Source: an uncultured Archangium sp. (lineage in GTDB: Bacteria; Myxococcota; Myxococcia; Myxococcales; Myxococcaceae). From it: a DNA stretch of 64,000 bases. The stretch is from the NCBI GenBank assembly GCA_903905455.1, contig CAIVGN010000127.1:62001-126000 (forward strand), read 5' to 3'. A program made the position numbers and the translations under genes. Below the pieces are notes generated by a model. It was not told the origin of the DNA, did not search any database, and saw nothing but the letters and a program-made list of their open reading frames with translations. Positions 1 to 64,000 of the stretch are shown here, piece after piece; the stretch's first letter is position 1; the number at the start of each line of letters is the position of its first letter.

Positions 1-650
1 GCGCCGGCCCGGGGCCGCAGGTCGGGCAGCACCCGGTAGGCGAGCGCGGCGAGGGTCCCCAGGCTGGCGACGGCGACCGGCCAGCGGATGAGGCCCCAGG
101 CCACGGCCTGCGCGCCCATCTCGACGCCCAGCGCGGCACCCACGCGTTCCACCAGGTCCGCCCCCACCACCGACGCCACCACGGACGCCAGCATCAGCGC
201 GGCGCCCCCCACGGTGAAACCGATGGCGATCAATTGCTGGCGCAGGAACGAGCGCCCCTCTTCCATTCCGTGCGCCGAGTTGAGCGCGGTCCGCAAGGCG
301 TTGGCCGCGCGCGAGGCGCTCCACAGCGCGGTGAGCAGCCCGACCGTGAACAGCGTCGCGCTGCGGCTGTCCACCACGTCGTGCACCACCCCGGAGACCT
401 GGTGGAAGGCCTCGGCGGGCATGAGTCCTTCGGCCCGGCTCAGCAGCCGCTCGACGGCGCCCGCGCTGGGCACGAACCCGGCCAGCGAGGTGAGCACCAC
501 CATGAAGGGCGCCAGCGACAACACGGCATAGAAGGCCAGTTGTGCGGAGCGGTCGAGCACCGGCCCCAGCACGACACGCTCGCCCACCCGCAGCAGCAGG
601 GCACGGACGCCGGCAGGGGTGCCGGGGCGGAACGCAGGCGCATCACTCAT
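1..650 (-). CDS. YihY/BrkB-family inner-membrane protein (partial)
   Basis: This gene runs off the left edge; about 216 N-terminal codons are visible. After a short cytoplasmic start (MSDAPAFRPG) comes LDRSAQLAFYAVLSLAPF, the characteristic first membrane segment of the YihY/BrkB family. Further hydrophobic segments follow, with SRAANALRTALN in between, also typical. Family members are polytopic inner-membrane proteins of uncertain function; the older ribonuclease BN assignment is not supported. The ATG at 650 has a CATGAT box 7 nt upstream and TGTCAG further up (see 657-680), so the message may be leaderless. The C-terminus is not visible. Confidence 0.85.
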   Translation of the reverse strand, partial: MSDAPAFRPGTPAGVRALLLRVGERVVLGPVLDRSAQLAFYAVLSLAPFMVVLTSLAGFVPSAGAVERLLSRAEGLMPAEAFHQVSGVVHDVVDSRSATLFTVGLLTALWSASRAANALRTALNSAHGMEEGRSFLRQQLIAIGFTVGGAALMLASVVASVVGADLVERVGAALGVEMGAQAVAWGLIRWPVAVASLGTLAALAYRVLPDLRPRAG

Positions 651-656
651 GGGACC

Positions 657-680
657 ATCATGGTCGGTCCTCGTCTGACA
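657..680 (-). promoter_or_regulatory. TGTCAG-N12-CATGAT start-proximal element, copy 1
   Basis: Read on the minus strand, TGTCAG (680-675) is followed 12 nt later by CATGAT (662-657), which ends 6 nt before the BrkB-like ATG. Copies with a 10-nt spacer occur at 15440-15462, 26765-26787 and 29398-29420, also upstream of minus-strand starts. The position suits a -10 box for a leaderless message, but the box spacing is too short for an ordinary sigma-70 -35/-10 pair. Promoter function is inferred. Confidence 0.4.
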
Positions 681-700
681 GGGGGCCGCGTCTGCCTCGC

Positions 701-917
701 TCAGCCCTCGGGCTGAAACCGGCTCTCGGTGCCGGTGTCGTCGATCAACACCAGCGTGCGCCGGCCGTTCTCGTCGAGCAGCTGCGCGCGGAAATGGAGC
801 GTGCGGGTCTTGCCCTCACCCACCTTCGCCGCGCCTCCACACGTGCTGGTGCGCACTTCTCCGTGGCTCAGCTCCACCGACCGCGGCGGCGATGAGGAGC
901 CACGTCTTCTTCGTCAT
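701..917 (-). pseudogene. Small exported protein, apparently frameshifted
   Basis: An ATG at 917 begins MTKKTWLLIAAAVGGAE, a convincing signal peptide start, but this frame stops at 816-818. A second frame is open from about 913 to the TGA at 701-703 and reads VELSHGEVRTSTCGG followed by GKTRTLHFRAQLLDENG and GTESRFQPEG, which looks like the mature part of a small secreted protein. It has no credible start of its own. A single-base change near 876-880 would join the two into one protein of about 70 residues. A real decayed gene and a sequencing or assembly indel cannot be told apart here. No family recognised. Confidence 0.45.
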
Positions 918-962
918 GGGGCGGCGCTTGTACCATCACCCTGTCGAGGGCCTCGCGGGACA

Positions 963-2174
963 TCACCGCGGCACGTGGCTCAACACGAGGTCCTGCCGCA
1001 GCGACAACCCGTCGCCCACCTCGAGCTGCACCACGCGCGGCTCGGCGAAGCCCGCCAGCACCACGAGGCACAGCGAGCCCCGGTACTCCATCGCGAACCC
1101 GCGCAGGGGCTCGTCCCAGACACCGGTGCGCCGCACCTCGAGCCAGACGTCCGGGAACAGGCGCACCATGGCCAGGCCGTAGATGCGCGTCTGGGCCCGG
1201 AGGCTCGCGCGCATCGCCGCGCGCAGCTGCTCGCGGGTGCAGGGCACCGTGGCGCGGCTATCGACGGCGGTGTGCTCGTAGGCTGCGGCGAAGTGGTCGC
1301 TGCGCAGCGCGGCGTCCTCGACAGGAGCGGGAGCGGGAGCGCGCGGCTCGGGGTGCGTGAGCCGCAGGGTATCGCAGGCGATGCGCTCGAGATCCTCGGC
1401 CGTGAAGAAGGGGAACACCGACGCCCCGTCGACCTCGGTGACCAGCAGCTCGCTGCCGTGCAGCCCCATGAGGGCCAGCTTGCCGCCGTCCTGGTGCGCC
1501 ACGTACCCAAAGCCCCCCTTGAGCAATTCGACGAGCCGCACGGACTGGGCCTCCGCGTGCAGCGAGCGCTTGAGCAGCACGTCGTGGGTCAGGAGTCGGG
1601 ACACGGTGCGTTGCGCCAGCTCGAGCAGCTTCGGCGAAGAAGTCGAGAGGGTCGAGACCTCCGGCGCTTCGGCCGGGTGCTTCTCGAAAGCGATGCGACA
1701 GGCCTCGGCGTTCTCGCCCAGCGTGTGCAGGCGCATCGAGGGCGCGACGTGCAGGTGGTCGCCGGTGTTCGCGTCCAGCCGCGTCGCGAGACGGGAAATC
1801 AGCTGCCACAGGCCTGCGCCGTTCTGCGCGTGGTCGACGAACTGGGTCCAGGCAGCTTCCCCCGCGGAGAAGGTGCACGAGAAGCCGGTGCCGTGGGCCT
1901 GGACGTGCGTGGAGCTGGTCGCCGAGCCGCTGCTCAGTTGCCCGTCGGGCAGGTGCACCACGAAGCCAAAAGGCGTGGTGTCGCCAGCCAGGCCAGCGCC
2001 CTGGACGCTGAACCCACCGCGGGTGATCTCCTCGGTGGTGGTCTCGAGCGCGCCGCCGGGAAACTGCAGTGACAATCGCAGGTGGGCCGGAGACCATCGT
2101 GCCTCGGGGTCTCGCGGCCGGTGGCGACCGGGTGACCCGCTGGCGCTTTCGTCGACGTTCGAGCAGGCATCCAT
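963..2174 (-). CDS. PilZ-like domain protein
   Basis: 403 residues from the ATG at 2174 (MDACSNVDES); an upstream in-frame ATG at 2237 is possible. Residues ~28-115 (HLRLSLQFPGG, TEEITRGGFSVQG, HGTGFSCTFS, then AWTQFVDHAQ) have the layout of the PilZ-like domains common in myxobacteria, which may bind cyclic di-GMP. The arginine-rich RXXXR signature at the domain start is weak (DPEARWSPAHLRL), so ligand binding is uncertain. The remaining ~280 residues (for example LLELAQRTVSRLLTHDVLLKRS and FPFFTAEDLERIACDTL) are soluble and not recognised. No signal peptide or membrane segment. It lies upstream of the frameshifted ORF at 701-917 on the same strand. Confidence 0.65.
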   Translation of the reverse strand: MDACSNVDESASGSPGRHRPRDPEARWSPAHLRLSLQFPGGALETTTEEITRGGFSVQGAGLAGDTTPFGFVVHLPDGQLSSGSATSSTHVQAHGTGFSCTFSAGEAAWTQFVDHAQNGAGLWQLISRLATRLDANTGDHLHVAPSMRLHTLGENAEACRIAFEKHPAEAPEVSTLSTSSPKLLELAQRTVSRLLTHDVLLKRSLHAEAQSVRLVELLKGGFGYVAHQDGGKLALMGLHGSELLVTEVDGASVFPFFTAEDLERIACDTLRLTHPEPRAPAPAPVEDAALRSDHFAAAYEHTAVDSRATVPCTREQLRAAMRASLRAQTRIYGLAMVRLFPDVWLEVRRTGVWDEPLRGFAMEYRGSLCLVVLAGFAEPRVVQLEVGDGLSLRQDLVLSHVPR

Positions 2175-2391
2175 GGACCGGTGACTGTGCAGCAAGCGCG
2201 CCGCCCGTGAGGCCGACGCAGGCCCGCGGCATTGCAAAGGTGTCGCGGTACCGGACAGTCAGAGTGACGGGGACTCCTTCATCGTGGAGGGGCTCGCGCG
2301 GGCGACGCCGTGGTACGAACCGCCCACGCGGTTGGACGCAGTGCCCCGCCATGCGCGGGCACCTCGCCCGCCATTCTCTCCAGGGATCGAA

Positions 2392-4251
2392 ATGACACGA
2401 AGTGCAGGAACCACGTTGATGGGTGCGCTGATCTGTTTCGCGATGGTCGTCACGCAGGGCTGCTCGAGGTCCACCTCGGTCAGCACCTCGGCGACCACCG
2501 AACCGGCCGGCCCGAACTGCGCGCAGGGCGGCATCGCGGTGCGCTCGGGCTTTGACACCGACGAAGATGGCCAGGTCTCGGCGGCCGAGGCCTCGAGCAC
2601 CAGCTACGTGTGCAACGGCGCCACGGGCACCGCGGGTACCGAAGGCGCCACCGGTGCCGCGGGCGTGCCCTCGCTCAACGCCGTGACCCCGGAGCCCGTG
2701 GGCACCCACTGCAGCCTCGGCGGCTACCGTCTCCAGACCGGCCTCGACGTCAACGGCAACGCCCGCCTCGACGAGGCCGAGGTCACCTCGACCGAGTACC
2801 TCTGCACGCCCGAGCCCAGCCGCACCGGCCTGCTGCTGGTGAGCAAGACCTACCTGGGCCTCGCCGACACGGGCTGCCCGGGTGGCTACACGCGCATCGC
2901 CTACGGCGCCGACGCCAACGGTGACGGCACGCTCGGGGCCAGCGAGCAGACCGACTCGTTCCTCACCTGCAACCTCGTGCCGCGGCTCACCTCGCCGTCC
3001 GCGCTGAGCATCGCCGACTGCACGGCCTCGCCCATCGTGCTGCCCATCACCGCCATCGACCTCGACGGCCGCGTGACGCAGATCAGCGTGCAGGTGGTCG
3101 AGTCGGGCTCGGCCCTGGTGTTCTCGTCGGGCCCCAACGGCGAGGTGCGCCTCGCCAGCGGCGCGCACGTCAGCGGCGCGCTCCTCGCGGTCACGCTCAC
3201 CGACGACCTCGGGGCGACGGCCGTGGTGATGGTCAGCCTCCGGTTCACCGGCACCGGCTGCCAGCCGCTGACGACCTTCTACGGCGTGTTCCCCGGGAGC
3301 TGCCGTGCCGTGGAGATCAACCCCATCGCGGGCGATGACCGCTCCGGCCCCGTGCTCACCGCGCGGGCGCTCTATTACAACGGCGACAACGGGCTGATCC
3401 GCACCGACCTCGACCTCGACGGCGGCACGCAACTGGTCGCGGCGCAGGTCGACGGCCTCATGGGTGACCCGGTGCAGGGAAAGCTGCTCTCGCTGTGGTC
3501 GAGCGAGTGGAACGCGGTGCTCCCTGACGGCGGCGCGGGCCTGGCCATCACGGGCCTGCTCGATCTCGACGCGGGGGTTCGTTTCGCGGCGTTCCAGAGC
3601 CCCGAGTCGCTGGACGAGCTGGTGGTGCTCGACGAGACCACCTTCCGCCCCACGGCCCACGTGGCGCTGCCGCAGCCCATCCCCGCGGGCGCACCGATCT
3701 TCGTGGTCAACGACGCCGTCGCCGGCGCGGTCACCGTCAACCAGCAGCGCATGATCGTCTCGGCCTCCGACGGCCATGCGGTGATCGCCCGCTACGGCGG
3801 CGACAACACCGGGGCCACCGGCGTGCTGTACCAGGTGATCAACGTGACCACGGGCGCGGTGGTGATCAACCGCGAACTCTACTTCGCGCCTGGTGACGTC
3901 GGCGGCGCCCTCTTCAACTGGCGCACGCAGGAAGACAGCATCCAGCACTACGCGATGCACAAGGTGGGCTCCGAGTTCTTCCTCACCTACCTGCACACCA
4001 CGCAGGGGTGGATGGACCTCGAGCTCGGCGCCGGTCAGCCGCAGCCGCGCACCCCCAGCTTCGCCTCCCAGTGCGACGTGGAGAACCTCGCCCTCAGCGC
4101 CGACCTCGGCACGGCCTACTTCCACGCGGAAGACAGCTGCTTCGGTGCCAACCACCTCGAGGCGCTCTACCGCTGCGAGACGCTCTACTACGGCAACACC
4201 GGCCTCGCCGTCGACGACCGGGGCAACGTGAACCAGCCCAGCCCGCGGTGA
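2392..4251 (+). CDS. Lipoprotein with DUF7151-like Cys/Gly/Asp repeats
   Basis: 619 residues. The ATG at 2392 (MTRSAGTTLMGALICF) gives a signal peptide ending at a lipobox Cys (VTQGC), so it is preferred over upstream in-frame starts. Two N-terminal modules follow the pattern GxxCxxGGxxxxxGxDxxxxGxxxxxEA/Vxxxxxx(Y)xC (GPNCAQGGIAVRSGFD; GTHCSLGGYRLQTGLD) and a third is related (GADANGDGTLGASE), matching DUF7151. A Gly-Thr-Ala collagen-like linker (GATGTAGTEGATGAAG) separates the first two. The remaining ~400 residues resemble a beta-rich bridge and propeller-like region. It is probably a surface or periplasmic protein; role unknown. A hairpin at 4269-4302 follows. Confidence 0.75.
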   Translation: MTRSAGTTLMGALICFAMVVTQGCSRSTSVSTSATTEPAGPNCAQGGIAVRSGFDTDEDGQVSAAEASSTSYVCNGATGTAGTEGATGAAGVPSLNAVTPEPVGTHCSLGGYRLQTGLDVNGNARLDEAEVTSTEYLCTPEPSRTGLLLVSKTYLGLADTGCPGGYTRIAYGADANGDGTLGASEQTDSFLTCNLVPRLTSPSALSIADCTASPIVLPITAIDLDGRVTQISVQVVESGSALVFSSGPNGEVRLASGAHVSGALLAVTLTDDLGATAVVMVSLRFTGTGCQPLTTFYGVFPGSCRAVEINPIAGDDRSGPVLTARALYYNGDNGLIRTDLDLDGGTQLVAAQVDGLMGDPVQGKLLSLWSSEWNAVLPDGGAGLAITGLLDLDAGVRFAAFQSPESLDELVVLDETTFRPTAHVALPQPIPAGAPIFVVNDAVAGAVTVNQQRMIVSASDGHAVIARYGGDNTGATGVLYQVINVTTGAVVINRELYFAPGDVGGALFNWRTQEDSIQHYAMHKVGSEFFLTYLHTTQGWMDLELGAGQPQPRTPSFASQCDVENLALSADLGTAYFHAEDSCFGANHLEALYRCETLYYGNTGLAVDDRGNVNQPSPR

Positions 4252-4268
4252 GCCGCACCCGATGAAGT

Positions 4269-4302
4269 CCACGGGCTCCGGCGTGCGCGTCGGGGCCCGT
4301 GG
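4269..4302 (+). terminator. Candidate intrinsic terminator hairpin
   Basis: CCACGGGC (4269-4276) pairs perfectly with GCCCGTGG (4295-4302), with flanking CC/GG extending the stem, and is followed by TGTTTG. It sits 18 nt after the stop of the lipoprotein gene. The short T run makes it a weak intrinsic terminator. Confidence 0.45.
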
Positions 4303-4333
4303 TGTTTGCGGGGCCCGGCGGTAGGGTGACGCG

Positions 4334-4819
4334 GTGTCGCTCTCGGGGCTCTCAGCGCTGTGCGTGGAATGTGGGCTGTGCTGCGACGGCTCGCTGTTCC
4401 GCTTCCTCCCCGTCCAGCGCGCCGAGGTGGACCGCTACCGCGCGCTGGGCCTGCCGGTGGTGACGCACACCGGGGTGCTGGCCATGCCCCTGCCCTGCGC
4501 GAAGCTCGAGGCCCGCTGCTGCACCATCTACGCGGAGCGCCCCTCGGGCTGTCGCGGCTTCGTGTGTCACCTCGGAGACCGGCTCGAACGCCAGCAGGTC
4601 GCCTTCCCCGAGGCGCTCGCCGTGGTGCGGGAAGCCCAGCGGCGCATCGGCGTGCTGCGCGCGGCGTGGCCGGGCCCCGAGCCGGTGGTCCAGCGCACCA
4701 CCACCCTCGCGCACCAGGGCGACGCCCCCGGCGAGGCCGCCGTCGAGGCGCTGCGCGCGGTGCACCAGTGGCTCGACGCGAACCTCCACTGGCCTGACGG
4801 ACCGAAGACCGGTCTCTGA
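4334..4819 (+). CDS. YkgJ-family cysteine-cluster protein
   Basis: 161 residues starting at a GTG; TAGGGT begins exactly 12 nt upstream, which supports this start. The N-terminal CVECGLCCDGSLF, then PCAKLEARCCTIYAERPSGCRGFVC, is the zinc- or iron-binding cysteine cluster of the YkgJ/UPF0153 family (CxxCxxCC ... Cx6CC ... Cx3-5C). Family function is unresolved. The C-terminal half is helical and unremarkable. It stands between the DUF7151-like lipoprotein and the first hybrid kinase. Confidence 0.8.
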   Translation: MSLSGLSALCVECGLCCDGSLFRFLPVQRAEVDRYRALGLPVVTHTGVLAMPLPCAKLEARCCTIYAERPSGCRGFVCHLGDRLERQQVAFPEALAVVREAQRRIGVLRAAWPGPEPVVQRTTTLAHQGDAPGEAAVEALRAVHQWLDANLHWPDGPKTGL

Positions 4820-4851
4820 GCGTGGCAGTCGAGCCTCTGTCTCGCCGGCAC

Positions 4852-4866
4852 CGAGACTCTTTCTCG
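4852..4866. promoter_or_regulatory. Inverted repeat CGAGA-N5-TCTCG upstream of hybrid kinase 1
   Basis: CGAGA (4852-4856) and TCTCG (4862-4866) are perfect complements around CTCTT. The same motif, in the same ACCGAGACT context, occurs at 9298-9312 upstream of the second hybrid kinase. The two genes are paralogous in output domain order and share little other upstream sequence, so a common operator is the simplest reading. It lies about 80 nt before the annotated start. Confidence 0.5.
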
Positions 4867-4945
4867 ATGTCAATGGGGGGCCCCCGCTTCAACGGCAGCG
4901 GCAAGTCGCGTACGTGTTGCGCTTCGGGGAAGCCCCCGCTTCTCC

Positions 4946-6868
4946 ATGCTCCACGCGCGCTCCTCCCTGCTCCTCGATCTCTTCGGCCACGTCGGCGCGC
5001 ACCCCGGCGAGAGCACCATGGAGCGGGTGGGCCGGCAGACGCTGGTGCTGGGCGGAGTGCTGATGAGCGGTGGCGGGCTGCTGTGGGGCGGGCTGTGCCT
5101 GGCCTTCGGCAGCTACGGCCCCTCGGTCGTGCCGCTGTCCTACGTGGGGCTCACCTCGCTCAACCTCGGGACGCTCGCGGTCACCCGCAAGCTCGAGCGC
5201 GCGCGGGCCGTGCAGGTCGCGTTGAGCCTGCTGCTCCCCTTCCTCTTCCAGTGGAGCCTCGGCGGCCTCTTCCCCAGCGGCGGGGTGATGCTGTGGGCGA
5301 TGATCGCGCTGGTGGGGTCGCTGACGCTGACGAAGCCACGGCAGGCGGCCTGGTGCCTCGCCGGGTACTGCGCGCTCACGGCGCTCAGCGGCGTCTTCGA
5401 CGGGGCGCTCGCCACGCGCGCGGCGCTGGCGCCCGAGCCGAACCGCGAGCGGCTGTTCTTCTTCATCAACGTCGTCGCCATCTCGTGCATCGTCTTCGCC
5501 ATGGGCCTCGCCCTCACCCAGCGCCAGCGGCGCGCCATCGAGGCGCTCGAAGCGGGCGAGTTGAAGAACCAACAGCTCAACCTGCAGCTGACCGCGGCCC
5601 TGGCCTCGCGCGAGCAAGACATCGGGCGGCTGCGCGTCGCCGAGGGCCGACTCCAGGAACTGACGACGGGCCTCGAAGCCCAGGTCCAGACGCGCACGGC
5701 GCAGCTGGAGACGGCCCTGGTGCGCGCCGAGGCCGGCACGCGGGCCAAGAGCGAGTTCCTCGCGGTGATGAGCCACGAACTCCGCACGCCCCTCAACGGG
5801 ATCCTCGGCACGGCAGAGCTCCTGCGCCTGACGCGGCTCGAACCAGACCAGCTCGACTACGTGCGCGTGGTGCGGCGCAGCGGAGACCTGCTGCTCACGG
5901 TGATCAACGATCTCCTCGACTTCTCGCGCCTCGAGGCGGGCCACCTGAAGCTGTCGCCGCGGCCCTTCGACCTGCGGGCCGGGCTCGGCGACGTGGCGGC
6001 CCTCCACCGCAGCGTGGCGCAGCAGCGCGGCGTCGCCCTCACCGTCCACCTCTCCGACTCGCTTCCGAGCCTCGTCTCCACCGACCCCGATCGCCTCCTG
6101 CAGATCGTCGCGAACCTCCTCGCCAACGCGGTGAAGTTCACCTCGAAGGGCAAGGTGTCCCTCACCGCCAGCGGGCGTCCCGAGGGCATGGCCCTGTGGC
6201 TCGACGTCGAGGTGGCGGACACCGGCATCGGCATCTCCGCCCAGTCCCTGCCCCGGCTCTTCGAGCCGTTCGCCCAGGCCGACAGCAGCAGCACCCGGCG
6301 CCATGGCGGCACGGGCCTGGGCCTCGCCATCTGCGCGCGCCTCGTGGCGATGATGGGCGGCCGCATCACCGTCGACAGCCAGCTCGACCAGGGCACCACC
6401 TTCCGCTTTCACGTGCGCGTCGACGCCGTCCTGGCGCAGGTGCCCCCCGGCGCCCCGAGCGAGGCGAAGGCGCGCGCGGCCGACGGGGCGGGCATTTGCG
6501 TGCTGCTCGCCGAGGACAACCCGGTGAACCAGACCATCGCCCGCAAGGTGCTGCTGGGCCTGGGCTGCGAGGTCGACGTGGCCGGCAACGGGCAGGAGGC
6601 GCTCACCCTCGCCTGCACCCGCGCCTATGACCTCGTGTTGATGGACCTGCAGATGCCGGTGATGGACGGGCTCGACGCGACGCGGGCCCTTCGCGCGGCG
6701 GCCCTGGCGCGCCAGCCGCGCATCGTGGCGCTGACCGCCAACACCTCGCCCAGCGACCGCCAGCAGTGCCAGGAGGCCGGCATGGACCACTTCCTGTCCA
6801 AGCCCCTGCAGATCGAGGAACTACGCGAACAACTGCGCCTCACCCGGGGGCTCCAGGTCCCGACCTGA
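4946..6868 (+). CDS. Membrane hybrid histidine kinase / response regulator
   Basis: 640 residues. About six hydrophobic segments between residues ~30 and 190 form a sensor without a recognisable extracytoplasmic domain. A coiled-coil linker follows (~200-270), then HisKA with MSHELRTPLNG (phospho-accepting His near residue 276). The ATPase domain has N box LANAVKFTS, G1 DTGIGIS, an F box FEPFAQADSS and G2 GTGLGLAI. A C-terminal receiver has acidic pair EDN (~520), phospho-Asp in LVLMDLQMPVMDG (~566) and Lys in LSKPLQ. No HPt domain, so a separate phosphotransfer protein or regulator is needed. An ATG at 5018 (MERVGRQTL) is an alternative start just before the first membrane helix. Shares an upstream inverted repeat with the kinase at 9358. 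Confidence 0.93.
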   Translation: MLHARSSLLLDLFGHVGAHPGESTMERVGRQTLVLGGVLMSGGGLLWGGLCLAFGSYGPSVVPLSYVGLTSLNLGTLAVTRKLERARAVQVALSLLLPFLFQWSLGGLFPSGGVMLWAMIALVGSLTLTKPRQAAWCLAGYCALTALSGVFDGALATRAALAPEPNRERLFFFINVVAISCIVFAMGLALTQRQRRAIEALEAGELKNQQLNLQLTAALASREQDIGRLRVAEGRLQELTTGLEAQVQTRTAQLETALVRAEAGTRAKSEFLAVMSHELRTPLNGILGTAELLRLTRLEPDQLDYVRVVRRSGDLLLTVINDLLDFSRLEAGHLKLSPRPFDLRAGLGDVAALHRSVAQQRGVALTVHLSDSLPSLVSTDPDRLLQIVANLLANAVKFTSKGKVSLTASGRPEGMALWLDVEVADTGIGISAQSLPRLFEPFAQADSSSTRRHGGTGLGLAICARLVAMMGGRITVDSQLDQGTTFRFHVRVDAVLAQVPPGAPSEAKARAADGAGICVLLAEDNPVNQTIARKVLLGLGCEVDVAGNGQEALTLACTRAYDLVLMDLQMPVMDGLDATRALRAAALARQPRIVALTANTSPSDRQQCQEAGMDHFLSKPLQIEELREQLRLTRGLQVPT

Positions 6869-6950
6869 AGGCTCGCGGTTCAACACTTCCCACGACGCGC
6901 GCGCGATGATGGTCCAGTCGACCGGACTCGAGGCGTGAAGGGGAGCAGTG

Positions 6951-7883
6951 ATGAAGCGGGTACTCACCAATGACTTTTCGTGGAGCAAGAGCCGCCACGA
7001 GAAGCTCGCCGAGTGCGAGCGGGCCTATTTCTTTCAGTACTACCGCAGCTGGGGAGGCTGGGAGCAACGCGCGCCCGAGGAGGTGAAGACGCTCTTCGGC
7101 CTCAAGAAGCTCCACAGCCGCTTCACCTGGGCCGGCAGCGCGGTGCACGGCGCGGTGCGAGACGCGCTGCGCAGCTACCGCGCCCAACGCCCCGTGGACG
7201 CCGCCGCGCTCATCGAGCGGGTCCACCAGGACATGCTGGCGCAGTTCCGTCACTCGAAGGCCCGCCGCTACCGGGCCGACCGCCGCACCTTCGAGGGCCT
7301 GGTCGAGCACGAGTACGACGAGCCGGTGGCCCCCGCAGAGTGGAAGCGCAACTGGGACACGGTGAAGGGGGCGCTGGAATGGTTCTTCGCCAGCCGCTGG
7401 CCCGCCCTCGCCCAGGCGATCCCCGCGGAGCGCTGGCTGGAGGTGGACGAGAACGACTTCGACCACTCGAGCTTCCTGCTCGACGGGGTGAAGGTCTTCG
7501 CGGTGCCCGACTTCGCCTGGCTCGAGGAAGACGGCACGCCCCGGGTGGTGGACTGGAAGACCGGCGGCGCTCGCGAGGGCTACGACGACCAGGTCATCGG
7601 CTACGCGATGTACGTCGCCGAGCGCTACCGCCTCGACGTGATGCGGGTGCGCACCTCGCTGGTGTTCCTGAACGCGGGCACCGAGCAGGAGGTGGCCATC
7701 TCCCCCGAGGCCCTGGCGCGGTTCCGGGAGCACTTCGAAGAGAGCACCGGCCGCATGCGCGCGCTGCTCGCCGACCCGGCCGCCAACGTGGCCCGCGACG
7801 CCGACGCCTTCCCCCTCACCACCGATCTCACGCGCTGCGCCCGGTGCGTGTTTCGAAGGCCCTGTGGGCGCACTGGCGGCTGA
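6951..7883 (+). CDS. PD-(D/E)XK nuclease-family protein with Fe-S-type cysteines
   Basis: 310 residues; the ATG at 6951 follows GGGGAG at a good Shine-Dalgarno distance. The N-terminus KSRHEKLAECERAYFFQYY contributes one Cys and the C-terminus has CARCVFRRPC, the split four-cysteine arrangement of the AddB/Cas4 (PDDEXK_1) nuclease clan. The core has VPDFAW (catalytic Asp) followed by VVDWKTG (D-x-K), then GYDDQVIGYAMYV, the usual QxxxY helix motif. It resembles stand-alone RecB-like nucleases. No adjacent helicase or CRISPR genes are seen, so its partner is unknown. Confidence 0.82.
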   Translation: MKRVLTNDFSWSKSRHEKLAECERAYFFQYYRSWGGWEQRAPEEVKTLFGLKKLHSRFTWAGSAVHGAVRDALRSYRAQRPVDAAALIERVHQDMLAQFRHSKARRYRADRRTFEGLVEHEYDEPVAPAEWKRNWDTVKGALEWFFASRWPALAQAIPAERWLEVDENDFDHSSFLLDGVKVFAVPDFAWLEEDGTPRVVDWKTGGAREGYDDQVIGYAMYVAERYRLDVMRVRTSLVFLNAGTEQEVAISPEALARFREHFEESTGRMRALLADPAANVARDADAFPLTTDLTRCARCVFRRPCGRTGG

Positions 7884-7916
7884 CATCGGCCCGCGACCCG
7901 AGCACCATGCGCCCCC

Positions 7917-8744
7917 ATGAGTGGATACGCGTATTCGTGTGCAGCGGTGACCGTGAGCAACGGCGTGGCCGAGGTGGCCCTGGCGGCGACGGGCAAGGGC
8001 AACCGCATGGGCCCCGATTACTGGGACCAGCTGCCCCGCGTCTTCGAGCAGCTCGACGGTGACGAGGCGGTGCGCGTGGTGCTGGTGCACACGCCGGCCG
8101 AACACTTCAGCTACGGGCTCGACCTCGCGGCGATGAGCGGGGAGCTCGCCGAGCTGACGGCGCCCGACGCCAACGCCACCGTGCGCACGCGCTTCCTCGC
8201 GGTGGTCAAGAAGATGCAGCGCACGCACACCGCGGTGGCCGCCTGTCGCAAGCCGGTCATCGCCGCGGTGCACGGCTGGTGCATCGGCGGCGGCGTCGAC
8301 CTGATCACCGCCTGCGACGTGCGCCTGGCCGCGGCGAACGCGAAGTTCTCGGTGCGCGAGGTGAAGCTGGCCATCGTGCCCGACGTGGGGACGCTGGCCC
8401 GGTTGCCGGCCATCGTCGGGCAAGGCGCGGCCCGCGAGCTGGCGATGACCGGTGACGACTTCGACGCCGTGCGCGCGCAGCGGCTGGGCCTGGTCACCGC
8501 GGTGTACGAGACCTCCGAGGCGTTGCTGACCGCGGCCCGCGCCATGGCCGCGCGCATCGCGAAGAACCCGCCGCTCACCGTGCAGGGCATCAAGCAGGTG
8601 ATGAACTTCACCAGCGAGCGCGAGGCGGCGTTGAGCCTCGACGCGGTGGCCCTGTGGAACGCGGCGTACTTCCCCAGCGAAGACCTCCAGGAAGCGATGG
8701 GCGCGTTCATGGAGAAGCGCGAGCCGGTGTTCAAGGGGCGTTGA
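7917..8744 (+). CDS. Crotonase-family enzyme, dienoyl-CoA isomerase-like
   Basis: 275 residues. Typical crotonase elements: FSYGLDLAAM near residue 65, then HGWCIGGGVDLITACDVRLA, the oxyanion-hole region. The following SVREVKLAIVPDVGTLARLP matches the delta3,5-delta2,4-dienoyl-CoA isomerase (ECH1) pattern, with Glu and Asp at the catalytic positions, and differs from enoyl-CoA hydratases. It probably acts in beta-oxidation of unsaturated fatty acids. No other fatty-acid genes are adjacent. It starts 33 nt after the nuclease gene and could be co-transcribed. Confidence 0.85.
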   Translation: MSGYAYSCAAVTVSNGVAEVALAATGKGNRMGPDYWDQLPRVFEQLDGDEAVRVVLVHTPAEHFSYGLDLAAMSGELAELTAPDANATVRTRFLAVVKKMQRTHTAVAACRKPVIAAVHGWCIGGGVDLITACDVRLAAANAKFSVREVKLAIVPDVGTLARLPAIVGQGAARELAMTGDDFDAVRAQRLGLVTAVYETSEALLTAARAMAARIAKNPPLTVQGIKQVMNFTSEREAALSLDAVALWNAAYFPSEDLQEAMGAFMEKREPVFKGR

Positions 8745-8746
8745 GC

Positions 8747-9261
8747 GTGAGGGCCCCGCTGGCGGCGCTGTGGCCCGATGCCCGGGCTCGACGACGCAGG
8801 CCGGGTCATCGACGAGGGTGACGCCGGCGAGGCCGGCGACGCCGGGACTCCCGACGCGGGCCTGTGGTGCACCACGGGCGGCCTGCCCGGCACCTGCCTG
8901 GACGTCGCCCTGTGCACCGGGACGCGGTCCCCCACGGCGGGCTTGTGCCCCGGGGCCTCGAACATCCAGTGCTGCACGCCGCGCTACGCCAACGCCTGCG
9001 ATCCCAACGAGGTGCAGCAGCCCAACACCCACCTCGCCGAGTCGCCGGCCGACGGCGGCTGCCTGCCGGGCCTGGTGCGGGTGACGACCTTCTGCGTGGA
9101 CGAGTACGAAGCCTCGCTCCTCGAGGTGCTCGACGCGCGGCGCCACGCGCCCCTGGTCGCCGTACGTGAACCCGGGCACCCGCGGGCTGCGCGCGCAGTC
9201 GGTCGCCCACGCCGTGACGCACTGGGACTACTCGACGGGGTTCCGCTGCTGCGCTGATTGA
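8747..9261 (+). pseudogene. Broken formylglycine-generating-enzyme-like (SUMF1) lipoprotein
   Basis: The N-terminal part is open from 8778 and reads an Asp/Gly/Ala linker, then GLWCTTGGLPGTCLDVALC, CDPNEVQQ and GGCLPGLVRVTTFCVDEYEAS, the usual start of myxobacterial SUMF1/EgtB/PvdO-type lipoproteins. Around 9135-9160 the frame shifts; the other frame continues PWSPYVNPGTRGLRAQSVA and then HAVTHWDYSTGFRCCAD with a TGA at 9259-9261, the family's C-terminal signature. The ~120-150-residue catalytic core expected between these is missing. The start also looks degraded: the frame from the GTG at 8747 does not join the lipoprotein linker. So there is an internal deletion plus at least one frameshift. 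Confidence 0.75.
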
Positions 9262-9297
9262 GCGCGGCCGCCCCTGCGGTCTTTTCGAGGGGGCGAC

Positions 9298-9312
9298 CGA
9301 GACTTTCTCTCG
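9298..9312. promoter_or_regulatory. Inverted repeat CGAGA-N5-TCTCG upstream of hybrid kinase 2
   Basis: CGAGA (9298-9302) and TCTCG (9308-9312) around CTTTC, about 45 nt before the kinase start. The motif and its ACCGAGACT flank repeat the site at 4852-4866. Candidate shared operator or promoter element. Confidence 0.5.
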
Positions 9313-9357
9313 TGGCCGGCCGGCCGCCTCCCCGTGACGAAATTACCAGGGGGTTTG

Positions 9358-10902
9358 ATGGCTGACGCACTCAGGAAGAACAGGAGTGAAGCAGCTTCCG
9401 GGGCGTGGCTGCTGAGCGTGCCCGCGGTGGCCACGATGTCTTTGGGGTGGCTGGTGTGGGTGACCGGGCACGCCTCGGCAGACGCCGAGCCGGTGCTGGG
9501 CTCAGGGACGCCGTGGATGTTGCTGTCGTTGGCCATGGTGCCCGTGGTGCTGACCGCTTCGGCGGGAGTGGTGGCGCACTCGCGACGACGCGCGACCCAG
9601 CTGCAGGCCGCCAACGCCGGCCTGGCCGGCGACGTCGAGCAACGGACCGCGACCGAACGCAAGCTGCGGGAGCAGGGGCGAGACCTCGCGCGGTTGACCG
9701 AGGCGTTGCAGGCCGCCGTGGCCGCCGCCGAGCGGGCGAGCGTCACCAAGTCGGACTTCATCGCCACCGTCAGCCACGAGCTGCGCACCCCGCTGAGCGG
9801 CATCATGGGGCTCACCGAGCTGGTGAAGGGCACCGCGCTGACGCCCCTGCAGACGGAATACCTGTCGGGCGTCCAGGGCTCGGCCCAGCTGCTCCTGGGG
9901 CTGGTCAACGACCTGCTCGACTTCTCGAAGATCGAGGCCGGGCGCTTGACCCTCGAGCGCACCGCCTTCGACCCGCGGGCGCTGATCTACGAGGTGGGCC
10001 GGCTGCACGCGCCGGAGGCCAGCCGCAAGGGGTTGTCGTTCTTCTGCGAGGTCGACCCCGCGGTGGGCCGTCGGCTCGAGGGCGACCCCCTGCGGGTGCG
10101 GCAGGTGGTGCACAACCTCCTGGGCAACGCGGTGAAGTTCACCTCGAGGGGCACGGTGTCGTTGAACATGGGCCTCGCGGCCGGCGGCTCGCACGTGGTG
10201 ATCGTGGTGCGCGACACCGGGGTGGGCATCGACGCCGAGACGCGCGCGCGGCTCTTCACCCCGTTCACCCAGGCCGACACCTCGACGGCGCGCCGCTACG
10301 GTGGCTCCGGGCTGGGGCTGTCCATCTCGCGGCGCCTGGCGCAGTTGATGGGCGGCGACATCAGCGTCTCCTCGGCGATGGGCGAAGGCGCCACCTTCAT
10401 CGCCAGCCTGGTGCTGCCGCAGACCTCGGCGCCCTCGTCCGCGAGTCTCCGGGCGGTGGTGGAGCCCGCGGCCGCGACCGATCGCCGGCTGCTCGTCGTC
10501 GACGACAACCCCGTCAACCGGCTCGTGGCGCAGCACATGCTGCGGCGGCTGGGCGCCGTGCCCGTCACCGCGGGCGATGGAGCCGAGGCCCTGGAGCTGC
10601 TGCGCAAGGACCCGTCCATCGAACTGGTGCTGATGGACTGCCACATGCCCCTGATGGACGGCTTCGAGGCGACCCGGAAAATCCGCGCGGGAGAGGCGGG
10701 GGACGGCGTGCGGCAGATCCCCGTGCTGGCACTGACGGCCAGCGCCATGCAGGCCGACCGGGAGCTGTGCCGCGCCGCGGGCATGGACGATTTCCTGCCC
10801 AAGCCGCTGACGCTCCTCTCACTCTCGACCGCGCTGGAACACTGGTTGCCGCATCACCCGATCGCCAACGAGGCGCAGGGCCTGCGCGCGACAGTGGCCT
10901 GA
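9358..10902 (+). CDS. Hybrid histidine kinase / response regulator
   Basis: 514 residues. The ATG at 9358 follows AGGGGG at a suitable distance, so it is preferred to an in-frame GTG at 9334. Two membrane helices (~25-45 and ~52-75) flank a short periplasmic loop. A coiled coil leads to HisKA with VSHELRTPLSG (His ~140). ATPase motifs are NLLGNAVKFTS, DTGVGID and GSGLGLSI. The receiver has VVDDNPVNR, phospho-Asp in LVLMDCHMPLMDG (~426) and Lys in LPKPLT. The order matches the kinase at 4946 but with a smaller sensor. It follows the broken SUMF1-like gene and may form part of the same regulon as kinase 1. Confidence 0.93.
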   Translation: MADALRKNRSEAASGAWLLSVPAVATMSLGWLVWVTGHASADAEPVLGSGTPWMLLSLAMVPVVLTASAGVVAHSRRRATQLQAANAGLAGDVEQRTATERKLREQGRDLARLTEALQAAVAAAERASVTKSDFIATVSHELRTPLSGIMGLTELVKGTALTPLQTEYLSGVQGSAQLLLGLVNDLLDFSKIEAGRLTLERTAFDPRALIYEVGRLHAPEASRKGLSFFCEVDPAVGRRLEGDPLRVRQVVHNLLGNAVKFTSRGTVSLNMGLAAGGSHVVIVVRDTGVGIDAETRARLFTPFTQADTSTARRYGGSGLGLSISRRLAQLMGGDISVSSAMGEGATFIASLVLPQTSAPSSASLRAVVEPAAATDRRLLVVDDNPVNRLVAQHMLRRLGAVPVTAGDGAEALELLRKDPSIELVLMDCHMPLMDGFEATRKIRAGEAGDGVRQIPVLALTASAMQADRELCRAAGMDDFLPKPLTLLSLSTALEHWLPHHPIANEAQGLRATVA

Positions 10903-10964
10903 CGCGCGGGGCGCGCGCCTCACTCGGTCATGCGCGTCCAAAGGCCCGTCGCTAGCCTTTTTCC

Positions 10965-11621
10965 ATGACCAAGATCGTGGGGGTATTGGTGTTCCTCGCC
11001 GCAGGTGTGTCCTTCGCCGGCGACAAGTCGTACCGAGACATCTCTGACGGCCTGGGCAACTGCATCTGGGCCACGCACTCGCTCCCGAAGGACAAGGAGG
11101 CGACCTACACCGACGTCCGCGGCAAGTTCAAAAGCCCCGACAAGGTCATCGAGCACCGCTGCTACTACCCGAAGAAGCTCTCGGAGTACGCGACCGACGG
11201 GGCCATCTCCAACAGCCTCCGCGACCAGAAGAAGTACTGGTCGCAGTACATCCTCACGGGGCCCGGCGGCGAGCTCGACCAGATCGTCAACATTCGCCAG
11301 CCGTGGAACTACGGGCCCGACGTCGCCTCCTTCGACCAGACGCGCGCCATCCTCGACCCCGGCAACAGCCAGTGCGCGATGAAGTCTTCCGACCCGAAGA
11401 CGGCGTCACCCGCGGGCTGCGTGGACATCGAGCAGGCGCTGCGCTCGGCGGCGAAGGGCAAGTTCCCCTACACCGGGCACCTGTGCCTCGACGTGTTCTT
11501 CGAGGTGTCCGACAAGGTGGCCTCGCGCTTCGACCCGCAGACCAGGACCACGGTGACCGGGCCCATCCTCGAGGTGCGCCGCATCACCGCGGGCTGCATG
11601 GAATACACGGTCACCAAGTAA
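10965..11621 (+). CDS. Exported protein of unknown function
   Basis: 218 residues with a clean signal peptide (MTKIVGVLVFLAAGVSFAG). The mature part has several cysteines (NCIW, HRCYY, SQCAMK, AGCVD, HLCLD, AGCMEY) suggesting disulfides, and no recognised domain. The C-terminal region (YTGHLCLDVFFEVSD to EVRRITAGCMEYTV) looks beta-rich. TAGCCT begins exactly 12 nt before the ATG, so a leaderless message is likely. It converges with the gene at 11627 with only 5 nt between stops. Confidence 0.7.
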   Translation: MTKIVGVLVFLAAGVSFAGDKSYRDISDGLGNCIWATHSLPKDKEATYTDVRGKFKSPDKVIEHRCYYPKKLSEYATDGAISNSLRDQKKYWSQYILTGPGGELDQIVNIRQPWNYGPDVASFDQTRAILDPGNSQCAMKSSDPKTASPAGCVDIEQALRSAAKGKFPYTGHLCLDVFFEVSDKVASRFDPQTRTTVTGPILEVRRITAGCMEYTVTK

Positions 11622-11626
11622 CTGCG

Positions 11627-12013
11627 TCACTGCATGGCGAAGGTCCACTCGCGCTCCACGGTGACCATCGGGGCGTGAGTGGCGGGGAACGTGGCGGCCT
11701 GGAGCACGGCCTCGATGCACGCCTTCGTGGTGGGAGCGTTGGCGTTCTCCGGCTCGAGGCCGGCCTCCAGCGTGAGCACCTGGCCCACGCCGTTGACCAC
11801 CACCTTGAGGCGCACCACCTGGCGCCAGGTCTTCGCCCCGCCGGCCACGCCCTTCACCACGCAGGCCGCGACCTGGGGCTGGCTCGCGTCGAGGGTCTTC
11901 TTGATCTCGGCCTCGGCGACGGCGGGCTTCGGAGGCGGGGGCGCCTTCTTCTTCTTCGGGGCGGCGAAGGCGACGAGGGCCAGCAGGCAGGTGCCGAGGA
12001 ACATCAGGCGCAT
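11627..12013 (-). CDS. Small exported AgmX/PglI C-terminal-domain-like protein
   Basis: 128 residues: signal peptide (MRLMFLGTCLLALVAFA), a Lys/Pro linker (PKKKKAPPPPKP), then IKKTLDASQPQVAACVVKGV ... VVRLKVVVNGVGQVLTLE ... KACIEAVLQAATFPA. This has the spacing of the C-terminal domain of AgmX/PglI gliding proteins: two conserved Cys and a beta strand followed by a Gly turn. A related domain ends the kinase at 50475. It may be a TonB-like periplasmic energising or scaffold module; that is inferred. TAGCGT lies 12 nt before the ATG; the divergent gene at 12051 shares the 37-nt intergenic region. Confidence 0.65.
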   Translation of the reverse strand: MRLMFLGTCLLALVAFAAPKKKKAPPPPKPAVAEAEIKKTLDASQPQVAACVVKGVAGGAKTWRQVVRLKVVVNGVGQVLTLEAGLEPENANAPTTKACIEAVLQAATFPATHAPMVTVEREWTFAMQ

Positions 12014-12050
12014 CCGGTGACGCTATCGCGGTGCTAGGCCTCGGGAACTC

Positions 12051-13193
12051 ATGAAAGCCGAACGAAGGACCACCCGGGAGTGGGTGCTCAGGACGCTCGT
12101 GCCGACGGTGAGCGAGGAGACCCTCACAGGCCGAGCCCTGGTGACGCTCTGGGGCGCGAACATCGGGGACAATCCGCTGCTGGCCATCCACTCCGGATCC
12201 GAACAATTCGCGGAGCTCTGCCTCGAAGCCGACGGCTGGTGGGTGGAGGCGCGCGGTGGGTCAGCGCAGCTCGAGGTCAATGGGCGCGCCACCCGCGCCG
12301 AGCGGCTCGAGGTGGGCGACCGCATCGCCCTGGGAAGCATGCGCTTCGAGTTCGCCGCCCGCGAGTCGTCCTGGGTGGTGCAGCCAGACCTGGAGCGCCG
12401 CTTGCGCGCGTCGATGGACGATGTCGCCACCTGGCACGTGTACGCCGATTGGCTCGTCGAGCAGGGTGACCCCATCGGGAGCGCCATCGCGCGGGGGTCG
12501 CCGAGCCCGGAGCTCCTCGGCCGGCTCTGCGAGTTGAGTCCAGGAGCGCTGCAGCTCGAGTGGCGGCACGGCGTCGTCGAGAAGGCGCGCCTCTGCCTCA
12601 GCCCCCTGCCCCGGTACTCGGAGCGAGCCGTCGCGCGCGCCACCCTGGCGGCCCTGCGGACGCTGCCCGTCGCGCGCTTCCTGCGATCGCTGCAGGTGGA
12701 GCTGGTCGCGGAGTGCCCGCCGCAGGCCATCGACCAGTATCCCCGGCAGCTCGAGCCCCTCGAGCGTACCGGGGCCGAGTTGGTCCGGCAGCTCGAGGCC
12801 TCGGCCTGGCCGGCCTTGGAGACCCTCGAGCTTGGGCCCGTCTGGGACGCCGGGCTCGCGCGCGCGCTCGAGCCGCTTCGCGCCGGGCCCGCCCGCCTGC
12901 GCACCCCGCCCCGCCAACGCGTGGCCGCCTGGGGAAGCGCGCGGCTGGAGGGTGCCGAGCGCACCGTCGGCCTCGACCGCACGCAACGAACCCGGCTGGG
13001 CGACCTCACGTTCTCCTTCGTCGACGGCGGCTGGCGCCTCGACTTCGACGCCGCGACGGGCAACCGGATCCCCCTCGCCGCGCGGCCGGTTCGACTCAAC
13101 GGGCACCCGGTCACCACCCCGTGGCTCACCCCGGGAGACGTGGTGACCACCCCGGACGCGGAGACGTGGCGCTTCGAGGCGCGCCCGGCCTGA
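12051..13193 (+). CDS. FHA-like protein with TIGR02996 repeat-companion domain
   Basis: 380 residues, cytoplasmic. Residues ~30-110 (VTLWGANIGDNPLLAI, LCLEADGWWVEA, QLEVNGRATRAERLEVGDRIALGSM, FEFAAR) fit an FHA-like fold, though key phosphopeptide-binding residues cannot be confirmed. LRASMDDVATWHVYADWLVEQGDPIG (~121-146) matches the TIGR02996 YADWL-EERGDP motif, often seen next to leucine-rich or HEAT-type repeats. A second FHA-like half at the C-terminus (LGDLTFSFVDGG, RPVRLNGHPV, LTPGDVV) repeats the first. Possible Thr-phosphoprotein adaptor. Its stop codon abuts the stop codon of the hydrolase on the other strand. Confidence 0.65.
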   Translation: MKAERRTTREWVLRTLVPTVSEETLTGRALVTLWGANIGDNPLLAIHSGSEQFAELCLEADGWWVEARGGSAQLEVNGRATRAERLEVGDRIALGSMRFEFAARESSWVVQPDLERRLRASMDDVATWHVYADWLVEQGDPIGSAIARGSPSPELLGRLCELSPGALQLEWRHGVVEKARLCLSPLPRYSERAVARATLAALRTLPVARFLRSLQVELVAECPPQAIDQYPRQLEPLERTGAELVRQLEASAWPALETLELGPVWDAGLARALEPLRAGPARLRTPPRQRVAAWGSARLEGAERTVGLDRTQRTRLGDLTFSFVDGGWRLDFDAATGNRIPLAARPVRLNGHPVTTPWLTPGDVVTTPDAETWRFEARPA

Positions 13194-14078
13194 TCATCCG
13201 AGGAAGGCCAGCACCCGCCGGTTGACGTCCGCGGCGCGCGTGGTGAAGAAGTCGTGGCCTGCGCCGGGAATGAGCGTGGCCTCGATGTGCGGCGCCACCC
13301 GGGCCAGCCTGGCGATGGCCTCGTGCGGGGGAAAGATGACCTCGGCGTCGCCCGCGAGGAAGAGCGTCCTGGCCGTGTACTGCGCCCACTGCGCGTCGGT
13401 CAGCGGCAGCGGCGGCACCATCTTTCGCGCCGAGAAGCTGCGGGTGGCGAGGAAGGCGTCGTCGACCATCTCCTCCAGCACCCGGGCGCCCGCGCCGCCG
13501 GCCCGCAGCTCGGGCGCTACCCAGGCCATGAAGTTCCGCATGAAGAAGCGCGCGGGGATGGTGCAGAGGATGGCGCGCCAGATGAAACCCCAGGGGATCT
13601 GCGCGGTGGTGCCCGCGGGCGCGAGCAGCACCACCCGGCGGACGTGCTGCGGAAAGCGGAGCGCGTACTGCGCGCTGATCCACCCGCCGTACGAGAGGCC
13701 CACGAGGTCCACCCCCCCCAGCCCGAGGCCCCTGCGGACCTCGTCGAGCCAGGTGGTGAAGTCGTCGGCGCCCGTCACCGGCCGGGTCTCCACGCTGCGA
13801 CCCACGTCGTGGATGTTGTCGATGACGTAGGTGCGCAGCGGCCCCGAGAGGCCCGCGACCACCGGCGCCAACGACAAGCCGGGCGAGCCGATGCCTGGCA
13901 ACAACAACACCGGCGCGCCGTCCACGGGGCCACTGGCGCGCACGAAGGTGTGCCCGAACGAGGTCGGCACCACCTGCTCCACCGATGGCACCGGCCAGGC
14001 GGAGGCGCGCAACGCGTAGCGCTCGAGGTACCGCTCCCGGGATGCTTCCGACTTGAAGGGCGCTGCTGCGGAAGCCAT
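13194..14078 (-). CDS. Alpha/beta hydrolase
   Basis: 294 residues from the ATG at 14078, chosen because TAGAGT lies 13 nt upstream. Oxyanion motif LLLPGIGSPG near residue 55; nucleophile elbow GLSYGG; acid in LFLAGDAEVIFPP; catalytic His in GAGHDFF. A cap region between the elbow and the acid has MRNFMAWVAPELRAGG. Soluble, no signal peptide. Substrate cannot be inferred. It is stop-to-stop with the FHA-like gene, with no intergenic base. Confidence 0.85.
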   Translation of the reverse strand: MASAAAPFKSEASRERYLERYALRASAWPVPSVEQVVPTSFGHTFVRASGPVDGAPVLLLPGIGSPGLSLAPVVAGLSGPLRTYVIDNIHDVGRSVETRPVTGADDFTTWLDEVRRGLGLGGVDLVGLSYGGWISAQYALRFPQHVRRVVLLAPAGTTAQIPWGFIWRAILCTIPARFFMRNFMAWVAPELRAGGAGARVLEEMVDDAFLATRSFSARKMVPPLPLTDAQWAQYTARTLFLAGDAEVIFPPHEAIARLARVAPHIEATLIPGAGHDFFTTRAADVNRRVLAFLG

Positions 14079-14110
14079 GGGGTGGACTCTACGCCTCCGC
14101 CGCGCGCGGG

Positions 14111-14689
14111 TCAGAAGCGGGTCACCCCGTTGGCGCACTCGTCTTCGGGGGCGTGCGCGTAGTGCGAGCGCATGAAGTCCTGCAACGAGGGGAGATCCAC
14201 GCACTGCGCCCGGTACACGAAGCCCCACGACACGGCGACGATGGGCTCGGTGATCAAGGGGTCTGGGGTGATGACCGTGCGCACCCGGACGCCCGCCGAG
14301 CACCTCGGGTCATCGGGCAACGACGCCACCGCTCGACGCAGCGCCTCGAGCGTCGGCGTGCAATCCACGCCGGCCAGGGCGCAGTGGTGCAGCAACACCA
14401 CCGCCCCGTGCTCGAGGTCGTGCACGTAGTACCCGCGCGGCACGGGCGTGGAGAACTCCTGGAACGCGGCCCACGCCGGGTAGTGGGTGCCGCTCTGCGG
14501 GGGATTCGAGGGCCAGGCGATCTCCGACCCGATGTCCACGTGGATCCCGGCGCCCAGCGGCCACGCCTCGATGCGCACCGCGCACCCCGCGTCGATCGTC
14601 GTCACCGACAGCGGTCCTGGGCCCGCATCGGCCCCTGACGACATCACCGGTCCACAGCCGCCGAGCACCACGAGCCACATCCATCGCAT
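14111..14689 (-). CDS. DUF3105 lipoprotein
   Basis: 192 residues. The start at 14689 gives a short lipoprotein signal (MRWMWLVVLGGC) with TATGCG exactly 12 nt upstream; an in-frame ATG at 14707 is less likely. The mature protein has SNPPQSGTHYPAW, then RGYYVHDLEHGAVVLLHHC, the DUF3105 signature with conserved His residues that could bind a metal. The C-terminal VSWGFVYRAQCV and FMRSHYAHAPEDEC are also typical. Function of the family is unknown. It lies downstream of the AbiEi-like gene on the same strand. Confidence 0.82.
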   Translation of the reverse strand: MRWMWLVVLGGCGPVMSSGADAGPGPLSVTTIDAGCAVRIEAWPLGAGIHVDIGSEIAWPSNPPQSGTHYPAWAAFQEFSTPVPRGYYVHDLEHGAVVLLHHCALAGVDCTPTLEALRRAVASLPDDPRCSAGVRVRTVITPDPLITEPIVAVSWGFVYRAQCVDLPSLQDFMRSHYAHAPEDECANGVTRF

Positions 14690-14732
14690 CGCGGTCGCAT
14701 AGCGCATTGGCCGCGGTCGCGGTGGTGGGAGG

Positions 14733-14800
14733 CGACGCGCGGGCGCCGCCTCGACCAGCGAGAGATCCAGCACCAGGTCGGCGGTCGACGCTTCGAACTG
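14733..14800 (-). pseudogene. Remnant resembling the 3' end of the gene at 15938
   Basis: On the minus strand one frame reads LLRQFEASTADLVLDLSLVE. The C-terminus of the protein at 15938-16783 contains QFMRLTADRVLDRELVEAV. The DNA alignment over ~65 nt is roughly 70-75% by eye, with a shared stretch GGTCGGCGGTC, and the orientation is the same. No start or stop belongs to it. It is read as a displaced, decayed 3' end of that gene or of a homologue. The match is short, so chance similarity in GC-rich coding sequence is possible. Confidence 0.4.
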
Positions 14801-14843
14801 CCGAAGCAGCGGGCCGCAACGGGTCCGGCCTGTCACGACGCCC

Positions 14844-15413
14844 TCACCCCGGGCCGCGCAGGTCGGCGACTGCGGGAGCGCCCCGACGCGCTGCCGAGGG
14901 GAGGCCGGCGTCACGAGGTCGTTGGAAGTGAGCCCGCTGCGCGCGCGCGAGCATGCGAAGACAGTCCGCCTGCGCGAGGTCCGCCTCTGCATGCGCTCGG
15001 GCGTGGACCCGCAGCGGGAGCATTCGTCCTGGAGGACGCAGCGAAACTACGTCGGCTTCGAGTCGTCGGCTGCGAACGACCACGGTGCTGAGGTCGAGCC
15101 TGCGGGGGAGACGCGCCCTGTTGCCGATGGCGATCCACAGGGCTTCGGGCTCGTGTGCCCGAGCGCCGAGGAGCCAGAGCGCTGAGGGGCCCCAGAAGAC
15201 GGCGCGAGGGAAACGGAGCTGCACCAACTCGTAGCGGCTGGGGTGGTAGCGGCAATGGCTCCACACGCCAAACCCATGAGGCCTCGCCCAGCTCATGGCC
15301 TGAGCGAACGGCAGCCAGTTGCGGGAGAGGCCGCGGCGGTTCAGCTCCCGCTCGAGGAAGAGTCCCCGGCTCGCCAACGCCTCGATGATCTCCATCGCTC
15401 TGCCCATCCCCAT
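14844..15413 (-). CDS. AbiEi-like (type IV) antitoxin, C-terminus probably frameshifted
   Basis: 189 residues from the ATG at 15413, preceded by GGGAGG. The N-terminus IIEALASRGLFLERELNRRG plus LSRNWLPFAQAMSWARPHGF resembles the AbiEi winged-helix domain. VWSHCRYHPSRYELVQLRFP, AVFWGPSALWLLGAR and EALWIAIGNRARLPRRLDL follow the AbiEi core (SAL-x-lhGL, then I-A-x-x-x-R-x-PR). After LRPPG this frame loses the family pattern, while the adjacent frame continues RRTVFACSRARSGLTSNDL, like the conserved RTV-x-D-C-f end. A single indel near 15000 is likely. No AbiEii nucleotidyltransferase toxin is nearby, so it would be an orphan or decayed antitoxin. Confidence 0.6.
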   Translation of the reverse strand: MGMGRAMEIIEALASRGLFLERELNRRGLSRNWLPFAQAMSWARPHGFGVWSHCRYHPSRYELVQLRFPRAVFWGPSALWLLGARAHEPEALWIAIGNRARLPRRLDLSTVVVRSRRLEADVVSLRPPGRMLPLRVHARAHAEADLAQADCLRMLARAQRAHFQRPRDAGLPSAARRGAPAVADLRGPG

Positions 15414-15439
15414 CACGCCTCCCAGTTGAAGAGGCGCGG

Positions 15440-15462
15440 AGCATGACCGGGGGGACTGACAT
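15440..15462 (-). promoter_or_regulatory. TGTCAG-N10-CATGCT element, copy 2
   Basis: Upstream of the AbiEi-like gene, TGTCAG (15461-15456) is followed by TCCCCCCGGT and CATGCT (15445-15440). It is nearly identical to the copy at 26765-26787. Here the box is 27 nt from the ATG, leaving room for a leader that carries GGGAGG. Confidence 0.45.
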
Positions 15463-15573
15463 GCGGACGGTCGTGGTCAAGCCGCCAGGGAGGCGGGAGT
15501 TCTGGGGCTCGCTGCCGTGCTCAGGCCGAACCAGCCCCTCTCCTCGCGCTCGAGGGCGGCGCGTTTCGTTGCG

Positions 15574-15835
15574 GCTTCGTGATGGATTCGCCCCAGGTGC
15601 CCGCTGCGTGGAAGAGCTCGGGCGGCCGGGCGGCTTTGCGAGCACCTATGACAAAATGTAGGTCACCATGGGGGCGACCTACATTTTGTCATAGGTGCTC
15701 GGACCATCGACCCAGGGCGTGACCACCACAACGCCCCGCTCACCCCGCGCCAGAACGCGTCGTGCCGAAGGGGCTCGTTCGGCAAGGGCACGGGGCAGGC
15801 TCCAACAGCCCCCGCGTCCCCCTGAGCCGTTTTTG
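15574..15835. repeat. Dispersed repeat with long hairpin, copy 1
   Basis: Starts with GCTTCGTGATGGATTCGCCC (15574-15593, identical in copy 2 at 34322-34341). A perfect 26-bp stem follows: arms 15639-15664 and 15676-15701 with an 11-nt loop. The left arm includes CACCTATGACAAAATGTAGG. After the stem, ~130 bp (CCAGGGCGT ... GCCGAAGGGGC ... TCCCCCTG) align loosely with copy 2. In copy 2 the T-A pair at 15659/15681 is G-C, so pairing is conserved. No transposase is nearby. Together with 15463-15573 and 15836-15937 this fills the gene-free stretch before 15938; nothing else was seen there. Confidence 0.75.
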
Positions 15836-15937
15836 AACTTCCCCGGGCGCCGTGACGACCATGCGCGCGGGCGCAGCGGCGGTGAAGCGGGCCGGTCTGA
15901 CTTCCGCAAGACCTTCCGGGTGGCTTGAGAGCCGTCC

Positions 15938-16783
15938 TCAGGCGCGGCCCTCCTTCCGCGCGCGCACGGCCTCGACCAACTCGCGATCGAGCACCCGGTC
16001 GGCGGTCAGGCGCATGAACTGCTTGGGCGCGGCGAAGGCGAGCAGCCGCTCCCGCACGGCCGGGGACGGCGCGTCGATGACCACCGAGGGCGTGCCGATG
16101 CCCGCGTGCGTCGCCGGCCAGTGCAGCTCGGCCTTGATCAACTCCATCAGCACGCTGCGCGAGAGCACCCGCGCCTCTTCGCCCGGAAGCAGGAACCAGT
16201 CGATGCCGGTGGGGAAACACAGCGGCAGGTCGGCGGTCCACGAGACCCCGGTGGCGAGGTCGCCTTCGGCGTCGAGCAGCAACAGCGCGGTAGGCACGTA
16301 GGCGGGCGGCAGGTCGGCCCCCTCGAACAGCGCCTGGGTGCGCTCACGCGCGAAATTCCACGCCCACACCAGGTGGTTGGCTTCCCGGGGCAGCGACCAG
16401 AGTTCCGCGCCTTCGTCGAGGGCCACCTCGTAGCCGGCGCGGTTGCCCGCGTTCCACCCGCGCAGGAACCCCTCGGGGCTGTACGGCCCTTCGCCCATGC
16501 CCTCCATCTGGGGGTCCGAGATCTCGAGGCCGAAGTGGGCCACGAAGGGGCTCAGCGTGAGCTCTGCCTCGAGCCCGAAGACGTGGGACCGCAGGTAGCC
16601 GAGGCTGAACGTGGGGAGCCCCGCGCCCTCCTGGCAGTCGAAGGCGAAGTACACCCCGGTGGCCTCGTTCTCGAACACCACCCGCTCGGGGTGCACGTGC
16701 GCGAACGGGCGCGCCGCGAGCCAGTCGATCAGGGCCCTGCGCGGGGGAGCGTCGGCGCTCCGGAAGAACAGCTCGTAGCTCAC
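15938..16783 (-). CDS. Protein of unknown function (~281 aa)
   Basis: Start taken at a GTG (16783, VSYELFFRSADAPPRRAL); longer in-frame starts exist but add an Arg-rich tail. No signal peptide or membrane helix. Features: RPFAHVHPERVVFENEATG, FDCQEGAGLPTFSLGYLRSH, GPYSPEGFLRGWNAGNR and a Leu-rich YVPTALLLLDAEGD. The C-terminus is RLTADRVLDRELVEAVRARK. The fold looks alpha/beta, and similar uncharacterised proteins may occur in other myxobacteria, but no family was recognised. Its 3' end borders the hairpin islet and has a partial look-alike at 14733-14800. Confidence 0.6.
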   Translation of the reverse strand: MSYELFFRSADAPPRRALIDWLAARPFAHVHPERVVFENEATGVYFAFDCQEGAGLPTFSLGYLRSHVFGLEAELTLSPFVAHFGLEISDPQMEGMGEGPYSPEGFLRGWNAGNRAGYEVALDEGAELWSLPREANHLVWAWNFARERTQALFEGADLPPAYVPTALLLLDAEGDLATGVSWTADLPLCFPTGIDWFLLPGEEARVLSRSVLMELIKAELHWPATHAGIGTPSVVIDAPSPAVRERLLAFAAPKQFMRLTADRVLDRELVEAVRARKEGRA

Positions 16784-16853
16784 GCCCCCACGCTCGCGCT
16801 TTCGGGGGCCCCACTCAACAGGTGGCCTGACGCGGTGGGCCACGGTTCGTGCC

Positions 16854-16882
16854 TTGACTTGAATCAAGCCCGCTGAGATCTC
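16854..16882 (+). promoter_or_regulatory. Promoter region of maiA-hppD with two short palindromes
   Basis: TTGACT (16854-16859) is a plausible -35. Overlapping it is CTTGAATCAAG (16858-16868), a perfect palindrome around one A. TGAGATCTCA (16873-16882) is a second perfect palindrome, 8 nt before the GTG of maiA. Either could bind a repressor of tyrosine catabolism. No clear -10 was identified. Confidence 0.4.
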
Positions 16883-16890
16883 ACCGCACC

Positions 16891-17535
16891 GTGAAGCTCT
16901 TCAACTACTGGCGCTCCTCCGCGAGCTACCGCGTTCGCCTGGCCCTGGGCTTCAAGGGCCTGCCCTACGAGTACGTCGCGGTGAACCTGGCGAAGGGCGA
17001 GCAGCACGACGCGGCCCACGCCCAGCGCAACCCCTGGCACGGCGTGCCGGTGCTCGAGGTGATGGAAGAACGCCAGGCGGTGCAGCTCACGCAGTCGGTG
17101 GCCATCGTGGAGTACCTCGAGGAGCGCTACCCCACCCCGCCGCTCTTCCCCACCGGCGCCGTGGCGCGCGCGCGCATGCGGGCGATGGTCGAGGTGGTGA
17201 ACTCCGGCATCCAGCCGCTGCACAACCTCCAGGTGAACAACTACGTGAAGGACGTGCTCAAGGGTGACCCGAAGGCCTGGGCCGCCACGTGGATCGACAA
17301 GGGCCTCGACGCGCTCGAAGCGCTGGCGAAGCAGTCGGCCGGCGCCTTCATGGTGGGCGACCAGTTCACCTTCGCCGACGCGTGCCTCCTGCCGCAGCTC
17401 TACGGGGCGCGGCGCTTTGCCTCGGTCGACCCCTCGCGCGTGCCGACGTTGGCGCGCATCGAGGCGACCTGTTTCACGCTCGGCTTCGTGCAGCAGGCGA
17501 AGCCCGAGTCGCAGCCTGACGCAGTGGCAGCCTGA
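16891..17535 (+). CDS. maiA: Maleylacetoacetate isomerase
   Basis: 214 residues with a GTG start. GST zeta-class fold: NYWRSSASYRVRLALGFKG carries the SSxSxRVR glutathione-binding/catalytic motif, then NPWHGVPVLEV and LTQSVAIVEYLEERYP (thioredoxin half). The helical C-terminal half has FMVGDQFTFADACLLPQLY. It isomerises maleylacetoacetate to fumarylacetoacetate using glutathione in tyrosine and homogentisate degradation. hppD follows 31 nt downstream and hmgA is 3.4 kb further on. No fumarylacetoacetase gene is in the window. Confidence 0.93.
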   Translation: MKLFNYWRSSASYRVRLALGFKGLPYEYVAVNLAKGEQHDAAHAQRNPWHGVPVLEVMEERQAVQLTQSVAIVEYLEERYPTPPLFPTGAVARARMRAMVEVVNSGIQPLHNLQVNNYVKDVLKGDPKAWAATWIDKGLDALEALAKQSAGAFMVGDQFTFADACLLPQLYGARRFASVDPSRVPTLARIEATCFTLGFVQQAKPESQPDAVAA

Positions 17536-17566
17536 TCAACTGATCTAATCCCCAGGGAACCTGAAC

Positions 17567-18727
17567 ATGGAATCGCTCGGCATCATCAAGGTGGAGTCGG
17601 TGCACTGGTACGTCCACGACATGGCGCGCACGCGCCGTTTCTACACGGAGCTGATGGACTTCGCGGAGCTGGGCGAGTCGAGCCCCGAGCTGACGAAGCG
17701 GGGCCGCCAGCACTCGGTGGTGTTCAACGCCGGCGACATCACGCTCATCTGCTCGGCGCCGGTGGGCGAGGGCGGCCGCGCGGCACGCTGGCTCAAGAAG
17801 CACCCCGAGGGCGTGGGCACGCTCAACTTCCTGGTGAAGGACGTGGACCACGCCTTCAAGCTGCTCGAGGCCCGCGGCGGCACGATCATCGACGACAGCA
17901 TCCAGCGCTTCACCGACGACAAGGGCGGCAAGCTGGCGTTCTTCAGCATCACCACGCCGTTCGGCAACACCACCTTCCGCTTCCTGCAGCGCGACGGCTA
18001 CGAGGCCCAGTACCCGGGCTACGTGGCGCACGCGACGCCGAAGGGCGGCAAGAACAAGTTCGGCTTCGCCAAGGTCGACCACATCACCTCGAACTTCCGC
18101 ACCCTGGCGCCGATGGTGCTGTGGATGAAGCACGTGATGGGCTTCGAGGAGTTCTGGAACATCGCGTTCCACACCGAGGAGGACATCACCGCCGGCGACC
18201 AGCACGGCACCGGGCTCAAGTCGACGGTGATGTGGGACCCGCACAGCTCGGTGAAGTTCGCCAACAACGAGCCCTCGCGGCCGCGCTTCAAGCAGTCCCA
18301 GATCAACGTCTACGTGGAAGACCAGCGCGGCGAGGGCGTGCAGCACCTGGCGTTCATCGTCAAGGACATCGTGGGCACGGTGAAGGCCATGCGCGACACC
18401 GAGGGCCTCGCGTTCCTGGGCACGCCGGACAGCTACTACGACTACCTCCCGGAGCGGCTCGACAAGGGCGGCATCAAGCGCATCGACGAGAGCATCGAGG
18501 TGCTGCGTGACCTGAAGATCCTCATCGATGGGCACAAGGAGCACCAGTACATGCTGCAGATCTTCATGAAGGAGAACTCGCAGCTGCTCAAGGACCGCGA
18601 GTCCGGCCCGTTCTTCTACGAGATCATCCAGCGCAAGGGCGACAAGGGCTTCGGCGGCGGCAACTTCAAGGCGCTCTTCGAGAGCATCGAACGCGCCCAG
18701 GCTGCCGAGCGCGCCGCCGGTCGCTGA
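17567..18727 (+). CDS. hppD: 4-hydroxyphenylpyruvate dioxygenase
   Basis: 386 residues; AGGGA 8 nt before the ATG. Two vicinal-oxygen-chelate halves. Iron ligands are visible: His172 in KVDHITSN, His260 in GVQHLAFIVKD and Glu352 in FFYEIIQRKG. The C-terminal GFGGGNFKALFESIE is the HPPD signature. It converts 4-hydroxyphenylpyruvate to homogentisate, the substrate of HmgA (20956). Likely co-transcribed with maiA. Length and motifs are standard. Confidence 0.97.
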   Translation: MESLGIIKVESVHWYVHDMARTRRFYTELMDFAELGESSPELTKRGRQHSVVFNAGDITLICSAPVGEGGRAARWLKKHPEGVGTLNFLVKDVDHAFKLLEARGGTIIDDSIQRFTDDKGGKLAFFSITTPFGNTTFRFLQRDGYEAQYPGYVAHATPKGGKNKFGFAKVDHITSNFRTLAPMVLWMKHVMGFEEFWNIAFHTEEDITAGDQHGTGLKSTVMWDPHSSVKFANNEPSRPRFKQSQINVYVEDQRGEGVQHLAFIVKDIVGTVKAMRDTEGLAFLGTPDSYYDYLPERLDKGGIKRIDESIEVLRDLKILIDGHKEHQYMLQIFMKENSQLLKDRESGPFFYEIIQRKGDKGFGGGNFKALFESIERAQAAERAAGR

Positions 18728-18736
18728 AGCCGGGAC

Positions 18737-20776
18737 TCACCTTGCGGGCGGAACGGGAAACCCCTTCGCCCGCAGCAGCGCATCGGGCCTCGGGTCACGC
18801 CCGCGGAAGTCGCGGAACGCCTGCTCGGGGTCCACCGTGTTGCCCACCGACATGATGGTCTGCTGGAAGCGCCGCGCGACCTGCGCGTCGTACGGCCCGG
18901 AGGCCTCGAGGAACGCCTCGTACGCGTCTCGCTCGAGGACCTCGGCCCACAGGTAGCTGTAGTACCCGGCCGCGTAGCCGCCCGCGAAGATGTGCCCGAA
19001 GGCGGGAATGCGGTGGCGCATCACCAACTGCGGCGGCATGCCCAGTTCAGCCAACGCGTCGCGCTCGAAGGCCCTGGGGTCGATGGGCGCGTCGCCCGCG
19101 AGGTGGAGCTTCATGTCCACGATGGCGCTGGCCTGCGCCTCGGCCGTGGAGAAGCCCTCGTTGAAGGTGCGCGCCTGCTCGATGCGCGTCAGCAGGCTCT
19201 CGGGGATGCGCTCGCCCTTCGCGTTGACCAGGTGCTGCAGCACCTCGGGCGTGGAGAGGAAGTTCTCGTGGAACTGCGAGGGGAACTCCACGAAGTCGCG
19301 GGTGGTGTTGGTGCCCGAGAGCGTGGGGTAGGTCACCTGCGAGTTGAGCCCGTGCAGCGCGTGGCCGAACTCGTGGAACATGGTGCGCGCGTCGTCCCAC
19401 GAGAGGAGCACCGGCTCCCCGGGCGCGGGCTTGATGAAGTTCGAGTTGTTCGAGACCAGGGTGGAGATGGGCTGCTCGAGGTGGCGCTGGTCGCGGTAGG
19501 CGCTCATCCACGCGCCGGACTGCTTGCCCTGCCGCGCGTAGGGGTCGAAGTACCACAGGCCCACGTGCGCCCCGCCGCGGGTCACGTCGTAGACGCTCAT
19601 GTCGGCGTTGAAGACCGGCACGCCCTCCACCCTGGTGAAGGTGAACTCGTAGAGCTTGAGCGCGACCTGGAACATCGCCTCGCGAATGCGGTCGAGCTGG
19701 AGCCAGGGCTTCACCTCCTCGAGATCCAGGTCGTACTTCGCCTTGCGCAGCTTCTCCGCGTAGTACCGGTAGTCCCACGGCTCGAGCTGGAGGCCCGCGC
19801 CCTCCGCGTCGGCGATGGCCTGGGCCTCGAGCACGTCGGCCTTGAACTGCGCCACGGCCGGGCGCCACACCGCGAACATCAGGTCGAGGGCGCGCTGGGG
19901 CTCCTTGGCCATGGTGTCGCTCATGCTCCAGTGCGCGTAGCTGGGGTAGCCGAGCAGCTTCGCCTTCTTCGCCCGCACCGTGAGCAACTCGGTCACCAGC
20001 GCGTTGTTGTCGTGGGCGTTGCCGTTGTCGCCGCGGCGGGTCCACATGCCAAAGCCGCGCTCGCGCAGGGCCCGGTTCGAGGCGGTGATGAGGAAGGGCT
20101 CCATGGCCGAGCGGGTGTTGGCGATGGCCCACTTCCCGGTGAGCCCGCGCCGCGCCGCCTCTTCCGCCGCGCTCGAGACCTGCGCCTCGGACAAGCCCGC
20201 GAGGCCCGCGCGCTCGTCGATGACCAGCACCTCGTTCTCCTCGTCGGCGAGCTGGTTCTGGCTGAACTGGGTGCTCAGCTCGGCGATGCGGCGGTTGTAC
20301 TGGGAGAGCTGCGTCTTCTGCGCGGCGTCGAGGTTCGCGCCCTCCTTGGCGAAGGCGTTGAACCAGTGCCAGCACAGGCGCTGCTGCTCCACCGTGAGCT
20401 GGGCCTTGCCCGGTGACTCGTAGACGGCCTTGAGGCGCGCAAAGAGCTTCACGTCCTGAAAGATGGAGTCGGTGAAGGCCGCGAGCTTCGGCGAGAGCTC
20501 CGTCTCCACCGCGCGGAACTCAGGCGTCGAGAGGCCGCCGCTCCACACGCCGTAGAGCGCCATGGCCCGGGCCAGCGGTTGGCCGCTCTTCTCGAGCGCG
20601 AGCAGGGTGTTCTCGAAGGTGGCCGGCGCGGGGTTCTCGGCGATGACCGCGAGCTCCGTAAGCTGCGAGGCCATGGCCGACTCGATGGCCGGCGCGAAGT
20701 CCGAGACGCGGATGGTGTGGAAGGCGGGCACGCCGCCGAAGGGGCCAGTCCAGGGGACGAGGAGCGGGTTGGTCAC
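18737..20776 (-). CDS. M3-family oligopeptidase (oligopeptidase A/Dcp type)
   Basis: 679 residues with a GTG start (VTNPLLVPWTGPFGGVP). The zinc site HEFGH is in ARTMFHEFGHALHGL near residue 467, and the third ligand Glu is ~28 residues further (TTRDFVEFPSQ). C-terminal HIFAGGYAAGYYSYLWAEVLERDAYEAF is the conserved M3 Gly/Tyr segment. No signal peptide, so probably cytosolic; it degrades short peptides. It sits between hppD and hmgA on the opposite strand and may supply amino acids for catabolism, which is only inference. Confidence 0.93.
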   Translation of the reverse strand: MTNPLLVPWTGPFGGVPAFHTIRVSDFAPAIESAMASQLTELAVIAENPAPATFENTLLALEKSGQPLARAMALYGVWSGGLSTPEFRAVETELSPKLAAFTDSIFQDVKLFARLKAVYESPGKAQLTVEQQRLCWHWFNAFAKEGANLDAAQKTQLSQYNRRIAELSTQFSQNQLADEENEVLVIDERAGLAGLSEAQVSSAAEEAARRGLTGKWAIANTRSAMEPFLITASNRALRERGFGMWTRRGDNGNAHDNNALVTELLTVRAKKAKLLGYPSYAHWSMSDTMAKEPQRALDLMFAVWRPAVAQFKADVLEAQAIADAEGAGLQLEPWDYRYYAEKLRKAKYDLDLEEVKPWLQLDRIREAMFQVALKLYEFTFTRVEGVPVFNADMSVYDVTRGGAHVGLWYFDPYARQGKQSGAWMSAYRDQRHLEQPISTLVSNNSNFIKPAPGEPVLLSWDDARTMFHEFGHALHGLNSQVTYPTLSGTNTTRDFVEFPSQFHENFLSTPEVLQHLVNAKGERIPESLLTRIEQARTFNEGFSTAEAQASAIVDMKLHLAGDAPIDPRAFERDALAELGMPPQLVMRHRIPAFGHIFAGGYAAGYYSYLWAEVLERDAYEAFLEASGPYDAQVARRFQQTIMSVGNTVDPEQAFRDFRGRDPRPDALLRAKGFPVPPAR

Positions 20777-20955
20777 CGCGGCACGCTTTCACGTCGCGCG
20801 GGGTTCGTCAGCGCGGAACGGCAAGGCCCTGGGGAACACGGGCAGGTCGGGGTCGCCTCCGTGGGAGCCCCGCGTCGCCAGCGTCGCATGCCCGCGTGAC
20901 CCAACCGGCCGCCTCGATGTGCAAGCTCTTCGCCACCCCGTGCTAGACGGCGCGG

Positions 20956-22116
20956 ATGATCGAACGCCTCGTCAACGGCACCGTGCCCAGGAAGCACCAC
21001 CTGCAGCTGCGCGACGCCGCGGGACACCTGCACTTCGAGCACTGCATCACCCAGGAAGGCTTCGACGCGCCGTACACCATCACCTACCACCGCCACGCGC
21101 CGCACCGGCAGGAGCCCGCGGTCACCACCCACGGCTGGGCCTCGAAGGTCGCGGCCGTCTCCACCGACCTGCGCAAGCGCCACTTCCTCTCGCAGAAGCT
21201 CGACGCGTCGCCGAAGAGCCCGCTCGATGCCCGCGTGCCGCTGCTCTTCAACGCCGACATCACCGTGGGCATCGTCAAGCCTGGCACCGAAGACACCGCG
21301 TACTTCATCAACGGCGACGGCGACGACCTCTTCTACGTGCACCAGGGCGGCGGCACCCTGCGCACCCTGCTGGGCGACGTCGAGTTCAACGAGGGCGACT
21401 ACGTCTACGTGCCCCGCGGCCTCCTCCACCGCTTCCTCCCCCGCCCGGGCATGCCCCAGTGGTGGCTGTGGATGGAGTGCCGCTCCGGGCTCCACGTGCC
21501 CCGCCAGTGGCGCAACCAGGTCGGCCAGCTGCGCATGGACGCGCCCTACTGCCACCGCGACTTCCGCCCGCCCACCTTCATCGGTCCCCGCGACGAAGGG
21601 TTGCGCGAGACGGTCATCAAGCGCGGCGATCGCTTCCACGGCTTCACCACGAAAGAAGCCCCCCTCGACGTGGTGGGCTGGGACGGCAGCGTCTACCCCT
21701 GGGCCTTCCCCATCTTGAACTTCCAGCCGCGCGTGGGCCTCACGCACCTCCCGCCCACCTGGCACGGCACCTTCGCCATGAAGGGCGCGCTGGTGTGCAG
21801 CTTCGTCCCCCGGCCCGTCGACTTTCACCCCGAGGCCGTGCCCTGCCCGTACCCGCACTCCTCGGTCGACGTCGATGAGTTCATCTTCTACTGCAAGGGC
21901 AACTTCACCTCGCGCAAGGGCGTGAGCCCGGGCTCCATCAGCTTCCACCCCGCGGGCATTCCCCACGGGCCGCACCCCGGCAGCTACGAGGCCAGCCTCG
22001 GCACCAGGGAGACCAACGAGTTGGCGGTGATGCTCGACTGCGCCCTGCCGCTGCAGGCGACGACCCATGCGTTGGGCCTCGAAGACCCCAACTACATGGC
22101 GAGCTTCATCCCCTGA
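20956..22116 (+). CDS. hmgA: Homogentisate 1,2-dioxygenase
   Basis: 386 residues; TAGACG starts exactly 12 nt before the ATG. Cupin architecture. Visible segments: AYFINGDGDDLFYVHQGGG, PRGLLHRFLP, then NFQPRVGLTHLPPTWHGTF and FHPAGIPHGPHPGSYEAS, which contain the iron-binding His residues. It cleaves homogentisate to maleylacetoacetate, feeding MaiA. Slightly shorter than the ~430-residue human-type enzymes but normal for bacterial homologues of this type. Confidence 0.93.
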   Translation: MIERLVNGTVPRKHHLQLRDAAGHLHFEHCITQEGFDAPYTITYHRHAPHRQEPAVTTHGWASKVAAVSTDLRKRHFLSQKLDASPKSPLDARVPLLFNADITVGIVKPGTEDTAYFINGDGDDLFYVHQGGGTLRTLLGDVEFNEGDYVYVPRGLLHRFLPRPGMPQWWLWMECRSGLHVPRQWRNQVGQLRMDAPYCHRDFRPPTFIGPRDEGLRETVIKRGDRFHGFTTKEAPLDVVGWDGSVYPWAFPILNFQPRVGLTHLPPTWHGTFAMKGALVCSFVPRPVDFHPEAVPCPYPHSSVDVDEFIFYCKGNFTSRKGVSPGSISFHPAGIPHGPHPGSYEASLGTRETNELAVMLDCALPLQATTHALGLEDPNYMASFIP

Positions 22117-22189
22117 CAGCCCGTCACGGAGTTGACGCGAACGAATTGCGTGGGCCTTCGGCTTCGTTCTCAGTACCCATTGATCAACC

Positions 22190-23353
22190 GTGACTGCCGC
22201 CTCAGAGCCAGTGCTGGGCCTCGACCTCGGCACGACGTTTTCCACAGCCGCCCTCGTGGTGAACGGCAAGTTTCACTACGCGGTCGATGAGCGCGGCGAG
22301 GCCTGCATCCCCAGCGTGGTGCACTTCCCCCGGTCGGGCCCGCCCATCGTGGGCACCGAGGCCGACAGGCTGCGCGTCATCGATCCCGAGAACACGGTGT
22401 GGGCCATCAAGCGCGTCATCGGCCGCGGCCTGGACACGCCGCAGGTGCGCAGGCTCCAGGCCGGCGCGGTGTTCAAGCTCGTGGGCCGCGGCACCGACGA
22501 GGTGATGGTGCGCACCCGCTCGGGGGACCACTCGGCCAGCGAGGTGGCCTCGATCCTCCTGCGCGACATGAGGGAGCGCGCCCAGCACCGCTTCGGCCGG
22601 ACCATCTCCAAGGCCGTGGTCACCGTGCCGGTGCTCGCGCCGACCGCGGTGCGCACCAACATGGTGAAGCTGGGCCGCATGGCCGGCCTCGAGGTGCTGC
22701 GCGTCATCTCCGAGCCCGTGGCCGGGGCGCTGGCCCGCGGCATCGCCGGCGCCGGGGACACGGGCGAACCGCGCCTCATCTTCGACTTCGGCGGCGGCAC
22801 CCTGGACATCGCCGTGGTGCAGCACGTGGAAGACCGGGTGAAGGTGCTCGCGGCCAGCGGCGACGACAGCCTGGGCGGCGACGACTTCGACACCGCCTTC
22901 GCGCGCTTCATCGCCAGCCACGTGTGGGGCCACCACCAGTTCGACGTCACCAAGGACGTCATCCTCTCCGACACCATCCACCGCACCTGCGAGAAGGTGA
23001 AGCGCGCCCTCTCGGCGAGCCCCAGCGCGCGGTACTTCATTCCCGAGGCTCTCGGCGTCCGCGGCCGCAAGTGGGACATCGAGCTCGTCGTCACCCGCGA
23101 GATGATGTCTTCCGTCTGGGAAGAATTAATCAGCCGCGCTGTCCAGGTGACGCGCGAAACCCTTGATGCCAGTGGGGTCGACCCGGCGCGGCTCTCGGTG
23201 GTGAGCCTGATCGGCGGCACCACCTTCGTGCCCCAGGTGCGCGAGGCGGTGGCCCGGGCCTTCGGACGACCGCTCGACGTGGAGGCGGATCCCCAGACCG
23301 CCGTGGCCCGCGGGGCGTCTTTCCTCGGCGCGTTCCCCCTGCTGGTCAGATAA
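22190..23353 (+). CDS. Hsp70/DnaK-like ATPase lacking a substrate-binding domain
   Basis: 387 residues, GTG start. Phosphate-1 GLDLGTTFSTAALV, then IFDFGGGTLDIAVVQH (phosphate-2), GDDSLGGDDFD and SLIGGTTFVPQVREAV (adenosine motif) define a complete Hsp70 nucleotide-binding domain. The protein ends right after GASFLGAFPLLVR, where DnaK would continue into the linker and substrate-binding domain, so it is an ATPase-only form. The co-oriented TPR protein at 23408 could be a partner. Confidence 0.88.
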   Translation: MTAASEPVLGLDLGTTFSTAALVVNGKFHYAVDERGEACIPSVVHFPRSGPPIVGTEADRLRVIDPENTVWAIKRVIGRGLDTPQVRRLQAGAVFKLVGRGTDEVMVRTRSGDHSASEVASILLRDMRERAQHRFGRTISKAVVTVPVLAPTAVRTNMVKLGRMAGLEVLRVISEPVAGALARGIAGAGDTGEPRLIFDFGGGTLDIAVVQHVEDRVKVLAASGDDSLGGDDFDTAFARFIASHVWGHHQFDVTKDVILSDTIHRTCEKVKRALSASPSARYFIPEALGVRGRKWDIELVVTREMMSSVWEELISRAVQVTRETLDASGVDPARLSVVSLIGGTTFVPQVREAVARAFGRPLDVEADPQTAVARGASFLGAFPLLVR

Positions 23354-23407
23354 ATCACACACGCAGCAGGTGATCGTTTCGATGTCCGCTGGGTCTACAG
23401 TTCCCCC

Positions 23408-23824
23408 ATGGGATTCCTCGGGGGCTTGTTCAAGAAGCAGAGCAATGTGGATCCACTCGACGCACTTCGGGAGAAGGTAGACGCGAACCCGAAGGACGCG
23501 CGGCTGGCGCAAGATCTCGCGGCGCAGCTCAAGGCGAAGGGCGACCTCGTCGGCGCCATCGAGTACTCGCGGCGCGCGGCGCAGGCGCACAAGGCCAACG
23601 GCTTCCTGCAGAAGGCGCTGGCGGTGCTCAAGTCGGCCCAGGCGTGGGACGTGCCGACGCCGGAGCTGCTCAACGAGCTCAGCGAGATCTACCTCGAGCT
23701 CAAGCACAAGGAAGACGCGCGCGGCACGCTGGTCAAGCTGCGGCAGCTTCAGGCGAACACCGGCAACATGGAGGAGCTCAAGCGCATCGACGCGAAGATC
23801 TCCGAGCTGGGGCCGGGGCGCTGA
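23408..23824 (+). CDS. Small TPR-like protein
   Basis: 138 residues; TACAGT exactly 12 nt before the ATG. Starts MGFLGGLFKKQSNVDPLDAL, then helix pairs with TPR spacing: NPKDARLAQDLAAQLKAKGD; LVGAIEYSRRAAQAHKANGF; TPELLNELSEIYLELKHKED. About three TPR units. The initial GFLGGLF may form a short amphipathic helix. Myxobacterial genomes carry many similar small TPR proteins; role unknown. Confidence 0.75.
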   Translation: MGFLGGLFKKQSNVDPLDALREKVDANPKDARLAQDLAAQLKAKGDLVGAIEYSRRAAQAHKANGFLQKALAVLKSAQAWDVPTPELLNELSEIYLELKHKEDARGTLVKLRQLQANTGNMEELKRIDAKISELGPGR

Positions 23825-23839
23825 CCGATACTCGCGGGC

Positions 23840-23983
23840 ATGAACCGCGCGACGGTGCTGGTGCTGCTGGGGGGGCTCGCGTTGACCGCGGCCTTCATGC
23901 TCGCGCCGAAGAAGCCAGTGACCGAGGGGCATCCCTTCACGCCGCGGGCTGACTCGGAAGTCGTCGAGCGCCTCACCCCATGA
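23840..23983 (+). CDS. 47-residue single-pass membrane or exported mini-protein
   Basis: ATG at 23840 begins MNRATVLVLLGGLALTAAFM, a hydrophobic segment, followed by a short polar tail (APKKPVTEGHPFTPRADSEV) and a TGA that overlaps the next gene's ATG (ATGA at 23980-23983). It is 16 nt after the TPR gene's stop. The overlap and codon bias suggest it is translated. No homology recognised; it may be a small anchor or a leader coupled to the HupE-like gene. Confidence 0.55.
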   Translation: MNRATVLVLLGGLALTAAFMLAPKKPVTEGHPFTPRADSEVVERLTP

Positions 23984-25137
23984 CTCCCTCGCCCTGCGCC
24001 AGCGGGGAGAGGGCCGGGGTGAGGGGCCCCCTCCTCCCCCTCCTCCCTCTCCTCCTCCTCCTCCTCCTCCTCACCCCGCCAGCGGCCCACGCCCACAAGG
24101 GCTCCGACGCCTACTGGCACCTGCGCGCCCACGACGCGCGGCTCGAGGGCCGCCTCGACGTGGCCCTGCGCGACCTCGAGCCCACGCTCCACTTCGACAC
24201 CAACGCCGACGGCGCGCTGACCTGGGGCGAGATCCGCGCCCGCGAGCCGCAACTGCGCGAGGCCCTTTCCGCCGCGCTCCGCATCACCCAGGCCACGGCC
24301 CCCTGCCCGCTGACCCTGGGTGTGCTGGCCCTGGTGCACCACTCCGACGGCACCTACCTCGCCGTGCCCACCACCGCGCAGTGCCCCGCGCCGGTGGCGG
24401 AGGTCCTGGTGCACTACGCCCTCTGCTTCGACGACGACGCCCAGCACCGCGCCCTGCTCTCCCTGAGCTCGGAGGCGGGCGGCCACTGGGTGGCCTTCAC
24501 CGCGAACCAGCGCACGCAAGCCGTGACCTTCACCACCACCTCGGCCCTCGCGCAGACGGGCCTCGCCTTCCGCCAGGGCGTGCACCACATCGCCATCGGC
24601 TGGGACCACCTGTGTTTCCTCTTCGCGCTGCTGCTGCCCTCGGTGCTGCGCCGGGTGGGCCCTTCGTGGGAGCCGCGCGCCGCCTTCCAGCCCACGCTGC
24701 TCGAGGTGACGAAGGTGGTGACGGCCTTCACCGTGGCGCACTCGCTGACGCTGGGCCTTTCGGCCTTCGAGGTGGTGACGCCCAACGCGCAGTGGGTCGA
24801 GGTGGCCATCGCCCTCTCGGTGGCCCTGGCGGCCTTCAACAACCTCGTGCCCTTCGTGCCGGACACGCGCTGGTCGCTGGCCTTCTCGCTGGGGCTGATG
24901 CACGGCTTCGGCTTCGTGTCCGCCATCCAGGACCTCGGCGCCGAGGGGCCATCCCTGTGGCTCTCGGTCTTCGGCTTCAACCTGGGGGTGGAAGCGGGGC
25001 AGCTGGGCATCGTCGCGGTCTTCGTGCCCCTGGCCTGGGCGTGGCGCCGGCGGGCCGCCTACCCCCGGGTGCTCCTGCCCCTGGGCTCGGCGCTCATCCT
25101 GGGCCTCGCGCTGTACTGGACCTCGCAGCGCCTCTGA
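23980..25137 (+). CDS. HupE/UreJ-family membrane protein
   Basis: 385 residues from the ATG overlapping the previous stop. An in-frame GTG at 24019 gives a cleaner signal peptide (VRGPLLPLLPLLLL) ending near AHAHKGSD and may be the true start. The periplasmic N-terminal ~170 residues have DTNADGALTWGEI, an EF-hand-like loop. The C-terminal part has 6-7 helices with HHIAIGWDHLCFLFALLLP, FTVAHSLTLGLS, FNNLVPF and LMHGFGFVSAIQDL, the His/Asp pattern of HupE/UreJ_2 proteins, implicated in metal (nickel or cobalt) uptake in some bacteria. No hydrogenase or urease genes are nearby. Confidence 0.82.
   Translation: MTPSPCASGERAGVRGPLLPLLPLLLLLLLLTPPAAHAHKGSDAYWHLRAHDARLEGRLDVALRDLEPTLHFDTNADGALTWGEIRAREPQLREALSAALRITQATAPCPLTLGVLALVHHSDGTYLAVPTTAQCPAPVAEVLVHYALCFDDDAQHRALLSLSSEAGGHWVAFTANQRTQAVTFTTTSALAQTGLAFRQGVHHIAIGWDHLCFLFALLLPSVLRRVGPSWEPRAAFQPTLLEVTKVVTAFTVAHSLTLGLSAFEVVTPNAQWVEVAIALSVALAAFNNLVPFVPDTRWSLAFSLGLMHGFGFVSAIQDLGAEGPSLWLSVFGFNLGVEAGQLGIVAVFVPLAWAWRRRAAYPRVLLPLGSALILGLALYWTSQRL
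24049..24072 (+). repeat. (CTC)8 microsatellite in a signal peptide
   Basis: Eight consecutive CTC codons encode eight leucines in the hydrophobic core of the HupE-like protein's signal sequence; interrupted CTC/CCT units precede it from ~24026. Slippage would change the core length in frame. Confidence 0.8.
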
Positions 25138-25153
25138 ATGCTAAAAGAGCCCC

Positions 25154-25918
25154 ATGGACTCTAACATCGGTCACGTAGCACGCCAGCTCGCCGCCGCGCG
25201 GCGCGTGGTGTTTCTGTGTGGGGCCGGGCTCTCGGTGCCCAGCGGCATTCGGGCGTACCGCTCGGGGCCCAACGCCATCTGGTCGGAGAACGTGCTCGCG
25301 TGGGGCACGTTTCAGAAGTTCAGCGCCGACCCGGCGCTGTGGTGGCGCGAGTTCTGGCTCAAGGCGCACGGCGATCTCTTCCGCTCGTTCACGCCGAACG
25401 CGGGGCACCACGCGCTGGGGCGCTTCATGGGGCGTGGGCACGACGACCTGGTCATCACCCAGAACATCGACGGGCTGCACCGGCTCGCCGGTCACCCGGA
25501 GTCGCAGCTCATCGAGATCCACGGTCGCCACGATCGTTTCATCTGCGCGGGCGGTGCCGGCTGTGAAGGCATCGACCACCCGGTGAACGCGGTCGACCTG
25601 TCGCAGGTGGACCAGGGCGTGTTCCCCACCTGCGCGCGCTGCGCGGCGCCGATGCGGCCGCTGGTGCTGCTGTTCGACGAGAGCTACGACTCGCACGGCG
25701 ACTTCCAGGCCTGGCGCGGGAAGAAGGCGCTCAACGACGCCGACGTGCTGGTCTTCGTGGGCACCTCGTTCTCGGTCGGCATCACCCACTACGCGGTGCG
25801 CTGCGCCGAGGTCTCCGGCGCGAAGCTGATCAACGTGAACGTCGAGCCCTCGCCGTTCCCGCAGATGGTCAACGTGCTGGGCGGCGCCGAGGTGCTGCTC
25901 CCCCAGTTGCTGGGGTGA
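25154..25918 (+). CDS. Sir2-family NAD-dependent protein deacylase
   Basis: 254 residues; TAAAAG lies 12 nt before the ATG. NAD-binding CGAGLSVPSGIRAYRSG, then ITQNIDGLH and the catalytic His in IEIHGRHDRF. A zinc site follows, with Cys in FICAGGAGCE and FPTCARCAAP. LLFDESYDS replaces the usual V-x-FGE. FVGTSFSVGIT and NVNVEPSPF complete the Rossmann fold. It removes acyl groups from lysines using NAD+; acyl preference cannot be read from sequence. It stands alone between the HupE-like and DUF2378 genes. Confidence 0.9.
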   Translation: MDSNIGHVARQLAAARRVVFLCGAGLSVPSGIRAYRSGPNAIWSENVLAWGTFQKFSADPALWWREFWLKAHGDLFRSFTPNAGHHALGRFMGRGHDDLVITQNIDGLHRLAGHPESQLIEIHGRHDRFICAGGAGCEGIDHPVNAVDLSQVDQGVFPTCARCAAPMRPLVLLFDESYDSHGDFQAWRGKKALNDADVLVFVGTSFSVGITHYAVRCAEVSGAKLINVNVEPSPFPQMVNVLGGAEVLLPQLLG

Positions 25919-25968
25919 CGTCGCGCCGTGCTGGATCTCTGGGCGCCTCTGACTAGGGTGGCGGACAC

Positions 25969-26520
25969 ATGTCGACGGAACAGCGGGTCGTCTTCGCCTC
26001 GGGCTTCGAATCACTCTTCTCCAGGGACCTGCGCGCGCAGGTGACGCCGGAGCTCGATCGCGAGCTCAAGGCCTGCGGGGTGTTCCTCGACAAGCCCTTC
26101 CAGGCGGCCTACTCGATCGAGACCTGGGCGGCGGCGGTGGAGGCCACGGCCAAGCACCTCTTCCCGGGCGAAGCGCGGCCCGTCGCGTACTGGAAGCTCG
26201 GGCGCTCGACCATCGAGGGCTTCGCGGAGACGCTCATTGGGCGCGCGTCGTTCGGCTTCTTGCGGCTGGTGGGCCCGGTGCGCTCGGTGGAGCGCGCGGC
26301 CCGCACCTACGCCAGCACCAACAACTACACCAAGGTGACGCTCAACCGCGTCGGCCCCACGAGCTTCGACTTCCACCTGAACGAGAAGCACACGCTGCCC
26401 GAGTACGACATGGGCGTGGTGGAAGGCGTGCTGGAGCACGTCGGCGCCAAGACCCCGGTGGTGACGTTGAGCTCCCAGGACCCCGAGGGCTTCACCCTGC
26501 GCCTCGAGTGGACGTCGTAG
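25969..26520 (+). CDS. DUF2378 (TIGR02265) family protein
   Basis: 183 residues; TAGGGT 15 nt before the ATG. It follows the Myxococcus paralogous family pattern: VVFASGFESLFSRDL, the ELKACGVFLDKPFQAAYS block with WAAAVEATAKHLFPG, YWKLGRSTIEGFAETLIG and GPVRSVERAARTYASTNNY. Soluble, function unknown; the family is essentially restricted to myxobacteria and supports the taxonomic placement. It converges with the mini-protein at 26528 with a 7-nt gap. Confidence 0.85.
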   Translation: MSTEQRVVFASGFESLFSRDLRAQVTPELDRELKACGVFLDKPFQAAYSIETWAAAVEATAKHLFPGEARPVAYWKLGRSTIEGFAETLIGRASFGFLRLVGPVRSVERAARTYASTNNYTKVTLNRVGPTSFDFHLNEKHTLPEYDMGVVEGVLEHVGAKTPVVTLSSQDPEGFTLRLEWTS

Positions 26521-26527
26521 GTCCCGC

Positions 26528-26758
26528 TCAGCGGGCGACGAGTTGCAGCGGTGAGCGCGAGCTCCCGGCGGCCTGCAGCTTGCGGCGCGCCTCGAGCAGC
26601 ATCGCCTGGGCCGCCTGAAGCGCCGCGGCGGCCTCCCGACCGGCCTCGTCGGGCGAGACTTCCAGCTCGCGGGCCGACTGGAGCAGCGCCCGGGTGGTGA
26701 CCTCGATGGCCGAGGCGGCGCGGAAGCAGAGGTGGGCGTTCCATCGTTCGTTTCGCAT
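26528..26758 (-). CDS. Helical mini-protein, paralogue of 29124-29390
   Basis: 76 residues from the ATG at 26758 (MRNERWNAHLCFRAASAIEV), predicted almost entirely helical, ending QAAGSSRSPLQLVAR. The protein at 29124-29390 shares RWN, CFRAA-AI, a RELE motif and a LLEAR/ALARA helix, so the two are paralogues. The CATGAT box of the element at 26765-26787 is 7 nt upstream, making a leaderless transcript likely. Cytoplasmic, no known family. Confidence 0.65.
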   Translation of the reverse strand: MRNERWNAHLCFRAASAIEVTTRALLQSARELEVSPDEAGREAAAALQAAQAMLLEARRKLQAAGSSRSPLQLVAR

Positions 26759-26764
26759 GGGGCC

Positions 26765-26787
26765 CATCATGCCGGGGGGGACTGACA
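26765..26787 (-). promoter_or_regulatory. TGTCAG-N10-CATGAT element, copy 3
   Basis: TGTCAG, then TCCCCCCCGG, then CATGAT on the minus strand, directly before the mini-protein ATG at 26758. Differs from copy 2 (15440-15462) mainly by the placement of one T. Confidence 0.5.
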
Positions 26788-26826
26788 TGTCCCCGCGGCC
26801 CCCGGGATTTCGCGAAGTTAGCCCTG

Positions 26827-28209
26827 TCAGTCGCGCACCACCGCGTGCAGCAGCTTGAGCTGGATGTTGATCTTCAGCGACGCGCAGCGCTGGTGGATGA
26901 CCTCCGAGAGGTTGTTGAAGAGCAGCGAGCTGTTCTCCTGCGTGTAGTACCCGCTGACGGCGCTGATCAGGCTCAGCAGGTCGGAGCACAGGCTCAGGTA
27001 CTTGAGGTTCTCCGCGCGCTCGAGCGGCGGGGCCCCGAGCACGTCCTTGTTCGACTGCAAGAGGCCCAGCAGGCTGACGAGGGTGTTCAGCTCGTGGAAG
27101 TGCTTGCGGTAGGCGAGCACGTCGATGCCCAGCAGCGCGAGGAACGCGAGGCCGATGTTCACCAGCACCGAGAAGAAGGCGTCCACGCCCTGGAAGAGCT
27201 CGCTGGCCTCGCCGGAGCTCAGGTGGAAGCTGCGCTCGGCGATGGTGCCGGGGTGGGCCTCGATGAGCCCCTTGGCCTGGGTGAGCAGCCGCGGGGTGAG
27301 CCCCTCGCGCGCCACCAGCCAGGTCGACACCGAGTAGGTGTTCACCGCGTCCGCGGGCACCGGCGGGTCGAGGTGGAGGTGCGCCCGCGGCACGGTGACC
27401 GGCTGCAGGTAGTCGAAGCGCCCGGCCCGCGCACCCAGCGACGGCGACTCGAGGTGGAAGCCGCCCTTCGTCAGCCGCTCGGCGCCGAGCAGCGACTTCT
27501 CGTCACCGGGGTCCTTCACCACGAAGACCGCGTCGACGTCTGGCGGCACCACGAAGGCCTCGTTGGAGGTGACCTCCTTCCACGCGTGGACGAACTGCAC
27601 CTCGTGGCCCCAGGCGCCGAAGAAGGCCTGGGCCACCGAGTGGCTGCCTTCGCCCTGCACCGAGGTGAGCACCTTCTTTACCTGGGCCGGCGCGGTGAGC
27701 CCGTCGCGCACGAAGTACAGCACCAGCTCGCGCGAGGGCGACTCGAGGCGCAAGAGCCGCGGGGGAATGGGCACCCCGCCCTGGATGAAGCCCAGGTCGA
27801 CCTCGCCGTTGGCCAGCAGCGCGGCCGCCTCGCGAGACCCGGGCACTTCGACCACCTGCACGTTGAGGCGCGCGTCGGCGGCGAGGTGGTCGCGCATGGC
27901 CTGGGCGTCGCGGTCGGGCAGCGCCAGGGTCAGCGTGGAGACGCGGAAGAACTGCCAGTAGAGGAACGTGAGCACCGCCACGAGGGCCACGGCGAGGAAC
28001 ACCACCGGCAGGCGGTGCGGGCTCCAGGGGCGCCGCATGGAGGTGGCGACGCGCTCGGCGGTGCGCGCGGCCTCCACCATGCGCTGGCTGGCGCGCTGCA
28101 GGCCCTCGTGGGTGGGCAGCTCGTTCACCACGCGGGCGGACAGCGCGGTGGCCTGCTCGATGACGGGGCCAATGGACAGGCGCGTGGGGTCTGGCAACGC
28201 AGCAGGCAT
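26827..28209 (-). CDS. TAXI-family (TRAP-type) solute-binding protein fused to membrane anchors
   Basis: 460 residues; TAGGGT 14 nt before the ATG at 28209. A ~65-residue cytoplasmic N-terminus precedes a membrane helix (PVVFLAVALVAVLTFLYW). The outside domain has TLTLALPDRDAQAMRDHLAA, LLANGEVDLGFIQGGV and WLVAREGLTPRLLTQAKGLI, the TAXI/NMT1-like periplasmic-binding pattern. A second helix near 370 (FFSVLVNIGLAFLALLGID) returns the chain to the cytoplasm, where a ~90-residue helical tail follows. No TRAP permease genes are adjacent, so a sensor-like role is more likely than transport. Confidence 0.75.
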   Translation of the reverse strand: MPAALPDPTRLSIGPVIEQATALSARVVNELPTHEGLQRASQRMVEAARTAERVATSMRRPWSPHRLPVVFLAVALVAVLTFLYWQFFRVSTLTLALPDRDAQAMRDHLAADARLNVQVVEVPGSREAAALLANGEVDLGFIQGGVPIPPRLLRLESPSRELVLYFVRDGLTAPAQVKKVLTSVQGEGSHSVAQAFFGAWGHEVQFVHAWKEVTSNEAFVVPPDVDAVFVVKDPGDEKSLLGAERLTKGGFHLESPSLGARAGRFDYLQPVTVPRAHLHLDPPVPADAVNTYSVSTWLVAREGLTPRLLTQAKGLIEAHPGTIAERSFHLSSGEASELFQGVDAFFSVLVNIGLAFLALLGIDVLAYRKHFHELNTLVSLLGLLQSNKDVLGAPPLERAENLKYLSLCSDLLSLISAVSGYYTQENSSLLFNNLSEVIHQRCASLKINIQLKLLHAVVRD

Positions 28210-28334
28210 GGGCGCGCACCCTACTGCGCGAAACGCCCAGGTGACGTCGCGCGCAAAGAGGTCGTCAGGGGCCCCCAAAGTCCGCGAGAGTGCGCCCCTT
28301 CCCAATTCCTGGGAACGACATGGGGGTCTGACGA

Positions 28335-29114
28335 ATGTTTCAGCTGCGACTGCTGGTGGTAGCGCTTCTGGGTGTGTTGGGGTCGGGGTGCATCACGACG
28401 TTGACCATCAAGAAGGACGAGGTGAGCGCGCTCAAGAAGGTCGCCCTCATCGGCTACGCGGGCCACTTCAACCTGGACAACGCTTCGTCGAAGAACAGCA
28501 TCACCGCCACCATCGGCGCGGCGAAGAACATGGCCGACGTGAGCAGCGGCAAGCAGGCCGCGCGGCGCCAGGAGCAGGCCATGCAGGGCTACGCGGAGTT
28601 CACCAAGCAGTTCAGCCAGGCCTTCGGCTTCGAGTTCCTCGATCGCCAGGCCTTCACCGCCTCGCCCCAGTACACGGCGACGGTCGACAAGGCGCGGCCG
28701 GGCGGGACGCAGTTCATTCCCGGCGTGCTCTCGCAGCCGCAGGTCAACGTCTTCAAGCCGGCGGACCTCGCAGGCATGGCACAGGCGATGGGCGTCGACG
28801 CGCTCATCACGGTCGATCTCCGCTACGACATCGGCGCCACCGGCGGCGTGGCCATCGGCGGCATGGGCTCGACCACCAAGTCCCCCGTGGGCAACGCGCA
28901 CCTCAAGGTCATTAACACCAAGGGTGAGATCATCTGGGAGGACTACGTGGCCCGCGGCCAGGTCACGACGGACAGCCTGCGCAACACCATGGGTGCGGAC
29001 ATCGTGGAGAACGAGACCGCGGTCATGACTGAAGCCGCGACCACCACCATCGCGGCGCTGCTCGAGCGCTACAAGACGTACGTGCCGCCGCCCCCGCCCG
29101 CCGCGGCGAAGTAA
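28335..29114 (+). CDS. Lipoprotein of unknown function
   Basis: 259 residues; signal ending at LGSGC (lipobox). The mature region has KVALIGYAGHFNLD, GYAEFTKQFSQAFGFEFLDRQ, DLAGMAQAMGVDALITVDLR and NAHLKVINTKGEIIWEDYV, reminiscent of GNA1162/CsgG-like lipoproteins that assemble at the outer membrane, but no family can be assigned firmly. Pro-rich end YVPPPPPAAAK. Transcribed away from the TAXI gene; a hairpin lies just past the stop. Confidence 0.65.
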   Translation: MFQLRLLVVALLGVLGSGCITTLTIKKDEVSALKKVALIGYAGHFNLDNASSKNSITATIGAAKNMADVSSGKQAARRQEQAMQGYAEFTKQFSQAFGFEFLDRQAFTASPQYTATVDKARPGGTQFIPGVLSQPQVNVFKPADLAGMAQAMGVDALITVDLRYDIGATGGVAIGGMGSTTKSPVGNAHLKVINTKGEIIWEDYVARGQVTTDSLRNTMGADIVENETAVMTEAATTTIAALLERYKTYVPPPPPAAAK

Positions 29115-29123
29115 GCGACCGTT

Positions 29124-29390
29124 TCAACCCGCGAGCCCGTAGCTGGGCTCGCGGTTCGACGGCGTGAGCGCGCGGGCCTGGAGCGCCGCCTGCACCGCGT
29201 CGCGCGCCCGGGCCAGCGCCGCCTCGGCCTCCCGCAGCATCACCACCAGGTCATCAGCGCCGGCCGCTTCGAGTTCCCGCACCGTGGAGTGCACGGCCGT
29301 CACGCTGGTGTCGATGGCCGTCGCGGCGCGGAAGCAGGTGCGGGCCCGGCCCATCCAGGAGTTCCAGCGGTTGTCGGTGTGGTTGCTCAT
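29124..29390 (-). CDS. Helical mini-protein, paralogue of 26528-26758
   Basis: 88 residues (MSNHTDNRWNSWMGRARTCF ...). Shares RWN, TCFRAATAID, VRELE and the EAALARARDAVQAAL helix with the protein 2.4 kb away on the same strand. Its C-terminal codons overlap a 10-bp hairpin. The element at 29398-29420 places CATAGT 7 nt before the ATG. Probably a cytoplasmic helical bundle; function unknown. Confidence 0.65.
   Translation of the reverse strand: MSNHTDNRWNSWMGRARTCFRAATAIDTSVTAVHSTVRELEAAGADDLVVMLREAEAALARARDAVQAALQARALTPSNREPSYGLAG
29129..29154. terminator. Hairpin terminator candidate, possibly bidirectional
   Basis: CCGCGAGCCC (29129-29138) and GGGCTCGCGG (29145-29154) form a perfect 10-bp stem with a 6-nt loop. 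It starts 15 nt after the lipoprotein stop and lies within the last codons of the convergent mini-protein gene. No long T run on either side. Confidence 0.55.
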
Positions 29391-29397
29391 GGGCGGC

Positions 29398-29420
29398 ACT
29401 ATGCCGGGCACCACTGACAA
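29398..29420 (-). promoter_or_regulatory. TGTCAG-N10-CATAGT element, copy 4
   Basis: TGTCAG, then TGGTGCCCGG, then CATAGT ending 7 nt before the ATG at 29390. Same arrangement as copy 3, which precedes the paralogous gene. Confidence 0.5.
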
Positions 29421-29459
29421 GTGCGGGGGCTGGCCCTGTAACCCCTTGATCCTCCAGCC

Positions 29460-30758
29460 TCAGACGCGCAGGCCGAGCGGCTGACCGGTGCTCGCCATCG
29501 CGCCGCTGCCGAAGCTGGTGCGGGCGCCCATGCCCAGCAGCGAGAAGAGCTCCACGTGGAGATCCGACAGCGGGCGACGCGCGGCGGGCACGACTTCCTG
29601 GCCGAAGCGCAGGTCCGCGCCGGCGCCACACACCAGCATCGGGAGGTTCTCGGTGTGGTGCACGTTGCCGTCGGACATGTCGGAGCCGTAGAGCACCAGC
29701 GTCTCGTCGAGCAGCTGGGCGGCCTTGAGCTTCTCGAGCAGGTCGGCGAGCAGGCCCACCTGCACGCGGTTCATCTGCTTGAGGCGATCGATCGAGCCCT
29801 GGGTGTTGCCGTGGTGCGCGCAGGCGTGGTGCCCGTTGCCGGCGCCCAGGGCCTCGGGGAAGGTCATCTGCTCCGACACCCCCGGCCCGTACATCAGCGT
29901 GGCCACGTTGGTCAGGCCGCACTGCATGGCGAGCACGATGATCTGGTGCATGAGCTGGAAACGCAGCACGTAGTTCGTGTTGGGGCTCGAGAAGTCCTGG
30001 GTGGGCTCGGCGAGCGTGGGGGTGCAGGTGAAGCCGCCCTGCCTCAGGCCATTCTCCACTTCGCGCACGGTCTCCAGGTACGAAGTGAGCACCGGCCGGT
30101 AGCTCTCGGGCAGGCGGCCGGAGAGGCGCGTGGCGTCGCGGTGCAGGCTGTCGAGCACCGAGCGCTTGCGCGCGTGGAGGTAGGCGAGCTGCGCGGCGCT
30201 CCCGGCCTGGCCTCCGAAGAGCTTCTGGAAGAGCTGCGCCGGGTTGGGGATGGGCGAGCGGAACTTGTCGGGCGCCTGCCAGCTGATGCGGTTCAGGTAG
30301 TCGTTGGAGTAGCCGGGGTGATCGTTGAGCGGATGCACGTGGTAATAGATGCCGCCGATCTCCAGCGAACGGATCGACCCCGGGTACTGCTCGGCCACGT
30401 ACTGGTCGACGGTCTTCCCACAGCGCGCGACGCCCGGGTCTCCGAGCACCATCGGCTCGCACGACAGGAAGCCCGCGCAGTTCTGCCAGTGCGGATCGTT
30501 CCCCGGGAAGCCGTTGAAGAGGTTGCGCACCACCATGGCGTTGCCCTGCAGGTTGCGCGCGACCAGCGGCTGCAGCGCCTCGCTCCAGGTCCAGTTCCCG
30601 TTGGCGCCGGCGGGCATGTACGCGCCGTTGGGCACGTAGGCGCCGATGAAGCGCTTCCGCGCGGGGGCCTGCTGGGCCGAGGCGAGGTGGGGGGCGAGCA
30701 GGGGCAGCGCGAAGGACGCCGAGAGCCACTGCAGCACGTCGCGACGAGAGGTCTTCAT
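29460..30758 (-). CDS. DUF1552 protein with Tat-type signal
   Basis: 432 residues. MKTSRRDVLQWLSASFALPL is a twin-arginine-type signal. Then KRFIGAYVPNGAYMPAG, MVVRNLFNG, HPLNDHPGYSNDYLNRISWQ, VSEQMTFPEALG, HHACAHHGN and ETLVLYGSDMSDGNVH, all typical of DUF1552, which is related to the alkaline phosphatase/DUF1501 type. The ATG overlaps the stop of the DUF1592 gene by 4 nt, so the two are coupled, as these families commonly are in Planctomycetota and Myxococcota. Substrate unknown; a periplasmic or outer-membrane complex with the cytochrome-like partner is inferred. Confidence 0.88.
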   Translation of the reverse strand: MKTSRRDVLQWLSASFALPLLAPHLASAQQAPARKRFIGAYVPNGAYMPAGANGNWTWSEALQPLVARNLQGNAMVVRNLFNGFPGNDPHWQNCAGFLSCEPMVLGDPGVARCGKTVDQYVAEQYPGSIRSLEIGGIYYHVHPLNDHPGYSNDYLNRISWQAPDKFRSPIPNPAQLFQKLFGGQAGSAAQLAYLHARKRSVLDSLHRDATRLSGRLPESYRPVLTSYLETVREVENGLRQGGFTCTPTLAEPTQDFSSPNTNYVLRFQLMHQIIVLAMQCGLTNVATLMYGPGVSEQMTFPEALGAGNGHHACAHHGNTQGSIDRLKQMNRVQVGLLADLLEKLKAAQLLDETLVLYGSDMSDGNVHHTENLPMLVCGAGADLRFGQEVVPAARRPLSDLHVELFSLLGMGARTSFGSGAMASTGQPLGLRV

Positions 30759-32887
30759 GGCGTCACCTCCGTCAGCTCGAGGGCCTTGAGCAGCGCCTCG
30801 ATGGTCATGGTCTTGAGGCCCGGCGCCTGGCCACCGGCCGGGTGCGCGAGCTGCTGCGCGAGGCACGCCTCAGGCTCGAGCGGGCCGCGGTTGAGGCCGA
30901 AGGTGAGCAGCTTGGTGGCCACGCAGGTGCGGTACTCGTCGCCACCTTCGATGGCCGAGGCGAGCTCGGTGGGGTCGTGCACCACCACGCCGTCGAGCTC
31001 GAGGTCGGCGACGATGGGCGCGCCGTTCAAGTAGGTGTCGCGCCACTTCCCCTGCGCGTCGTACTTCTCGAGCGCGAGGCCCAGGGGGTCGATGAAGGCG
31101 TGGCAGCTGCCGCAGCGCGTGGCCGAGTTGCGGTGCAGCGCCATCTGCTCGGGCAACGGGAGGGTGCGGTCGATGCTCTCGAAGGAGGTGCTGATCTCCG
31201 CGAGCGTCGCGGGGTCGATGCGCGGCATCTGCCGGCACAACAGCCGCGTCAGCACCCACAGGCCGCGGTGAATGGGGCGGCGGAACTCGGAGCCGTTCGC
31301 GGTGCGCGTGAGGAAGGCCGCCTGCGAGAGCAACCCGCCGCGCGCGTCGGTGGGCACCCGGTACGTGGGCCCGCCCGCGCCCGGGGCCGGGAGCCCGTAG
31401 TGAGCGGCCAGCGGCGCGTCGACGAGGGTGAAGCCGGGAGAGAGGAGGCGCTCTGCCGGGAGCCCTTCACCGAGCACCGCGCCGAACATGTCGCGCGACT
31501 CGCGCTGCATCGAGGCCACCAGCGGCCCCTCCTGCACCGTGTCGCGGAAGTCGAGCCACTGCCCGCCGAAGTTCGTGGTGAAGCGCTCGCCGTCCTGCTC
31601 GAGCAACCGCACCGCCTGGGCACGCACCGACGCCGCGTCGTCGAGGCCGCCCGTGCCCGCGAGCATCCACAACTGCTCGTCGGCGATGGAGCCGCGGAAG
31701 AAGAGCCCCAGCCGCGAGGCGCGCCCAAAGCCGCGCTCTGCAGGGTCGAGGCCGCCGGGCACGAGCTCGGGCTTGAAGGTGAAGTTCGGCGAGAGGAAGA
31801 CCGCCTGCAGCACCGCAGACAGCGCCTCGTCGACCGGCTCGGCGAAGCCCGCGGAGGCCGCGCCCTGCAGCGACGACTCGAAGAGCGCGCGGGAGTCAGC
31901 CAGCTCGTCGGCGCGCACCGGGCGGCGGAAGGCGCGGCTCGCGAGGCGGGCCACCAGCGGCTCCACGCAGTTGCTCCAGGTCCACCCGCTCTTGCGCGGC
32001 GTCGCGGTGAAGGGCAACGACGCGGAGAACGCGGTGCTGTCGTAGTTGGCGTTGGCCTTGCGGTTGATGACGAAGTCGAGGCGCTCGCCGCGGGCCAGGG
32101 TCAGCGGCAGGTTGAAGGCCGCCTGGCCGCCGTTGGGGATGTCCTGGGTGAAGACCGCGGTGCCGTTGCGCCGGATGCTCACCAGCACGCCGTCGCCGCC
32201 GCCCGGGTCGCCGTCGATGAAGGTGCCCGACACGGTGACGGTGCCGTCGACCGGGCTCTGCCAGCGGCGCACCACGTCGACGGTGGAGCCGGGGTGCGCG
32301 CCCAGTTGCCACAGCAGCGCCGTCTCGTCGGGCTCCTTGCGCCACAGCGAGCGCGCGTTGTCGAAGATCATCGGGGCGCCGCTGGAGTCGAGGTAGTTCC
32401 AGCACTCGCGGCCCTGGGAGTCGGAGAAGTCGTCGCGCGAGGAGTAGGTCGCCTTGAGCTCGCACGCCGGCGTCTGCGCCGGGGCGACGGCCGGACAGTG
32501 GGCGGTGAGTGACGGGGTGGCGAGCACCAGGCCCGCGAGCGCTTCGGCGGTGGCCAACTGCACCTCGAGGCCCTGCGCGTCGATGCGCGTCTCGCTCATG
32601 GTGTCGAAGCCGTAGACCTGCGCGACCGGCGTCCACCGGGCGAAGAGCGCCTCGTCGACCGGCACGCCCAGCACGTCGGCCACCATGGCCCGGTACTCGT
32701 GGTTCGACAGGCGCAGCAGCTTGTTCACCGGCGCGGCCGAGGGCTCGCACTTCGGGGGCCCGGCATCGACGACCACCGGAGGCGGTGCATCGGCGGGGCT
32801 CACCGCGGTCCGGGGACCCACGATGGTGCCTTCACACGCCACGAGCGTGAGCAGCACCCCGGGCAGGAGTCGACGCAGGGAGGCCAT
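30755..32887 (-). CDS. DUF1587/1592/1588/1585 lipoprotein with haem-binding motif
   Basis: 710 residues from the ATG at 32887, which gives a lipobox (LLTLVAC). Domains in order: DUF1587 (LLRLSNHEYRAMVADVLGV), a carbohydrate-binding-like middle (~150-300), DUF1592 (RLGLFFRGSIADEQLWMLA), DUF1588 (FTLVDAPLAAHYGLP, GLLSQAAFLTRTANG) with CGSCH, a c-type haem motif, and HAFIDPLGLALEKYDAQGKW, then DUF1585. Upstream of and overlapping the DUF1552 gene. Probably an envelope electron-transfer or hydrolytic module; no experimental function is known to me. Confidence 0.88.
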   Translation of the reverse strand: MASLRRLLPGVLLTLVACEGTIVGPRTAVSPADAPPPVVVDAGPPKCEPSAAPVNKLLRLSNHEYRAMVADVLGVPVDEALFARWTPVAQVYGFDTMSETRIDAQGLEVQLATAEALAGLVLATPSLTAHCPAVAPAQTPACELKATYSSRDDFSDSQGRECWNYLDSSGAPMIFDNARSLWRKEPDETALLWQLGAHPGSTVDVVRRWQSPVDGTVTVSGTFIDGDPGGGDGVLVSIRRNGTAVFTQDIPNGGQAAFNLPLTLARGERLDFVINRKANANYDSTAFSASLPFTATPRKSGWTWSNCVEPLVARLASRAFRRPVRADELADSRALFESSLQGAASAGFAEPVDEALSAVLQAVFLSPNFTFKPELVPGGLDPAERGFGRASRLGLFFRGSIADEQLWMLAGTGGLDDAASVRAQAVRLLEQDGERFTTNFGGQWLDFRDTVQEGPLVASMQRESRDMFGAVLGEGLPAERLLSPGFTLVDAPLAAHYGLPAPGAGGPTYRVPTDARGGLLSQAAFLTRTANGSEFRRPIHRGLWVLTRLLCRQMPRIDPATLAEISTSFESIDRTLPLPEQMALHRNSATRCGSCHAFIDPLGLALEKYDAQGKWRDTYLNGAPIVADLELDGVVVHDPTELASAIEGGDEYRTCVATKLLTFGLNRGPLEPEACLAQQLAHPAGGQAPGLKTMTIEALLKALELTEVTP

Positions 32888-32964
32888 GAGCCGGGTTGTC
32901 GGCGCAAAGCCTGCAGGGTTGCGGATCATTTCCTCTCAGGACCTGGGAAAAACCGGGGCCCCAT

Positions 32965-33041
32965 GGGCACGAAGTCGGTCAGGCCGGAGAAGCCCGGGTC
33001 GCGGGACGCATCCTGAGCTGCGTGAGCGGGCGCGCCATCTG
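32965..33041 (-). pseudogene. Truncated copy of the 3' end of the lipoprotein gene at 36203
   Basis: Two blocks match the 3' part of 36203-37549 in the same orientation. 32965-33003 aligns with 36206-36244 at 35 of 39 bases, and 33017-33041 aligns with 36370-36394 at 24 of 25. About 125 bp between the blocks in the intact gene is reduced to 13 bp here. Translated, it gives RQMARPLTQ and SRDPGFSGLTDFVP against QMTRPLTQ and TRDPGFYGMTVFAP. A decayed duplicate or displaced 3' end. Confidence 0.75.
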
Positions 33042-33112
33042 CCGCGGTGGGAGCGCGCACCGCGGCTTGCTTGATCGTGGGTACGATCTGACGGCTGGCC
33101 TGATCCCTTGCG

Positions 33113-33901
33113 TCACTCGACGGCGAGCTTCAGGTGATGCCGGGCGAGGTCCACGCTCTCCTGTCGGTAGCTCATCGCGGTGACGAAGCCATCGGCGGTC
33201 AGCCGGCCCCCGCAGTCGGTCTTCTCCCCACGGCCCGGCTCGATGGCGGCAAAGAGGAGGTCGCCCTCGTGCAATTCCACCTTCACCTCGAGCGTCGCGC
33301 ACACCCGCTTCAGGTCGGGCGAGGCGGGCTCGACCACGTCGAGCTGGTAGCGCCAGACGGAGCTCTGTCGCGCTTCGGCGGTGGCCGCAGGCTCGACCAG
33401 GCAGCAGCTCTCGCGGGAGGGGAGGCCCAGTGCGTCGCGGACGCCCACGACGCGGACGATCGCGAGCACCGGCGCCCGGCGGTAGCGGCCTGCGTGGTGC
33501 GGCCCCTCCCCCAGCGCAGTGACCCGCTCGCCGTTGATCTTCGAGGTCAGGTGATCAGGCCCGAAGTCCTGCACCCGGCGGGACGGCAGGTCGGGGGAGT
33601 TGATCATCTGGCGGGTGTCGTCGTCGTCGCCAAAGGTGGCGATGAGCTCACGTGTCCCGTCGGCGCGGTACCAGGTCCACGTGCCGGCGCGACGGCTGTC
33701 GCGGTACTCGCCGGCCTGGCGCAGGGTGCCCTTGCTCCACGACTTCATCGGGCCGTGCATCAGCACTTGCCCGTTGGCCGCTCTCTTCTCGCAGGTGCGG
33801 GTGACCTCGTCAGGCGAGGTCCAGAGCCTCTGCTCGGTGCCGGCGGGGCAGTCGAGCGGAGGTGGGAGCGCAGCGGTCAGGATCAGGGCGGTGAGCAGCA
33901 C
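33113..33901 (-). CDS. Exported MORN-like protein
   Basis: 262 residues from a GTG at 33901 (VLLTALILTAALPPPLDC), which gives a signal peptide; an ATG at 33979 in frame would add a charged N-terminus. GTLRQAGEYRDSRRAGTW plus TWYRADGTRELIATF is a MORN-variant repeat of the toxin-antitoxin/EXPORTED type. The C-terminal half (SVWRYQLDVVEPASPDLKRV, ATLEVKVELHEGDLLFAAI) is beta-rich with paired Cys (ESCCLVE). Part of the second islet. Role unknown. Confidence 0.6.
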   Translation of the reverse strand: MLLTALILTAALPPPLDCPAGTEQRLWTSPDEVTRTCEKRAANGQVLMHGPMKSWSKGTLRQAGEYRDSRRAGTWTWYRADGTRELIATFGDDDDTRQMINSPDLPSRRVQDFGPDHLTSKINGERVTALGEGPHHAGRYRRAPVLAIVRVVGVRDALGLPSRESCCLVEPAATAEARQSSVWRYQLDVVEPASPDLKRVCATLEVKVELHEGDLLFAAIEPGRGEKTDCGGRLTADGFVTAMSYRQESVDLARHHLKLAVE

Positions 33902-34170
33902 GGCCGCCCTAACGGGCGCGCCGGACGATCGATCTGCGGCGCCGCCCGAGGTCGGCGCTGCCAGGGATCGTGCGGCCATCCGGCGTGCGTCAACCGGGCG
34001 CGATGGTGCTGGCGCTCCCCCCAATCGACACCACCACTGGATGCCGCGCCGCCTGGGGACCTCTGACGTGCGGAGGTGAACAGCAGCCCGAAGGGTAGCG
34101 GTTGTTCGCTGCTCGTTGGCCGTGCGCATCGCGTGTGAGCCCCGCGAAGGCGCGGCGTCTCGTTTCGCCA

Positions 34171-34220
34171 ACACTGACGGACTCCGTGGGGGTGCGCACC
34201 CCCGCCGAGTCCGTCAGTGT
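34171..34220. repeat. 50-bp near-perfect palindrome
   Basis: Outer arms ACACTGACGGACTC (34171-34184) and GAGTCCGTCAGTGT (34207-34220) are perfect complements. The core GGGGGTGCGCACCCCC is itself a perfect palindrome, with two mismatched pairs between core and arms, and no loop. It is 140 bp from the hairpin repeat copy 2. It could be a dimeric protein-binding site, a cruciform or an element end. Confidence 0.8.
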
Positions 34221-34321
34221 GATTGGTCCCAGACGAAGCCTGCACCGACGAGTCACCGGCGCACTCGAGGTGAGGGGCCGATCGACTGAAGCACGGCGCC
34301 GGGAAGGCGCATGGCACTTCA

Positions 34322-34580
34322 GCTTCGTGATGGATTCGCCCGCGGACGTGGACGGCTCGCGGCGAGCACCTATGACAAAATGGAGGTCACGCCGGGGCCG
34401 ACCTCCATTTTGTCATAGGTGTTCGAGCCACCCGGCCCCAGGGCGTCACCACCCCATCGCTCCGTTCACTGCGCCCCCGGGAGCGTCGCGCCGAAGGGGC
34501 ACGTTCGACCAAGGTGCGGCGCAGGCACCTCAACCCCCACTCCCCCTGGGCTTTGGGGGACCGCGCATTGCACGACGCGC
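34322..34580. repeat. Dispersed repeat with long hairpin, copy 2
   Basis: Begins with the same 20-mer as copy 1. Stem arms are 34363-34388 and 34400-34425 with an 11-nt loop. The stem is 26 bp with one G-T wobble (34366/34422) and a G-C pair at 34383/34405 where copy 1 has T-A. Downstream ~130 bp align with copy 1 (CCCAGGGCGT; GCGCCGAAGGGGC). The rest of 33902-34687 holds only this repeat and the palindrome at 34171. Confidence 0.75.
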
Positions 34581-34687
34581 AGAACCTGCAGGCTGTCGAG
34601 GCACTCGCTCGTCCACCTCGTCAGGTTTCAGGTCGTCCCTCCCGGGAACCACGTAGCGTCTGACGCTTCAATCTCGAGGGGGACAAC

Positions 34688-36166
34688 TTGCGCACATTCG
34701 CCGTGGTCACACTGATGGCTTCGCTGTTCGCAGTGCCCGCCTTCGCAGGGAGGGAACCGTCCTACGCCGAGAAGATGGCCTGTCAGCACATGCTCGAGTT
34801 CCTCAAGGACGCAGATGAGATCCTCGGGAAGATGCCGCTCGAGAACTACACGACGTCCGTGGGCACGCGCAGCATCGAGGCGCCCATCACCAGGTCCAAG
34901 CAGGAGATGAGCCGGTGCCCCAAGGGCACTCCGGACATCGCCATCGCCGAAGAGCGCATCGCCACGCTCCGCGCCGCGGTGGCCGCCAAGACCGAGGAGG
35001 CGAAGGCGCTGGCGCCGGGCGCCAAGAAGGTCACCGCCGCGGTGAAGGTGTGGCTGGGGAAGCTCGAGGCCGCGAAGAAGAGCGAGCCGATGGCCTTCCA
35101 GGACCCGGGCCACAAGTCGGTGGTGTGGCTGCGCGACGATCTCGACGGCATCGAGAAGAAGCTCGTCGCCGCGGGCAACCCCGAGCACCCTGACGCGAAG
35201 GAGGCCGCGGCAGCCGTCGCCGACGCGAAGGCGAAGCTGCAGGCGGCCCTCGACGACGCGAAGAAGGCCGTGGAGTCCCTGGGGAACTGGCAGGCGAAGG
35301 CGAAGGAACTCGGGGACAAGCTCGACGGCCGCTACATGATGCACGTGCCCATCGACGACGCGAAGGTGGACGCGTGGATCGACCTGCTGCCCGAGTCGAA
35401 GGCCGACCTCGTCGCCGCCGAGGCGCTCAAGACGCTCGTCCACGACACCGTCAAGGACGTCGACGCCGTGCCCGCGTTCAAGGAACTGTCCGACAAGGTG
35501 TGGGCCGAGAAGAACGTCTTCGAGCGGGAGACCACCAACTGGTACGGGAACTTCATCAACGACATCAGCCTGGCCGAGAGCACGCCCACCGACTTCAAGG
35601 CGTTGAACATCGGCATCGACGGCTTCGACGATCCTCGCCGCAGAATCTCGAACGGCATCTCGGCCGCCAAGCACAAGGAGAAGTACCTGCGCGTCTTCCT
35701 CAAGGACGAGGCGGCCGCGGCGCAGGCAGCGGACGAAGTGAAGACGTACGAGGCCAGGATGGCGGCGCTCGACGCCACCGAGGAGAAGCTGCTCGACAGC
35801 GTGCGCATGCCCAGGCCCCGCGGCACGCCGGAAATGCAGAAGATCATGAAGCAGGTGATCTCCAGCAGCGACTTCGTCAAGCAGATGAAGTCGGAGGGCA
35901 ACAAGGTCCTCCGGGTGATGGTGATCGAGGACTCGATCACCCACACCAAGACCACCGAGTGGTACCACGGCCGTTGGTACACCCGGGACTTCGACTCGTT
36001 CACCTGCCTGGCGGCGATGAAGGACGACAGGTACCACAAGGTCTGGAAGTGGCAGTTCGATGCGCGCTTTGCGCGCACGGAGCTCCCGGAGCTCAAGACC
36101 GGGGTGTGGACCTACGGTTCCTGGCAGCGCTTCGGGCCGATCCTCGAGGCGAACGTCAACAAGTAG
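34688..36166 (+). CDS. Exported coiled-coil protein
   Basis: 492 residues from a TTG start with GGGGGA upstream. Signal peptide MRTFAVVTLMASLFAVPAFA. The central region (~75-210) is an Ala/Lys/Glu-rich coiled coil (EERIATLRAAVAAKTEEA; ADAKAKLQAALDDAKKAVES). The C-terminal domain (VLRVMVIEDSITHTKTTEWY, HGRWYTRDFDSFTCLAAMK, TYGSWQRFGPILE) looks like a small beta-rich domain. No family recognised; periplasmic. It lies inside the second islet on the opposite strand to its neighbours. Confidence 0.75.
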   Translation: MRTFAVVTLMASLFAVPAFAGREPSYAEKMACQHMLEFLKDADEILGKMPLENYTTSVGTRSIEAPITRSKQEMSRCPKGTPDIAIAEERIATLRAAVAAKTEEAKALAPGAKKVTAAVKVWLGKLEAAKKSEPMAFQDPGHKSVVWLRDDLDGIEKKLVAAGNPEHPDAKEAAAAVADAKAKLQAALDDAKKAVESLGNWQAKAKELGDKLDGRYMMHVPIDDAKVDAWIDLLPESKADLVAAEALKTLVHDTVKDVDAVPAFKELSDKVWAEKNVFERETTNWYGNFINDISLAESTPTDFKALNIGIDGFDDPRRRISNGISAAKHKEKYLRVFLKDEAAAAQAADEVKTYEARMAALDATEEKLLDSVRMPRPRGTPEMQKIMKQVISSSDFVKQMKSEGNKVLRVMVIEDSITHTKTTEWYHGRWYTRDFDSFTCLAAMKDDRYHKVWKWQFDARFARTELPELKTGVWTYGSWQRFGPILEANVNK

Positions 36167-36202
36167 GCGCTCCGGCGCGCGCTCAACTGGGAGACGCCAC
36201 CC

Positions 36203-37549
36203 TCAGGGCGCGAAGACGGTCATGCCGTAGAAGCCCGGGTCGCGCGTCGAGAGCGAGGTGCTCACGTCGTGGTAGTTGAACCCGTTGGTCACCACGCAGA
36301 AGTCGTAGGTGCGGTTCGAGGGGCTCATCGTCAGCTGGGTGGGGCTCGCGCTGTACGACTCGGTGCCCTGCTGCGTGAGCGGGCGCGTCATCTGGCAGGT
36401 GCAGAGGTTGTTGGCGAAGGCGCAGGTGGCGCTGAAACCGACGGAAGCCGCGATGCTCGGCGCCTGGCTGCACAGGCTGGCGTTGGCGCACGTCCCGCCG
36501 ATGTCGGCGGTGACGGTGAGCGTACCCGTGACGGCGCGGGTGATGCTGCCGGGGCTCAGGCTCACCGTGCCGCTGATGGTGCCGCCCTTGTTGCGCAGCG
36601 TGGTCGAGCCCGCGCCGCACAGCGAGGTGGCCTGGGCGACGAACGGGGCGAACTCCGCGTCGTCGACGCAGGCCGAGGCGTAGGCGAAGGTGCCCGTGGT
36701 GAGGCCGCCGCACGCGGTGAAGGTCGGGCAGGTGGCGGGGAACGTGAGCGCGATGACCGGAGGCGTGCCCGCGCCGCCCTGCGTGCACTGGCCGCTGCTG
36801 CTCTGGCAGGTCAACCCGGCCGGGCAGCCCGCGCTGGTGCACTTCGCGCTGCACTGCTTCGTCGCGCCCTGGCAGATCTGCCCGCTGATCGCGGCCGCGC
36901 AGAGCCCGTCGGTGGCGCACTGACAGAAGCCCGGGCTGTTGCTGGTGGGCGCCGACCCATCGAAGTGCGTGCAGGTCTTCTGGGCTGCGGGGCAATCGGA
37001 GGCGCTGGTGCAGGCCGACACGCAGGTGTTGAGCACCGGGTGACACACCGTGCCCAGGCCGCAGTTGGGACAGGTCGGGGTGGTGCCGCCGCCACCACCG
37101 GTCGAGCCGCTACCGCCGCCCATCGCGCCACTTCCTCCGCCCGTCGTGCCGTTGCCGCCGCCCGTCGACGCGCTGCCGCCGCCGGTGGAGCCATTGCCCC
37201 CGCCGGTCGACGCGCTGCCACCGCCCGTGGAGCCAGTGCCCCCGCCCGTCGACGCGCTGCCGCCGCCGGTGGAGCCACTGCCCCCGCCCGTCGAGGCGCT
37301 GCCACCACCGGTCGCGCCGCTGCCGCCCCCGCCGTTGGTCCCCGCGCACTGCCCGAGCACGCACTGCTGGCCCAGGCTGCACGCGCTGCACGCCGCGCCG
37401 TTCGCGCCGCAGGTGAGCGCCGAGGCCGACTGGCAGGCACCGTTGGTATCGCAGCAGCCCCTGGGACAGGAGCTCGAGTCACACGAGGTGGAGGTGGAGC
37501 CACAGCCGGCGAGGACTGCGAGGGCGAAGAAGGCCAGGACGAAGCGCAT
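36203..37549 (-). CDS. Cys-rich lipoprotein with GGGSAST repeat linker
   Basis: 448 residues; lipobox VLAGC; TAAGAG 15 nt before the ATG. A Cys-rich head (CDSSSCPRGCCDTNGAC; CSLGQQCVLGQC) is followed by a ~75-residue linker of GGGSAST/GGGxGST heptads, then Cys-rich EGF-like modules (CGLGTVCHPVLNTCVSAC; CQSSSGQC) and a beta-rich C-terminal domain (KGGTISGTVSLSPGSITRAV). Likely surface lipoprotein. A truncated copy of its 3' end lies at 32965-33041. Confidence 0.75.
   Translation of the reverse strand: MRFVLAFFALAVLAGCGSTSTSCDSSSCPRGCCDTNGACQSASALTCGANGAACSACSLGQQCVLGQCAGTNGGGGSGATGGGSASTGGGSGSTGGGSASTGGGTGSTGGGSASTGGGNGSTGGGSASTGGGNGTTGGGSGAMGGGSGSTGGGGGTTPTCPNCGLGTVCHPVLNTCVSACTSASDCPAAQKTCTHFDGSAPTSNSPGFCQCATDGLCAAAISGQICQGATKQCSAKCTSAGCPAGLTCQSSSGQCTQGGAGTPPVIALTFPATCPTFTACGGLTTGTFAYASACVDDAEFAPFVAQATSLCGAGSTTLRNKGGTISGTVSLSPGSITRAVTGTLTVTADIGGTCANASLCSQAPSIAASVGFSATCAFANNLCTCQMTRPLTQQGTESYSASPTQLTMSPSNRTYDFCVVTNGFNYHDVSTSLSTRDPGFYGMTVFAP
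37090..37335 (-). repeat. 21-bp tandem repeats (GGGSAST / GGGxGST)
   Basis: About eleven 21-bp units encode heptads that alternate GGGSAST and GGG(S/T/N)GST, giving a 42-bp higher-order period. In-frame expansion or contraction would change only linker length. Confidence 0.8.
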
Positions 37550-37668
37550 GGGGTCGGCCTCTTACGGCATTTCCCGCACGCTCGTTCTCCCCCTCTCCGA
37601 AACCGCACGACACGAGGGGCCCACGACACGCCGTTGACTCGCGAGGTGCGCTGGGCCACGTCACCGGG

Positions 37669-38445
37669 ATGCGCCGCGTCGCCCTCCTGCTCCTGCTCGC
37701 CTCCGGGCCCGCGCTCGCGGCCGACATCTTCGAGATCCAGGTCTACAACTCGGAGACCGCCGCGCCCGGGCAGATCGGCGCCGAGGTGCACCTGAACCAC
37801 TTCGCCGCGGGTGACGCGGTGGGCACCGACGGGCAACGCCCCACCGACAAGACCACCCACCTCACCGTCGAGCCCCACGTGGGCATCGCCTCCTGGTGCG
37901 AGGCCGGCGCGTACTTCGTCAGCGCCTTCCGGGCCACCGGCACCTGGGACTTCGTGGGCCTCAAGGTGCGCTTCAAGATGGCCCTGCCCAAGCGGCTCTT
38001 CGGGGTGTTGGGCCTCTCGTTGAACCAGGAGATCTCCGTCTCGCGCACCGACTACGAGGCGGATCAATTCGGCTGGGAGATCCGCCCGGTCATCGACGCC
38101 AACTGGCGGTACGGCTACCTCTCCTTCAACCCCATCCTCGACGTACCGCTCGGGGGACCGGGCGCGGGCATGCCGGGCTTCGAGCCGTCGCTCAAGGGCT
38201 TCCTCCGGCCCCTGCCGTGGCTGGGCATCGGCGCCGAGTACTACGCCGACTTCGGGGCGCTCTCGCGGTTGAGCGTGGTGGCGGATCACACGCACCGCCT
38301 CTTCGGCGCCCTCGACTTCGAGTGGAAGTGGGGCCGGCAGATGTTCGAGCTCAACCTCGCCGTGGGCTACGGCCTGCAGGGCGCGGAGAAGTGGATCGGC
38401 AAGGTCATCTTCGCCATCGACATCGACCCCACGCCCGCGAGCTGA
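37669..38445 (+). CDS. Outer-membrane beta-barrel-like protein
   Basis: 258 residues; signal MRRVALLLLLASGPALAAD. The mature protein alternates beta strands typical of small outer-membrane barrels: IFEIQVYNSETAAPGQIGAE, HLTVEPHVGIASWCEAGAYF, LFGVLGLSLNQEISVSR, LPWLGIGAEYYADFG and a C-terminal WIGKVIFAIDIDP. Resembles the uncharacterised outer-membrane-protein families of Proteobacteria and Myxococcota. No neighbour suggests a substrate. Confidence 0.7.
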   Translation: MRRVALLLLLASGPALAADIFEIQVYNSETAAPGQIGAEVHLNHFAAGDAVGTDGQRPTDKTTHLTVEPHVGIASWCEAGAYFVSAFRATGTWDFVGLKVRFKMALPKRLFGVLGLSLNQEISVSRTDYEADQFGWEIRPVIDANWRYGYLSFNPILDVPLGGPGAGMPGFEPSLKGFLRPLPWLGIGAEYYADFGALSRLSVVADHTHRLFGALDFEWKWGRQMFELNLAVGYGLQGAEKWIGKVIFAIDIDPTPAS

Positions 38446-38465
38446 ACCGGGTAGATGCTCGTCGG

Positions 38466-38708
38466 ATGACCACCTTCCGCGCCGTGATGTTCCTCGCAGC
38501 CAGTGCCTTCCTCGTCGCCTGTGGCGCCACCGACACCACGGGCACCGGTGGCGGCGGAGGCACGAGCTGCAGCAGCACCCACGAGTGCGTCAACGGCGCG
38601 TGCAAGTGCACCAGCGGCACGAAGAACGGCTCGTCGTGTTGCGACCCCAGCGACAGCTCCTGCTCGACCTCGCAGCAGTGCCCGGAGTTCTGCAAGACCT
38701 GCATGTGA
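38466..38708 (+). CDS. Small Cys-rich lipoprotein
   Basis: 80 residues; TAGATG 14 nt before the ATG. Signal with lipobox FLVAC, a Gly/Thr linker (GTGGGGGTSC), then eleven cysteines in a short mature region (SSTHECVNGACKC; SSCCDPSDSSC; QCPEFCKTCM). Probably disulfide-stabilised at the cell surface. Its stop is adjacent to the stop of the DUF808 gene on the other strand. Confidence 0.7.
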   Translation: MTTFRAVMFLAASAFLVACGATDTTGTGGGGGTSCSSTHECVNGACKCTSGTKNGSSCCDPSDSSCSTSQQCPEFCKTCM

Positions 38709-39587
38709 TCAGGCGCTGACGCCGGGCCTGACCCTGCGCACCGCGGCCGCGAGCCCGACCAGTACCAGGCCCGCGAGCAGCCCCACCCCGCCGTTGAGGG
38801 CTGCGGGCCCGAGGGTACCGACCAGGCCCTGGCGCGCGGCGAGCGCATCGACGAGGTGGCCCACGGGAGGCAGGCCGTGCGCGAGAATGCCGCCGCCCAC
38901 GAGGAACATCGCGACGGTGCCGGCGATGGTCAGGGCCTTCATGAGGTACGGCGTCGCGCGCACGAGGAGCATCCCCAGCGCGCGCGAGGCCGCACCCGCG
39001 CGCTTGCTCAAGGCCAGCCCCGCGTCGTCGAGCTTCACGATGCCTGCCACCAGGCCGTAGACCCCAACGGTCATCAGGACGGCGATGGCCACCAGCACCG
39101 CCACCTGTTGCCCGAACGGCGCGTCGGCCACGGTGCCCAGGGTGATGACCACGATCTCCGCCGAGAGCACGAAGTCGGTGCGGATCGCGCCGGCGATCTT
39201 CTCCTGCTCGAAGGCGGCGAGGTCCACCACCGGGCCGGCCGCGAGGGCGTCGTGCTTCGCCTTCTGGTGCACCAGCTTCTCGAAGCCCTCGAAGCACAGG
39301 TACGCGCCGCCGAGCATGAGAATGGGGGTGATGAGCCAGTGGGCGACGGCGCTGATGGCGAGCGCCGCGGGCACGAGGATCAGCTTGTTCTTCGCCGAGC
39401 CCTTCATGACCGCCCACACCACGGGCAGCTCCCGGTCGGGGTTCACCCCGGTGACCTGCTCGGCGTTGAGCGCGAGATCATCACCCAGCACGCCCGCCGT
39501 CTTCTGCGTGGCCACCTTGGTCATGGCGGCCACGTCGTCCAACAGGCTGGCGAGGTCGTCGAGGAGGGTCAGGAGACTGGTAGCCAC
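38709..39587 (-). CDS. DUF808 (YedI-like) inner-membrane protein
   Basis: 292 residues, GTG start supported by TAGAGG exactly 12 nt upstream. Begins LLTLLDDLASLLDDVAAMTK and TAGVLGDDLALNAEQV, the DUF808 N-terminus. Four to six helices follow, with ILMLGGAYLCFEGFEKL, IRTDFVLSAEIVVITLGTV and GLVAGIVKLDDAGL. Function is unknown for the family. Complete and of normal length. Confidence 0.88.
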   Translation of the reverse strand: MATSLLTLLDDLASLLDDVAAMTKVATQKTAGVLGDDLALNAEQVTGVNPDRELPVVWAVMKGSAKNKLILVPAALAISAVAHWLITPILMLGGAYLCFEGFEKLVHQKAKHDALAAGPVVDLAAFEQEKIAGAIRTDFVLSAEIVVITLGTVADAPFGQQVAVLVAIAVLMTVGVYGLVAGIVKLDDAGLALSKRAGAASRALGMLLVRATPYLMKALTIAGTVAMFLVGGGILAHGLPPVGHLVDALAARQGLVGTLGPAALNGGVGLLAGLVLVGLAAAVRRVRPGVSA

Positions 39588-39616
39588 GGCCCCCCTCTAA
39601 CGACGTGGCTGAGGAG

Positions 39617-41086
39617 TCACAGCCCGAGCAGCGCAGCCAGGCGCCCCTCGGCCGCGGCGAGCTCCACCTTGCGCACCTCGAGCTGCGCGCGGGCCTGGGC
39701 CGACGACGACACGGCGAAGAACCGCTTGCTGTCGATGTCGCTGACCTCGAGGCTGGTGGCGAGGCCCGCTTCGAAGGCCGAGCCGATCTGCTTCTGCGCG
39801 CGGGTGGCGAGGCTGGCCTGCGACTCGGCCTGCACCAGCGCGACCTGGGCCGCGGCGAGGTTGGCCTTGGCGCCCACCCACGTGGCCTTCGCCTTCTGCC
39901 GCGTGGCCTCGTACCTGGCTCGCGCCTCGACGGTCTTGGCGTCGTTCTCGTGCATGGTCACGTAGCGCTGCCCGCGGTCGTAGAGCGTCCACTGCGCGGC
40001 GATGACGCCGTCGAAGATGAAATTCGTCCCCGCGAAGCCCTTGTTCGAGTTGTAGCTGCCCTTGGCCTGGGCCACGAGCGACGGCAGCCACGCGAGGCGG
40101 TCGAAGTTGTTGAACGTCTCGGCCGCCTTGACGCCGAACTCGTTGGCCTTCACCGCGAAGGTGTCTTCCCAGGGGCGGTTGGCCTCGTCGGCGGCGGCGA
40201 CCTCGAACTTCGTGGGCTGCCCGTCGACGGGTCGCACCGGCTCGCCGACAAGCGCCTCGAGCATCGCCAGCAGCGCCACCTTCTGGCCCTGCAGCGTCGC
40301 CAGCACCCCGCGCGCCTGGGCGGTCTCCGACTGCGCACGCAGCAGCGCGATGTCCGTGGCCATGCCCATCTGCTGCAACGAGAGCGCGTCGTGCTCGCGC
40401 TTGAGGGCCACCAACTCGGCGTCCTTCGCGGCCTCTTCGATGAGCGAGAGCCCCTCGATGCCCAGGTAGAGCCGCGCCACGGCCAGCAGCACCTGCTCGC
40501 GGGCCTCGAGGCTCCCGTACTTCGCGGCCTGGTTCGACTGGTCGGCCGCGGAGAAGAGGAACATCTGCGGCGCGAAGAGGGTCTGGGTGATGATCAGGTT
40601 CCCGTAGAGCGAGTTGCGCCCCACGATGGTGGTGGGCTTCAGGCCGTCACTGGCGCCCTCACGGAAGGCCGTCTTCACGCCGTCGATGACCTGGTCGTTG
40701 GCCGCCACGGGGAAGCCGTAGGCCGGGCCCGCGCCGCGAATGGAGGCGTCGATGACGCCCTCGAAGGCGGCGAGGAACGCCGACGGGTCGAACTTCTGCT
40801 CGGCGGTGGTGTGCACGTAGCTCACCGACGCGGTGACGTCGGGGAGCACCGCGGAGAACACCAGCCGGGCCTTGGCGGCCACCTGCTGCGCCGACGCCCG
40901 CGCCGCCGCGAGATCGTTGCTCTTCTGATCAGCCAGCTTGAGCGCGTCCACCAACGGCATCGGGGTGCGCGTGGCGACGTAGGCCGACTCGAGATCCGCC
41001 GTGGGCAGCGCCGCGGCCTTGGGCAACGGCACCTCGGCGAGGGCCAGGCCCGAGAACATCAGCACCGACACGAAGTACCGTTTCAT
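39617..41086 (-). CDS. TolC-family outer-membrane efflux protein
   Basis: 489 residues; ATG overlaps the RND gene's stop (ATGA) and follows GGAGGTG. Signal MKRYFVSVLMFSGLALA. Two internally repeated halves with long helices (ALKLADQKSNDLAAARASAQ; EARARYEATRQKAKATWVGA) and strands (DVTASVSYVHTTAEQ; GVIAAQWTLYDRG). Forms the outer-membrane channel of the tripartite pump encoded by the next two genes. Last gene of the operon. Confidence 0.9.
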   Translation of the reverse strand: MKRYFVSVLMFSGLALAEVPLPKAAALPTADLESAYVATRTPMPLVDALKLADQKSNDLAAARASAQQVAAKARLVFSAVLPDVTASVSYVHTTAEQKFDPSAFLAAFEGVIDASIRGAGPAYGFPVAANDQVIDGVKTAFREGASDGLKPTTIVGRNSLYGNLIITQTLFAPQMFLFSAADQSNQAAKYGSLEAREQVLLAVARLYLGIEGLSLIEEAAKDAELVALKREHDALSLQQMGMATDIALLRAQSETAQARGVLATLQGQKVALLAMLEALVGEPVRPVDGQPTKFEVAAADEANRPWEDTFAVKANEFGVKAAETFNNFDRLAWLPSLVAQAKGSYNSNKGFAGTNFIFDGVIAAQWTLYDRGQRYVTMHENDAKTVEARARYEATRQKAKATWVGAKANLAAAQVALVQAESQASLATRAQKQIGSAFEAGLATSLEVSDIDSKRFFAVSSSAQARAQLEVRKVELAAAEGRLAALLGL

Positions 41087-44000
41087 TCCGTCACCTCCGT
41101 GACCTGCTTCGTCTTGCCGATGCGCAGTGATTTGGGGGTCAGCTTCTCGAACACCGCGAACACCAGGGGCACCACGAACAGCGTGAGGAACGTGGAGGTG
41201 ATGACCCCGCCGATGACCGCGATGGCCATGGGCGCGCGGAACTCGAAGCCCTGCCCGCGACCGATGGCCGTGGGCACCATGCCGATGGCCATGGCGGCCG
41301 AGGTCATGAGGATGGGGCGCAGGCGCCGCGGCCCGGCGTTGAGCAGCGCGGTGTCGAGGTCTTCCCCGGCGCGCAGGTTCTGGAGCACCTGGTCGACGAG
41401 CAAGATGGCGTTCTTGGTGACCAGGCCCATCAACAAGATGAGGCCGATCATCGCGCCCATGGTGAGCGACCAACCGGTGACCACCAGGCCCAACAGCGCG
41501 CCGATGAGCGCCAGCGGCACCGAGACCATGATGGTGAAGGGGTGCTTGAAGCTCTCGAACTGCGAGGCGAGCACCATGTAGACGAAGGCGAAGGCGAGCA
41601 CGAAGACCAGGGAGAACGCGCTGTTCTGCTCGTCGAGGATCTTCATCTGCCCGTCGAAGAACAGGCTGTAGCCCTCGGGGGGCGGTTCGACCTTGAGCTG
41701 CTTGCGCACCGTGCTGGCCACTTCGCCGAGCGACGCGTTGCCCGACGGGCCGGCGAGCACCATCACCCGGCGCTCGCGGTTGAAGTGCTCGATGACCGAC
41801 GGGGCCTCCTTCATGGTGATGGCCGCCACGTCACCGATGGCCCGCGGGCCGGTGGGGGTGAAGACCTCCAGCGAGGCGAGCGACTCGGGGTTGGCCCGGT
41901 CCTTCTCCGACAGCCGCACCACGATCTCCGTCTCCTGGCTGCCTTCGCGGAGCTTGCCGGCCACCTGGCCGTTCATCGCCAGGCGCAGCTGCATGCCCAG
42001 GGCGCCCGCCGAGAGGCCGGTGTCGTTGGCGCGCGCGCGATCGATGTCCACCGCGAGCTCGGGCTTGGGCGGGTTGGTCACCACCCGGATGTCGCTCACC
42101 ATGGGCAAGCCCTTGTCGGTCTTCAGGTTGCGCAAGAGCGTGGCGATGCGGTTCGCCTCGGTGGTCAGGCCGTCGAACTCGGGCCCCATCACGTAGATCA
42201 TGATGGGGAAGAAATCGCCCATGCCCTCGATGTCGGGCGGGTCGATGATCGCCACCTCGGTGGAAGGCAGCGTGGCGAACTGCTCGCGCGCCGCCTCCTT
42301 CATCTGCTTCAAGGTCATCGAGCGGTCGGCGCGCTCCCTGGTCAGCACGCGCAGGCGCACGGTGTTCGCGTCGCCGCCCATGCCGTTGGGGTCGGCGCCC
42401 ACCAGCGCGTAGATGTCGGTGACGTCGGGGATCGAGCGCAGCATCGCCTCGGCCTGCACCGCGCGCACCTGGCTCTCGGCCACGCTGGAGCCCTCGGGGA
42501 GCTTCAACTGCACGATGAAGGTCGAGCGGTCCTGCGGCACCATGAAGTCGTTGCCCAGGCGGCTGGCGGCGGCCAACGAGCCCCCGACGATGCCCAGGGT
42601 GATGAGCGCCGTGACCAGGCGGTGCGAGAGCGTCCACTTGAGCAGCCGCCCGTAGATGCGCTCCATGCCGTCGAAGAAGCGGCGCAGCGACCGGGCGACG
42701 ACGTTCTCCTTCGAGTGGCCCTCGGCCCCCAGCTGCTTGGAGAAGCGCGCCGAGAGCATGGGGTCGAGGGTGAAGGAGATGAACATCGAGATGAGCACGG
42801 CCGCGGAGATGGTCACGCCGAACTGCTTGAAGAACTGCCCCACGATGCCGGGCATGAAGGCCACGGGCACGAAGACCGCGACCAGCGAGAGCGTGGTGGC
42901 GAGCACCGCGAGGAACACGTCCTTGGTGCCCCCGCTGGCCGCCTCGGCCGGTGACTGGCCCTGCTCGAGCCGGTGCGTGATGGCCTCGCGCACCACCACC
43001 GCGTCGTCGATGAGCAGGCCGATGGCCAACGACAGCGCCAGCAGCGTCATCTGGTTGAGCGTGTAGTTGAGCGCGTACATCACGAAGAAGGTGCCCACCA
43101 CCGAGGTGGGCAGCGCCAGCGAGCTGATGATGGTGCCGCGCACGTCGAGCAGGAACATGAGGATGATCAGCACCGCCATGAAGCCGCCGAAGATCAGCGC
43201 CACCCAGACTTCCTTGGCGTTCTCCTCGACGAGGATCGACGAGTCGATGAGCATCGAGGCGCCGAAGCCGTGGCCCATCTGGGGCACCAGCTCGGTCATC
43301 TTCAGCTTCACTTCCTTCGCCACCTCCACGGTGTTGCTGCCCGGCTGCTTGACGATCTCGACGATCACCGCTTCCTTGCCGTTGAGGCGCGCGATGGTGC
43401 GGCGGTCGGCGACGCCGTCGATCACCGTGGCCACCTCGTTGAGGCGCACCTGGGTGCCCATGACGCTGCTGCGCGAGATGGGCAGGTCGGCGATCTCGTC
43501 GAGGTTCTTGAACTGGCCGAGGCTGCGCACCGTGAGCTCGGTGGGCCCCAGGTCGAAGCGGCCTGCGGGCACGTCCACGTTCTCCATGCCGATGCGCTCG
43601 GCGATCAACGCGGGCGCCACGCCGGCGGCCTTCGCCTTGTCGAGGTCCACGTCGACGCGCACCTCGCGCACGTCACCGCCCACGATGCGCACCTGGGCCA
43701 CGCCTTCGATCTGCGCCATGGCCGGCTCGAGCTTGTCCTTGAGCAGCTGGCGCAGGCGGCTCGACTCCATGTCCGCGTTGACCGCGTAGGTCACGATGGG
43801 CGACGCGCCGATGTCGATGCGCGAGACCTTGGGCATGTCGGCGTCGCGCGGCAGGTTCGCCACCCCGGCCACCTTGTCGCGGACCTCCTGCACGGCGCGG
43901 TCGAGGGGCACGGTGAGCTTGAACTGCACGAAGACCAGGCCCACGTTCTCTCGCGAGAAGCTCTGGATGGTGTCCACGCCCTGGATGCCGGCCACCGCGT

Positions 44001-44205
44001 CTTCGATGGGCTTGTTGACCTGGGCCTCGACCTCCGAGGGCCCGGCGCCGCGGTACACGGTGGTCACCGCGACGAAGGGGAAGCTCACGTCGGGGAAGAG
44101 GTCGGTGCCCAGGCGCGAGACGCCCAGCAGGCCGAGCACCACCAACAGCAGCGACGTCATCGTCGTGAAGACGGGTCGCTTGATCGACAGGTCGGAGAGC
44201 GTCAT
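41083..44205 (-). CDS. RND efflux transporter (AcrB/MMPL type, HAE-1-like)
   Basis: 1040 residues. Starts SDLSIKRPVFTTMTSLLLV; periplasmic porter loops; central helices with LALSLAIGLLIDDAVVVREA (TM4 Asp pair of the proton relay) and LATTLSLVAVFVPVAFMPGI; second half with MGAMIGLILLMGLVTKNAIL and TSAAMAIGMVPTAIG. Drug or metabolite/proton antiporter of the inner membrane. Overlaps both neighbours by 4 nt, consistent with fixed stoichiometry. Substrate range cannot be inferred. Confidence 0.95.
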   Translation of the reverse strand: MTLSDLSIKRPVFTTMTSLLLVVLGLLGVSRLGTDLFPDVSFPFVAVTTVYRGAGPSEVEAQVNKPIEDAVAGIQGVDTIQSFSRENVGLVFVQFKLTVPLDRAVQEVRDKVAGVANLPRDADMPKVSRIDIGASPIVTYAVNADMESSRLRQLLKDKLEPAMAQIEGVAQVRIVGGDVREVRVDVDLDKAKAAGVAPALIAERIGMENVDVPAGRFDLGPTELTVRSLGQFKNLDEIADLPISRSSVMGTQVRLNEVATVIDGVADRRTIARLNGKEAVIVEIVKQPGSNTVEVAKEVKLKMTELVPQMGHGFGASMLIDSSILVEENAKEVWVALIFGGFMAVLIILMFLLDVRGTIISSLALPTSVVGTFFVMYALNYTLNQMTLLALSLAIGLLIDDAVVVREAITHRLEQGQSPAEAASGGTKDVFLAVLATTLSLVAVFVPVAFMPGIVGQFFKQFGVTISAAVLISMFISFTLDPMLSARFSKQLGAEGHSKENVVARSLRRFFDGMERIYGRLLKWTLSHRLVTALITLGIVGGSLAAASRLGNDFMVPQDRSTFIVQLKLPEGSSVAESQVRAVQAEAMLRSIPDVTDIYALVGADPNGMGGDANTVRLRVLTRERADRSMTLKQMKEAAREQFATLPSTEVAIIDPPDIEGMGDFFPIMIYVMGPEFDGLTTEANRIATLLRNLKTDKGLPMVSDIRVVTNPPKPELAVDIDRARANDTGLSAGALGMQLRLAMNGQVAGKLREGSQETEIVVRLSEKDRANPESLASLEVFTPTGPRAIGDVAAITMKEAPSVIEHFNRERRVMVLAGPSGNASLGEVASTVRKQLKVEPPPEGYSLFFDGQMKILDEQNSAFSLVFVLAFAFVYMVLASQFESFKHPFTIMVSVPLALIGALLGLVVTGWSLTMGAMIGLILLMGLVTKNAILLVDQVLQNLRAGEDLDTALLNAGPRRLRPILMTSAAMAIGMVPTAIGRGQGFEFRAPMAIAVIGGVITSTFLTLFVVPLVFAVFEKLTPKSLRIGKTKQVTEVTE

Positions 44206-45236
44206 CGCGAGACCCTGGCGCCGTCGACCAGGGCCGAGGTCGGGTAGTCCACCACCTGCGTGACCAGCACCTCGGGCTGCACGGTGACCGTGGTGTTGGC
44301 GCGCTCCATGACGTTGACCTTCACCCGCTTGATGACGCCCGCGTCGTCCACCGAGAAGACGTGCTCGCCGCCCGTGGTGCCCAGGGCCGTGGAGGGAATG
44401 ACGATGGCCGCCTTGGCCTCGCCCAGGGGGATGGTGACGCGCGCCAGGGTGTTGGCCACGAAGCGGCCGTCGGTGTTGGGCACGGTGATCTCCAGCGGCA
44501 CGCGGCGGGTCTGGGGGTCCGCCGAGGGCATCACGACCTTGATCACCGCGTCGTCGCTCGAGGCGCCGCTGCCCACCGCTTCCACGCGCACCTTGAGGCC
44601 GGAGCGCAGGTGCTGGCGCACGTTCTCGGGCACCGTCACCTTGAGCACCAGCGGATCGAGCTGCATGAGCACGTAGACGGGCGTGCCCGGGCCCAGCAGG
44701 CCGCCGGTGTTGTCGGGCGCGTCGACCACCGTGGCGTTGAAGGGCGCCGCGAGGAAGTGGCGCTTCTGACCGGCGCGGGCCTGCGCGAGGCCGGCCTGGG
44801 CCTGCGACACCTGGGCCTTGGCGGCCTTGGCCTGGGTGTCGGTCTGGCGGAACTGGAGGTCGGACACGCTGCCCTCCGCCTTCAACTTCTCGTTGCGCGC
44901 GGCCACGTCGAGGGCGAGCGCGGCGCCGGCCTCGGCGGCCATCACCGCGGCCTCGCCCTGCGCCACCTGGGCGTTGATGATCTCCGGGTCGAGGTTGCCC
45001 AGCGACTGGCCGGCCTTCACCACGTCACCCTTCACCGCGCGGCTCACCGCGAGCCTGCCCCCGACCTCGAAGCCCAGCGGCAGCAGCTTGGAGGGCCCCA
45101 GTTGGCCGGTGACGGCCTCGCGGGTGCTGGCGGTGACGGCGCGCGCGGGCACGGTGCGCAGCTTCGGGGCAGCGAGCGGGCCTTCGGCGAGCGCGAGGGA
45201 GGCGAGCAGCGGGACGAGCAGCACGAGACGGTTCAT
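44202..45236 (-). CDS. RND membrane fusion protein (periplasmic adaptor)
   Basis: 344 residues; signal MNRLVLLVPLLASLALAEG. Lipoyl-like halves (GRLAVSRAVKGDVVKAGQSL; GQKRHFLAAPFNATVVDAPD) flank a helical hairpin (AAEAGAALALDVAARNEKL). A beta-barrel (DPLVLKVTVPENVRQHL) and membrane-proximal domain (VIPSTALGTTGGEHVFSVDD) follow. Links the RND pump to TolC. No lipobox, so soluble or signal-anchored. Overlaps tetR upstream and RND downstream. Confidence 0.92.
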   Translation of the reverse strand: MNRLVLLVPLLASLALAEGPLAAPKLRTVPARAVTASTREAVTGQLGPSKLLPLGFEVGGRLAVSRAVKGDVVKAGQSLGNLDPEIINAQVAQGEAAVMAAEAGAALALDVAARNEKLKAEGSVSDLQFRQTDTQAKAAKAQVSQAQAGLAQARAGQKRHFLAAPFNATVVDAPDNTGGLLGPGTPVYVLMQLDPLVLKVTVPENVRQHLRSGLKVRVEAVGSGASSDDAVIKVVMPSADPQTRRVPLEITVPNTDGRFVANTLARVTIPLGEAKAAIVIPSTALGTTGGEHVFSVDDAGVIKRVKVNVMERANTTVTVQPEVLVTQVVDYPTSALVDGARVSR

Positions 45237-45955
45237 GAGCGCTTCTTCTTGCGGGGGAGGATGGCGTTGCGGCTGTTCTGCTTCTTCTGGGTCGACTTCT
45301 TCTTCGGGGGCGCCACGGGGATGCCGGAGGTGCCCTGGGCGATCAACGTCTGCAGCGCGCGCACCCAGTGATCGAAGTCGGGCTTTTCCTGCAGCGTCGA
45401 CAGGCGGCGCGCCACCAGCAGGTAGGTGCCGACGATCATCAGGCCCAGCACGTCCGCGGGCACGTCGTCGCGCAGCAGGTGCGCGTCCTTCATCGCGCGG
45501 CACTCGAGCTCCACGCGGGCGACCTCGCGGTCGAGCATGGTCCACATCACGCCCTCGAACTCCGTGCCCTGGCTGCCGCGCAGCAGCACGTCGGTGACGT
45601 CGCGCCAGTCCCACAGCAGCTCGAGCAGCTTGCGGTCTTCGCGGGCGTCGATCTCCTGGAGCTCGGCGATGAAGGGGCTCGCCTGGCGCGCCGAGGGCAC
45701 GCCGCGGCCGATCAGCTCGGCGTAGGCGTTCTCCCGCGCCGTCCGCATCACCTCGAACTGCACCTCGAGCTGGCCCACCACCTCGCGGAAGAGGGCCTCC
45801 TTCGAGTCGTAGTGCAGGTAGAAGGCGCCCTTGGACAGCCCGCAGGCCTGGGTGATGTCTTCGATGCGCGCCTTCTGGATGCCCGCGCGCACGAACTCGT
45901 GCCGGGCCGCGGCGACGAGCGAACTGCGAGCGTGGGGATCAGCGGGTCGGGCCAT
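45233..45955 (-). CDS. TetR/AcrR-family repressor of the efflux operon
   Basis: 240 residues. The N-terminal HTH is HEFVRAGIQKARIEDITQA followed by CGLSKGAFYLHYDSKEALF. The ligand-binding helices are followed by an unusual Lys-rich tail (PPKKKSTQKKQNSRNAILPR) of ~25 residues. First gene of the operon; its stop overlaps the MFP start. A 19-bp inverted repeat at 45972-45990 lies 16 nt upstream and is the likely operator, so autoregulation together with the pump genes is inferred. Confidence 0.92.
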   Translation of the reverse strand: MARPADPHARSSLVAAARHEFVRAGIQKARIEDITQACGLSKGAFYLHYDSKEALFREVVGQLEVQFEVMRTARENAYAELIGRGVPSARQASPFIAELQEIDAREDRKLLELLWDWRDVTDVLLRGSQGTEFEGVMWTMLDREVARVELECRAMKDAHLLRDDVPADVLGLMIVGTYLLVARRLSTLQEKPDFDHWVRALQTLIAQGTSGIPVAPPKKKSTQKKQNSRNAILPRKKKRS

Positions 45956-45971
45956 GGGGGCGTTTCGGTGA

Positions 45972-45990
45972 CGCGTGTTAGTAACCCGCG
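45972..45990. promoter_or_regulatory. TetR-type operator
   Basis: CGCGTGTTAGTAACCCGCG is an inverted repeat centred on the G of TTAGTAA, with one mismatched pair. Length and TTA-n-TAA core fit TetR/AcrR operators. It is between tetR and the divergent vWA gene and could affect both. Confidence 0.6.
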
Positions 45991-46087
45991 AGTCAGGAAC
46001 TGCAACCCATTTCTGAACTCTGGGTCACTCACCGCCGGAACGGGCTGAAAAATTGCCGCCGGGCCGGGGCCAACTACCTTGGCCCAC

Positions 46088-47170
46088 ATGCGAAACAGCC
46101 TGATCAGCACCTGTGTGTTCCTGTCGCTGACCGCCTGCGGGCCGGTGGCCGTGACGGACCAGCCCACGACGTCGGGCTCCCGGTGCCTCTCGCTCTCGGA
46201 GCCGGGCAGCTCGAGCCTCTCGGCGTCGTTGCCCTCGCGCGTGTCGTGGCTCTTCCGCGTGGACAGCTGCAGCGGCGAGCCGGTGATGGGCCTGTCGGCG
46301 ACGCAGTTCGAGATCTTCGAAGACGGCAAGAAGGTCAGCGCCTTCGAGTCGCAGCAGCGCGTGGCGCCCAAGGGTGAGCGCTACCGGCTGTACTCGGTGA
46401 TGCTGCTCGACCTGTCGGGCTCGATGCTGCGCTCGGGGGACTTCGCGCAGCTGCAGGCCGCGGCGCACCAGTACCTCGAGACGGCGCTCCAGGCGGGCGG
46501 CGACGGGCACCGGGTGGCGCTGATGACCTTCGACGGGCGCGAGCAGCCTCAGGTGCTGGTGCCCTTCAGCTCGAACCTCGCCACGCTGCGGGCGGGACTG
46601 GACTCGTTGTCCACCGCCGAGTGCAGCACCTCGTCGGACTGCGCGGGCTTCACCGATCGCCGCACCTGCGCGGGCTGGCGCTGCGTGGACGACTCGACGA
46701 ACTTGAACGGCGCGGTGGTCAAGACCCTGGGCGCGCTGGAGGCCGAGCTGGCCCAGAGCGAGGTGCCGTGGCGTGACGGGGCGGTGGTGATCTTCACCGA
46801 CGGCACCGACCAGGCCTCGCGCGTCTCGTCGAGCAGCGCGCTGGACGCGGTGCAGAAGTCGAAGCAGCACGTCTTCTCCATCGGCCTGGGCGGCGAGGTC
46901 GACGTGGCCACGCTGCAGGGCTTCGGCAAGGACGGGTACTGGCCGGTGACCAAGGCCGACCAGCTCGCGCCGGCCTTCACCGAGATCGCCGCGCGCGTCG
47001 CCGGCCTCGCCAACCGCTTCTACACGCTCGAGTACTGCAGCCCGAAGCGCAGCGGCACGCATGCCTTGAAGATCGTGGCCACCGTGGAGACCGAGCGCGA
47101 GGGGCGGCTGACCGGCACCCTCACCGGCCAGTTCGACGCCACGGGCTTCGCCAGCGGCTGCCAGCTCTGA
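46088..47170 (+). CDS. vWA-domain lipoprotein
   Basis: 360 residues; signal with lipobox SLTAC; TACCTT 13 nt before the ATG. Residues ~95-290 form a von Willebrand A domain with a MIDAS motif: LLDLSGSM (DxSxS), a mid-domain Thr, and VIFTDGTDQASR. An insert has paired cysteines (AECSTSSDCAGFTDRRTCAG). Surface-exposed metal-dependent adhesion or interaction module; partner unknown. Confidence 0.85.
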   Translation: MRNSLISTCVFLSLTACGPVAVTDQPTTSGSRCLSLSEPGSSSLSASLPSRVSWLFRVDSCSGEPVMGLSATQFEIFEDGKKVSAFESQQRVAPKGERYRLYSVMLLDLSGSMLRSGDFAQLQAAAHQYLETALQAGGDGHRVALMTFDGREQPQVLVPFSSNLATLRAGLDSLSTAECSTSSDCAGFTDRRTCAGWRCVDDSTNLNGAVVKTLGALEAELAQSEVPWRDGAVVIFTDGTDQASRVSSSSALDAVQKSKQHVFSIGLGGEVDVATLQGFGKDGYWPVTKADQLAPAFTEIAARVAGLANRFYTLEYCSPKRSGTHALKIVATVETEREGRLTGTLTGQFDATGFASGCQL

Positions 47171-47201
47171 TCGGTCCAGACGTGCCATCATCCCGCGGCT
47201 G

Positions 47202-48800
47202 ATGCCCGGGATCCCCTTGAGCGAGGTCGTCGAAGCGGCTGCCCGGCGCGGGCTGCGGCTGCCGCTCTTCCTGAGGGTGACGCTGGTGCAGGGCCTCGCG
47301 GCGCAGCTGGCCCTCGCCCACGGGCGGGGTGACGGCCGCGGCGCGGTGAGCCTCGAGACCGTGGAGCTGGGCTTCGACGGCGTGGCCCGCCCCCTTGCCT
47401 GGGGTCTCCCCGGCGACGACGTGCGCGCGGCGGCGACGCTGCTCGCGGGGCTGCCCGGGGAAGCGCCCGACGACGAGCTGGCCCGGGTGATCTCCGAGGC
47501 CGCCGACTTCCCCGCGCCCCTCGTCCTCGAGCAGCGCCTCGGTCACTGGCTGGTGAAGCAACGCCAACTGCTGCCCGGGCACGACCTCCCCGCCGAGTTC
47601 ATGGCCTGGCTCTTCCCCGAGCGCGCGCCGGAAAAGGCCAGCGAGGTGGTGACCGCGTGGCTCGACGGCGAGTGCCGCGCCTCCCCGCTGCTCCCGCCGC
47701 CGACCCCGCGGGTCGCGCGGCGCCCGGTCACCGCGAGGCTGGTGCTCTCGTTGGTCGGCGCCGTGCTCGGCACCGGCGTGATGCTGAACTGGGCGGTGCA
47801 TGGCCTGCCGGAGCGGCCCCCGCCCCCGTCGGCGCGCGTGGTGACCCCGCCCCCACCGCCGCCGGTGCCCGCCCTCGCGCGGACGCCGGAGGTGCAGGTC
47901 GCCCCGTCCGAACCTGAGCCCGCCCTGCCCCGCTGGGTACACGGCGCGCCCGCCCAGGCCGAACTCTCGAGCCGGACGCATGGCGTCGACCTCGCGCGCG
48001 CCGGCTTCGCGGTCCAGGGCCCGGGGCCGCGCTGGGCCCTGCAGACCCGCACCAGCAACCCCAGGACGCCGCCCCCACCCTACGCGGCGCTCTTCGCGGC
48101 GACCTTCGACCCCGGCGGCGGCCTGCGCGAGGTGACGCAGGTCAACAGCAAGACCTGGGCGAACTTCACCGCGCCTTCCGTCCGCGTGTTCGCCATGCAA
48201 CCCGACGTGGCGCCCGATGAAGGCTCCTTCGGTCTCGCCGTGGCGAAGGTCAGCGGCCAGGCCCACCTCGAGACCTTCGCCTCGACCCGGGCCGACGTGC
48301 TCACCGAGGCGATGACGCAGCAGGAGACGCGGCGGCTGGTGGTCGACGGGCTGGTGGCCACGAACTCCTACGTGGTGGTGCAGCGCAGGGTCGGCTCGAA
48401 CGCGCGCGTCATCGCCACCGCCACCGTCTCGTCGCGCACGGCGCGCTCGATGCGCGCCCTGGGCTTCCAGCGCAAGGACACGCCGCTCGACCAGGTCCTG
48501 CTCGAGCCCGGCGTGCCGGTGGAGGTCAAGGGCGTGACCCGCGTGTCCTTCGTGGTGCTGACCACCAGCGGCGCCCCCGAGCAGCGCGCGTGGGTCGAGG
48601 TCTTCGAGCGCGGCCGCACGGCGGGGACCGGCAAGGTCAACGAGCGCGGCGACGTACGAAGCCTCGAGCAGGAAGGGACGACGCTGTTGCTGCAGCGCAA
48701 CGCGGGCGCGTCGTTCTTCTTCGAGCGCTGCCTGCGCCTGGAGCCGGGCAACCCGGAGTGCCTGGAGAAGTTGAGGAGGGCCTACGAGCTGCGGCCGTAA
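47202..48800 (+). CDS. Membrane protein with degenerate kinase-like N-terminus
   Basis: 532 residues. The first ~150 residues (RLPLFLRVTLVQGLAAQLAL; GDDVRAAATLLAGLPGEAP) resemble the C-lobe helices of myxobacterial Ser/Thr kinases but have no HRD, DFG or ATP-binding motif. A single helix (VLSLVGAVLGTGVMLNWAV) at ~185 is followed by a Pro-rich linker (RPPPPSARVVTPPPPPPVP) and a ~280-residue extracytoplasmic region without known domains, ending with a TPR-like CLRLEPGNPECLEKLRRAY. Kinase ancestry is inferred only. Confidence 0.6.
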   Translation: MPGIPLSEVVEAAARRGLRLPLFLRVTLVQGLAAQLALAHGRGDGRGAVSLETVELGFDGVARPLAWGLPGDDVRAAATLLAGLPGEAPDDELARVISEAADFPAPLVLEQRLGHWLVKQRQLLPGHDLPAEFMAWLFPERAPEKASEVVTAWLDGECRASPLLPPPTPRVARRPVTARLVLSLVGAVLGTGVMLNWAVHGLPERPPPPSARVVTPPPPPPVPALARTPEVQVAPSEPEPALPRWVHGAPAQAELSSRTHGVDLARAGFAVQGPGPRWALQTRTSNPRTPPPPYAALFAATFDPGGGLREVTQVNSKTWANFTAPSVRVFAMQPDVAPDEGSFGLAVAKVSGQAHLETFASTRADVLTEAMTQQETRRLVVDGLVATNSYVVVQRRVGSNARVIATATVSSRTARSMRALGFQRKDTPLDQVLLEPGVPVEVKGVTRVSFVVLTTSGAPEQRAWVEVFERGRTAGTGKVNERGDVRSLEQEGTTLLLQRNAGASFFFERCLRLEPGNPECLEKLRRAYELRP

Positions 48801-48848
48801 CGTGAGTATCGTCGGCGCTTGCGCCCGATGACGTGTGAGAGACACCCG

Positions 48849-50492
48849 ATGCGACGCGGCCTGGCTGTGGTCCTCTCCCTGTTCTTCGTGTGCTGTGCGC
48901 CGTCGCCGGGTGCCGACCCGGTGGCCGCCGACGTGGTGCGGCAGGCGGCGAGCACCACCGGCGTGATCAGCGCCCCCACGCTGGTGGGGGGCCAGGCGAG
49001 CACGAAGCTGGGCACGGCGGTCGCGGCCTGCCGCAAGGGTGGCTTCGTCGCGGGCGGCCCCGGTGGCAACCTCGGGGTGCTGTGGCTCCCCGATGGCGGC
49101 GGGGGACCGTTCGTCCCCACGGGCCTGGGCCTCGCGCAGGTCGGCACCTCGGTCGCGTGCGTCGCCGACCTGAACCCGGTGGGGATGGTCGCTGGCGCGG
49201 GTGGCGTGTGGCGGATGCAGGCCGTCACGGCTGACGTGCTGGGCAGCATCGATGGGCTCGCGGCCTCGAGCAATGGCTCGCTGCCGCTGATCGTCGCCAA
49301 GGGCAGCAGCACGCAGCTCTACTTCCCCTCGATGACGGGCACCTTCACGCTGCCTTCCAGCTACGCCACCTTCGGCAAGTCAGCGGCATGGGCCACCAGC
49401 GGCGACCCTCGCTTCGTGCTCGGGGACCCCGCGCTGCGCCAGGTGAACCGGTACACGTGGCTCCAGAGCTCGACGATGCTCGCCCCGGCCGGCGCGACCA
49501 TCGTCGACCCGTCGACCGACCCCCTGAGCGACTTCGGCAGGGTCGTGGCCATGGGCGACATTCACCCCACGGACGGCGAGGAGATCATCGTCTCGGCCCC
49601 GGCCATCGGGAAGGTCTACGTCTTCACCGCGCTGGGCGTGCCCATCTACCGCCTCGACATGGGCGTGACCCCCGGAAACAGCAGCACGAAGTTCGGCGCG
49701 GCGCTGGCCGTCGAACCCGGCGACGCGGGCGCGGGCCTGCGCGCGCTGTGGGTCGGCCAACCCACCAACGACCGCATCTATCGCTTCGTCGGAGACGCGG
49801 GCAATTACTTCGAAGCACAGGCAGACGTCGGCCTGCCGCTGAACGCGGGCTTCGGCGCGAGCCTCGCGGTGGAACCGAGCGGCGCGCTGATCATCGGCGC
49901 TCCCGAGTACGGCGACCCGACCGGAACCAACGCGGTCCAGCAGGGCGCGGTGTACCGCCAGTCGTTGCCCCACTTCGGCAGCGGGGTGCTCAACGGCGTG
50001 CCCCAGGCATGCACGGTCGGCGCCGAGTGCCAGAGCAACTGCCAGGTCGGCTCCTGCTACGGCGGCGTGATGTGCATCAACCTCACCCCGGTGGTGTGCC
50101 CTGCGGGGTTCGTCTGCCAGGTCGGAGCGGGCTGCCAAGCCCTCGTCAGTGACGACGCCGGAGTCCCGGTCGATGCAGGCGTCACCGTCGATGCAGGCGT
50201 CACCGTCGATGCGGGCAACGCCGTCGATGCGGGCACCGCCGTCGATGCGGGCGCCGCCGTCGATGCGGGCACCTCCGTCGATGCGGGCGCCACCGTCGAT
50301 GCGGGCACCACCGTCGATGCCGGCTCCATGGTCGATGCCGGCGCCTCCGTCGACGCCGGCCCGTCGAGCGACGCAGGAACGGACACCGTGCAGTTCGCCA
50401 CCTGCGGTTGCCAGGGGACCCTCGCCGGCCCCCTCGTGCTGCTCGCGCTCACCCTCGCCCGCCGGCGCCGATCCTCAGCGCTCCAGGAGTGA
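48849..50492 (+). CDS. FG-GAP-like lipoprotein with VDAG repeats and MYXO-CTERM-like tail
   Basis: 547 residues from the ATG at 48849 (MRRGLAVVLSLFFVCCAPS), a lipoprotein-type signal. FG-GAP-like propeller repeats: VVAMGDIHPTDGEEIIVSAP; GAALAVEPGDAGAGLRALW; GASLAVEPSGALIIGAPEYG. A Cys cluster (CTVGAECQSNCQVGSC) precedes the VDAG array (50169-50376). The end TCGCQGTLAGPLVLLALTLA, then RRRRSS, matches MYXO-CTERM sorting tails. Having both a lipobox-like Cys and this tail is unusual. It overlaps the convergent kinase gene by 18 bp. Confidence 0.75.
   Translation: MRRGLAVVLSLFFVCCAPSPGADPVAADVVRQAASTTGVISAPTLVGGQASTKLGTAVAACRKGGFVAGGPGGNLGVLWLPDGGGGPFVPTGLGLAQVGTSVACVADLNPVGMVAGAGGVWRMQAVTADVLGSIDGLAASSNGSLPLIVAKGSSTQLYFPSMTGTFTLPSSYATFGKSAAWATSGDPRFVLGDPALRQVNRYTWLQSSTMLAPAGATIVDPSTDPLSDFGRVVAMGDIHPTDGEEIIVSAPAIGKVYVFTALGVPIYRLDMGVTPGNSSTKFGAALAVEPGDAGAGLRALWVGQPTNDRIYRFVGDAGNYFEAQADVGLPLNAGFGASLAVEPSGALIIGAPEYGDPTGTNAVQQGAVYRQSLPHFGSGVLNGVPQACTVGAECQSNCQVGSCYGGVMCINLTPVVCPAGFVCQVGAGCQALVSDDAGVPVDAGVTVDAGVTVDAGNAVDAGTAVDAGAAVDAGTSVDAGATVDAGTTVDAGSMVDAGASVDAGPSSDAGTDTVQFATCGCQGTLAGPLVLLALTLARRRRSSALQE
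50169..50376 (+). repeat. 18-bp tandem repeats encoding VDAGxx
   Basis: About eleven copies of an 18-bp unit (V-D-A-G plus two variable residues such as TA, AA, TS, AT), followed by a diverged SDAG unit. It forms a flexible acidic stalk before the membrane tail. Confidence 0.85.
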
Positions 50493-52688
50493 GTACGTGA
50501 AGTTGTACGAGATGAGCCTCGCGGGGCCGACGTTGCGCGGCGCCCGCACCGACTTCATCGCCTTCTCGACACAGTCCCGCAGGGCCCCCTTGATGGCGGC
50601 GTCCTTCACCGTGACGCCGGAGAGCTCGCCACTCGGATCCATGGTGAAGCGCAGCAGGATCGCGCCCTGCTTCTCGGGGAGCGACGTGGGGTAGCTGTCC
50701 ACGCAGGCCTTGAAGCGCGGCAGCGTGCGCTTGAGCGTCGCCTGCAGCTCGGTCAGCGCGCGGGCCAACGGCACCGGCTTGACGGGCAGCTTCAGCTTCA
50801 CCGACGCGTCGGGCGTCGCCTCTTCCGCGGCGGCGACGAGCCCGGCGTCTTCCGCGTCGGGCACCGCGGCGTCAGGGGGCTCGGCGACGGCGAGCGCGGG
50901 GCCCGCGTCGACCACCACCCGCACCTCGGGCACGTGCACCACCACGGGCACCGGCAGTGGCGGGGGCGGCCTCGAGAGGAAGATCCCCCCGGCGGTCGCG
51001 GCGAGCGCCACGGAGACCACGGCCGCGATGAGCCCCCGGCGGGACCGCGGCGCGGACGCGAGCGCATCAGCCGGCTGCACCCGGGGCGAGTCGAGCTCCG
51101 TGAGCAACGCGTCCATCGACTGCGGCCGCTTCGCCGGGTCCTTCTCGAGGCAGCGCATCACCAGGGCCGCGAGCGCGGGGGGAATGGGCTCGCCCTTCAG
51201 CGTCACCGCGGGCAGCGGCGCGGGCGGCTGGGTGAGCAGCAGGGCGATCAACTTGCCGAAGGAATCGGCGTCGATGGGCAGGTGCCCCGACAGCAACTGG
51301 TAGAGCAGCACGCCCACCGCGTACACGTCGGCGCGCGCGTCGACGGAGCCCCCCGAGGCCTGCTCGGGCGACATGCTGGTGGGGGTCCCGATGATCGCCC
51401 CGTCCATCGTCGCCACGGTGGGCGCGTCGGGCGTCAGCTGCGTCAGCTTCGCCACGCCGAAGTCGAGCACCTTGACGTACTCGGTGTCCCCGCGCCGCTC
51501 GATGAGGAAGACGTTGTCGGTCTTCACGTCGCGGTGCACCACGCCCAGGCGGTGCGCCGCCGAGAGCGCCGAGGCGAGCTGGCGGATGATGTGCAGCGTC
51601 CGCTCGATGGGCAGCGGGGCCCTGGCGATGCGCGCCGAGAGCGTCTCGCCCTGCAGCAGCTCCATCACGAAGTAGACCGCCGACGGCTTGCCATCGGCGC
51701 CGAGCTCCTGGCCGAAGTCGGAGATCTCCACGATGTGCTCGTGGTTGATCTGGTTGACCGAGCGCGCCTCCTGGAAGAAGCGCTGGATCAGGTCTTCGCG
51801 CTGGTACTGCTCGGGCCGGAGCACCTTGATGGCCGCCTGGCGCCCCAGCAGGGTGTGCCGGCCGAGGAACACCTGGCCCATCGCGCCCTCGCCCAGCAGC
51901 GTCTCCAGGGACCACGGACCCAGCGTGCGCAGCGCGATGCTCGAGCGCCGCGCCGACGACGCCGGCACCACGTGGCCGCCCGAGACGCGCGTGCGGTTCG
52001 CATCACCCAGCGCCTCGAGGAACTCGTCGACGCTGCGGAAGCGGTCCGAGAGGTCCAGCCCCAGGCACTTCGAGAGCACCGCGCCGAGGTGAATCGCCGC
52101 TTCGGGGAGCTGCCCGATGCGCCCGTGCGGCACCTGCCCGGTCAGCAGCTCGTGGAGGAACGAGCCCAGCGCGGTGATGTCGGCCGCCACCGACGCCTTC
52201 TTGCCGCCGCTGAACGAGGGCAACAGGCCAAGGCCAAAACCGCCCAGCCGCACCTCGACCGCGGCGGGCCGGGCCAGCAGCGTCACCCACTCCGGGGAGA
52301 GGTCGCCGTGGAGCACCCCGCTGCGGTGCGCGGCGGCCACCGTCTGGGCCACCGACACGGCCACGGTGACCGCCTCGTCAGGCAACAACGGGCCCTTCTC
52401 GCTGAGCACGCGATCGAGGGTCGGCCCGCTGAAGCGCTCCCAGAGCACGGCCCAGCGGCCGGCGCCGTTGGCCTCGAGGGCCAGGGTGCGCGCGAGGCCC
52501 GGGTGTTGGAGCACCAGCGACTGGCGGACCGCGGCCGCGAAGGCCTCCGACGTCGCGTCGTCGGGAAAGAGCCCCGGGTTGGTGACCCCGACCGACACGG
52601 GCTGGCCCGAGGCGATGCCCGAGAGTTCCTCGAAGCCGGTGCGGTGACGAACGGGACTGAGCTGCTCGACGACGAGACTGGACTCCAC
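50475..52688 (-). CDS. Pseudokinase-Ser/Thr kinase fusion with periplasmic AgmX/PglI-like domain
   Basis: 737 residues; GTG start with TAGGCT 13 nt upstream. Residues ~10-230 keep a kinase outline but have HGDLSPEWV for the HRDxxxxN loop, GGFGLGL for DFG and no VAIK lysine, so a pseudokinase. Residues ~258-520 are an active-looking kinase: LLGEGAMGQVFLG, AAIKVL, HRDVKTDNV, DFGVAKL, GTPTSMSPEQA. A membrane helix (LIAAVVSVALAATAGGIFL), a Val/Pro linker and a C-terminal domain with KACVDSYPTS ... LRFTMDPSGELSGVTV ... LRDCVEKAM resemble AgmX/PglI. A transmembrane receptor kinase whose pseudokinase may regulate the kinase; inferred. Confidence 0.9.
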   Translation of the reverse strand: MESSLVVEQLSPVRHRTGFEELSGIASGQPVSVGVTNPGLFPDDATSEAFAAAVRQSLVLQHPGLARTLALEANGAGRWAVLWERFSGPTLDRVLSEKGPLLPDEAVTVAVSVAQTVAAAHRSGVLHGDLSPEWVTLLARPAAVEVRLGGFGLGLLPSFSGGKKASVAADITALGSFLHELLTGQVPHGRIGQLPEAAIHLGAVLSKCLGLDLSDRFRSVDEFLEALGDANRTRVSGGHVVPASSARRSSIALRTLGPWSLETLLGEGAMGQVFLGRHTLLGRQAAIKVLRPEQYQREDLIQRFFQEARSVNQINHEHIVEISDFGQELGADGKPSAVYFVMELLQGETLSARIARAPLPIERTLHIIRQLASALSAAHRLGVVHRDVKTDNVFLIERRGDTEYVKVLDFGVAKLTQLTPDAPTVATMDGAIIGTPTSMSPEQASGGSVDARADVYAVGVLLYQLLSGHLPIDADSFGKLIALLLTQPPAPLPAVTLKGEPIPPALAALVMRCLEKDPAKRPQSMDALLTELDSPRVQPADALASAPRSRRGLIAAVVSVALAATAGGIFLSRPPPPLPVPVVVHVPEVRVVVDAGPALAVAEPPDAAVPDAEDAGLVAAAEEATPDASVKLKLPVKPVPLARALTELQATLKRTLPRFKACVDSYPTSLPEKQGAILLRFTMDPSGELSGVTVKDAAIKGALRDCVEKAMKSVRAPRNVGPARLISYNFTYSLLER

Positions 52689-52767
52689 GCGGCGCAGCCT
52701 AGCCCGAGGCCGACGCAGCGGCCCAAAACTGCGTCATGCCCGCCTGCGCGTCGCGTAACGTTGACAG

Positions 52768-53244
52768 ATGGAGATGATCAAGACCCTGTCGGGGCTCAAC
52801 TGGGCCATCGTCGCGCTGAACCTGTGCGGGACGCTGGTCTTCGGACTGATGAGCGAGAACCTGAGGTTCACCCTGGTCGCCTTCGCGGCGGCGCTGGTGG
52901 TCTCGGCCCCCCACGCCTACCTGGCGGTCAGCGTCGAGAAGGGGCGGGCTCGGCTGCTCCAGACCATCGTCGCGGTGCTGTGGCTCTTCGCGTTCCCCAT
53001 CGGCACGGCCGCCGGGGCCTTTGCCCTGTGGGTGTGCTGGTCGGGCGATTCGCGGCAGGTGTTCGATGACGGCGAAGCGGGCCACCCGCCGGTGATGGAG
53101 CCAAAGGCCGACGCGCGCGACGACGACACGCCCCCGCCCCGGGCCGCGCGCCTGTCCCGCAGGGAGCTCGACGTGGCCAACGCCCCCACCGAGCGCAAGC
53201 CGGTGCTCCGCGGCTCGCGCCCTCCCCCGAAGCGAAGGGGCTGA
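52768..53244 (+). CDS. Small membrane protein with charged cytoplasmic tail
   Basis: 158 residues; three to four helices (LSGLNWAIVALNLCGTLVFG; LVAFAAALVVSAPHAYLAV; TIVAVLWLFAFPIGTAAGAF) in the first ~95 residues, then a hydrophilic tail (EPKADARDDDTPPPRAARLS; RGSRPPPKRRG). No family recognised. Divergent from the kinase gene, with an 79-nt intergenic region, and converging with 53259. Confidence 0.7.
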   Translation: MEMIKTLSGLNWAIVALNLCGTLVFGLMSENLRFTLVAFAAALVVSAPHAYLAVSVEKGRARLLQTIVAVLWLFAFPIGTAAGAFALWVCWSGDSRQVFDDGEAGHPPVMEPKADARDDDTPPPRAARLSRRELDVANAPTERKPVLRGSRPPPKRRG

Positions 53245-53258
53245 CCCCGGGCCGCGGC

Positions 53259-53975
53259 TCAGCGCATCAACCGCGCGAGGTAGAGGAAGGTGCCGCCCAC
53301 CGTGAGGCTCGAGAGCACCGAGGCGAAGCGGTTGACGTTCTCCGACAGGCCGACGCGGAAGGGGTAGCCGGCGGCGTTCCCGGCGACGGGGCCCAGCGCG
53401 GTGGCGTCTTCGTCCCACCCGTAGACCTGGAGGTAGAGCATCGACCCGCGCCACAGGAAGACGCAGAAGAACACCACCCCGAAGCCCACGAAGCCCGGCC
53501 CGATGGGCGTGTCGCGCACCTGCTGGTGAATCTTGCGCAGCAGGTCGAGGTTGATCAGCACCAGGAACACCCAGCACGCGTTCTCGATGATGCGGATGTG
53601 ACGGATCGCCGCCGTCGAGGGCACGGGGTTGATGAAGATGAAGAGCACCGAGGCCGCGAGCACCGCCGCGGTCAGGGCGTAGACCTCCCACTTCGCGCCG
53701 CCGGTCTCCAGGGTGCGCGAGAAGACGTAGTACTCCATGAAGCCGTGGGTGATGACCAACACCGCGATGGTGCCCACCACCGAGTGGAGCGCGATGAGCG
53801 AGGGGTGCTGCACCCACGGCGCGACGAGGTAGCCCTCGGAGATGAACACCAGGAAGAAGCCGGTGGAGATGCTCGTCCAGATGCGGGCGTTGCCCACGCT
53901 GAAGAAGAGGCTGATCAGCCCGGCGACGAGCCAGAGGCTGACCCGCACGACATCGAAGGCGTCAACGTGATCCAT
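53259..53975 (-). CDS. Polytopic membrane protein of unknown function
   Basis: 238 residues with about seven hydrophobic segments (VSLWLVAGLISLFFSVGNA; LIALHSVVGTIAVLVITHGF; VYALTAAVLAASVLFIFI; WVFLVLINLDLL; GFGVVFFCVFLW; VLSSLTVGGTFLYLARL). His/Tyr-containing THGFMEYYVF could be functional. Starts 16 nt after the stop of the DUF4388-like gene, so co-transcribed with it. Family not recognised. Confidence 0.7.
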   Translation of the reverse strand: MDHVDAFDVVRVSLWLVAGLISLFFSVGNARIWTSISTGFFLVFISEGYLVAPWVQHPSLIALHSVVGTIAVLVITHGFMEYYVFSRTLETGGAKWEVYALTAAVLAASVLFIFINPVPSTAAIRHIRIIENACWVFLVLINLDLLRKIHQQVRDTPIGPGFVGFGVVFFCVFLWRGSMLYLQVYGWDEDATALGPVAGNAAGYPFRVGLSENVNRFASVLSSLTVGGTFLYLARLMR

Positions 53976-53991
53976 GGGTTCCCTTTGGGGC

Positions 53992-54966
53992 TCAGGGGAG
54001 CGGCGATTGCGGCGGCGCGAGCTGCCGGTCGATCTCGGCCTTCAGTTGGGTCGTCAGCTCTTTGAGCTTCGAGGGCCCGGCGACCAGCCGCGCGCCCTTC
54101 TCGAGAGCGGCCAGCGCCTCGGCGACCTGGTCGGGGTGGAGCAGGAAGCCCGGGCCTCCGCGCGCCGCCAGCTCCTTGGTCATCATCTGGCGGCCCATGG
54201 GGCCCAGGGTCTTCGCGGCGATGACGTGCAGCGCCTCGGCGAGCTCGGTGAGCTTCGACTCCTGCCGTTGGCGCTCGGCGGCCCGGGCCGTGGCGCGCAG
54301 CTCGTCGGCGCGGGCCTGGTTGGCGCGCACGGCCGCTTCCCAGACCTTCTGCACGTTGACCACCTCGAGGAAGTCGGTGGCCGGGAGCTGCTCGAGCGGG
54401 CGCGTGGACATCACGTCCATCTTCGCCCCCGGCTGGCCGGCGATCTTCTGCGAGTCGGTGGCGCCGGTCTCGATGGCCTGCGAGCCGTCGTGGAAGAAGC
54501 CGAAGCCCACCCCGTCCCGGTAGAAGACCAGGGAGCAGCGCTGGGGCGTGTAGATGGCCACGCAGCCGTTGAGCTTGCGCGCCTTGATCTTCGCCACCAG
54601 CGCGGTGACCTCGACGCTCTTCAGCTCCTGGGCGCGCACGTGGTACTCGCCCTGGAGCACCCCGCTGACGCGCGCCGCGAGCTCGGGCCCGAGCTGGTAC
54701 ACGTCGATGGTACCGGCCTCGACGGCCACGCGCTGGCACAGCTCGGCGATGGCCTCCAGCCCGGTCAAGCGGGCCTCGCCCCGGGTGGCGAGCACCGTCG
54801 TCAGCTTGCCGCCGGTGAAGACCAGCAGGACCTCGCTGGCGCCGAAGACGAAGCGCGCGTAGCCGGTGAACTGGCGCTGCGCGAGCTGCCCGAGGAAGTG
54901 GGGCACGTCCTGGTGGGAAGCGACGAGGCCCGTCGCCACCGACAGGCCGCGGGGAAGCGGAATCAT
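53992..54966 (-). CDS. DUF4388-like signalling protein
   Basis: 324 residues; TACGGA 13 nt before the ATG. Two related modules: HFLGQLAQRQFTGYARFVFG with LLVFTGGKLTTVLATRGEAR, and LVAKIKARKLNGCVAIYTPQ with LVFYRDGVGFGFFHDGSQAI. Both follow the DUF4388 (PATAN-like) pattern of two-component and gliding regulators. The C-terminal third is an Ala/Arg/Glu-rich coiled coil (WEAAVRANQARADELRATAR). Possible cytoplasmic adaptor for the membrane protein downstream. Confidence 0.65.
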   Translation of the reverse strand: MIPLPRGLSVATGLVASHQDVPHFLGQLAQRQFTGYARFVFGASEVLLVFTGGKLTTVLATRGEARLTGLEAIAELCQRVAVEAGTIDVYQLGPELAARVSGVLQGEYHVRAQELKSVEVTALVAKIKARKLNGCVAIYTPQRCSLVFYRDGVGFGFFHDGSQAIETGATDSQKIAGQPGAKMDVMSTRPLEQLPATDFLEVVNVQKVWEAAVRANQARADELRATARAAERQRQESKLTELAEALHVIAAKTLGPMGRQMMTKELAARGGPGFLLHPDQVAEALAALEKGARLVAGPSKLKELTTQLKAEIDRQLAPPQSPLP

Positions 54967-55068
54967 GAGGTGGTCCGTAGCCCGAAGTTCCGGCCCAGTC
55001 GATTCCGTGTCGAGGCCGGGGCCCGGCGGTGCGGCAAAATCTGCGCGCGCTGAAGGGCGCCGCTTCCT

Positions 55069-55776
55069 TCAGGCCTGCGCCGCCTCGCGCCACCGCGTGG
55101 CGTCGACGCCCTTGATCAACAGCCAGAAGACGAACGGCACCTCGCCCACCAGCGCCGCGAAGCCCACGAACGACGCGAGCAGGGGCGCGCTCGCGGGCAG
55201 CGCCAGGTTGCCCACCGCGTTCGCGGTGTAGCCCAGGGCGGCCAGCGCCATCAGGCCCCCGAAGGCGCGCGGGAAGAAGCCGGAGCGGAAGACGAGGATG
55301 GCGACGAGGACGCAGTGCAGCCCGAAGAGGAGCTCCCACACGTGGGTGTTCTGCTCGTGCAGCCGCAGCAGGAACAGCACCAGCGCCTGGGCCTGCCCCG
55401 GGTCGAGCGCCGAGAGGTAGGGCGCGCCGCTGACGAGCTCCAGGGCCGCGAGCGAGGGCAGGAGGTTCACCGCCTGGAGCACGGTCATGCCCAGCCGGGC
55501 GAAGGTGGCCACCAGCGCCAGGGTGCGCCCCGCGGGCCGCAGCACGACGTAGAGCACCGCGGTCAGCGCGACCTCGAGCAGCACCAGGACCGCGTCGTCG
55601 AGCAACGCGAGGCGGAAGAGCGGCTGCGACGCGGCGAGGTGGCTCGCCGTCGCCGCGGCGTCGCCGGGCACCACGATGACCGAGGGCACGTACATCATGC
55701 TGAACGGGGCGCAGGCGGCGATCAGCAGGTACAGCAGGCCCGCGAGCCGCGCGGTGGTCTTGGGGTTGGAGATCAT
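55069..55776 (-). CDS. DUF4386 membrane protein
   Basis: 235 residues, six to seven helices. Begins NPKTTARLAGLLYLLIAACA, the DUF4386 start; further segments: DDAVLVLLEVALTAVLYVVL, LFLLRLHEQNTHVWELLFGL, VLVAILVFRSGFFPRAFGGL. The family is uncharacterised. Divergent from a LysR regulator with a 72-nt shared region, so likely its target. Confidence 0.85.
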   Translation of the reverse strand: MISNPKTTARLAGLLYLLIAACAPFSMMYVPSVIVVPGDAAATASHLAASQPLFRLALLDDAVLVLLEVALTAVLYVVLRPAGRTLALVATFARLGMTVLQAVNLLPSLAALELVSGAPYLSALDPGQAQALVLFLLRLHEQNTHVWELLFGLHCVLVAILVFRSGFFPRAFGGLMALAALGYTANAVGNLALPASAPLLASFVGFAALVGEVPFVFWLLIKGVDATRWREAAQA

Positions 55777-55848
55777 GGTGGGCGCACCCTGCCATGCATC
55801 GGCGCATGCGACTTCGGCCATGGACGCCTCTTTGGTATGCAGGACTGC

Positions 55849-56742
55849 ATGGACTGGCGACGGGTGGAATTCGACTGGAACGCGGTGCGCGCCTTCCTGG
55901 CCACGGCCGACGAGGGCTCGTTCTCCGCGGCCTCGCGGGCCCTGGGCATCGCGCAGCCCACGGTGGGGCGGCAGGTCGCGGCCCTCGAGACGCAGCTCGG
56001 GGTGGCCCTCTTCGAGCGCGCGGGGCGGGCCCTGGCCCTGACGCCGACGGGCCTGGAGTTGGTGGAGCACGCGCGCGTGATGTCGGAGGGGGCGCTGCGG
56101 GTGTCCCGCGTGGCGGCGGGACTGGCGCTCTCGCTCGACGGGCCGATCTGCCTGACCGCGAGCGAGATGGACGCGGCCTTCCTGCTCCCGCCGCTGGTGG
56201 CGAAGCTCCGCGCGCTGCACCCGGGCATCGAGGTGGAGATCGTCGCCTCGAACGCCGCCCAGGACCTGCGGCGCCGCGAGGCCGACATCGCCCTGCGCAG
56301 CTTCCGCCCCACCGAGCCCGACCTCGTCGCGCGCCGGCTCCGCGACACGCAGGCCTACCTCTACGCCACGCCGAAGTACCTGCGCACGCTGGGGCCGCGC
56401 GTCACGCGGGAGTCGCTCTCGCGGGCGACCTTCATCGGCTTCGACCACACCGACACCTACCGCAAGGGCCTCGCCGTGCTCGGGCTGGACCTCACGCCGG
56501 CGCAGTTTCCCCTGCTCAGCCAGAGCCAGCACGTGCAGTGGGCGCTGGTGCGCGAAGGCGCGGGCATCGGCATCATGACCTCCGGGGTCGGCGACCGGGA
56601 GCCGGGGGTGTGCCGGGTGATGAAGGCGCTGCCGCCCCTCTCCCTGCCCCTGTGGCTGGTGATGCACCGGGAAGTGCGCACCAGCCGGCGGGTGCGCGTG
56701 GTGGCCGACTTCCTCGCCGGGGCGCTCGGGGTGCGGACCTAG
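55849..56742 (+). CDS. LysR-family transcriptional regulator
   Basis: 297 residues from the ATG at 55849; TATGCA is 13 nt upstream. An in-frame ATG at 55837 is an alternative. HTH: FDWNAVRAFLATADEGSFSA followed by ASRALGIAQPTVGRQVAALE. Effector domain LTASEMDAAFLLPPLVAKLR; READIALRSFRPTEPDLVAR; VREGAGIGIMT. The palindrome ATGCAG-GA-CTGCAT (55837-55850) covers the -10 and start codon and may be an autoregulatory site. Its TAG stop overlaps the convergent HD gene's TAG (56739-56742). Confidence 0.9.
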   Translation: MDWRRVEFDWNAVRAFLATADEGSFSAASRALGIAQPTVGRQVAALETQLGVALFERAGRALALTPTGLELVEHARVMSEGALRVSRVAAGLALSLDGPICLTASEMDAAFLLPPLVAKLRALHPGIEVEIVASNAAQDLRRREADIALRSFRPTEPDLVARRLRDTQAYLYATPKYLRTLGPRVTRESLSRATFIGFDHTDTYRKGLAVLGLDLTPAQFPLLSQSQHVQWALVREGAGIGIMTSGVGDREPGVCRVMKALPPLSLPLWLVMHREVRTSRRVRVVADFLAGALGVRT

Positions 56743-58100
56743 GGCCGGAACAAGCCCGAGGGCGTCGAGGCCACGCGCGGCTTGAGCGGCCCGCGCACCA
56801 CGCCCTCGGTGCCGAGGTCGAGGAGTTGCCGCGCCCCGGGGCTCCCACCTCCTGCCAAGCGCACCACCAGGGCGCGGGGCTTTGCGAAGAGCGCCGGGCT
56901 TCGCGCGCCCGACACGCTCTTCACCACGCGCCCGTCTTCCAGCGCGAGGAAGGTGCCCGGCGGGTAGAGGCCCAGGCAGTTGATCAGCACCTGGGTGAGC
57001 ACCGGGTCGTAGTCGCGGCCCGCCCCCGCCGCGAGGTGGGAGAGCGCCTCGGCAGGGGTCATCAGCGGGCCCCCGGCGCGGGTCATGGTGTCGAGGTCTT
57101 CGGCGAGGCGCACCACGCGGGCCACGAGCGGGGGCCGGGCCGCGAGGCTCGCGTGGTGGTGCAGCGCCGCGTCGAGGCGCCGCACCCTGGCCTCGTGAAA
57201 GCCCAGCTGCCGCAGCAGCGCGCGGGCGCCGGCCATGGGGTGCCCGGGGAAGGTGACGTGGGGCAGCGCGTAGCCCACGTCGTGGGTGAGGGCGGCGACG
57301 CCGAAGTCCTGCTGCACGCCCGGGGTCAACCCCAGCGCCTCGGCCACCAGCAGGGTGATGTGCGCCACGCGCCACGCATGCCAACCGTGCGGGGTGGCGG
57401 GGCCGGGCTCGGCGAGCCACAGCTCCTCGTGCGTCGCGCCCCGCTGCAGCACCTGCGCCACGAGGCGCCGCAGCGCGAGCACGTTGACCTGGCGGCCGGC
57501 GGCCAGCGCGTCCCAGGCCTGCTCGACCTCGTGCACCAGGCGCTGCACCAGCTGGCCGGTCCCCTCTTCGGGCAGCGCGTCGCCGGACATGCGGAAGCGG
57601 TGCAGCCCGTGCAGCTCGACCGACGCCAGGCCCGCTTCCCGCAGCCGGCGGGTGACGGCCGCGCGCGGGTGCGGGGCCTCGGGGCGCAGCGCGAGGGTGG
57701 CGACCAACTGGCGCGCCTGGTCGGTGCTCAACGGGCTCGAGAAGGTGAGGCCGCCGATGTTGTGCCGCGAGAGCTCGGCGCCGAGGCTCTTCTGCGCGCC
57801 CTCGCCCGACACCTTGAGGCGCACGTCGTTGAGGTACACCTGGTCTTCGACGGCCACGAGGTGCAGGGGCCCGAGCAACCCCAGCAGCACGTCGAGCGCC
57901 TGCTTCAGGTCGATGCTGGGTTGGTCGAAGGCGTGGTTGGCGGCGGCGTGCACGTGGCCCATGCGCACCAGGCCCGTGAGCAGGTTCGCGAACTGCTCGC
58001 CGCGCTCGCGCACCTGCTGCGCCAGCACGCGATCTTCCCCGGCGCGCGCGCGGGCCACGGCGCGCCCCAGCGAGGCCTGGGCCTGGTGGAGCTCATCCAT
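56739..58100 (-). CDS. HD-GYP-like domain protein
   Basis: 453 residues, no signal or membrane helix. The N-terminal ~200 residues are helical (MDELHQAQASLGRAVARARA; LVRMGHVHAAANHAFDQPS). The C-terminal half has WHAWRVAHITLLVAEALGL, VAALTHDVGYALPHVTFPG, AALHHHASLAARPPLVARVV, LAEDLDTMTRAGGP and LINCLGLYPPGTFLALEDG, the HD-GYP order. The GYP-type loop is poorly conserved, so cyclic-di-GMP hydrolysis is uncertain. Its start overlaps the HEAT-like gene by 8 nt, implying a functional pair. Confidence 0.78.
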   Translation of the reverse strand: MDELHQAQASLGRAVARARAGEDRVLAQQVRERGEQFANLLTGLVRMGHVHAAANHAFDQPSIDLKQALDVLLGLLGPLHLVAVEDQVYLNDVRLKVSGEGAQKSLGAELSRHNIGGLTFSSPLSTDQARQLVATLALRPEAPHPRAAVTRRLREAGLASVELHGLHRFRMSGDALPEEGTGQLVQRLVHEVEQAWDALAAGRQVNVLALRRLVAQVLQRGATHEELWLAEPGPATPHGWHAWRVAHITLLVAEALGLTPGVQQDFGVAALTHDVGYALPHVTFPGHPMAGARALLRQLGFHEARVRRLDAALHHHASLAARPPLVARVVRLAEDLDTMTRAGGPLMTPAEALSHLAAGAGRDYDPVLTQVLINCLGLYPPGTFLALEDGRVVKSVSGARSPALFAKPRALVVRLAGGGSPGARQLLDLGTEGVVRGPLKPRVASTPSGLFRP

Positions 58101-59835
58101 GTGTCTGCCCTCCGGCCGCGCCGGCCCGGCGGCGCCGCGCCAACGTGGCCAGGCAGTAGCGCTTGAGCACCTCGTCGGTGGTGTGCTCGGCGATGGCGCG
58201 CACTTCGGCTTCGGCCTCGGTGCCGGCCACCAGCCCGATGCCCGAGATGGCCACCTTCTGCAGCCACCGCTCGTGGGGTGGGTGCACCAGCCGCGCGAGG
58301 AAGCCTGCCCGGGGGTGCGCCCAGGGGCGGAGCAGGGCCAGCGCGCGCCGCGGGGAGAGCGTCACCAGCGCCTCGCCCACGGCGGTGGCCGATTCCCGGG
58401 TGAAGGTGTCGGCCGTGGCGCGCAGCTCGGCCTGCTTGACCAGCACCTCGAAGGCCTTCGCGTCGTGCAGCAGGGCGAGCACCTGGGCCGCGCGGGCGAA
58501 GACCGCGTCGTCGGGGCTCGCGGCGAAGCGCAGCAGCAGCGACGACTGCTGCTCGCTGCGCGGTGCGTGCTGCAGCAGGTCGAGGGCCTCGAGGTGCGAG
58601 GCGGGTTCGGCGCCCTGGGCCAGGCGCGCGGCGATGACCAGCCCCTGTTCGGGGTGGGCGTTCATCATCTCCGCCACCAGCCGGGCCGAGGCGCGCTTGT
58701 CGAGCAGGTGGAGCTGCGGGAGCACCAGCTCGGGCTGGCGCCGGGCGAGCGCGAGGAGCAGCTCCTCGAGCACCCGCTGCTGGCCCGGGTCTTCCAGCTC
58801 GCGCAGCCGCGCCGCGATGACGCTCACCGGCTCGCCGCCCACGGTGAGCAGCAGCTCGACGAGCGCCGGCGGAGGCGCCGCGAGGTCGGCGGGCAACGCC
58901 TCGAGCAACTGCGCGAGGTTCTCGGGCGAGCGCACCGCGCCCAGCACCGGCCCCAGGGCCTCGTGGCCGATGCCGTGCTGTGCGGAGATCACGTGGGCCA
59001 GCTCGAGCAGCGAGTCGGCGGCGCCGTCGGCGAGGCACGCGTCGCGCACCTCGGTGACCAGGGGGATGAGCTCGGCGTTCGACAGCTCCGAGGCGGGGCC
59101 ATTGGCGGCGGTCAGCAGCTCGGCGGTCAACGCCAGCGCGGCGTGCCGCACGCCCGCGGGGGACTCCTCGGCGCGCAGTGCCAGGAGGTAGCGCTCGGGC
59201 ACCTCGCGCCACGTGAAGCCCACGGCGGCCGAGGGCGCCAGCGGCAGGTCGAAGTCGGGGGGCGCCTGCACCGCCACGCGCGGCGCAGCCTGCAGCGCGT
59301 CGGGCGCGTCGTCGGGCTCGGGGTGCTCCTCCGAGGGAACGAAGCCTTCGGCGGCGGTGAAGGCGAGGTGCTCGAAGGCCGCCTTGCGCAGCAGCGTCAC
59401 CACGTCGTCTTCGCGTTGGCGCGCCCCGGCGAAGCGCAGCGACACCAGCTCGAGCAGGCGCACGCCCTCGTCCCAGGTGAAGCCGGGGCGCAGCGTCAGC
59501 GTGCGCACCCCGTCGCGGAACAGGCGGAAGGCCAGCGAGCGCTCGCGGTCCTTTTCCCGGTACACCACGTCGCTGCCGAGCAGGAACTCGAAGGGGCCCA
59601 CCAGCAGCGGCAGCTCGCCGTGGGTGCCGAGCGCGGCGTCGACGGCGGCGCGGTAGTCGGCGAGGAAGCGCAGCATGATGAGGTTCTTCGCGTCGTAGAG
59701 CGTGAAGGCCCGGGCGGCGCGAGAGAGGGCCCGGAGCACCTCGTTGGCGGCGCGGCTGCGCGGGTTACCGCCCAGTACCTGCTCGTCAGGGCCAAGTGCT
59801 GCCGGGTCGGTCGCGGGCGCGGGGCCGGTCATCAC
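58093..59835 (-). CDS. HEAT-repeat-like helical protein
   Basis: 580 residues; GTG start supported by TAACCT exactly 12 nt upstream. The N-terminus (NEVLRALSRAARAFTLYDAK; FRDGVRTLTLRPGFTWDEGV) parallels the N-terminal region of the HD protein downstream. From ~230 on, helical repeats suggest HEAT/ARM-like packing (RHAALALTAELLTAANG; VISAQHGIGHEALGPVLGAV; QRVLEELLLALARRQPELVL). Ends LKRYCLATLARRRRAGAAGG. Likely scaffold or regulator of the HD protein. Confidence 0.72.
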   Translation of the reverse strand: MMTGPAPATDPAALGPDEQVLGGNPRSRAANEVLRALSRAARAFTLYDAKNLIMLRFLADYRAAVDAALGTHGELPLLVGPFEFLLGSDVVYREKDRERSLAFRLFRDGVRTLTLRPGFTWDEGVRLLELVSLRFAGARQREDDVVTLLRKAAFEHLAFTAAEGFVPSEEHPEPDDAPDALQAAPRVAVQAPPDFDLPLAPSAAVGFTWREVPERYLLALRAEESPAGVRHAALALTAELLTAANGPASELSNAELIPLVTEVRDACLADGAADSLLELAHVISAQHGIGHEALGPVLGAVRSPENLAQLLEALPADLAAPPPALVELLLTVGGEPVSVIAARLRELEDPGQQRVLEELLLALARRQPELVLPQLHLLDKRASARLVAEMMNAHPEQGLVIAARLAQGAEPASHLEALDLLQHAPRSEQQSSLLLRFAASPDDAVFARAAQVLALLHDAKAFEVLVKQAELRATADTFTRESATAVGEALVTLSPRRALALLRPWAHPRAGFLARLVHPPHERWLQKVAISGIGLVAGTEAEAEVRAIAEHTTDEVLKRYCLATLARRRRAGAAGGQTHG

Positions 59836-59958
59836 CCGGGGAGGTTACTCCTCGCGCAGCGCCGTGGCCCGCGGGGGACCAGGAGAAATTCTCAGCGCAG
59901 CCACGAGAAGCGGCCGGTGGTCAGCTCGAACGAGGGGCGCCGTAACCCCACCAGCGCG

Positions 59959-61812
59959 TCACTTCGCCGGCCGGCGCACCCACACCGACTCGGAGCCGTC
60001 GCGGGTCACCAGCTTGAAGACGAGCACCGCGGCGCCCCCCACGGGCACCGAGAAGCGCCCCGCCTCGTCGAGCGCCACCGGCTTGCCGTTGAGCGACAGC
60101 CGCGAGCCGAGCGGCGCGACGCCCGTGGCGTTGACCGCGCGTTCCCCGTCTCGCGGCGCGGCCAGCACCAGCCGGGTCACCGAGTTGTCGAACACGATGT
60201 CCATCTTGTTCATGCGGCCGCCCGGCGCCTCGACGCCCGCCTTGTCCATGGCGACGGCCGACCACACGTAGCTGCCCTCGCGCAGCGCGCCCGAGTCGAC
60301 CACGGTGCGGTTCTCGTTCACCTTGCGCTCGACCAGCGGCGTCTTCAGGTCACTGACCGCGTACACCCGGAAGCGCCACGCGGCCGCGGTGTCCTTCGGG
60401 GGGAAGGTGAAGGTCAGCGTGGGCACGGCGCCTTGGAAGTAGACGGTGGCCTTGAGGCCGGTCTCGGCCACGGTGTCCGACTTGGCGCTCACCGCGCCCG
60501 CGGTCTCGTCCTTCTCGAAGCGCCCGCCCGACGGCTCGGCGTCGCCCTTGCGGCGCCAGAAGAGCTGCCCCTTGAGCGGCGCGGGCACCACCAGCGCGTC
60601 CCCGCCCTGGGCGCGCACCGTCACGTTCTGGAACGCGGCCTCGGTCGCCACCTCGAGCTCGCCGTCGCCCGGCGCGAAGGCCAGCGTCACCTCGGCCGGC
60701 CGGCCCCACGACACGCGCGTGGTGCGCCCGGCGGACAAGGTCAGCACCGGCGACGGACGCCGCGCACTCTGAAAGCCCTTGCCCACCGGCGTCGCCACGT
60801 CACCCGCCGCGAGGTTGCGCGGGAGCCCGTCGGGCAGCGCGGCTTCACCTTCGCCGCCGAGCAGTTCGACGCGGGGGCCCGTCTTCGTCGGCGTCACCAG
60901 CGCGGTGAGCGTGGTCTTCGCGCGCAAGGTCACGGGGTTCTTGCCGTCGAGCAGCACGCTCTGGCCGGCCTGGAGAAAGATGCGCAGCCCGCCCTGCGCG
61001 AGCAGCGCGCGGAGCTTCGGCTCGCCCGACTGCGGCTCGATGGTGCCCTTCGACGCGCCCTCGAACTGCAGCACGGCACCCGGCACCTCCGCGCGCAGCC
61101 CGCCGGCCTTGTCCACGGTGAAGGTGCCGGCCTCGTCGAGCGCGAGCCCCTCGGGCGCCAACTTCAGCGCCGGGCCCGACTTCGGCTTGAGGGTCACCGC
61201 GCCGTGGGGCGTGAGCTGCAGCGTGGGCCTGGGCACCACGGGCGCAGGCGGCGTCGGCGGCGGCTCGTCCACGGAGAACACGCCCGACCCCAACACGTAG
61301 CGCTCGCCGGCCTTCACCGCGCTGACGCCACCGTCCACGGGGTCGATGAGCTCGAAGCTCCCCGAGCCGACCTCGAAGCTGGTGCCGCCGTCGCGCAACT
61401 GCAGGCGCACCCGGCTGCCCGCCTCGGCCCGGGCCGAGCCCGCGCTGGTGTTGAACGCCCCGCCGTCGAGCTCTTCGAAGAGCAGCTCGCCCGAGGTGAG
61501 GGTCAGCTCGGCCAGCGACGCGCCCACCCGAAACGACGAGTCTTCGAGGAGCTCGACCTCGCGGCCGCCCGCCTTGAGCAGCGCGTGGCCGTCGGGGCCG
61601 GTGTCGATGACGTCGCCTTCGAAGACCGGGCCGGGCGCTGCCGCCGCGGGCTGGCCGTCGCGGGTGAGGGTCACGCGCCCCGCGAGCCCGGACACCTGGG
61701 CCACCGTGGGCTTGACCGGCTTGACCACCACCGGGGCTGACGGAGGCGGCCCGTCTTCACTGCACCCCGCCACGCCGAGCACCACCACCAGGCAGACGAA
61801 CGCGCGCTTCAC
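59959..61812 (-). CDS. FecR-like domain lipoprotein
   Basis: 617 residues, GTG start overlapping the previous stop (GTGA). Lipobox VLGVAGC. A FecR-like region: VSGLAGRVTLTRDGQPAAAA, VFEGDVIDTGPDGHALLKAG and FNTSAGSARAEAGSRVRLQL. A second similar block (~220-340) precedes beta-rich Ig-like segments (WRFRVYAVSDLKTPLVERKV; SYVWSAVAMDKAGVEAPGGR; LAAPRDGERAVNATGVAPLG). Envelope protein, coupled to 61809; no sigma factor is adjacent, so sigma regulation is not implied. Confidence 0.78.
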   Translation of the reverse strand: MKRAFVCLVVVLGVAGCSEDGPPPSAPVVVKPVKPTVAQVSGLAGRVTLTRDGQPAAAAPGPVFEGDVIDTGPDGHALLKAGGREVELLEDSSFRVGASLAELTLTSGELLFEELDGGAFNTSAGSARAEAGSRVRLQLRDGGTSFEVGSGSFELIDPVDGGVSAVKAGERYVLGSGVFSVDEPPPTPPAPVVPRPTLQLTPHGAVTLKPKSGPALKLAPEGLALDEAGTFTVDKAGGLRAEVPGAVLQFEGASKGTIEPQSGEPKLRALLAQGGLRIFLQAGQSVLLDGKNPVTLRAKTTLTALVTPTKTGPRVELLGGEGEAALPDGLPRNLAAGDVATPVGKGFQSARRPSPVLTLSAGRTTRVSWGRPAEVTLAFAPGDGELEVATEAAFQNVTVRAQGGDALVVPAPLKGQLFWRRKGDAEPSGGRFEKDETAGAVSAKSDTVAETGLKATVYFQGAVPTLTFTFPPKDTAAAWRFRVYAVSDLKTPLVERKVNENRTVVDSGALREGSYVWSAVAMDKAGVEAPGGRMNKMDIVFDNSVTRLVLAAPRDGERAVNATGVAPLGSRLSLNGKPVALDEAGRFSVPVGGAAVLVFKLVTRDGSESVWVRRPAK

Positions 61813-63323
61813 TTCGACACCTTCTGCAGTTCGCAGTGGAAGATGGCCTGGTCACCATCAGCGAGGACGACCTTCTTGGTCTGCGGCACGTAGCCCGGCG
61901 CGGAGATGAGGAACAGGTACGGGCCGCCGGGCACGGTGACCACGAAGCGTCCCTCGGCGGTGACCGGCACCTTCGTCGCGAGGCCCTTGATGACCACGGT
62001 GGCCACGAGCGGCTCACCGGTGCGCGAGCGGACGAGGCCGCGCACCGTGGCGGGGCTTCCCTTGCCGAGCGCGTCGAGGGAGACGTCGAGCTTCGCGGCG
62101 CCCTCGGGCGGCACCTGTGCCACCTCGTCGGCCGGGTTGAAGCCCTGGCCTTCGACGCGCACCTGCACCGGGCCAGGGCCCACGGAGACGAAGCGGTAGC
62201 TGCCGTCGGCGGCGGTGCGCACCTCGAGGGTGCCGATCTTCACCGTCGCGCCCTCGATGGGTGTCGAGGTGGCGGCGGCCTGCACCACGCCGGTCAACTG
62301 GCCGGGGCCGGTGAGCGCCTCGAGGCGAACCACCAGCACCGTCTCGAGGCCCTCGGGCACCTGGGTGCTGGCGCTCGCGGCGCGGAAGCCGACGAGGGAC
62401 GCGGTCACGGCGTGCGCGCCCGGCGCAGGGGTGAGCACGCGCGCGCCCTGGTCATCGACGCCGACCGCCGCGGCGCCGTCGAGGGCCACCGACGCGCCGA
62501 GCGCCGGCAGGCCATCGGGCCGTTGCACCTGCACGCGCAGGGCGGTGGTCGTCGCGTCGAGCGGGCTGGCGCGCGGCGGAGGCGCGGGAAGGAAGGACAC
62601 CCGCACCCCGATGCTCACGCGGTGGGCGACGCCGCGGTAGCCGCCGCTGGAGGGCTCGATGAGCGCGCCGTAGTCGACGCCGGCGGCGAGGCTGAGGGTG
62701 TCCAGGTCCACGAGGCGCCAGCCGACGAAGAGCTGGGGCTCCACGGTGCTGAGGCGCGCGCCGAGCACCCCCAGGAGGGCGGTGACGGAGAGCGTGCCCT
62801 CGAAGCGGCTCCGGTAGAAGCCCGCGCCGAGGCGGAAGGCGGGCCCGTGGGTGGTGAGGGCGTCGAAGTCTTTCGGGCCGTCGGTGGGCTGCGTCACCGG
62901 GTAGCGGATGACGGGCGCGCGCGAGAGCCCGTACCCCGCGGACCCGCTGACGATGAAGCCCGCGTCGTGGACGTAGCGGAAGCTGACGCCGAGGCGGGCC
63001 TCGAAGCGCGCGCTCCACACCGTGGTCACGGGGTTCTTCGCCGTGTTCTTGAAGACGTCGGTGGCGGCCTCGAGCTCGGCGCCCAGCCAGCGCAGGGGGA
63101 AGACTTCGCCACGCAAGCGCACCACCGTGGGCGAGACGCCCCCGAGGCTGGTCGTCAGGCGCTGGTCGGCCGCCGTGCTCGGCTCGAGACTCGAGTTGCG
63201 CGCGGCGAAGCCACCCAGCAACGAGACGGTGGCGTGGGGCGCGCGGAAGGGCGTCTCGTCCGCGCGGGTGGCGGAGCTGAGACAGGCCGCGAGGAAGAAA
63301 ACGAGAGCGCGGACTGAAGACAT
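61809..63323 (-). CDS. Outer-membrane-type protein with carboxypeptidase-regulatory-like domains
   Basis: 504 residues from the ATG at 63323; signal MSSVRALVFFLAACLSS. Residues ~25-260 are barrel-like (VSLLGGFAARNSSLEPST; FEARLGVSFRYVHDAGFIV; SLAAGVDYGALIEPSSGG; VSIGVRVSFLPAPP). Three Ig-like/CarboxypepD_reg modules follow: VQVQRPDGLPALGASVALDG; LTGVVQAAATSTPIEGATV; VRGLVRSRTGEPLVATVVIK. Translationally coupled to the FecR-like lipoprotein, suggesting a shared envelope complex. Confidence 0.75.
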   Translation of the reverse strand: MSSVRALVFFLAACLSSATRADETPFRAPHATVSLLGGFAARNSSLEPSTAADQRLTTSLGGVSPTVVRLRGEVFPLRWLGAELEAATDVFKNTAKNPVTTVWSARFEARLGVSFRYVHDAGFIVSGSAGYGLSRAPVIRYPVTQPTDGPKDFDALTTHGPAFRLGAGFYRSRFEGTLSVTALLGVLGARLSTVEPQLFVGWRLVDLDTLSLAAGVDYGALIEPSSGGYRGVAHRVSIGVRVSFLPAPPPRASPLDATTTALRVQVQRPDGLPALGASVALDGAAAVGVDDQGARVLTPAPGAHAVTASLVGFRAASASTQVPEGLETVLVVRLEALTGPGQLTGVVQAAATSTPIEGATVKIGTLEVRTAADGSYRFVSVGPGPVQVRVEGQGFNPADEVAQVPPEGAAKLDVSLDALGKGSPATVRGLVRSRTGEPLVATVVIKGLATKVPVTAEGRFVVTVPGGPYLFLISAPGYVPQTKKVVLADGDQAIFHCELQKVSK

Positions 63324-63418
63324 GAGCGTCCGCGAAGGGTACCACGAGCGGTCGCAGCGACCGTGTTTCTGGCGAGTTGATGACAGCGCCCGGGGTGCGG
63401 GGCAGATTCCGGGGCCCG

Positions 63419-64000
63419 ATGACGAGCGCTTTGATTGCGATGCTGTGCGCGGTGGCGCCACCGAAGGTTGCCAGCCCCCCGTGGAACGTGGTCGACGTGA
63501 AGCCCACCCTCGCGGCGTTCTACGCCGAGCAACTGGCCCAGGCGCTGCGGTCGGAGGGCCTGCAGGTGACCACCGCGGACGACATCGGCACGCTCCTGGG
63601 CGCCGAGCGGCAGCGCGAGCTGATGGGGTGCTCCAACGGGAGCAGCTGCCTCGTCGAGCTGGCCAACGCCCTGGGCTGCGACGCGACGTTGACGGTGAAC
63701 CTCGCGAAGCTGGGCACCGCCTACCGCGGGCTGGCGAAGATGATGAGCTCGCGGGACGGCACGGTGCTCTCGTCGGTGAAGATCGACGCGTCGAGTGAAG
63801 CCGAGCTGGCCGACAAGCTCGAGGCCGCGGCGAAGGTGCTGGCCGGCCCGCTCAAGGCGGGGACGTCCGCACCCGTGGAGGTGGTCGTCGCGAGGCCGGC
63901 GAAGGCCGCGCCGAAGTTCTGGTGGGTGCCGGGCGCGGTGGGCGTGGTGGGCGTCGGCGCCGGCGCGCTGCTGCTCGGGCTCGCGAGCGGCAAGTACACC
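63419..64000 (+). CDS. Exported PEGA-type protein (partial)
   Basis: 194 codons visible before the right edge. Signal-like MTSALIAMLCAVAPPKVA, then TLAAFYAEQLAQALRSEGLQ, VTTADDIGTLLGAERQRELM, CSNGSSCLVELANALGCDA and LAKLGTAYRGLAKMMSSRDG, the TolB-like N-terminal domain found before PEGA domains in myxobacteria. A membrane helix (WVPGAVGVVGVGAGALLLGL) begins near residue 172. Divergent from 61809-63323; probably part of the same envelope system. Confidence 0.72.
   Translation, partial: MTSALIAMLCAVAPPKVASPPWNVVDVKPTLAAFYAEQLAQALRSEGLQVTTADDIGTLLGAERQRELMGCSNGSSCLVELANALGCDATLTVNLAKLGTAYRGLAKMMSSRDGTVLSSVKIDASSEAELADKLEAAAKVLAGPLKAGTSAPVEVVVARPAKAAPKFWWVPGAVGVVGVGAGALLLGLASGKYT

Follow-up and report, generated by a model that had tools for sequence, protein, structure and literature searches.

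Prophages and islands integrate into the 3' ends of protein-coding genes, as e14 and phage 21 do in icd. At rhs loci, the displacement of C-terminal tips has been attributed to one crossover with a circular molecule (PMC2935791), and it has been proposed that modules are added to Vibrio T6SS arrays via homology-facilitated illegitimate recombination (PMC5361080), a process shown in naturally competent bacteria (PMC3240628). It is also established that SbcCD cleaves palindromes in E. coli (PMC4245961, PMC3315005).

Here we describe a locus of comparable layout in a 64,000-nucleotide stretch of DNA (the window, whose numbering is used in Table 1) belonging to a genome of 8.6 Mb. An intact lipoprotein gene is followed by two genes and two palindromic repeats and then, 3.2 kb downstream, by a 77-bp remnant of its own 3' end. 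We call such an arrangement of intact gene, intervening DNA (cargo) and displaced gene tail an islet; a second example, islet 1, lies in the same window.

Results

The remnant consists of two pieces, A and B, which are collinear with two segments of the lipoprotein gene and in the same orientation, and which are separated by 13 bp in the remnant compared to 125 bp in the gene. This two-segment match had been reported in the first-pass annotation, and its coordinates, identities and orientation were all reproduced. The E values in Table 1 come from a self-comparison over 12 kb. The best local score was 58, compared to a maximum of 40 among 300 first-order Markov shuffles of 32930–36202, and when the remnant was searched against the whole 8.6-Mb genome the only significant matches were the two lipoprotein segments (next best E 0.13). 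The translated pieces read QMARPLTQ / RDPGFSGLTDFVP in the remnant and QMTRPLTQ / RDPGFYGMTVFAP in the gene. The remnant is therefore a decayed copy of the last ~190 bp of the lipoprotein gene, kept as two pieces after loss of the ~112 bp that lay between.

The C-terminal domain of the lipoprotein also occurs, at ~28–37% identity, in 12 further genomes of its family. Further upstream in the gene, a 21-bp tandem repeat (37066–37352) encodes a Gly/Ser-rich linker, and linkers of this kind are present in many proteins of the same genome.

Table 1. Features of the lipoprotein islet and of islet 1, in window coordinates
Feature	Position	Strand	Evidence
Intact lipoprotein gene, 448 aa, donor of the duplicated 3' end	36203..37549	-	Open reading frame
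Duplicated segment A, last codons of the lipoprotein gene	36206..36244	-	35/39 to 32965-33003
Duplicated segment B, ~170 bp ahead of the lipoprotein stop codon	36370..36394	-	24/25 to 33017-33041
Remnant piece A	32965..33003	-	E 1e-8; 4 mismatches, 0 at third codon positions
Remnant piece B	33017..33041	-	E 7e-5
Cargo ORF, earlier called MORN-like	33113..33901	-	Unmatched in Pfam, PHROG and PADLOC
Cargo ORF, TTG start, signal-peptide-like N-terminus	34688..36166	+	Open reading frame
Next gene past the remnant, PSCyt/DUF1592-type	30755..32887	-	Conserved with DUF1552 gene in 4/5 genus relatives
Family-2 fold-back repeat, holding palindrome 34171-34220	34080..34303 (ends approximate)		Aligned with 11 other genome copies
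Palindrome ACACTGACGGACTC...	34171..34220		Inverted repeat I2, 93% complementary, 50 bp
Family-1 fold-back repeat, left end missing, abutting family 2	34303..34560 (ends approximate)		85-86% to C188 and C86 copies
Hairpin, 26-bp arms (CACCTATGACAAAATGGAGGTC)	34363..34425		Inverted repeat I3, 96% complementary
Islet 1 intact gene, duplicated 3' end 15957-16022	15938..16783	-	Self-comparison
Islet 1 remnant of that 3' end	14736..14801	-	81% over 67 bp, E 3e-9
Complete family-1 element of islet 1, with hairpin 15639-15701	15488..15848		Repeat-family comparison

Two open reading frames make up the coding part of the cargo. The one nearer the remnant had been labelled MORN-like, a label that we have dropped since Pfam gave no family match. 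The other had been described as a TTG-started, exported-looking frame, which is indeed intact; it has a single homologue among the 59 relatives searched, in G003, at 41% identity. It had also been remarked that the islet lacks an integrase, and we likewise found no integrase match among the cargo proteins examined from this and other islets. Cargo is unrelated between islets, comprising a histidine kinase with a PIN-domain gene in one case, a GyrB-like ATPase or a Uma2-type nuclease in others, and elsewhere repeats alone.

The PSCyt gene and its DUF1552 partner are kept together in four of the five genus relatives, where the lipoprotein gene is absent. In the nearest genomes, all of them distant relatives, no lipoprotein orthologue lies beside this pair. 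Queries with the PSCyt gene, the lipoprotein C-terminus, the exported gene, the 'MORN-like' ORF and the gene at 37669 identified no syntenic locus in relatives of the genus or family, and neither an empty nor a donor-type locus was found among the relatives searched, which are too distant. In the named GTDB collection the lipoprotein had no match and the C72a gene, another with a tail copy, had distant matches only, while gene order around the rhomboid gene of C55 was not conserved in the synteny comparison.

The palindrome and the hairpin first noted in the islet are real inverted repeats, and they form the centres of two dispersed families of non-coding repeats. Family-1 elements measure ~330–370 bp, with imperfect ~90-bp terminal inverted repeats flanking the 26-bp-arm hairpin. 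Family 2 resembles family 1 in layout, the ends of the two families are alike, and its central palindrome (ACTGACGGACTC) occurs twice in tandem in some copies (L122, L131). With multiple dispersed copies bearing terminal inverted repeats, the hairpin elements are MITE-like fold-back repeats. In addition to the copy in the islet, family 2 is represented by L118, L120, L122–L125, L127, L129–L131 and L134. When the flanks of these copies were compared, a 46-bp duplication was seen at just one of 11, and family 2 was therefore rejected as a general duplicator of gene tails. The family-1 hairpin is present as 26 half-sites in this genome, and a search of 59 relatives that tolerated up to two mismatches did not find its arm in any of them.

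Most hairpin loci are half-hairpins (L008, L009, L012–L015 and L017–L026, around 1501), in which one arm is gone a few bases past the tip and unrelated DNA adjoins. Such halves may be what cleavage of a hairpin left behind; alternatively, the unit may have been a half from the start. Halves of ATTTCG-type hairpins are clustered within 1 kb at L160 (5976–6127) and L167 (5562–6510), some of them forming direct repeats of ~180 bp. At L159, a hairpin half and a 202-aa ORF lie between two genes that are 79% identical over 590 bp (5057–5646 and 7040–7629); of the two genes, the downstream one is shorter but remains open.

Strong direct repeats were found near many of the genome's hairpins and few in 20 control regions (12-kb self-comparisons). 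A second scan, independent of the hairpins, covered 1.24 Mb on 11 contigs, or 14% of the 8.6-Mb genome; its 967 genes came from a simple predictor of our own using a codon-usage model, and each was compared with the intergenic DNA within 8 kb. Twelve matches between a gene end and intergenic DNA reached at least 45 bits, and all twelve involve a 3' end copied on the same strand and downstream of its gene, with no 5'-end copies in the 1.24 Mb, also when genes were left unmasked. Removal of one double count and of C238a, which is a dispersed repeat and was discarded as a gene-tail copy, leaves ten genes, namely the lipoprotein gene, that of islet 1 and about eight more, including two weak cases (C72d, C238b). 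Almost all intergenic, non-dispersed copies of nearby genes are 3' ends, lying 0.3–5.3 kb from the gene, and the distant matches are, with few exceptions, dispersed repeats or low-complexity sequence. This bias towards 3' ends and downstream positions supports insertion accompanied by duplication of a gene tail. The same scan of 400 kb of the same-genus genome G003 gave mixed classes, one of 22 intergenic matches being of the 3'-end, same-strand, downstream class, so the bias is not general to the method; the samples in this single 400-kb comparison are too small for a claim that the rates differ.

The islets vary in their make-up. In islet 1 the remnant and its source gene are separated by a full family-1 element. 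The C72c remnant contains a piece from codon ~94 joined to the 3' end, and the C60 remnant a piece of an upstream MarR-type gene joined to the end of a glutathione-peroxidase gene; these far-upstream pieces show that long segments could be copied, with shortening afterwards. Between genes A and B of C17 (L219 8433–11956, corresponding to C17:68433–71956) sits a mosaic remnant made up of a piece upstream of B, an inner piece of B, and inner and 3' pieces of A.

Over all cases, mismatches between gene and remnant fall on first, second and third codon positions in the ratio 20:34:37, the third position thus accounting for 37 of 91 with a non-significant excess (p 0.10). None of the five mismatches in the lipoprotein islet is at a third position, while C72a has 13 of its 20 there. 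Without a concentration at third positions, the copies were probably near-identical to the gene when made and decayed afterwards, and these mismatches show that the remnants decayed without coding constraint. A diverged replacement 3' end of the e14/icd type was considered and set aside, as the differences are not mainly silent; the spread of mismatches argues against a diverged tail having been brought in by an element, with the possible exception of C72a.

Discussion

We propose that the lipoprotein islet is the scar of an additive recombination that duplicated the gene tail, and give this reading a probability of roughly 0.45. Incoming DNA would have carried the lipoprotein gene, or part of it, followed by other DNA. 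One side would have joined the resident locus through homology within the lipoprotein gene and the other would have been closed by an illegitimate junction (or, alternatively, there would have been a single crossover with a circle). The outcome would be a whole gene with new DNA behind it and the resident tail stranded before its old downstream neighbour, where the tail would decay and lose its internal ~112 bp. An intact gene with a duplicate of its tail is compatible with a homologous anchor on one side of the added DNA, and the duplication, which scores above the shuffles and is specific to the lipoprotein gene in the genome-wide search, speaks for this reading. We infer that cargo and duplication came from one event, and that this event was recombination rather than the work of an integrase. 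In such regions the palindromic repeats probably act as sites of breakage or are carried along as passengers, and are probably not themselves the machinery of integration.

Homology-anchored addition would also be expected to leave 5' remnants upstream of genes, and none were seen. Their lack needs selection against them. Since duplication of the tail alone leaves the promoter of a gene in place, selection could spare tail duplications; this explanation would serve equally if the copies arose by recombination or by tandem duplication.

Tandem duplication is the close rival, although we consider it somewhat unlikely. Here the gene or its 3' part would have been copied in place, the copy would have decayed from its 5' side, and cargo and repeats would have been inserted later and separately into the neutral spacer that separates gene and remnant. 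At one sampled gene an adjacent, cargo-free duplicate of the 3' end is indeed present (C97 144910–145980), which fits duplication without insertion and counts against additive recombination. The C17 remnant has its piece of gene B ahead of its piece of gene A (70255–70356, 70375–70486), as expected at a tandem A–B joint. Decay free of coding constraint agrees with tandem duplication too, and the enrichment of hairpins in islets could be explained by their later insertion into spacers. However, the 1.24-Mb scan found no remnants of cargo genes beside the gene-tail remnants, and several remnants of high identity break off close to the stop codon (exactly at the TGA in C77, at +34 in C72c), although a random end could fall anywhere downstream. 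The lack of cargo-gene remnants and the abrupt ends lead us to favour recombination.

Additive recombination may extend beyond this locus, as a recurrent, integrase-free process of the lineage that adds 0.3–5 kb just downstream of ordinary genes, duplicates their tails and uses fold-back repeats as sites of breakage or entry. By extrapolation it would have left several tens of scars in the genome; we regard this wider proposal as doubtful.

The first-pass annotation had interpreted the islet as a mobile element integrated at the 3' end of a gene. The geometry on which this was based holds, in that an intact, restored gene and a displaced 3' end on the same strand flank the cargo, as they would for a 3'-end integrative element. 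About ten genes have these parts in the order required and 3' ends alone are affected, which would suit non-autonomous elements whose site-specific integration relied on an integrase, of the tyrosine or serine type, supplied in trans. The site-specific part of the interpretation did not hold up and is improbable in our judgement. A different gene is involved every time; the duplicated tails share no common core (maximum pairwise score 23, mean null maximum 25.9), resemble one another no more than random gene ends do, and end variably, from -78 to +34 bp around the stop codons. Two copied segments begin far upstream, so that what was copied is more than an att-like end. In addition, the examined cargo is without an integrase and the third-position divergence expected of a foreign 3' end is not seen. 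We also discarded the idea that the hairpin serves as an attC-like site or one required for integration, because it lies at varying positions with respect to the tail and is missing from many islets.

It is more improbable still that the hairpins themselves cause the duplications, with the rearrangements driven by breakage of the fold-back repeats (SbcCD-type cleavage of hairpins and subsequent end joining). Five of the eight hairpin loci in the 1.24 Mb do lie within such islets, and with a conservative count of four the enrichment has a Fisher p of 2e-4, or 0.006–0.02 when only longer spacers are considered (0.006 at >=300 bp). The C187 and C60 remnants are moreover directly adjoined by a hairpin broken near its tip, and a causal role of hairpins in the duplications is possible. 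However, about half of the sampled islets have no family-1 hairpin, and in the lipoprotein islet the hairpin is >1.3 kb from both the remnant and the gene. A Ku gene was looked for and not found, making Ku-dependent joining unlikely, and some of the data used here had also suggested the hypothesis. Retro-copying of mRNA as the source of the tail copies was rejected, since each copy lies near its gene and on the gene's own strand.

Comparison with known systems

The repeat families share with REPIN and RU/ERIC-type repeats a short, non-coding, palindromic form and a dispersed distribution in intergenic DNA, but unlike these, family 1 is specific to this genome within the set searched. Like e14 or phage 21-type prophages, the inserts are flanked by a restored gene and a displaced 3' end; those prophages use one integrase and a fixed site, whereas in the islets both the genes and the ends vary and the examined cargo is without an integrase. 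The displacement of C-terminal tips at rhs loci likewise leaves an intact gene, inserted DNA and the displaced 3' end stranded downstream. There, however, the new tail bears no relation to the one it displaces, whereas the tail and remnant of the islet are the same sequence, and in this genome the arrangement extends to many ordinary genes. Homology-facilitated illegitimate recombination would share with the islet a homologous anchor, an illegitimate junction, a gain of DNA and the retention of the displaced old sequence. It has been demonstrated in competent bacteria, while in this organism it is putative. Most displaced 3' ends described so far come from toxin loci (rhs, T6SS) or prophage sites. 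Should ordinary genes in one bacterium carry them at about eight per megabase, they would provide a countable record of integrase-free gene addition next to older genes, and a means to orient and order the events from a single genome.
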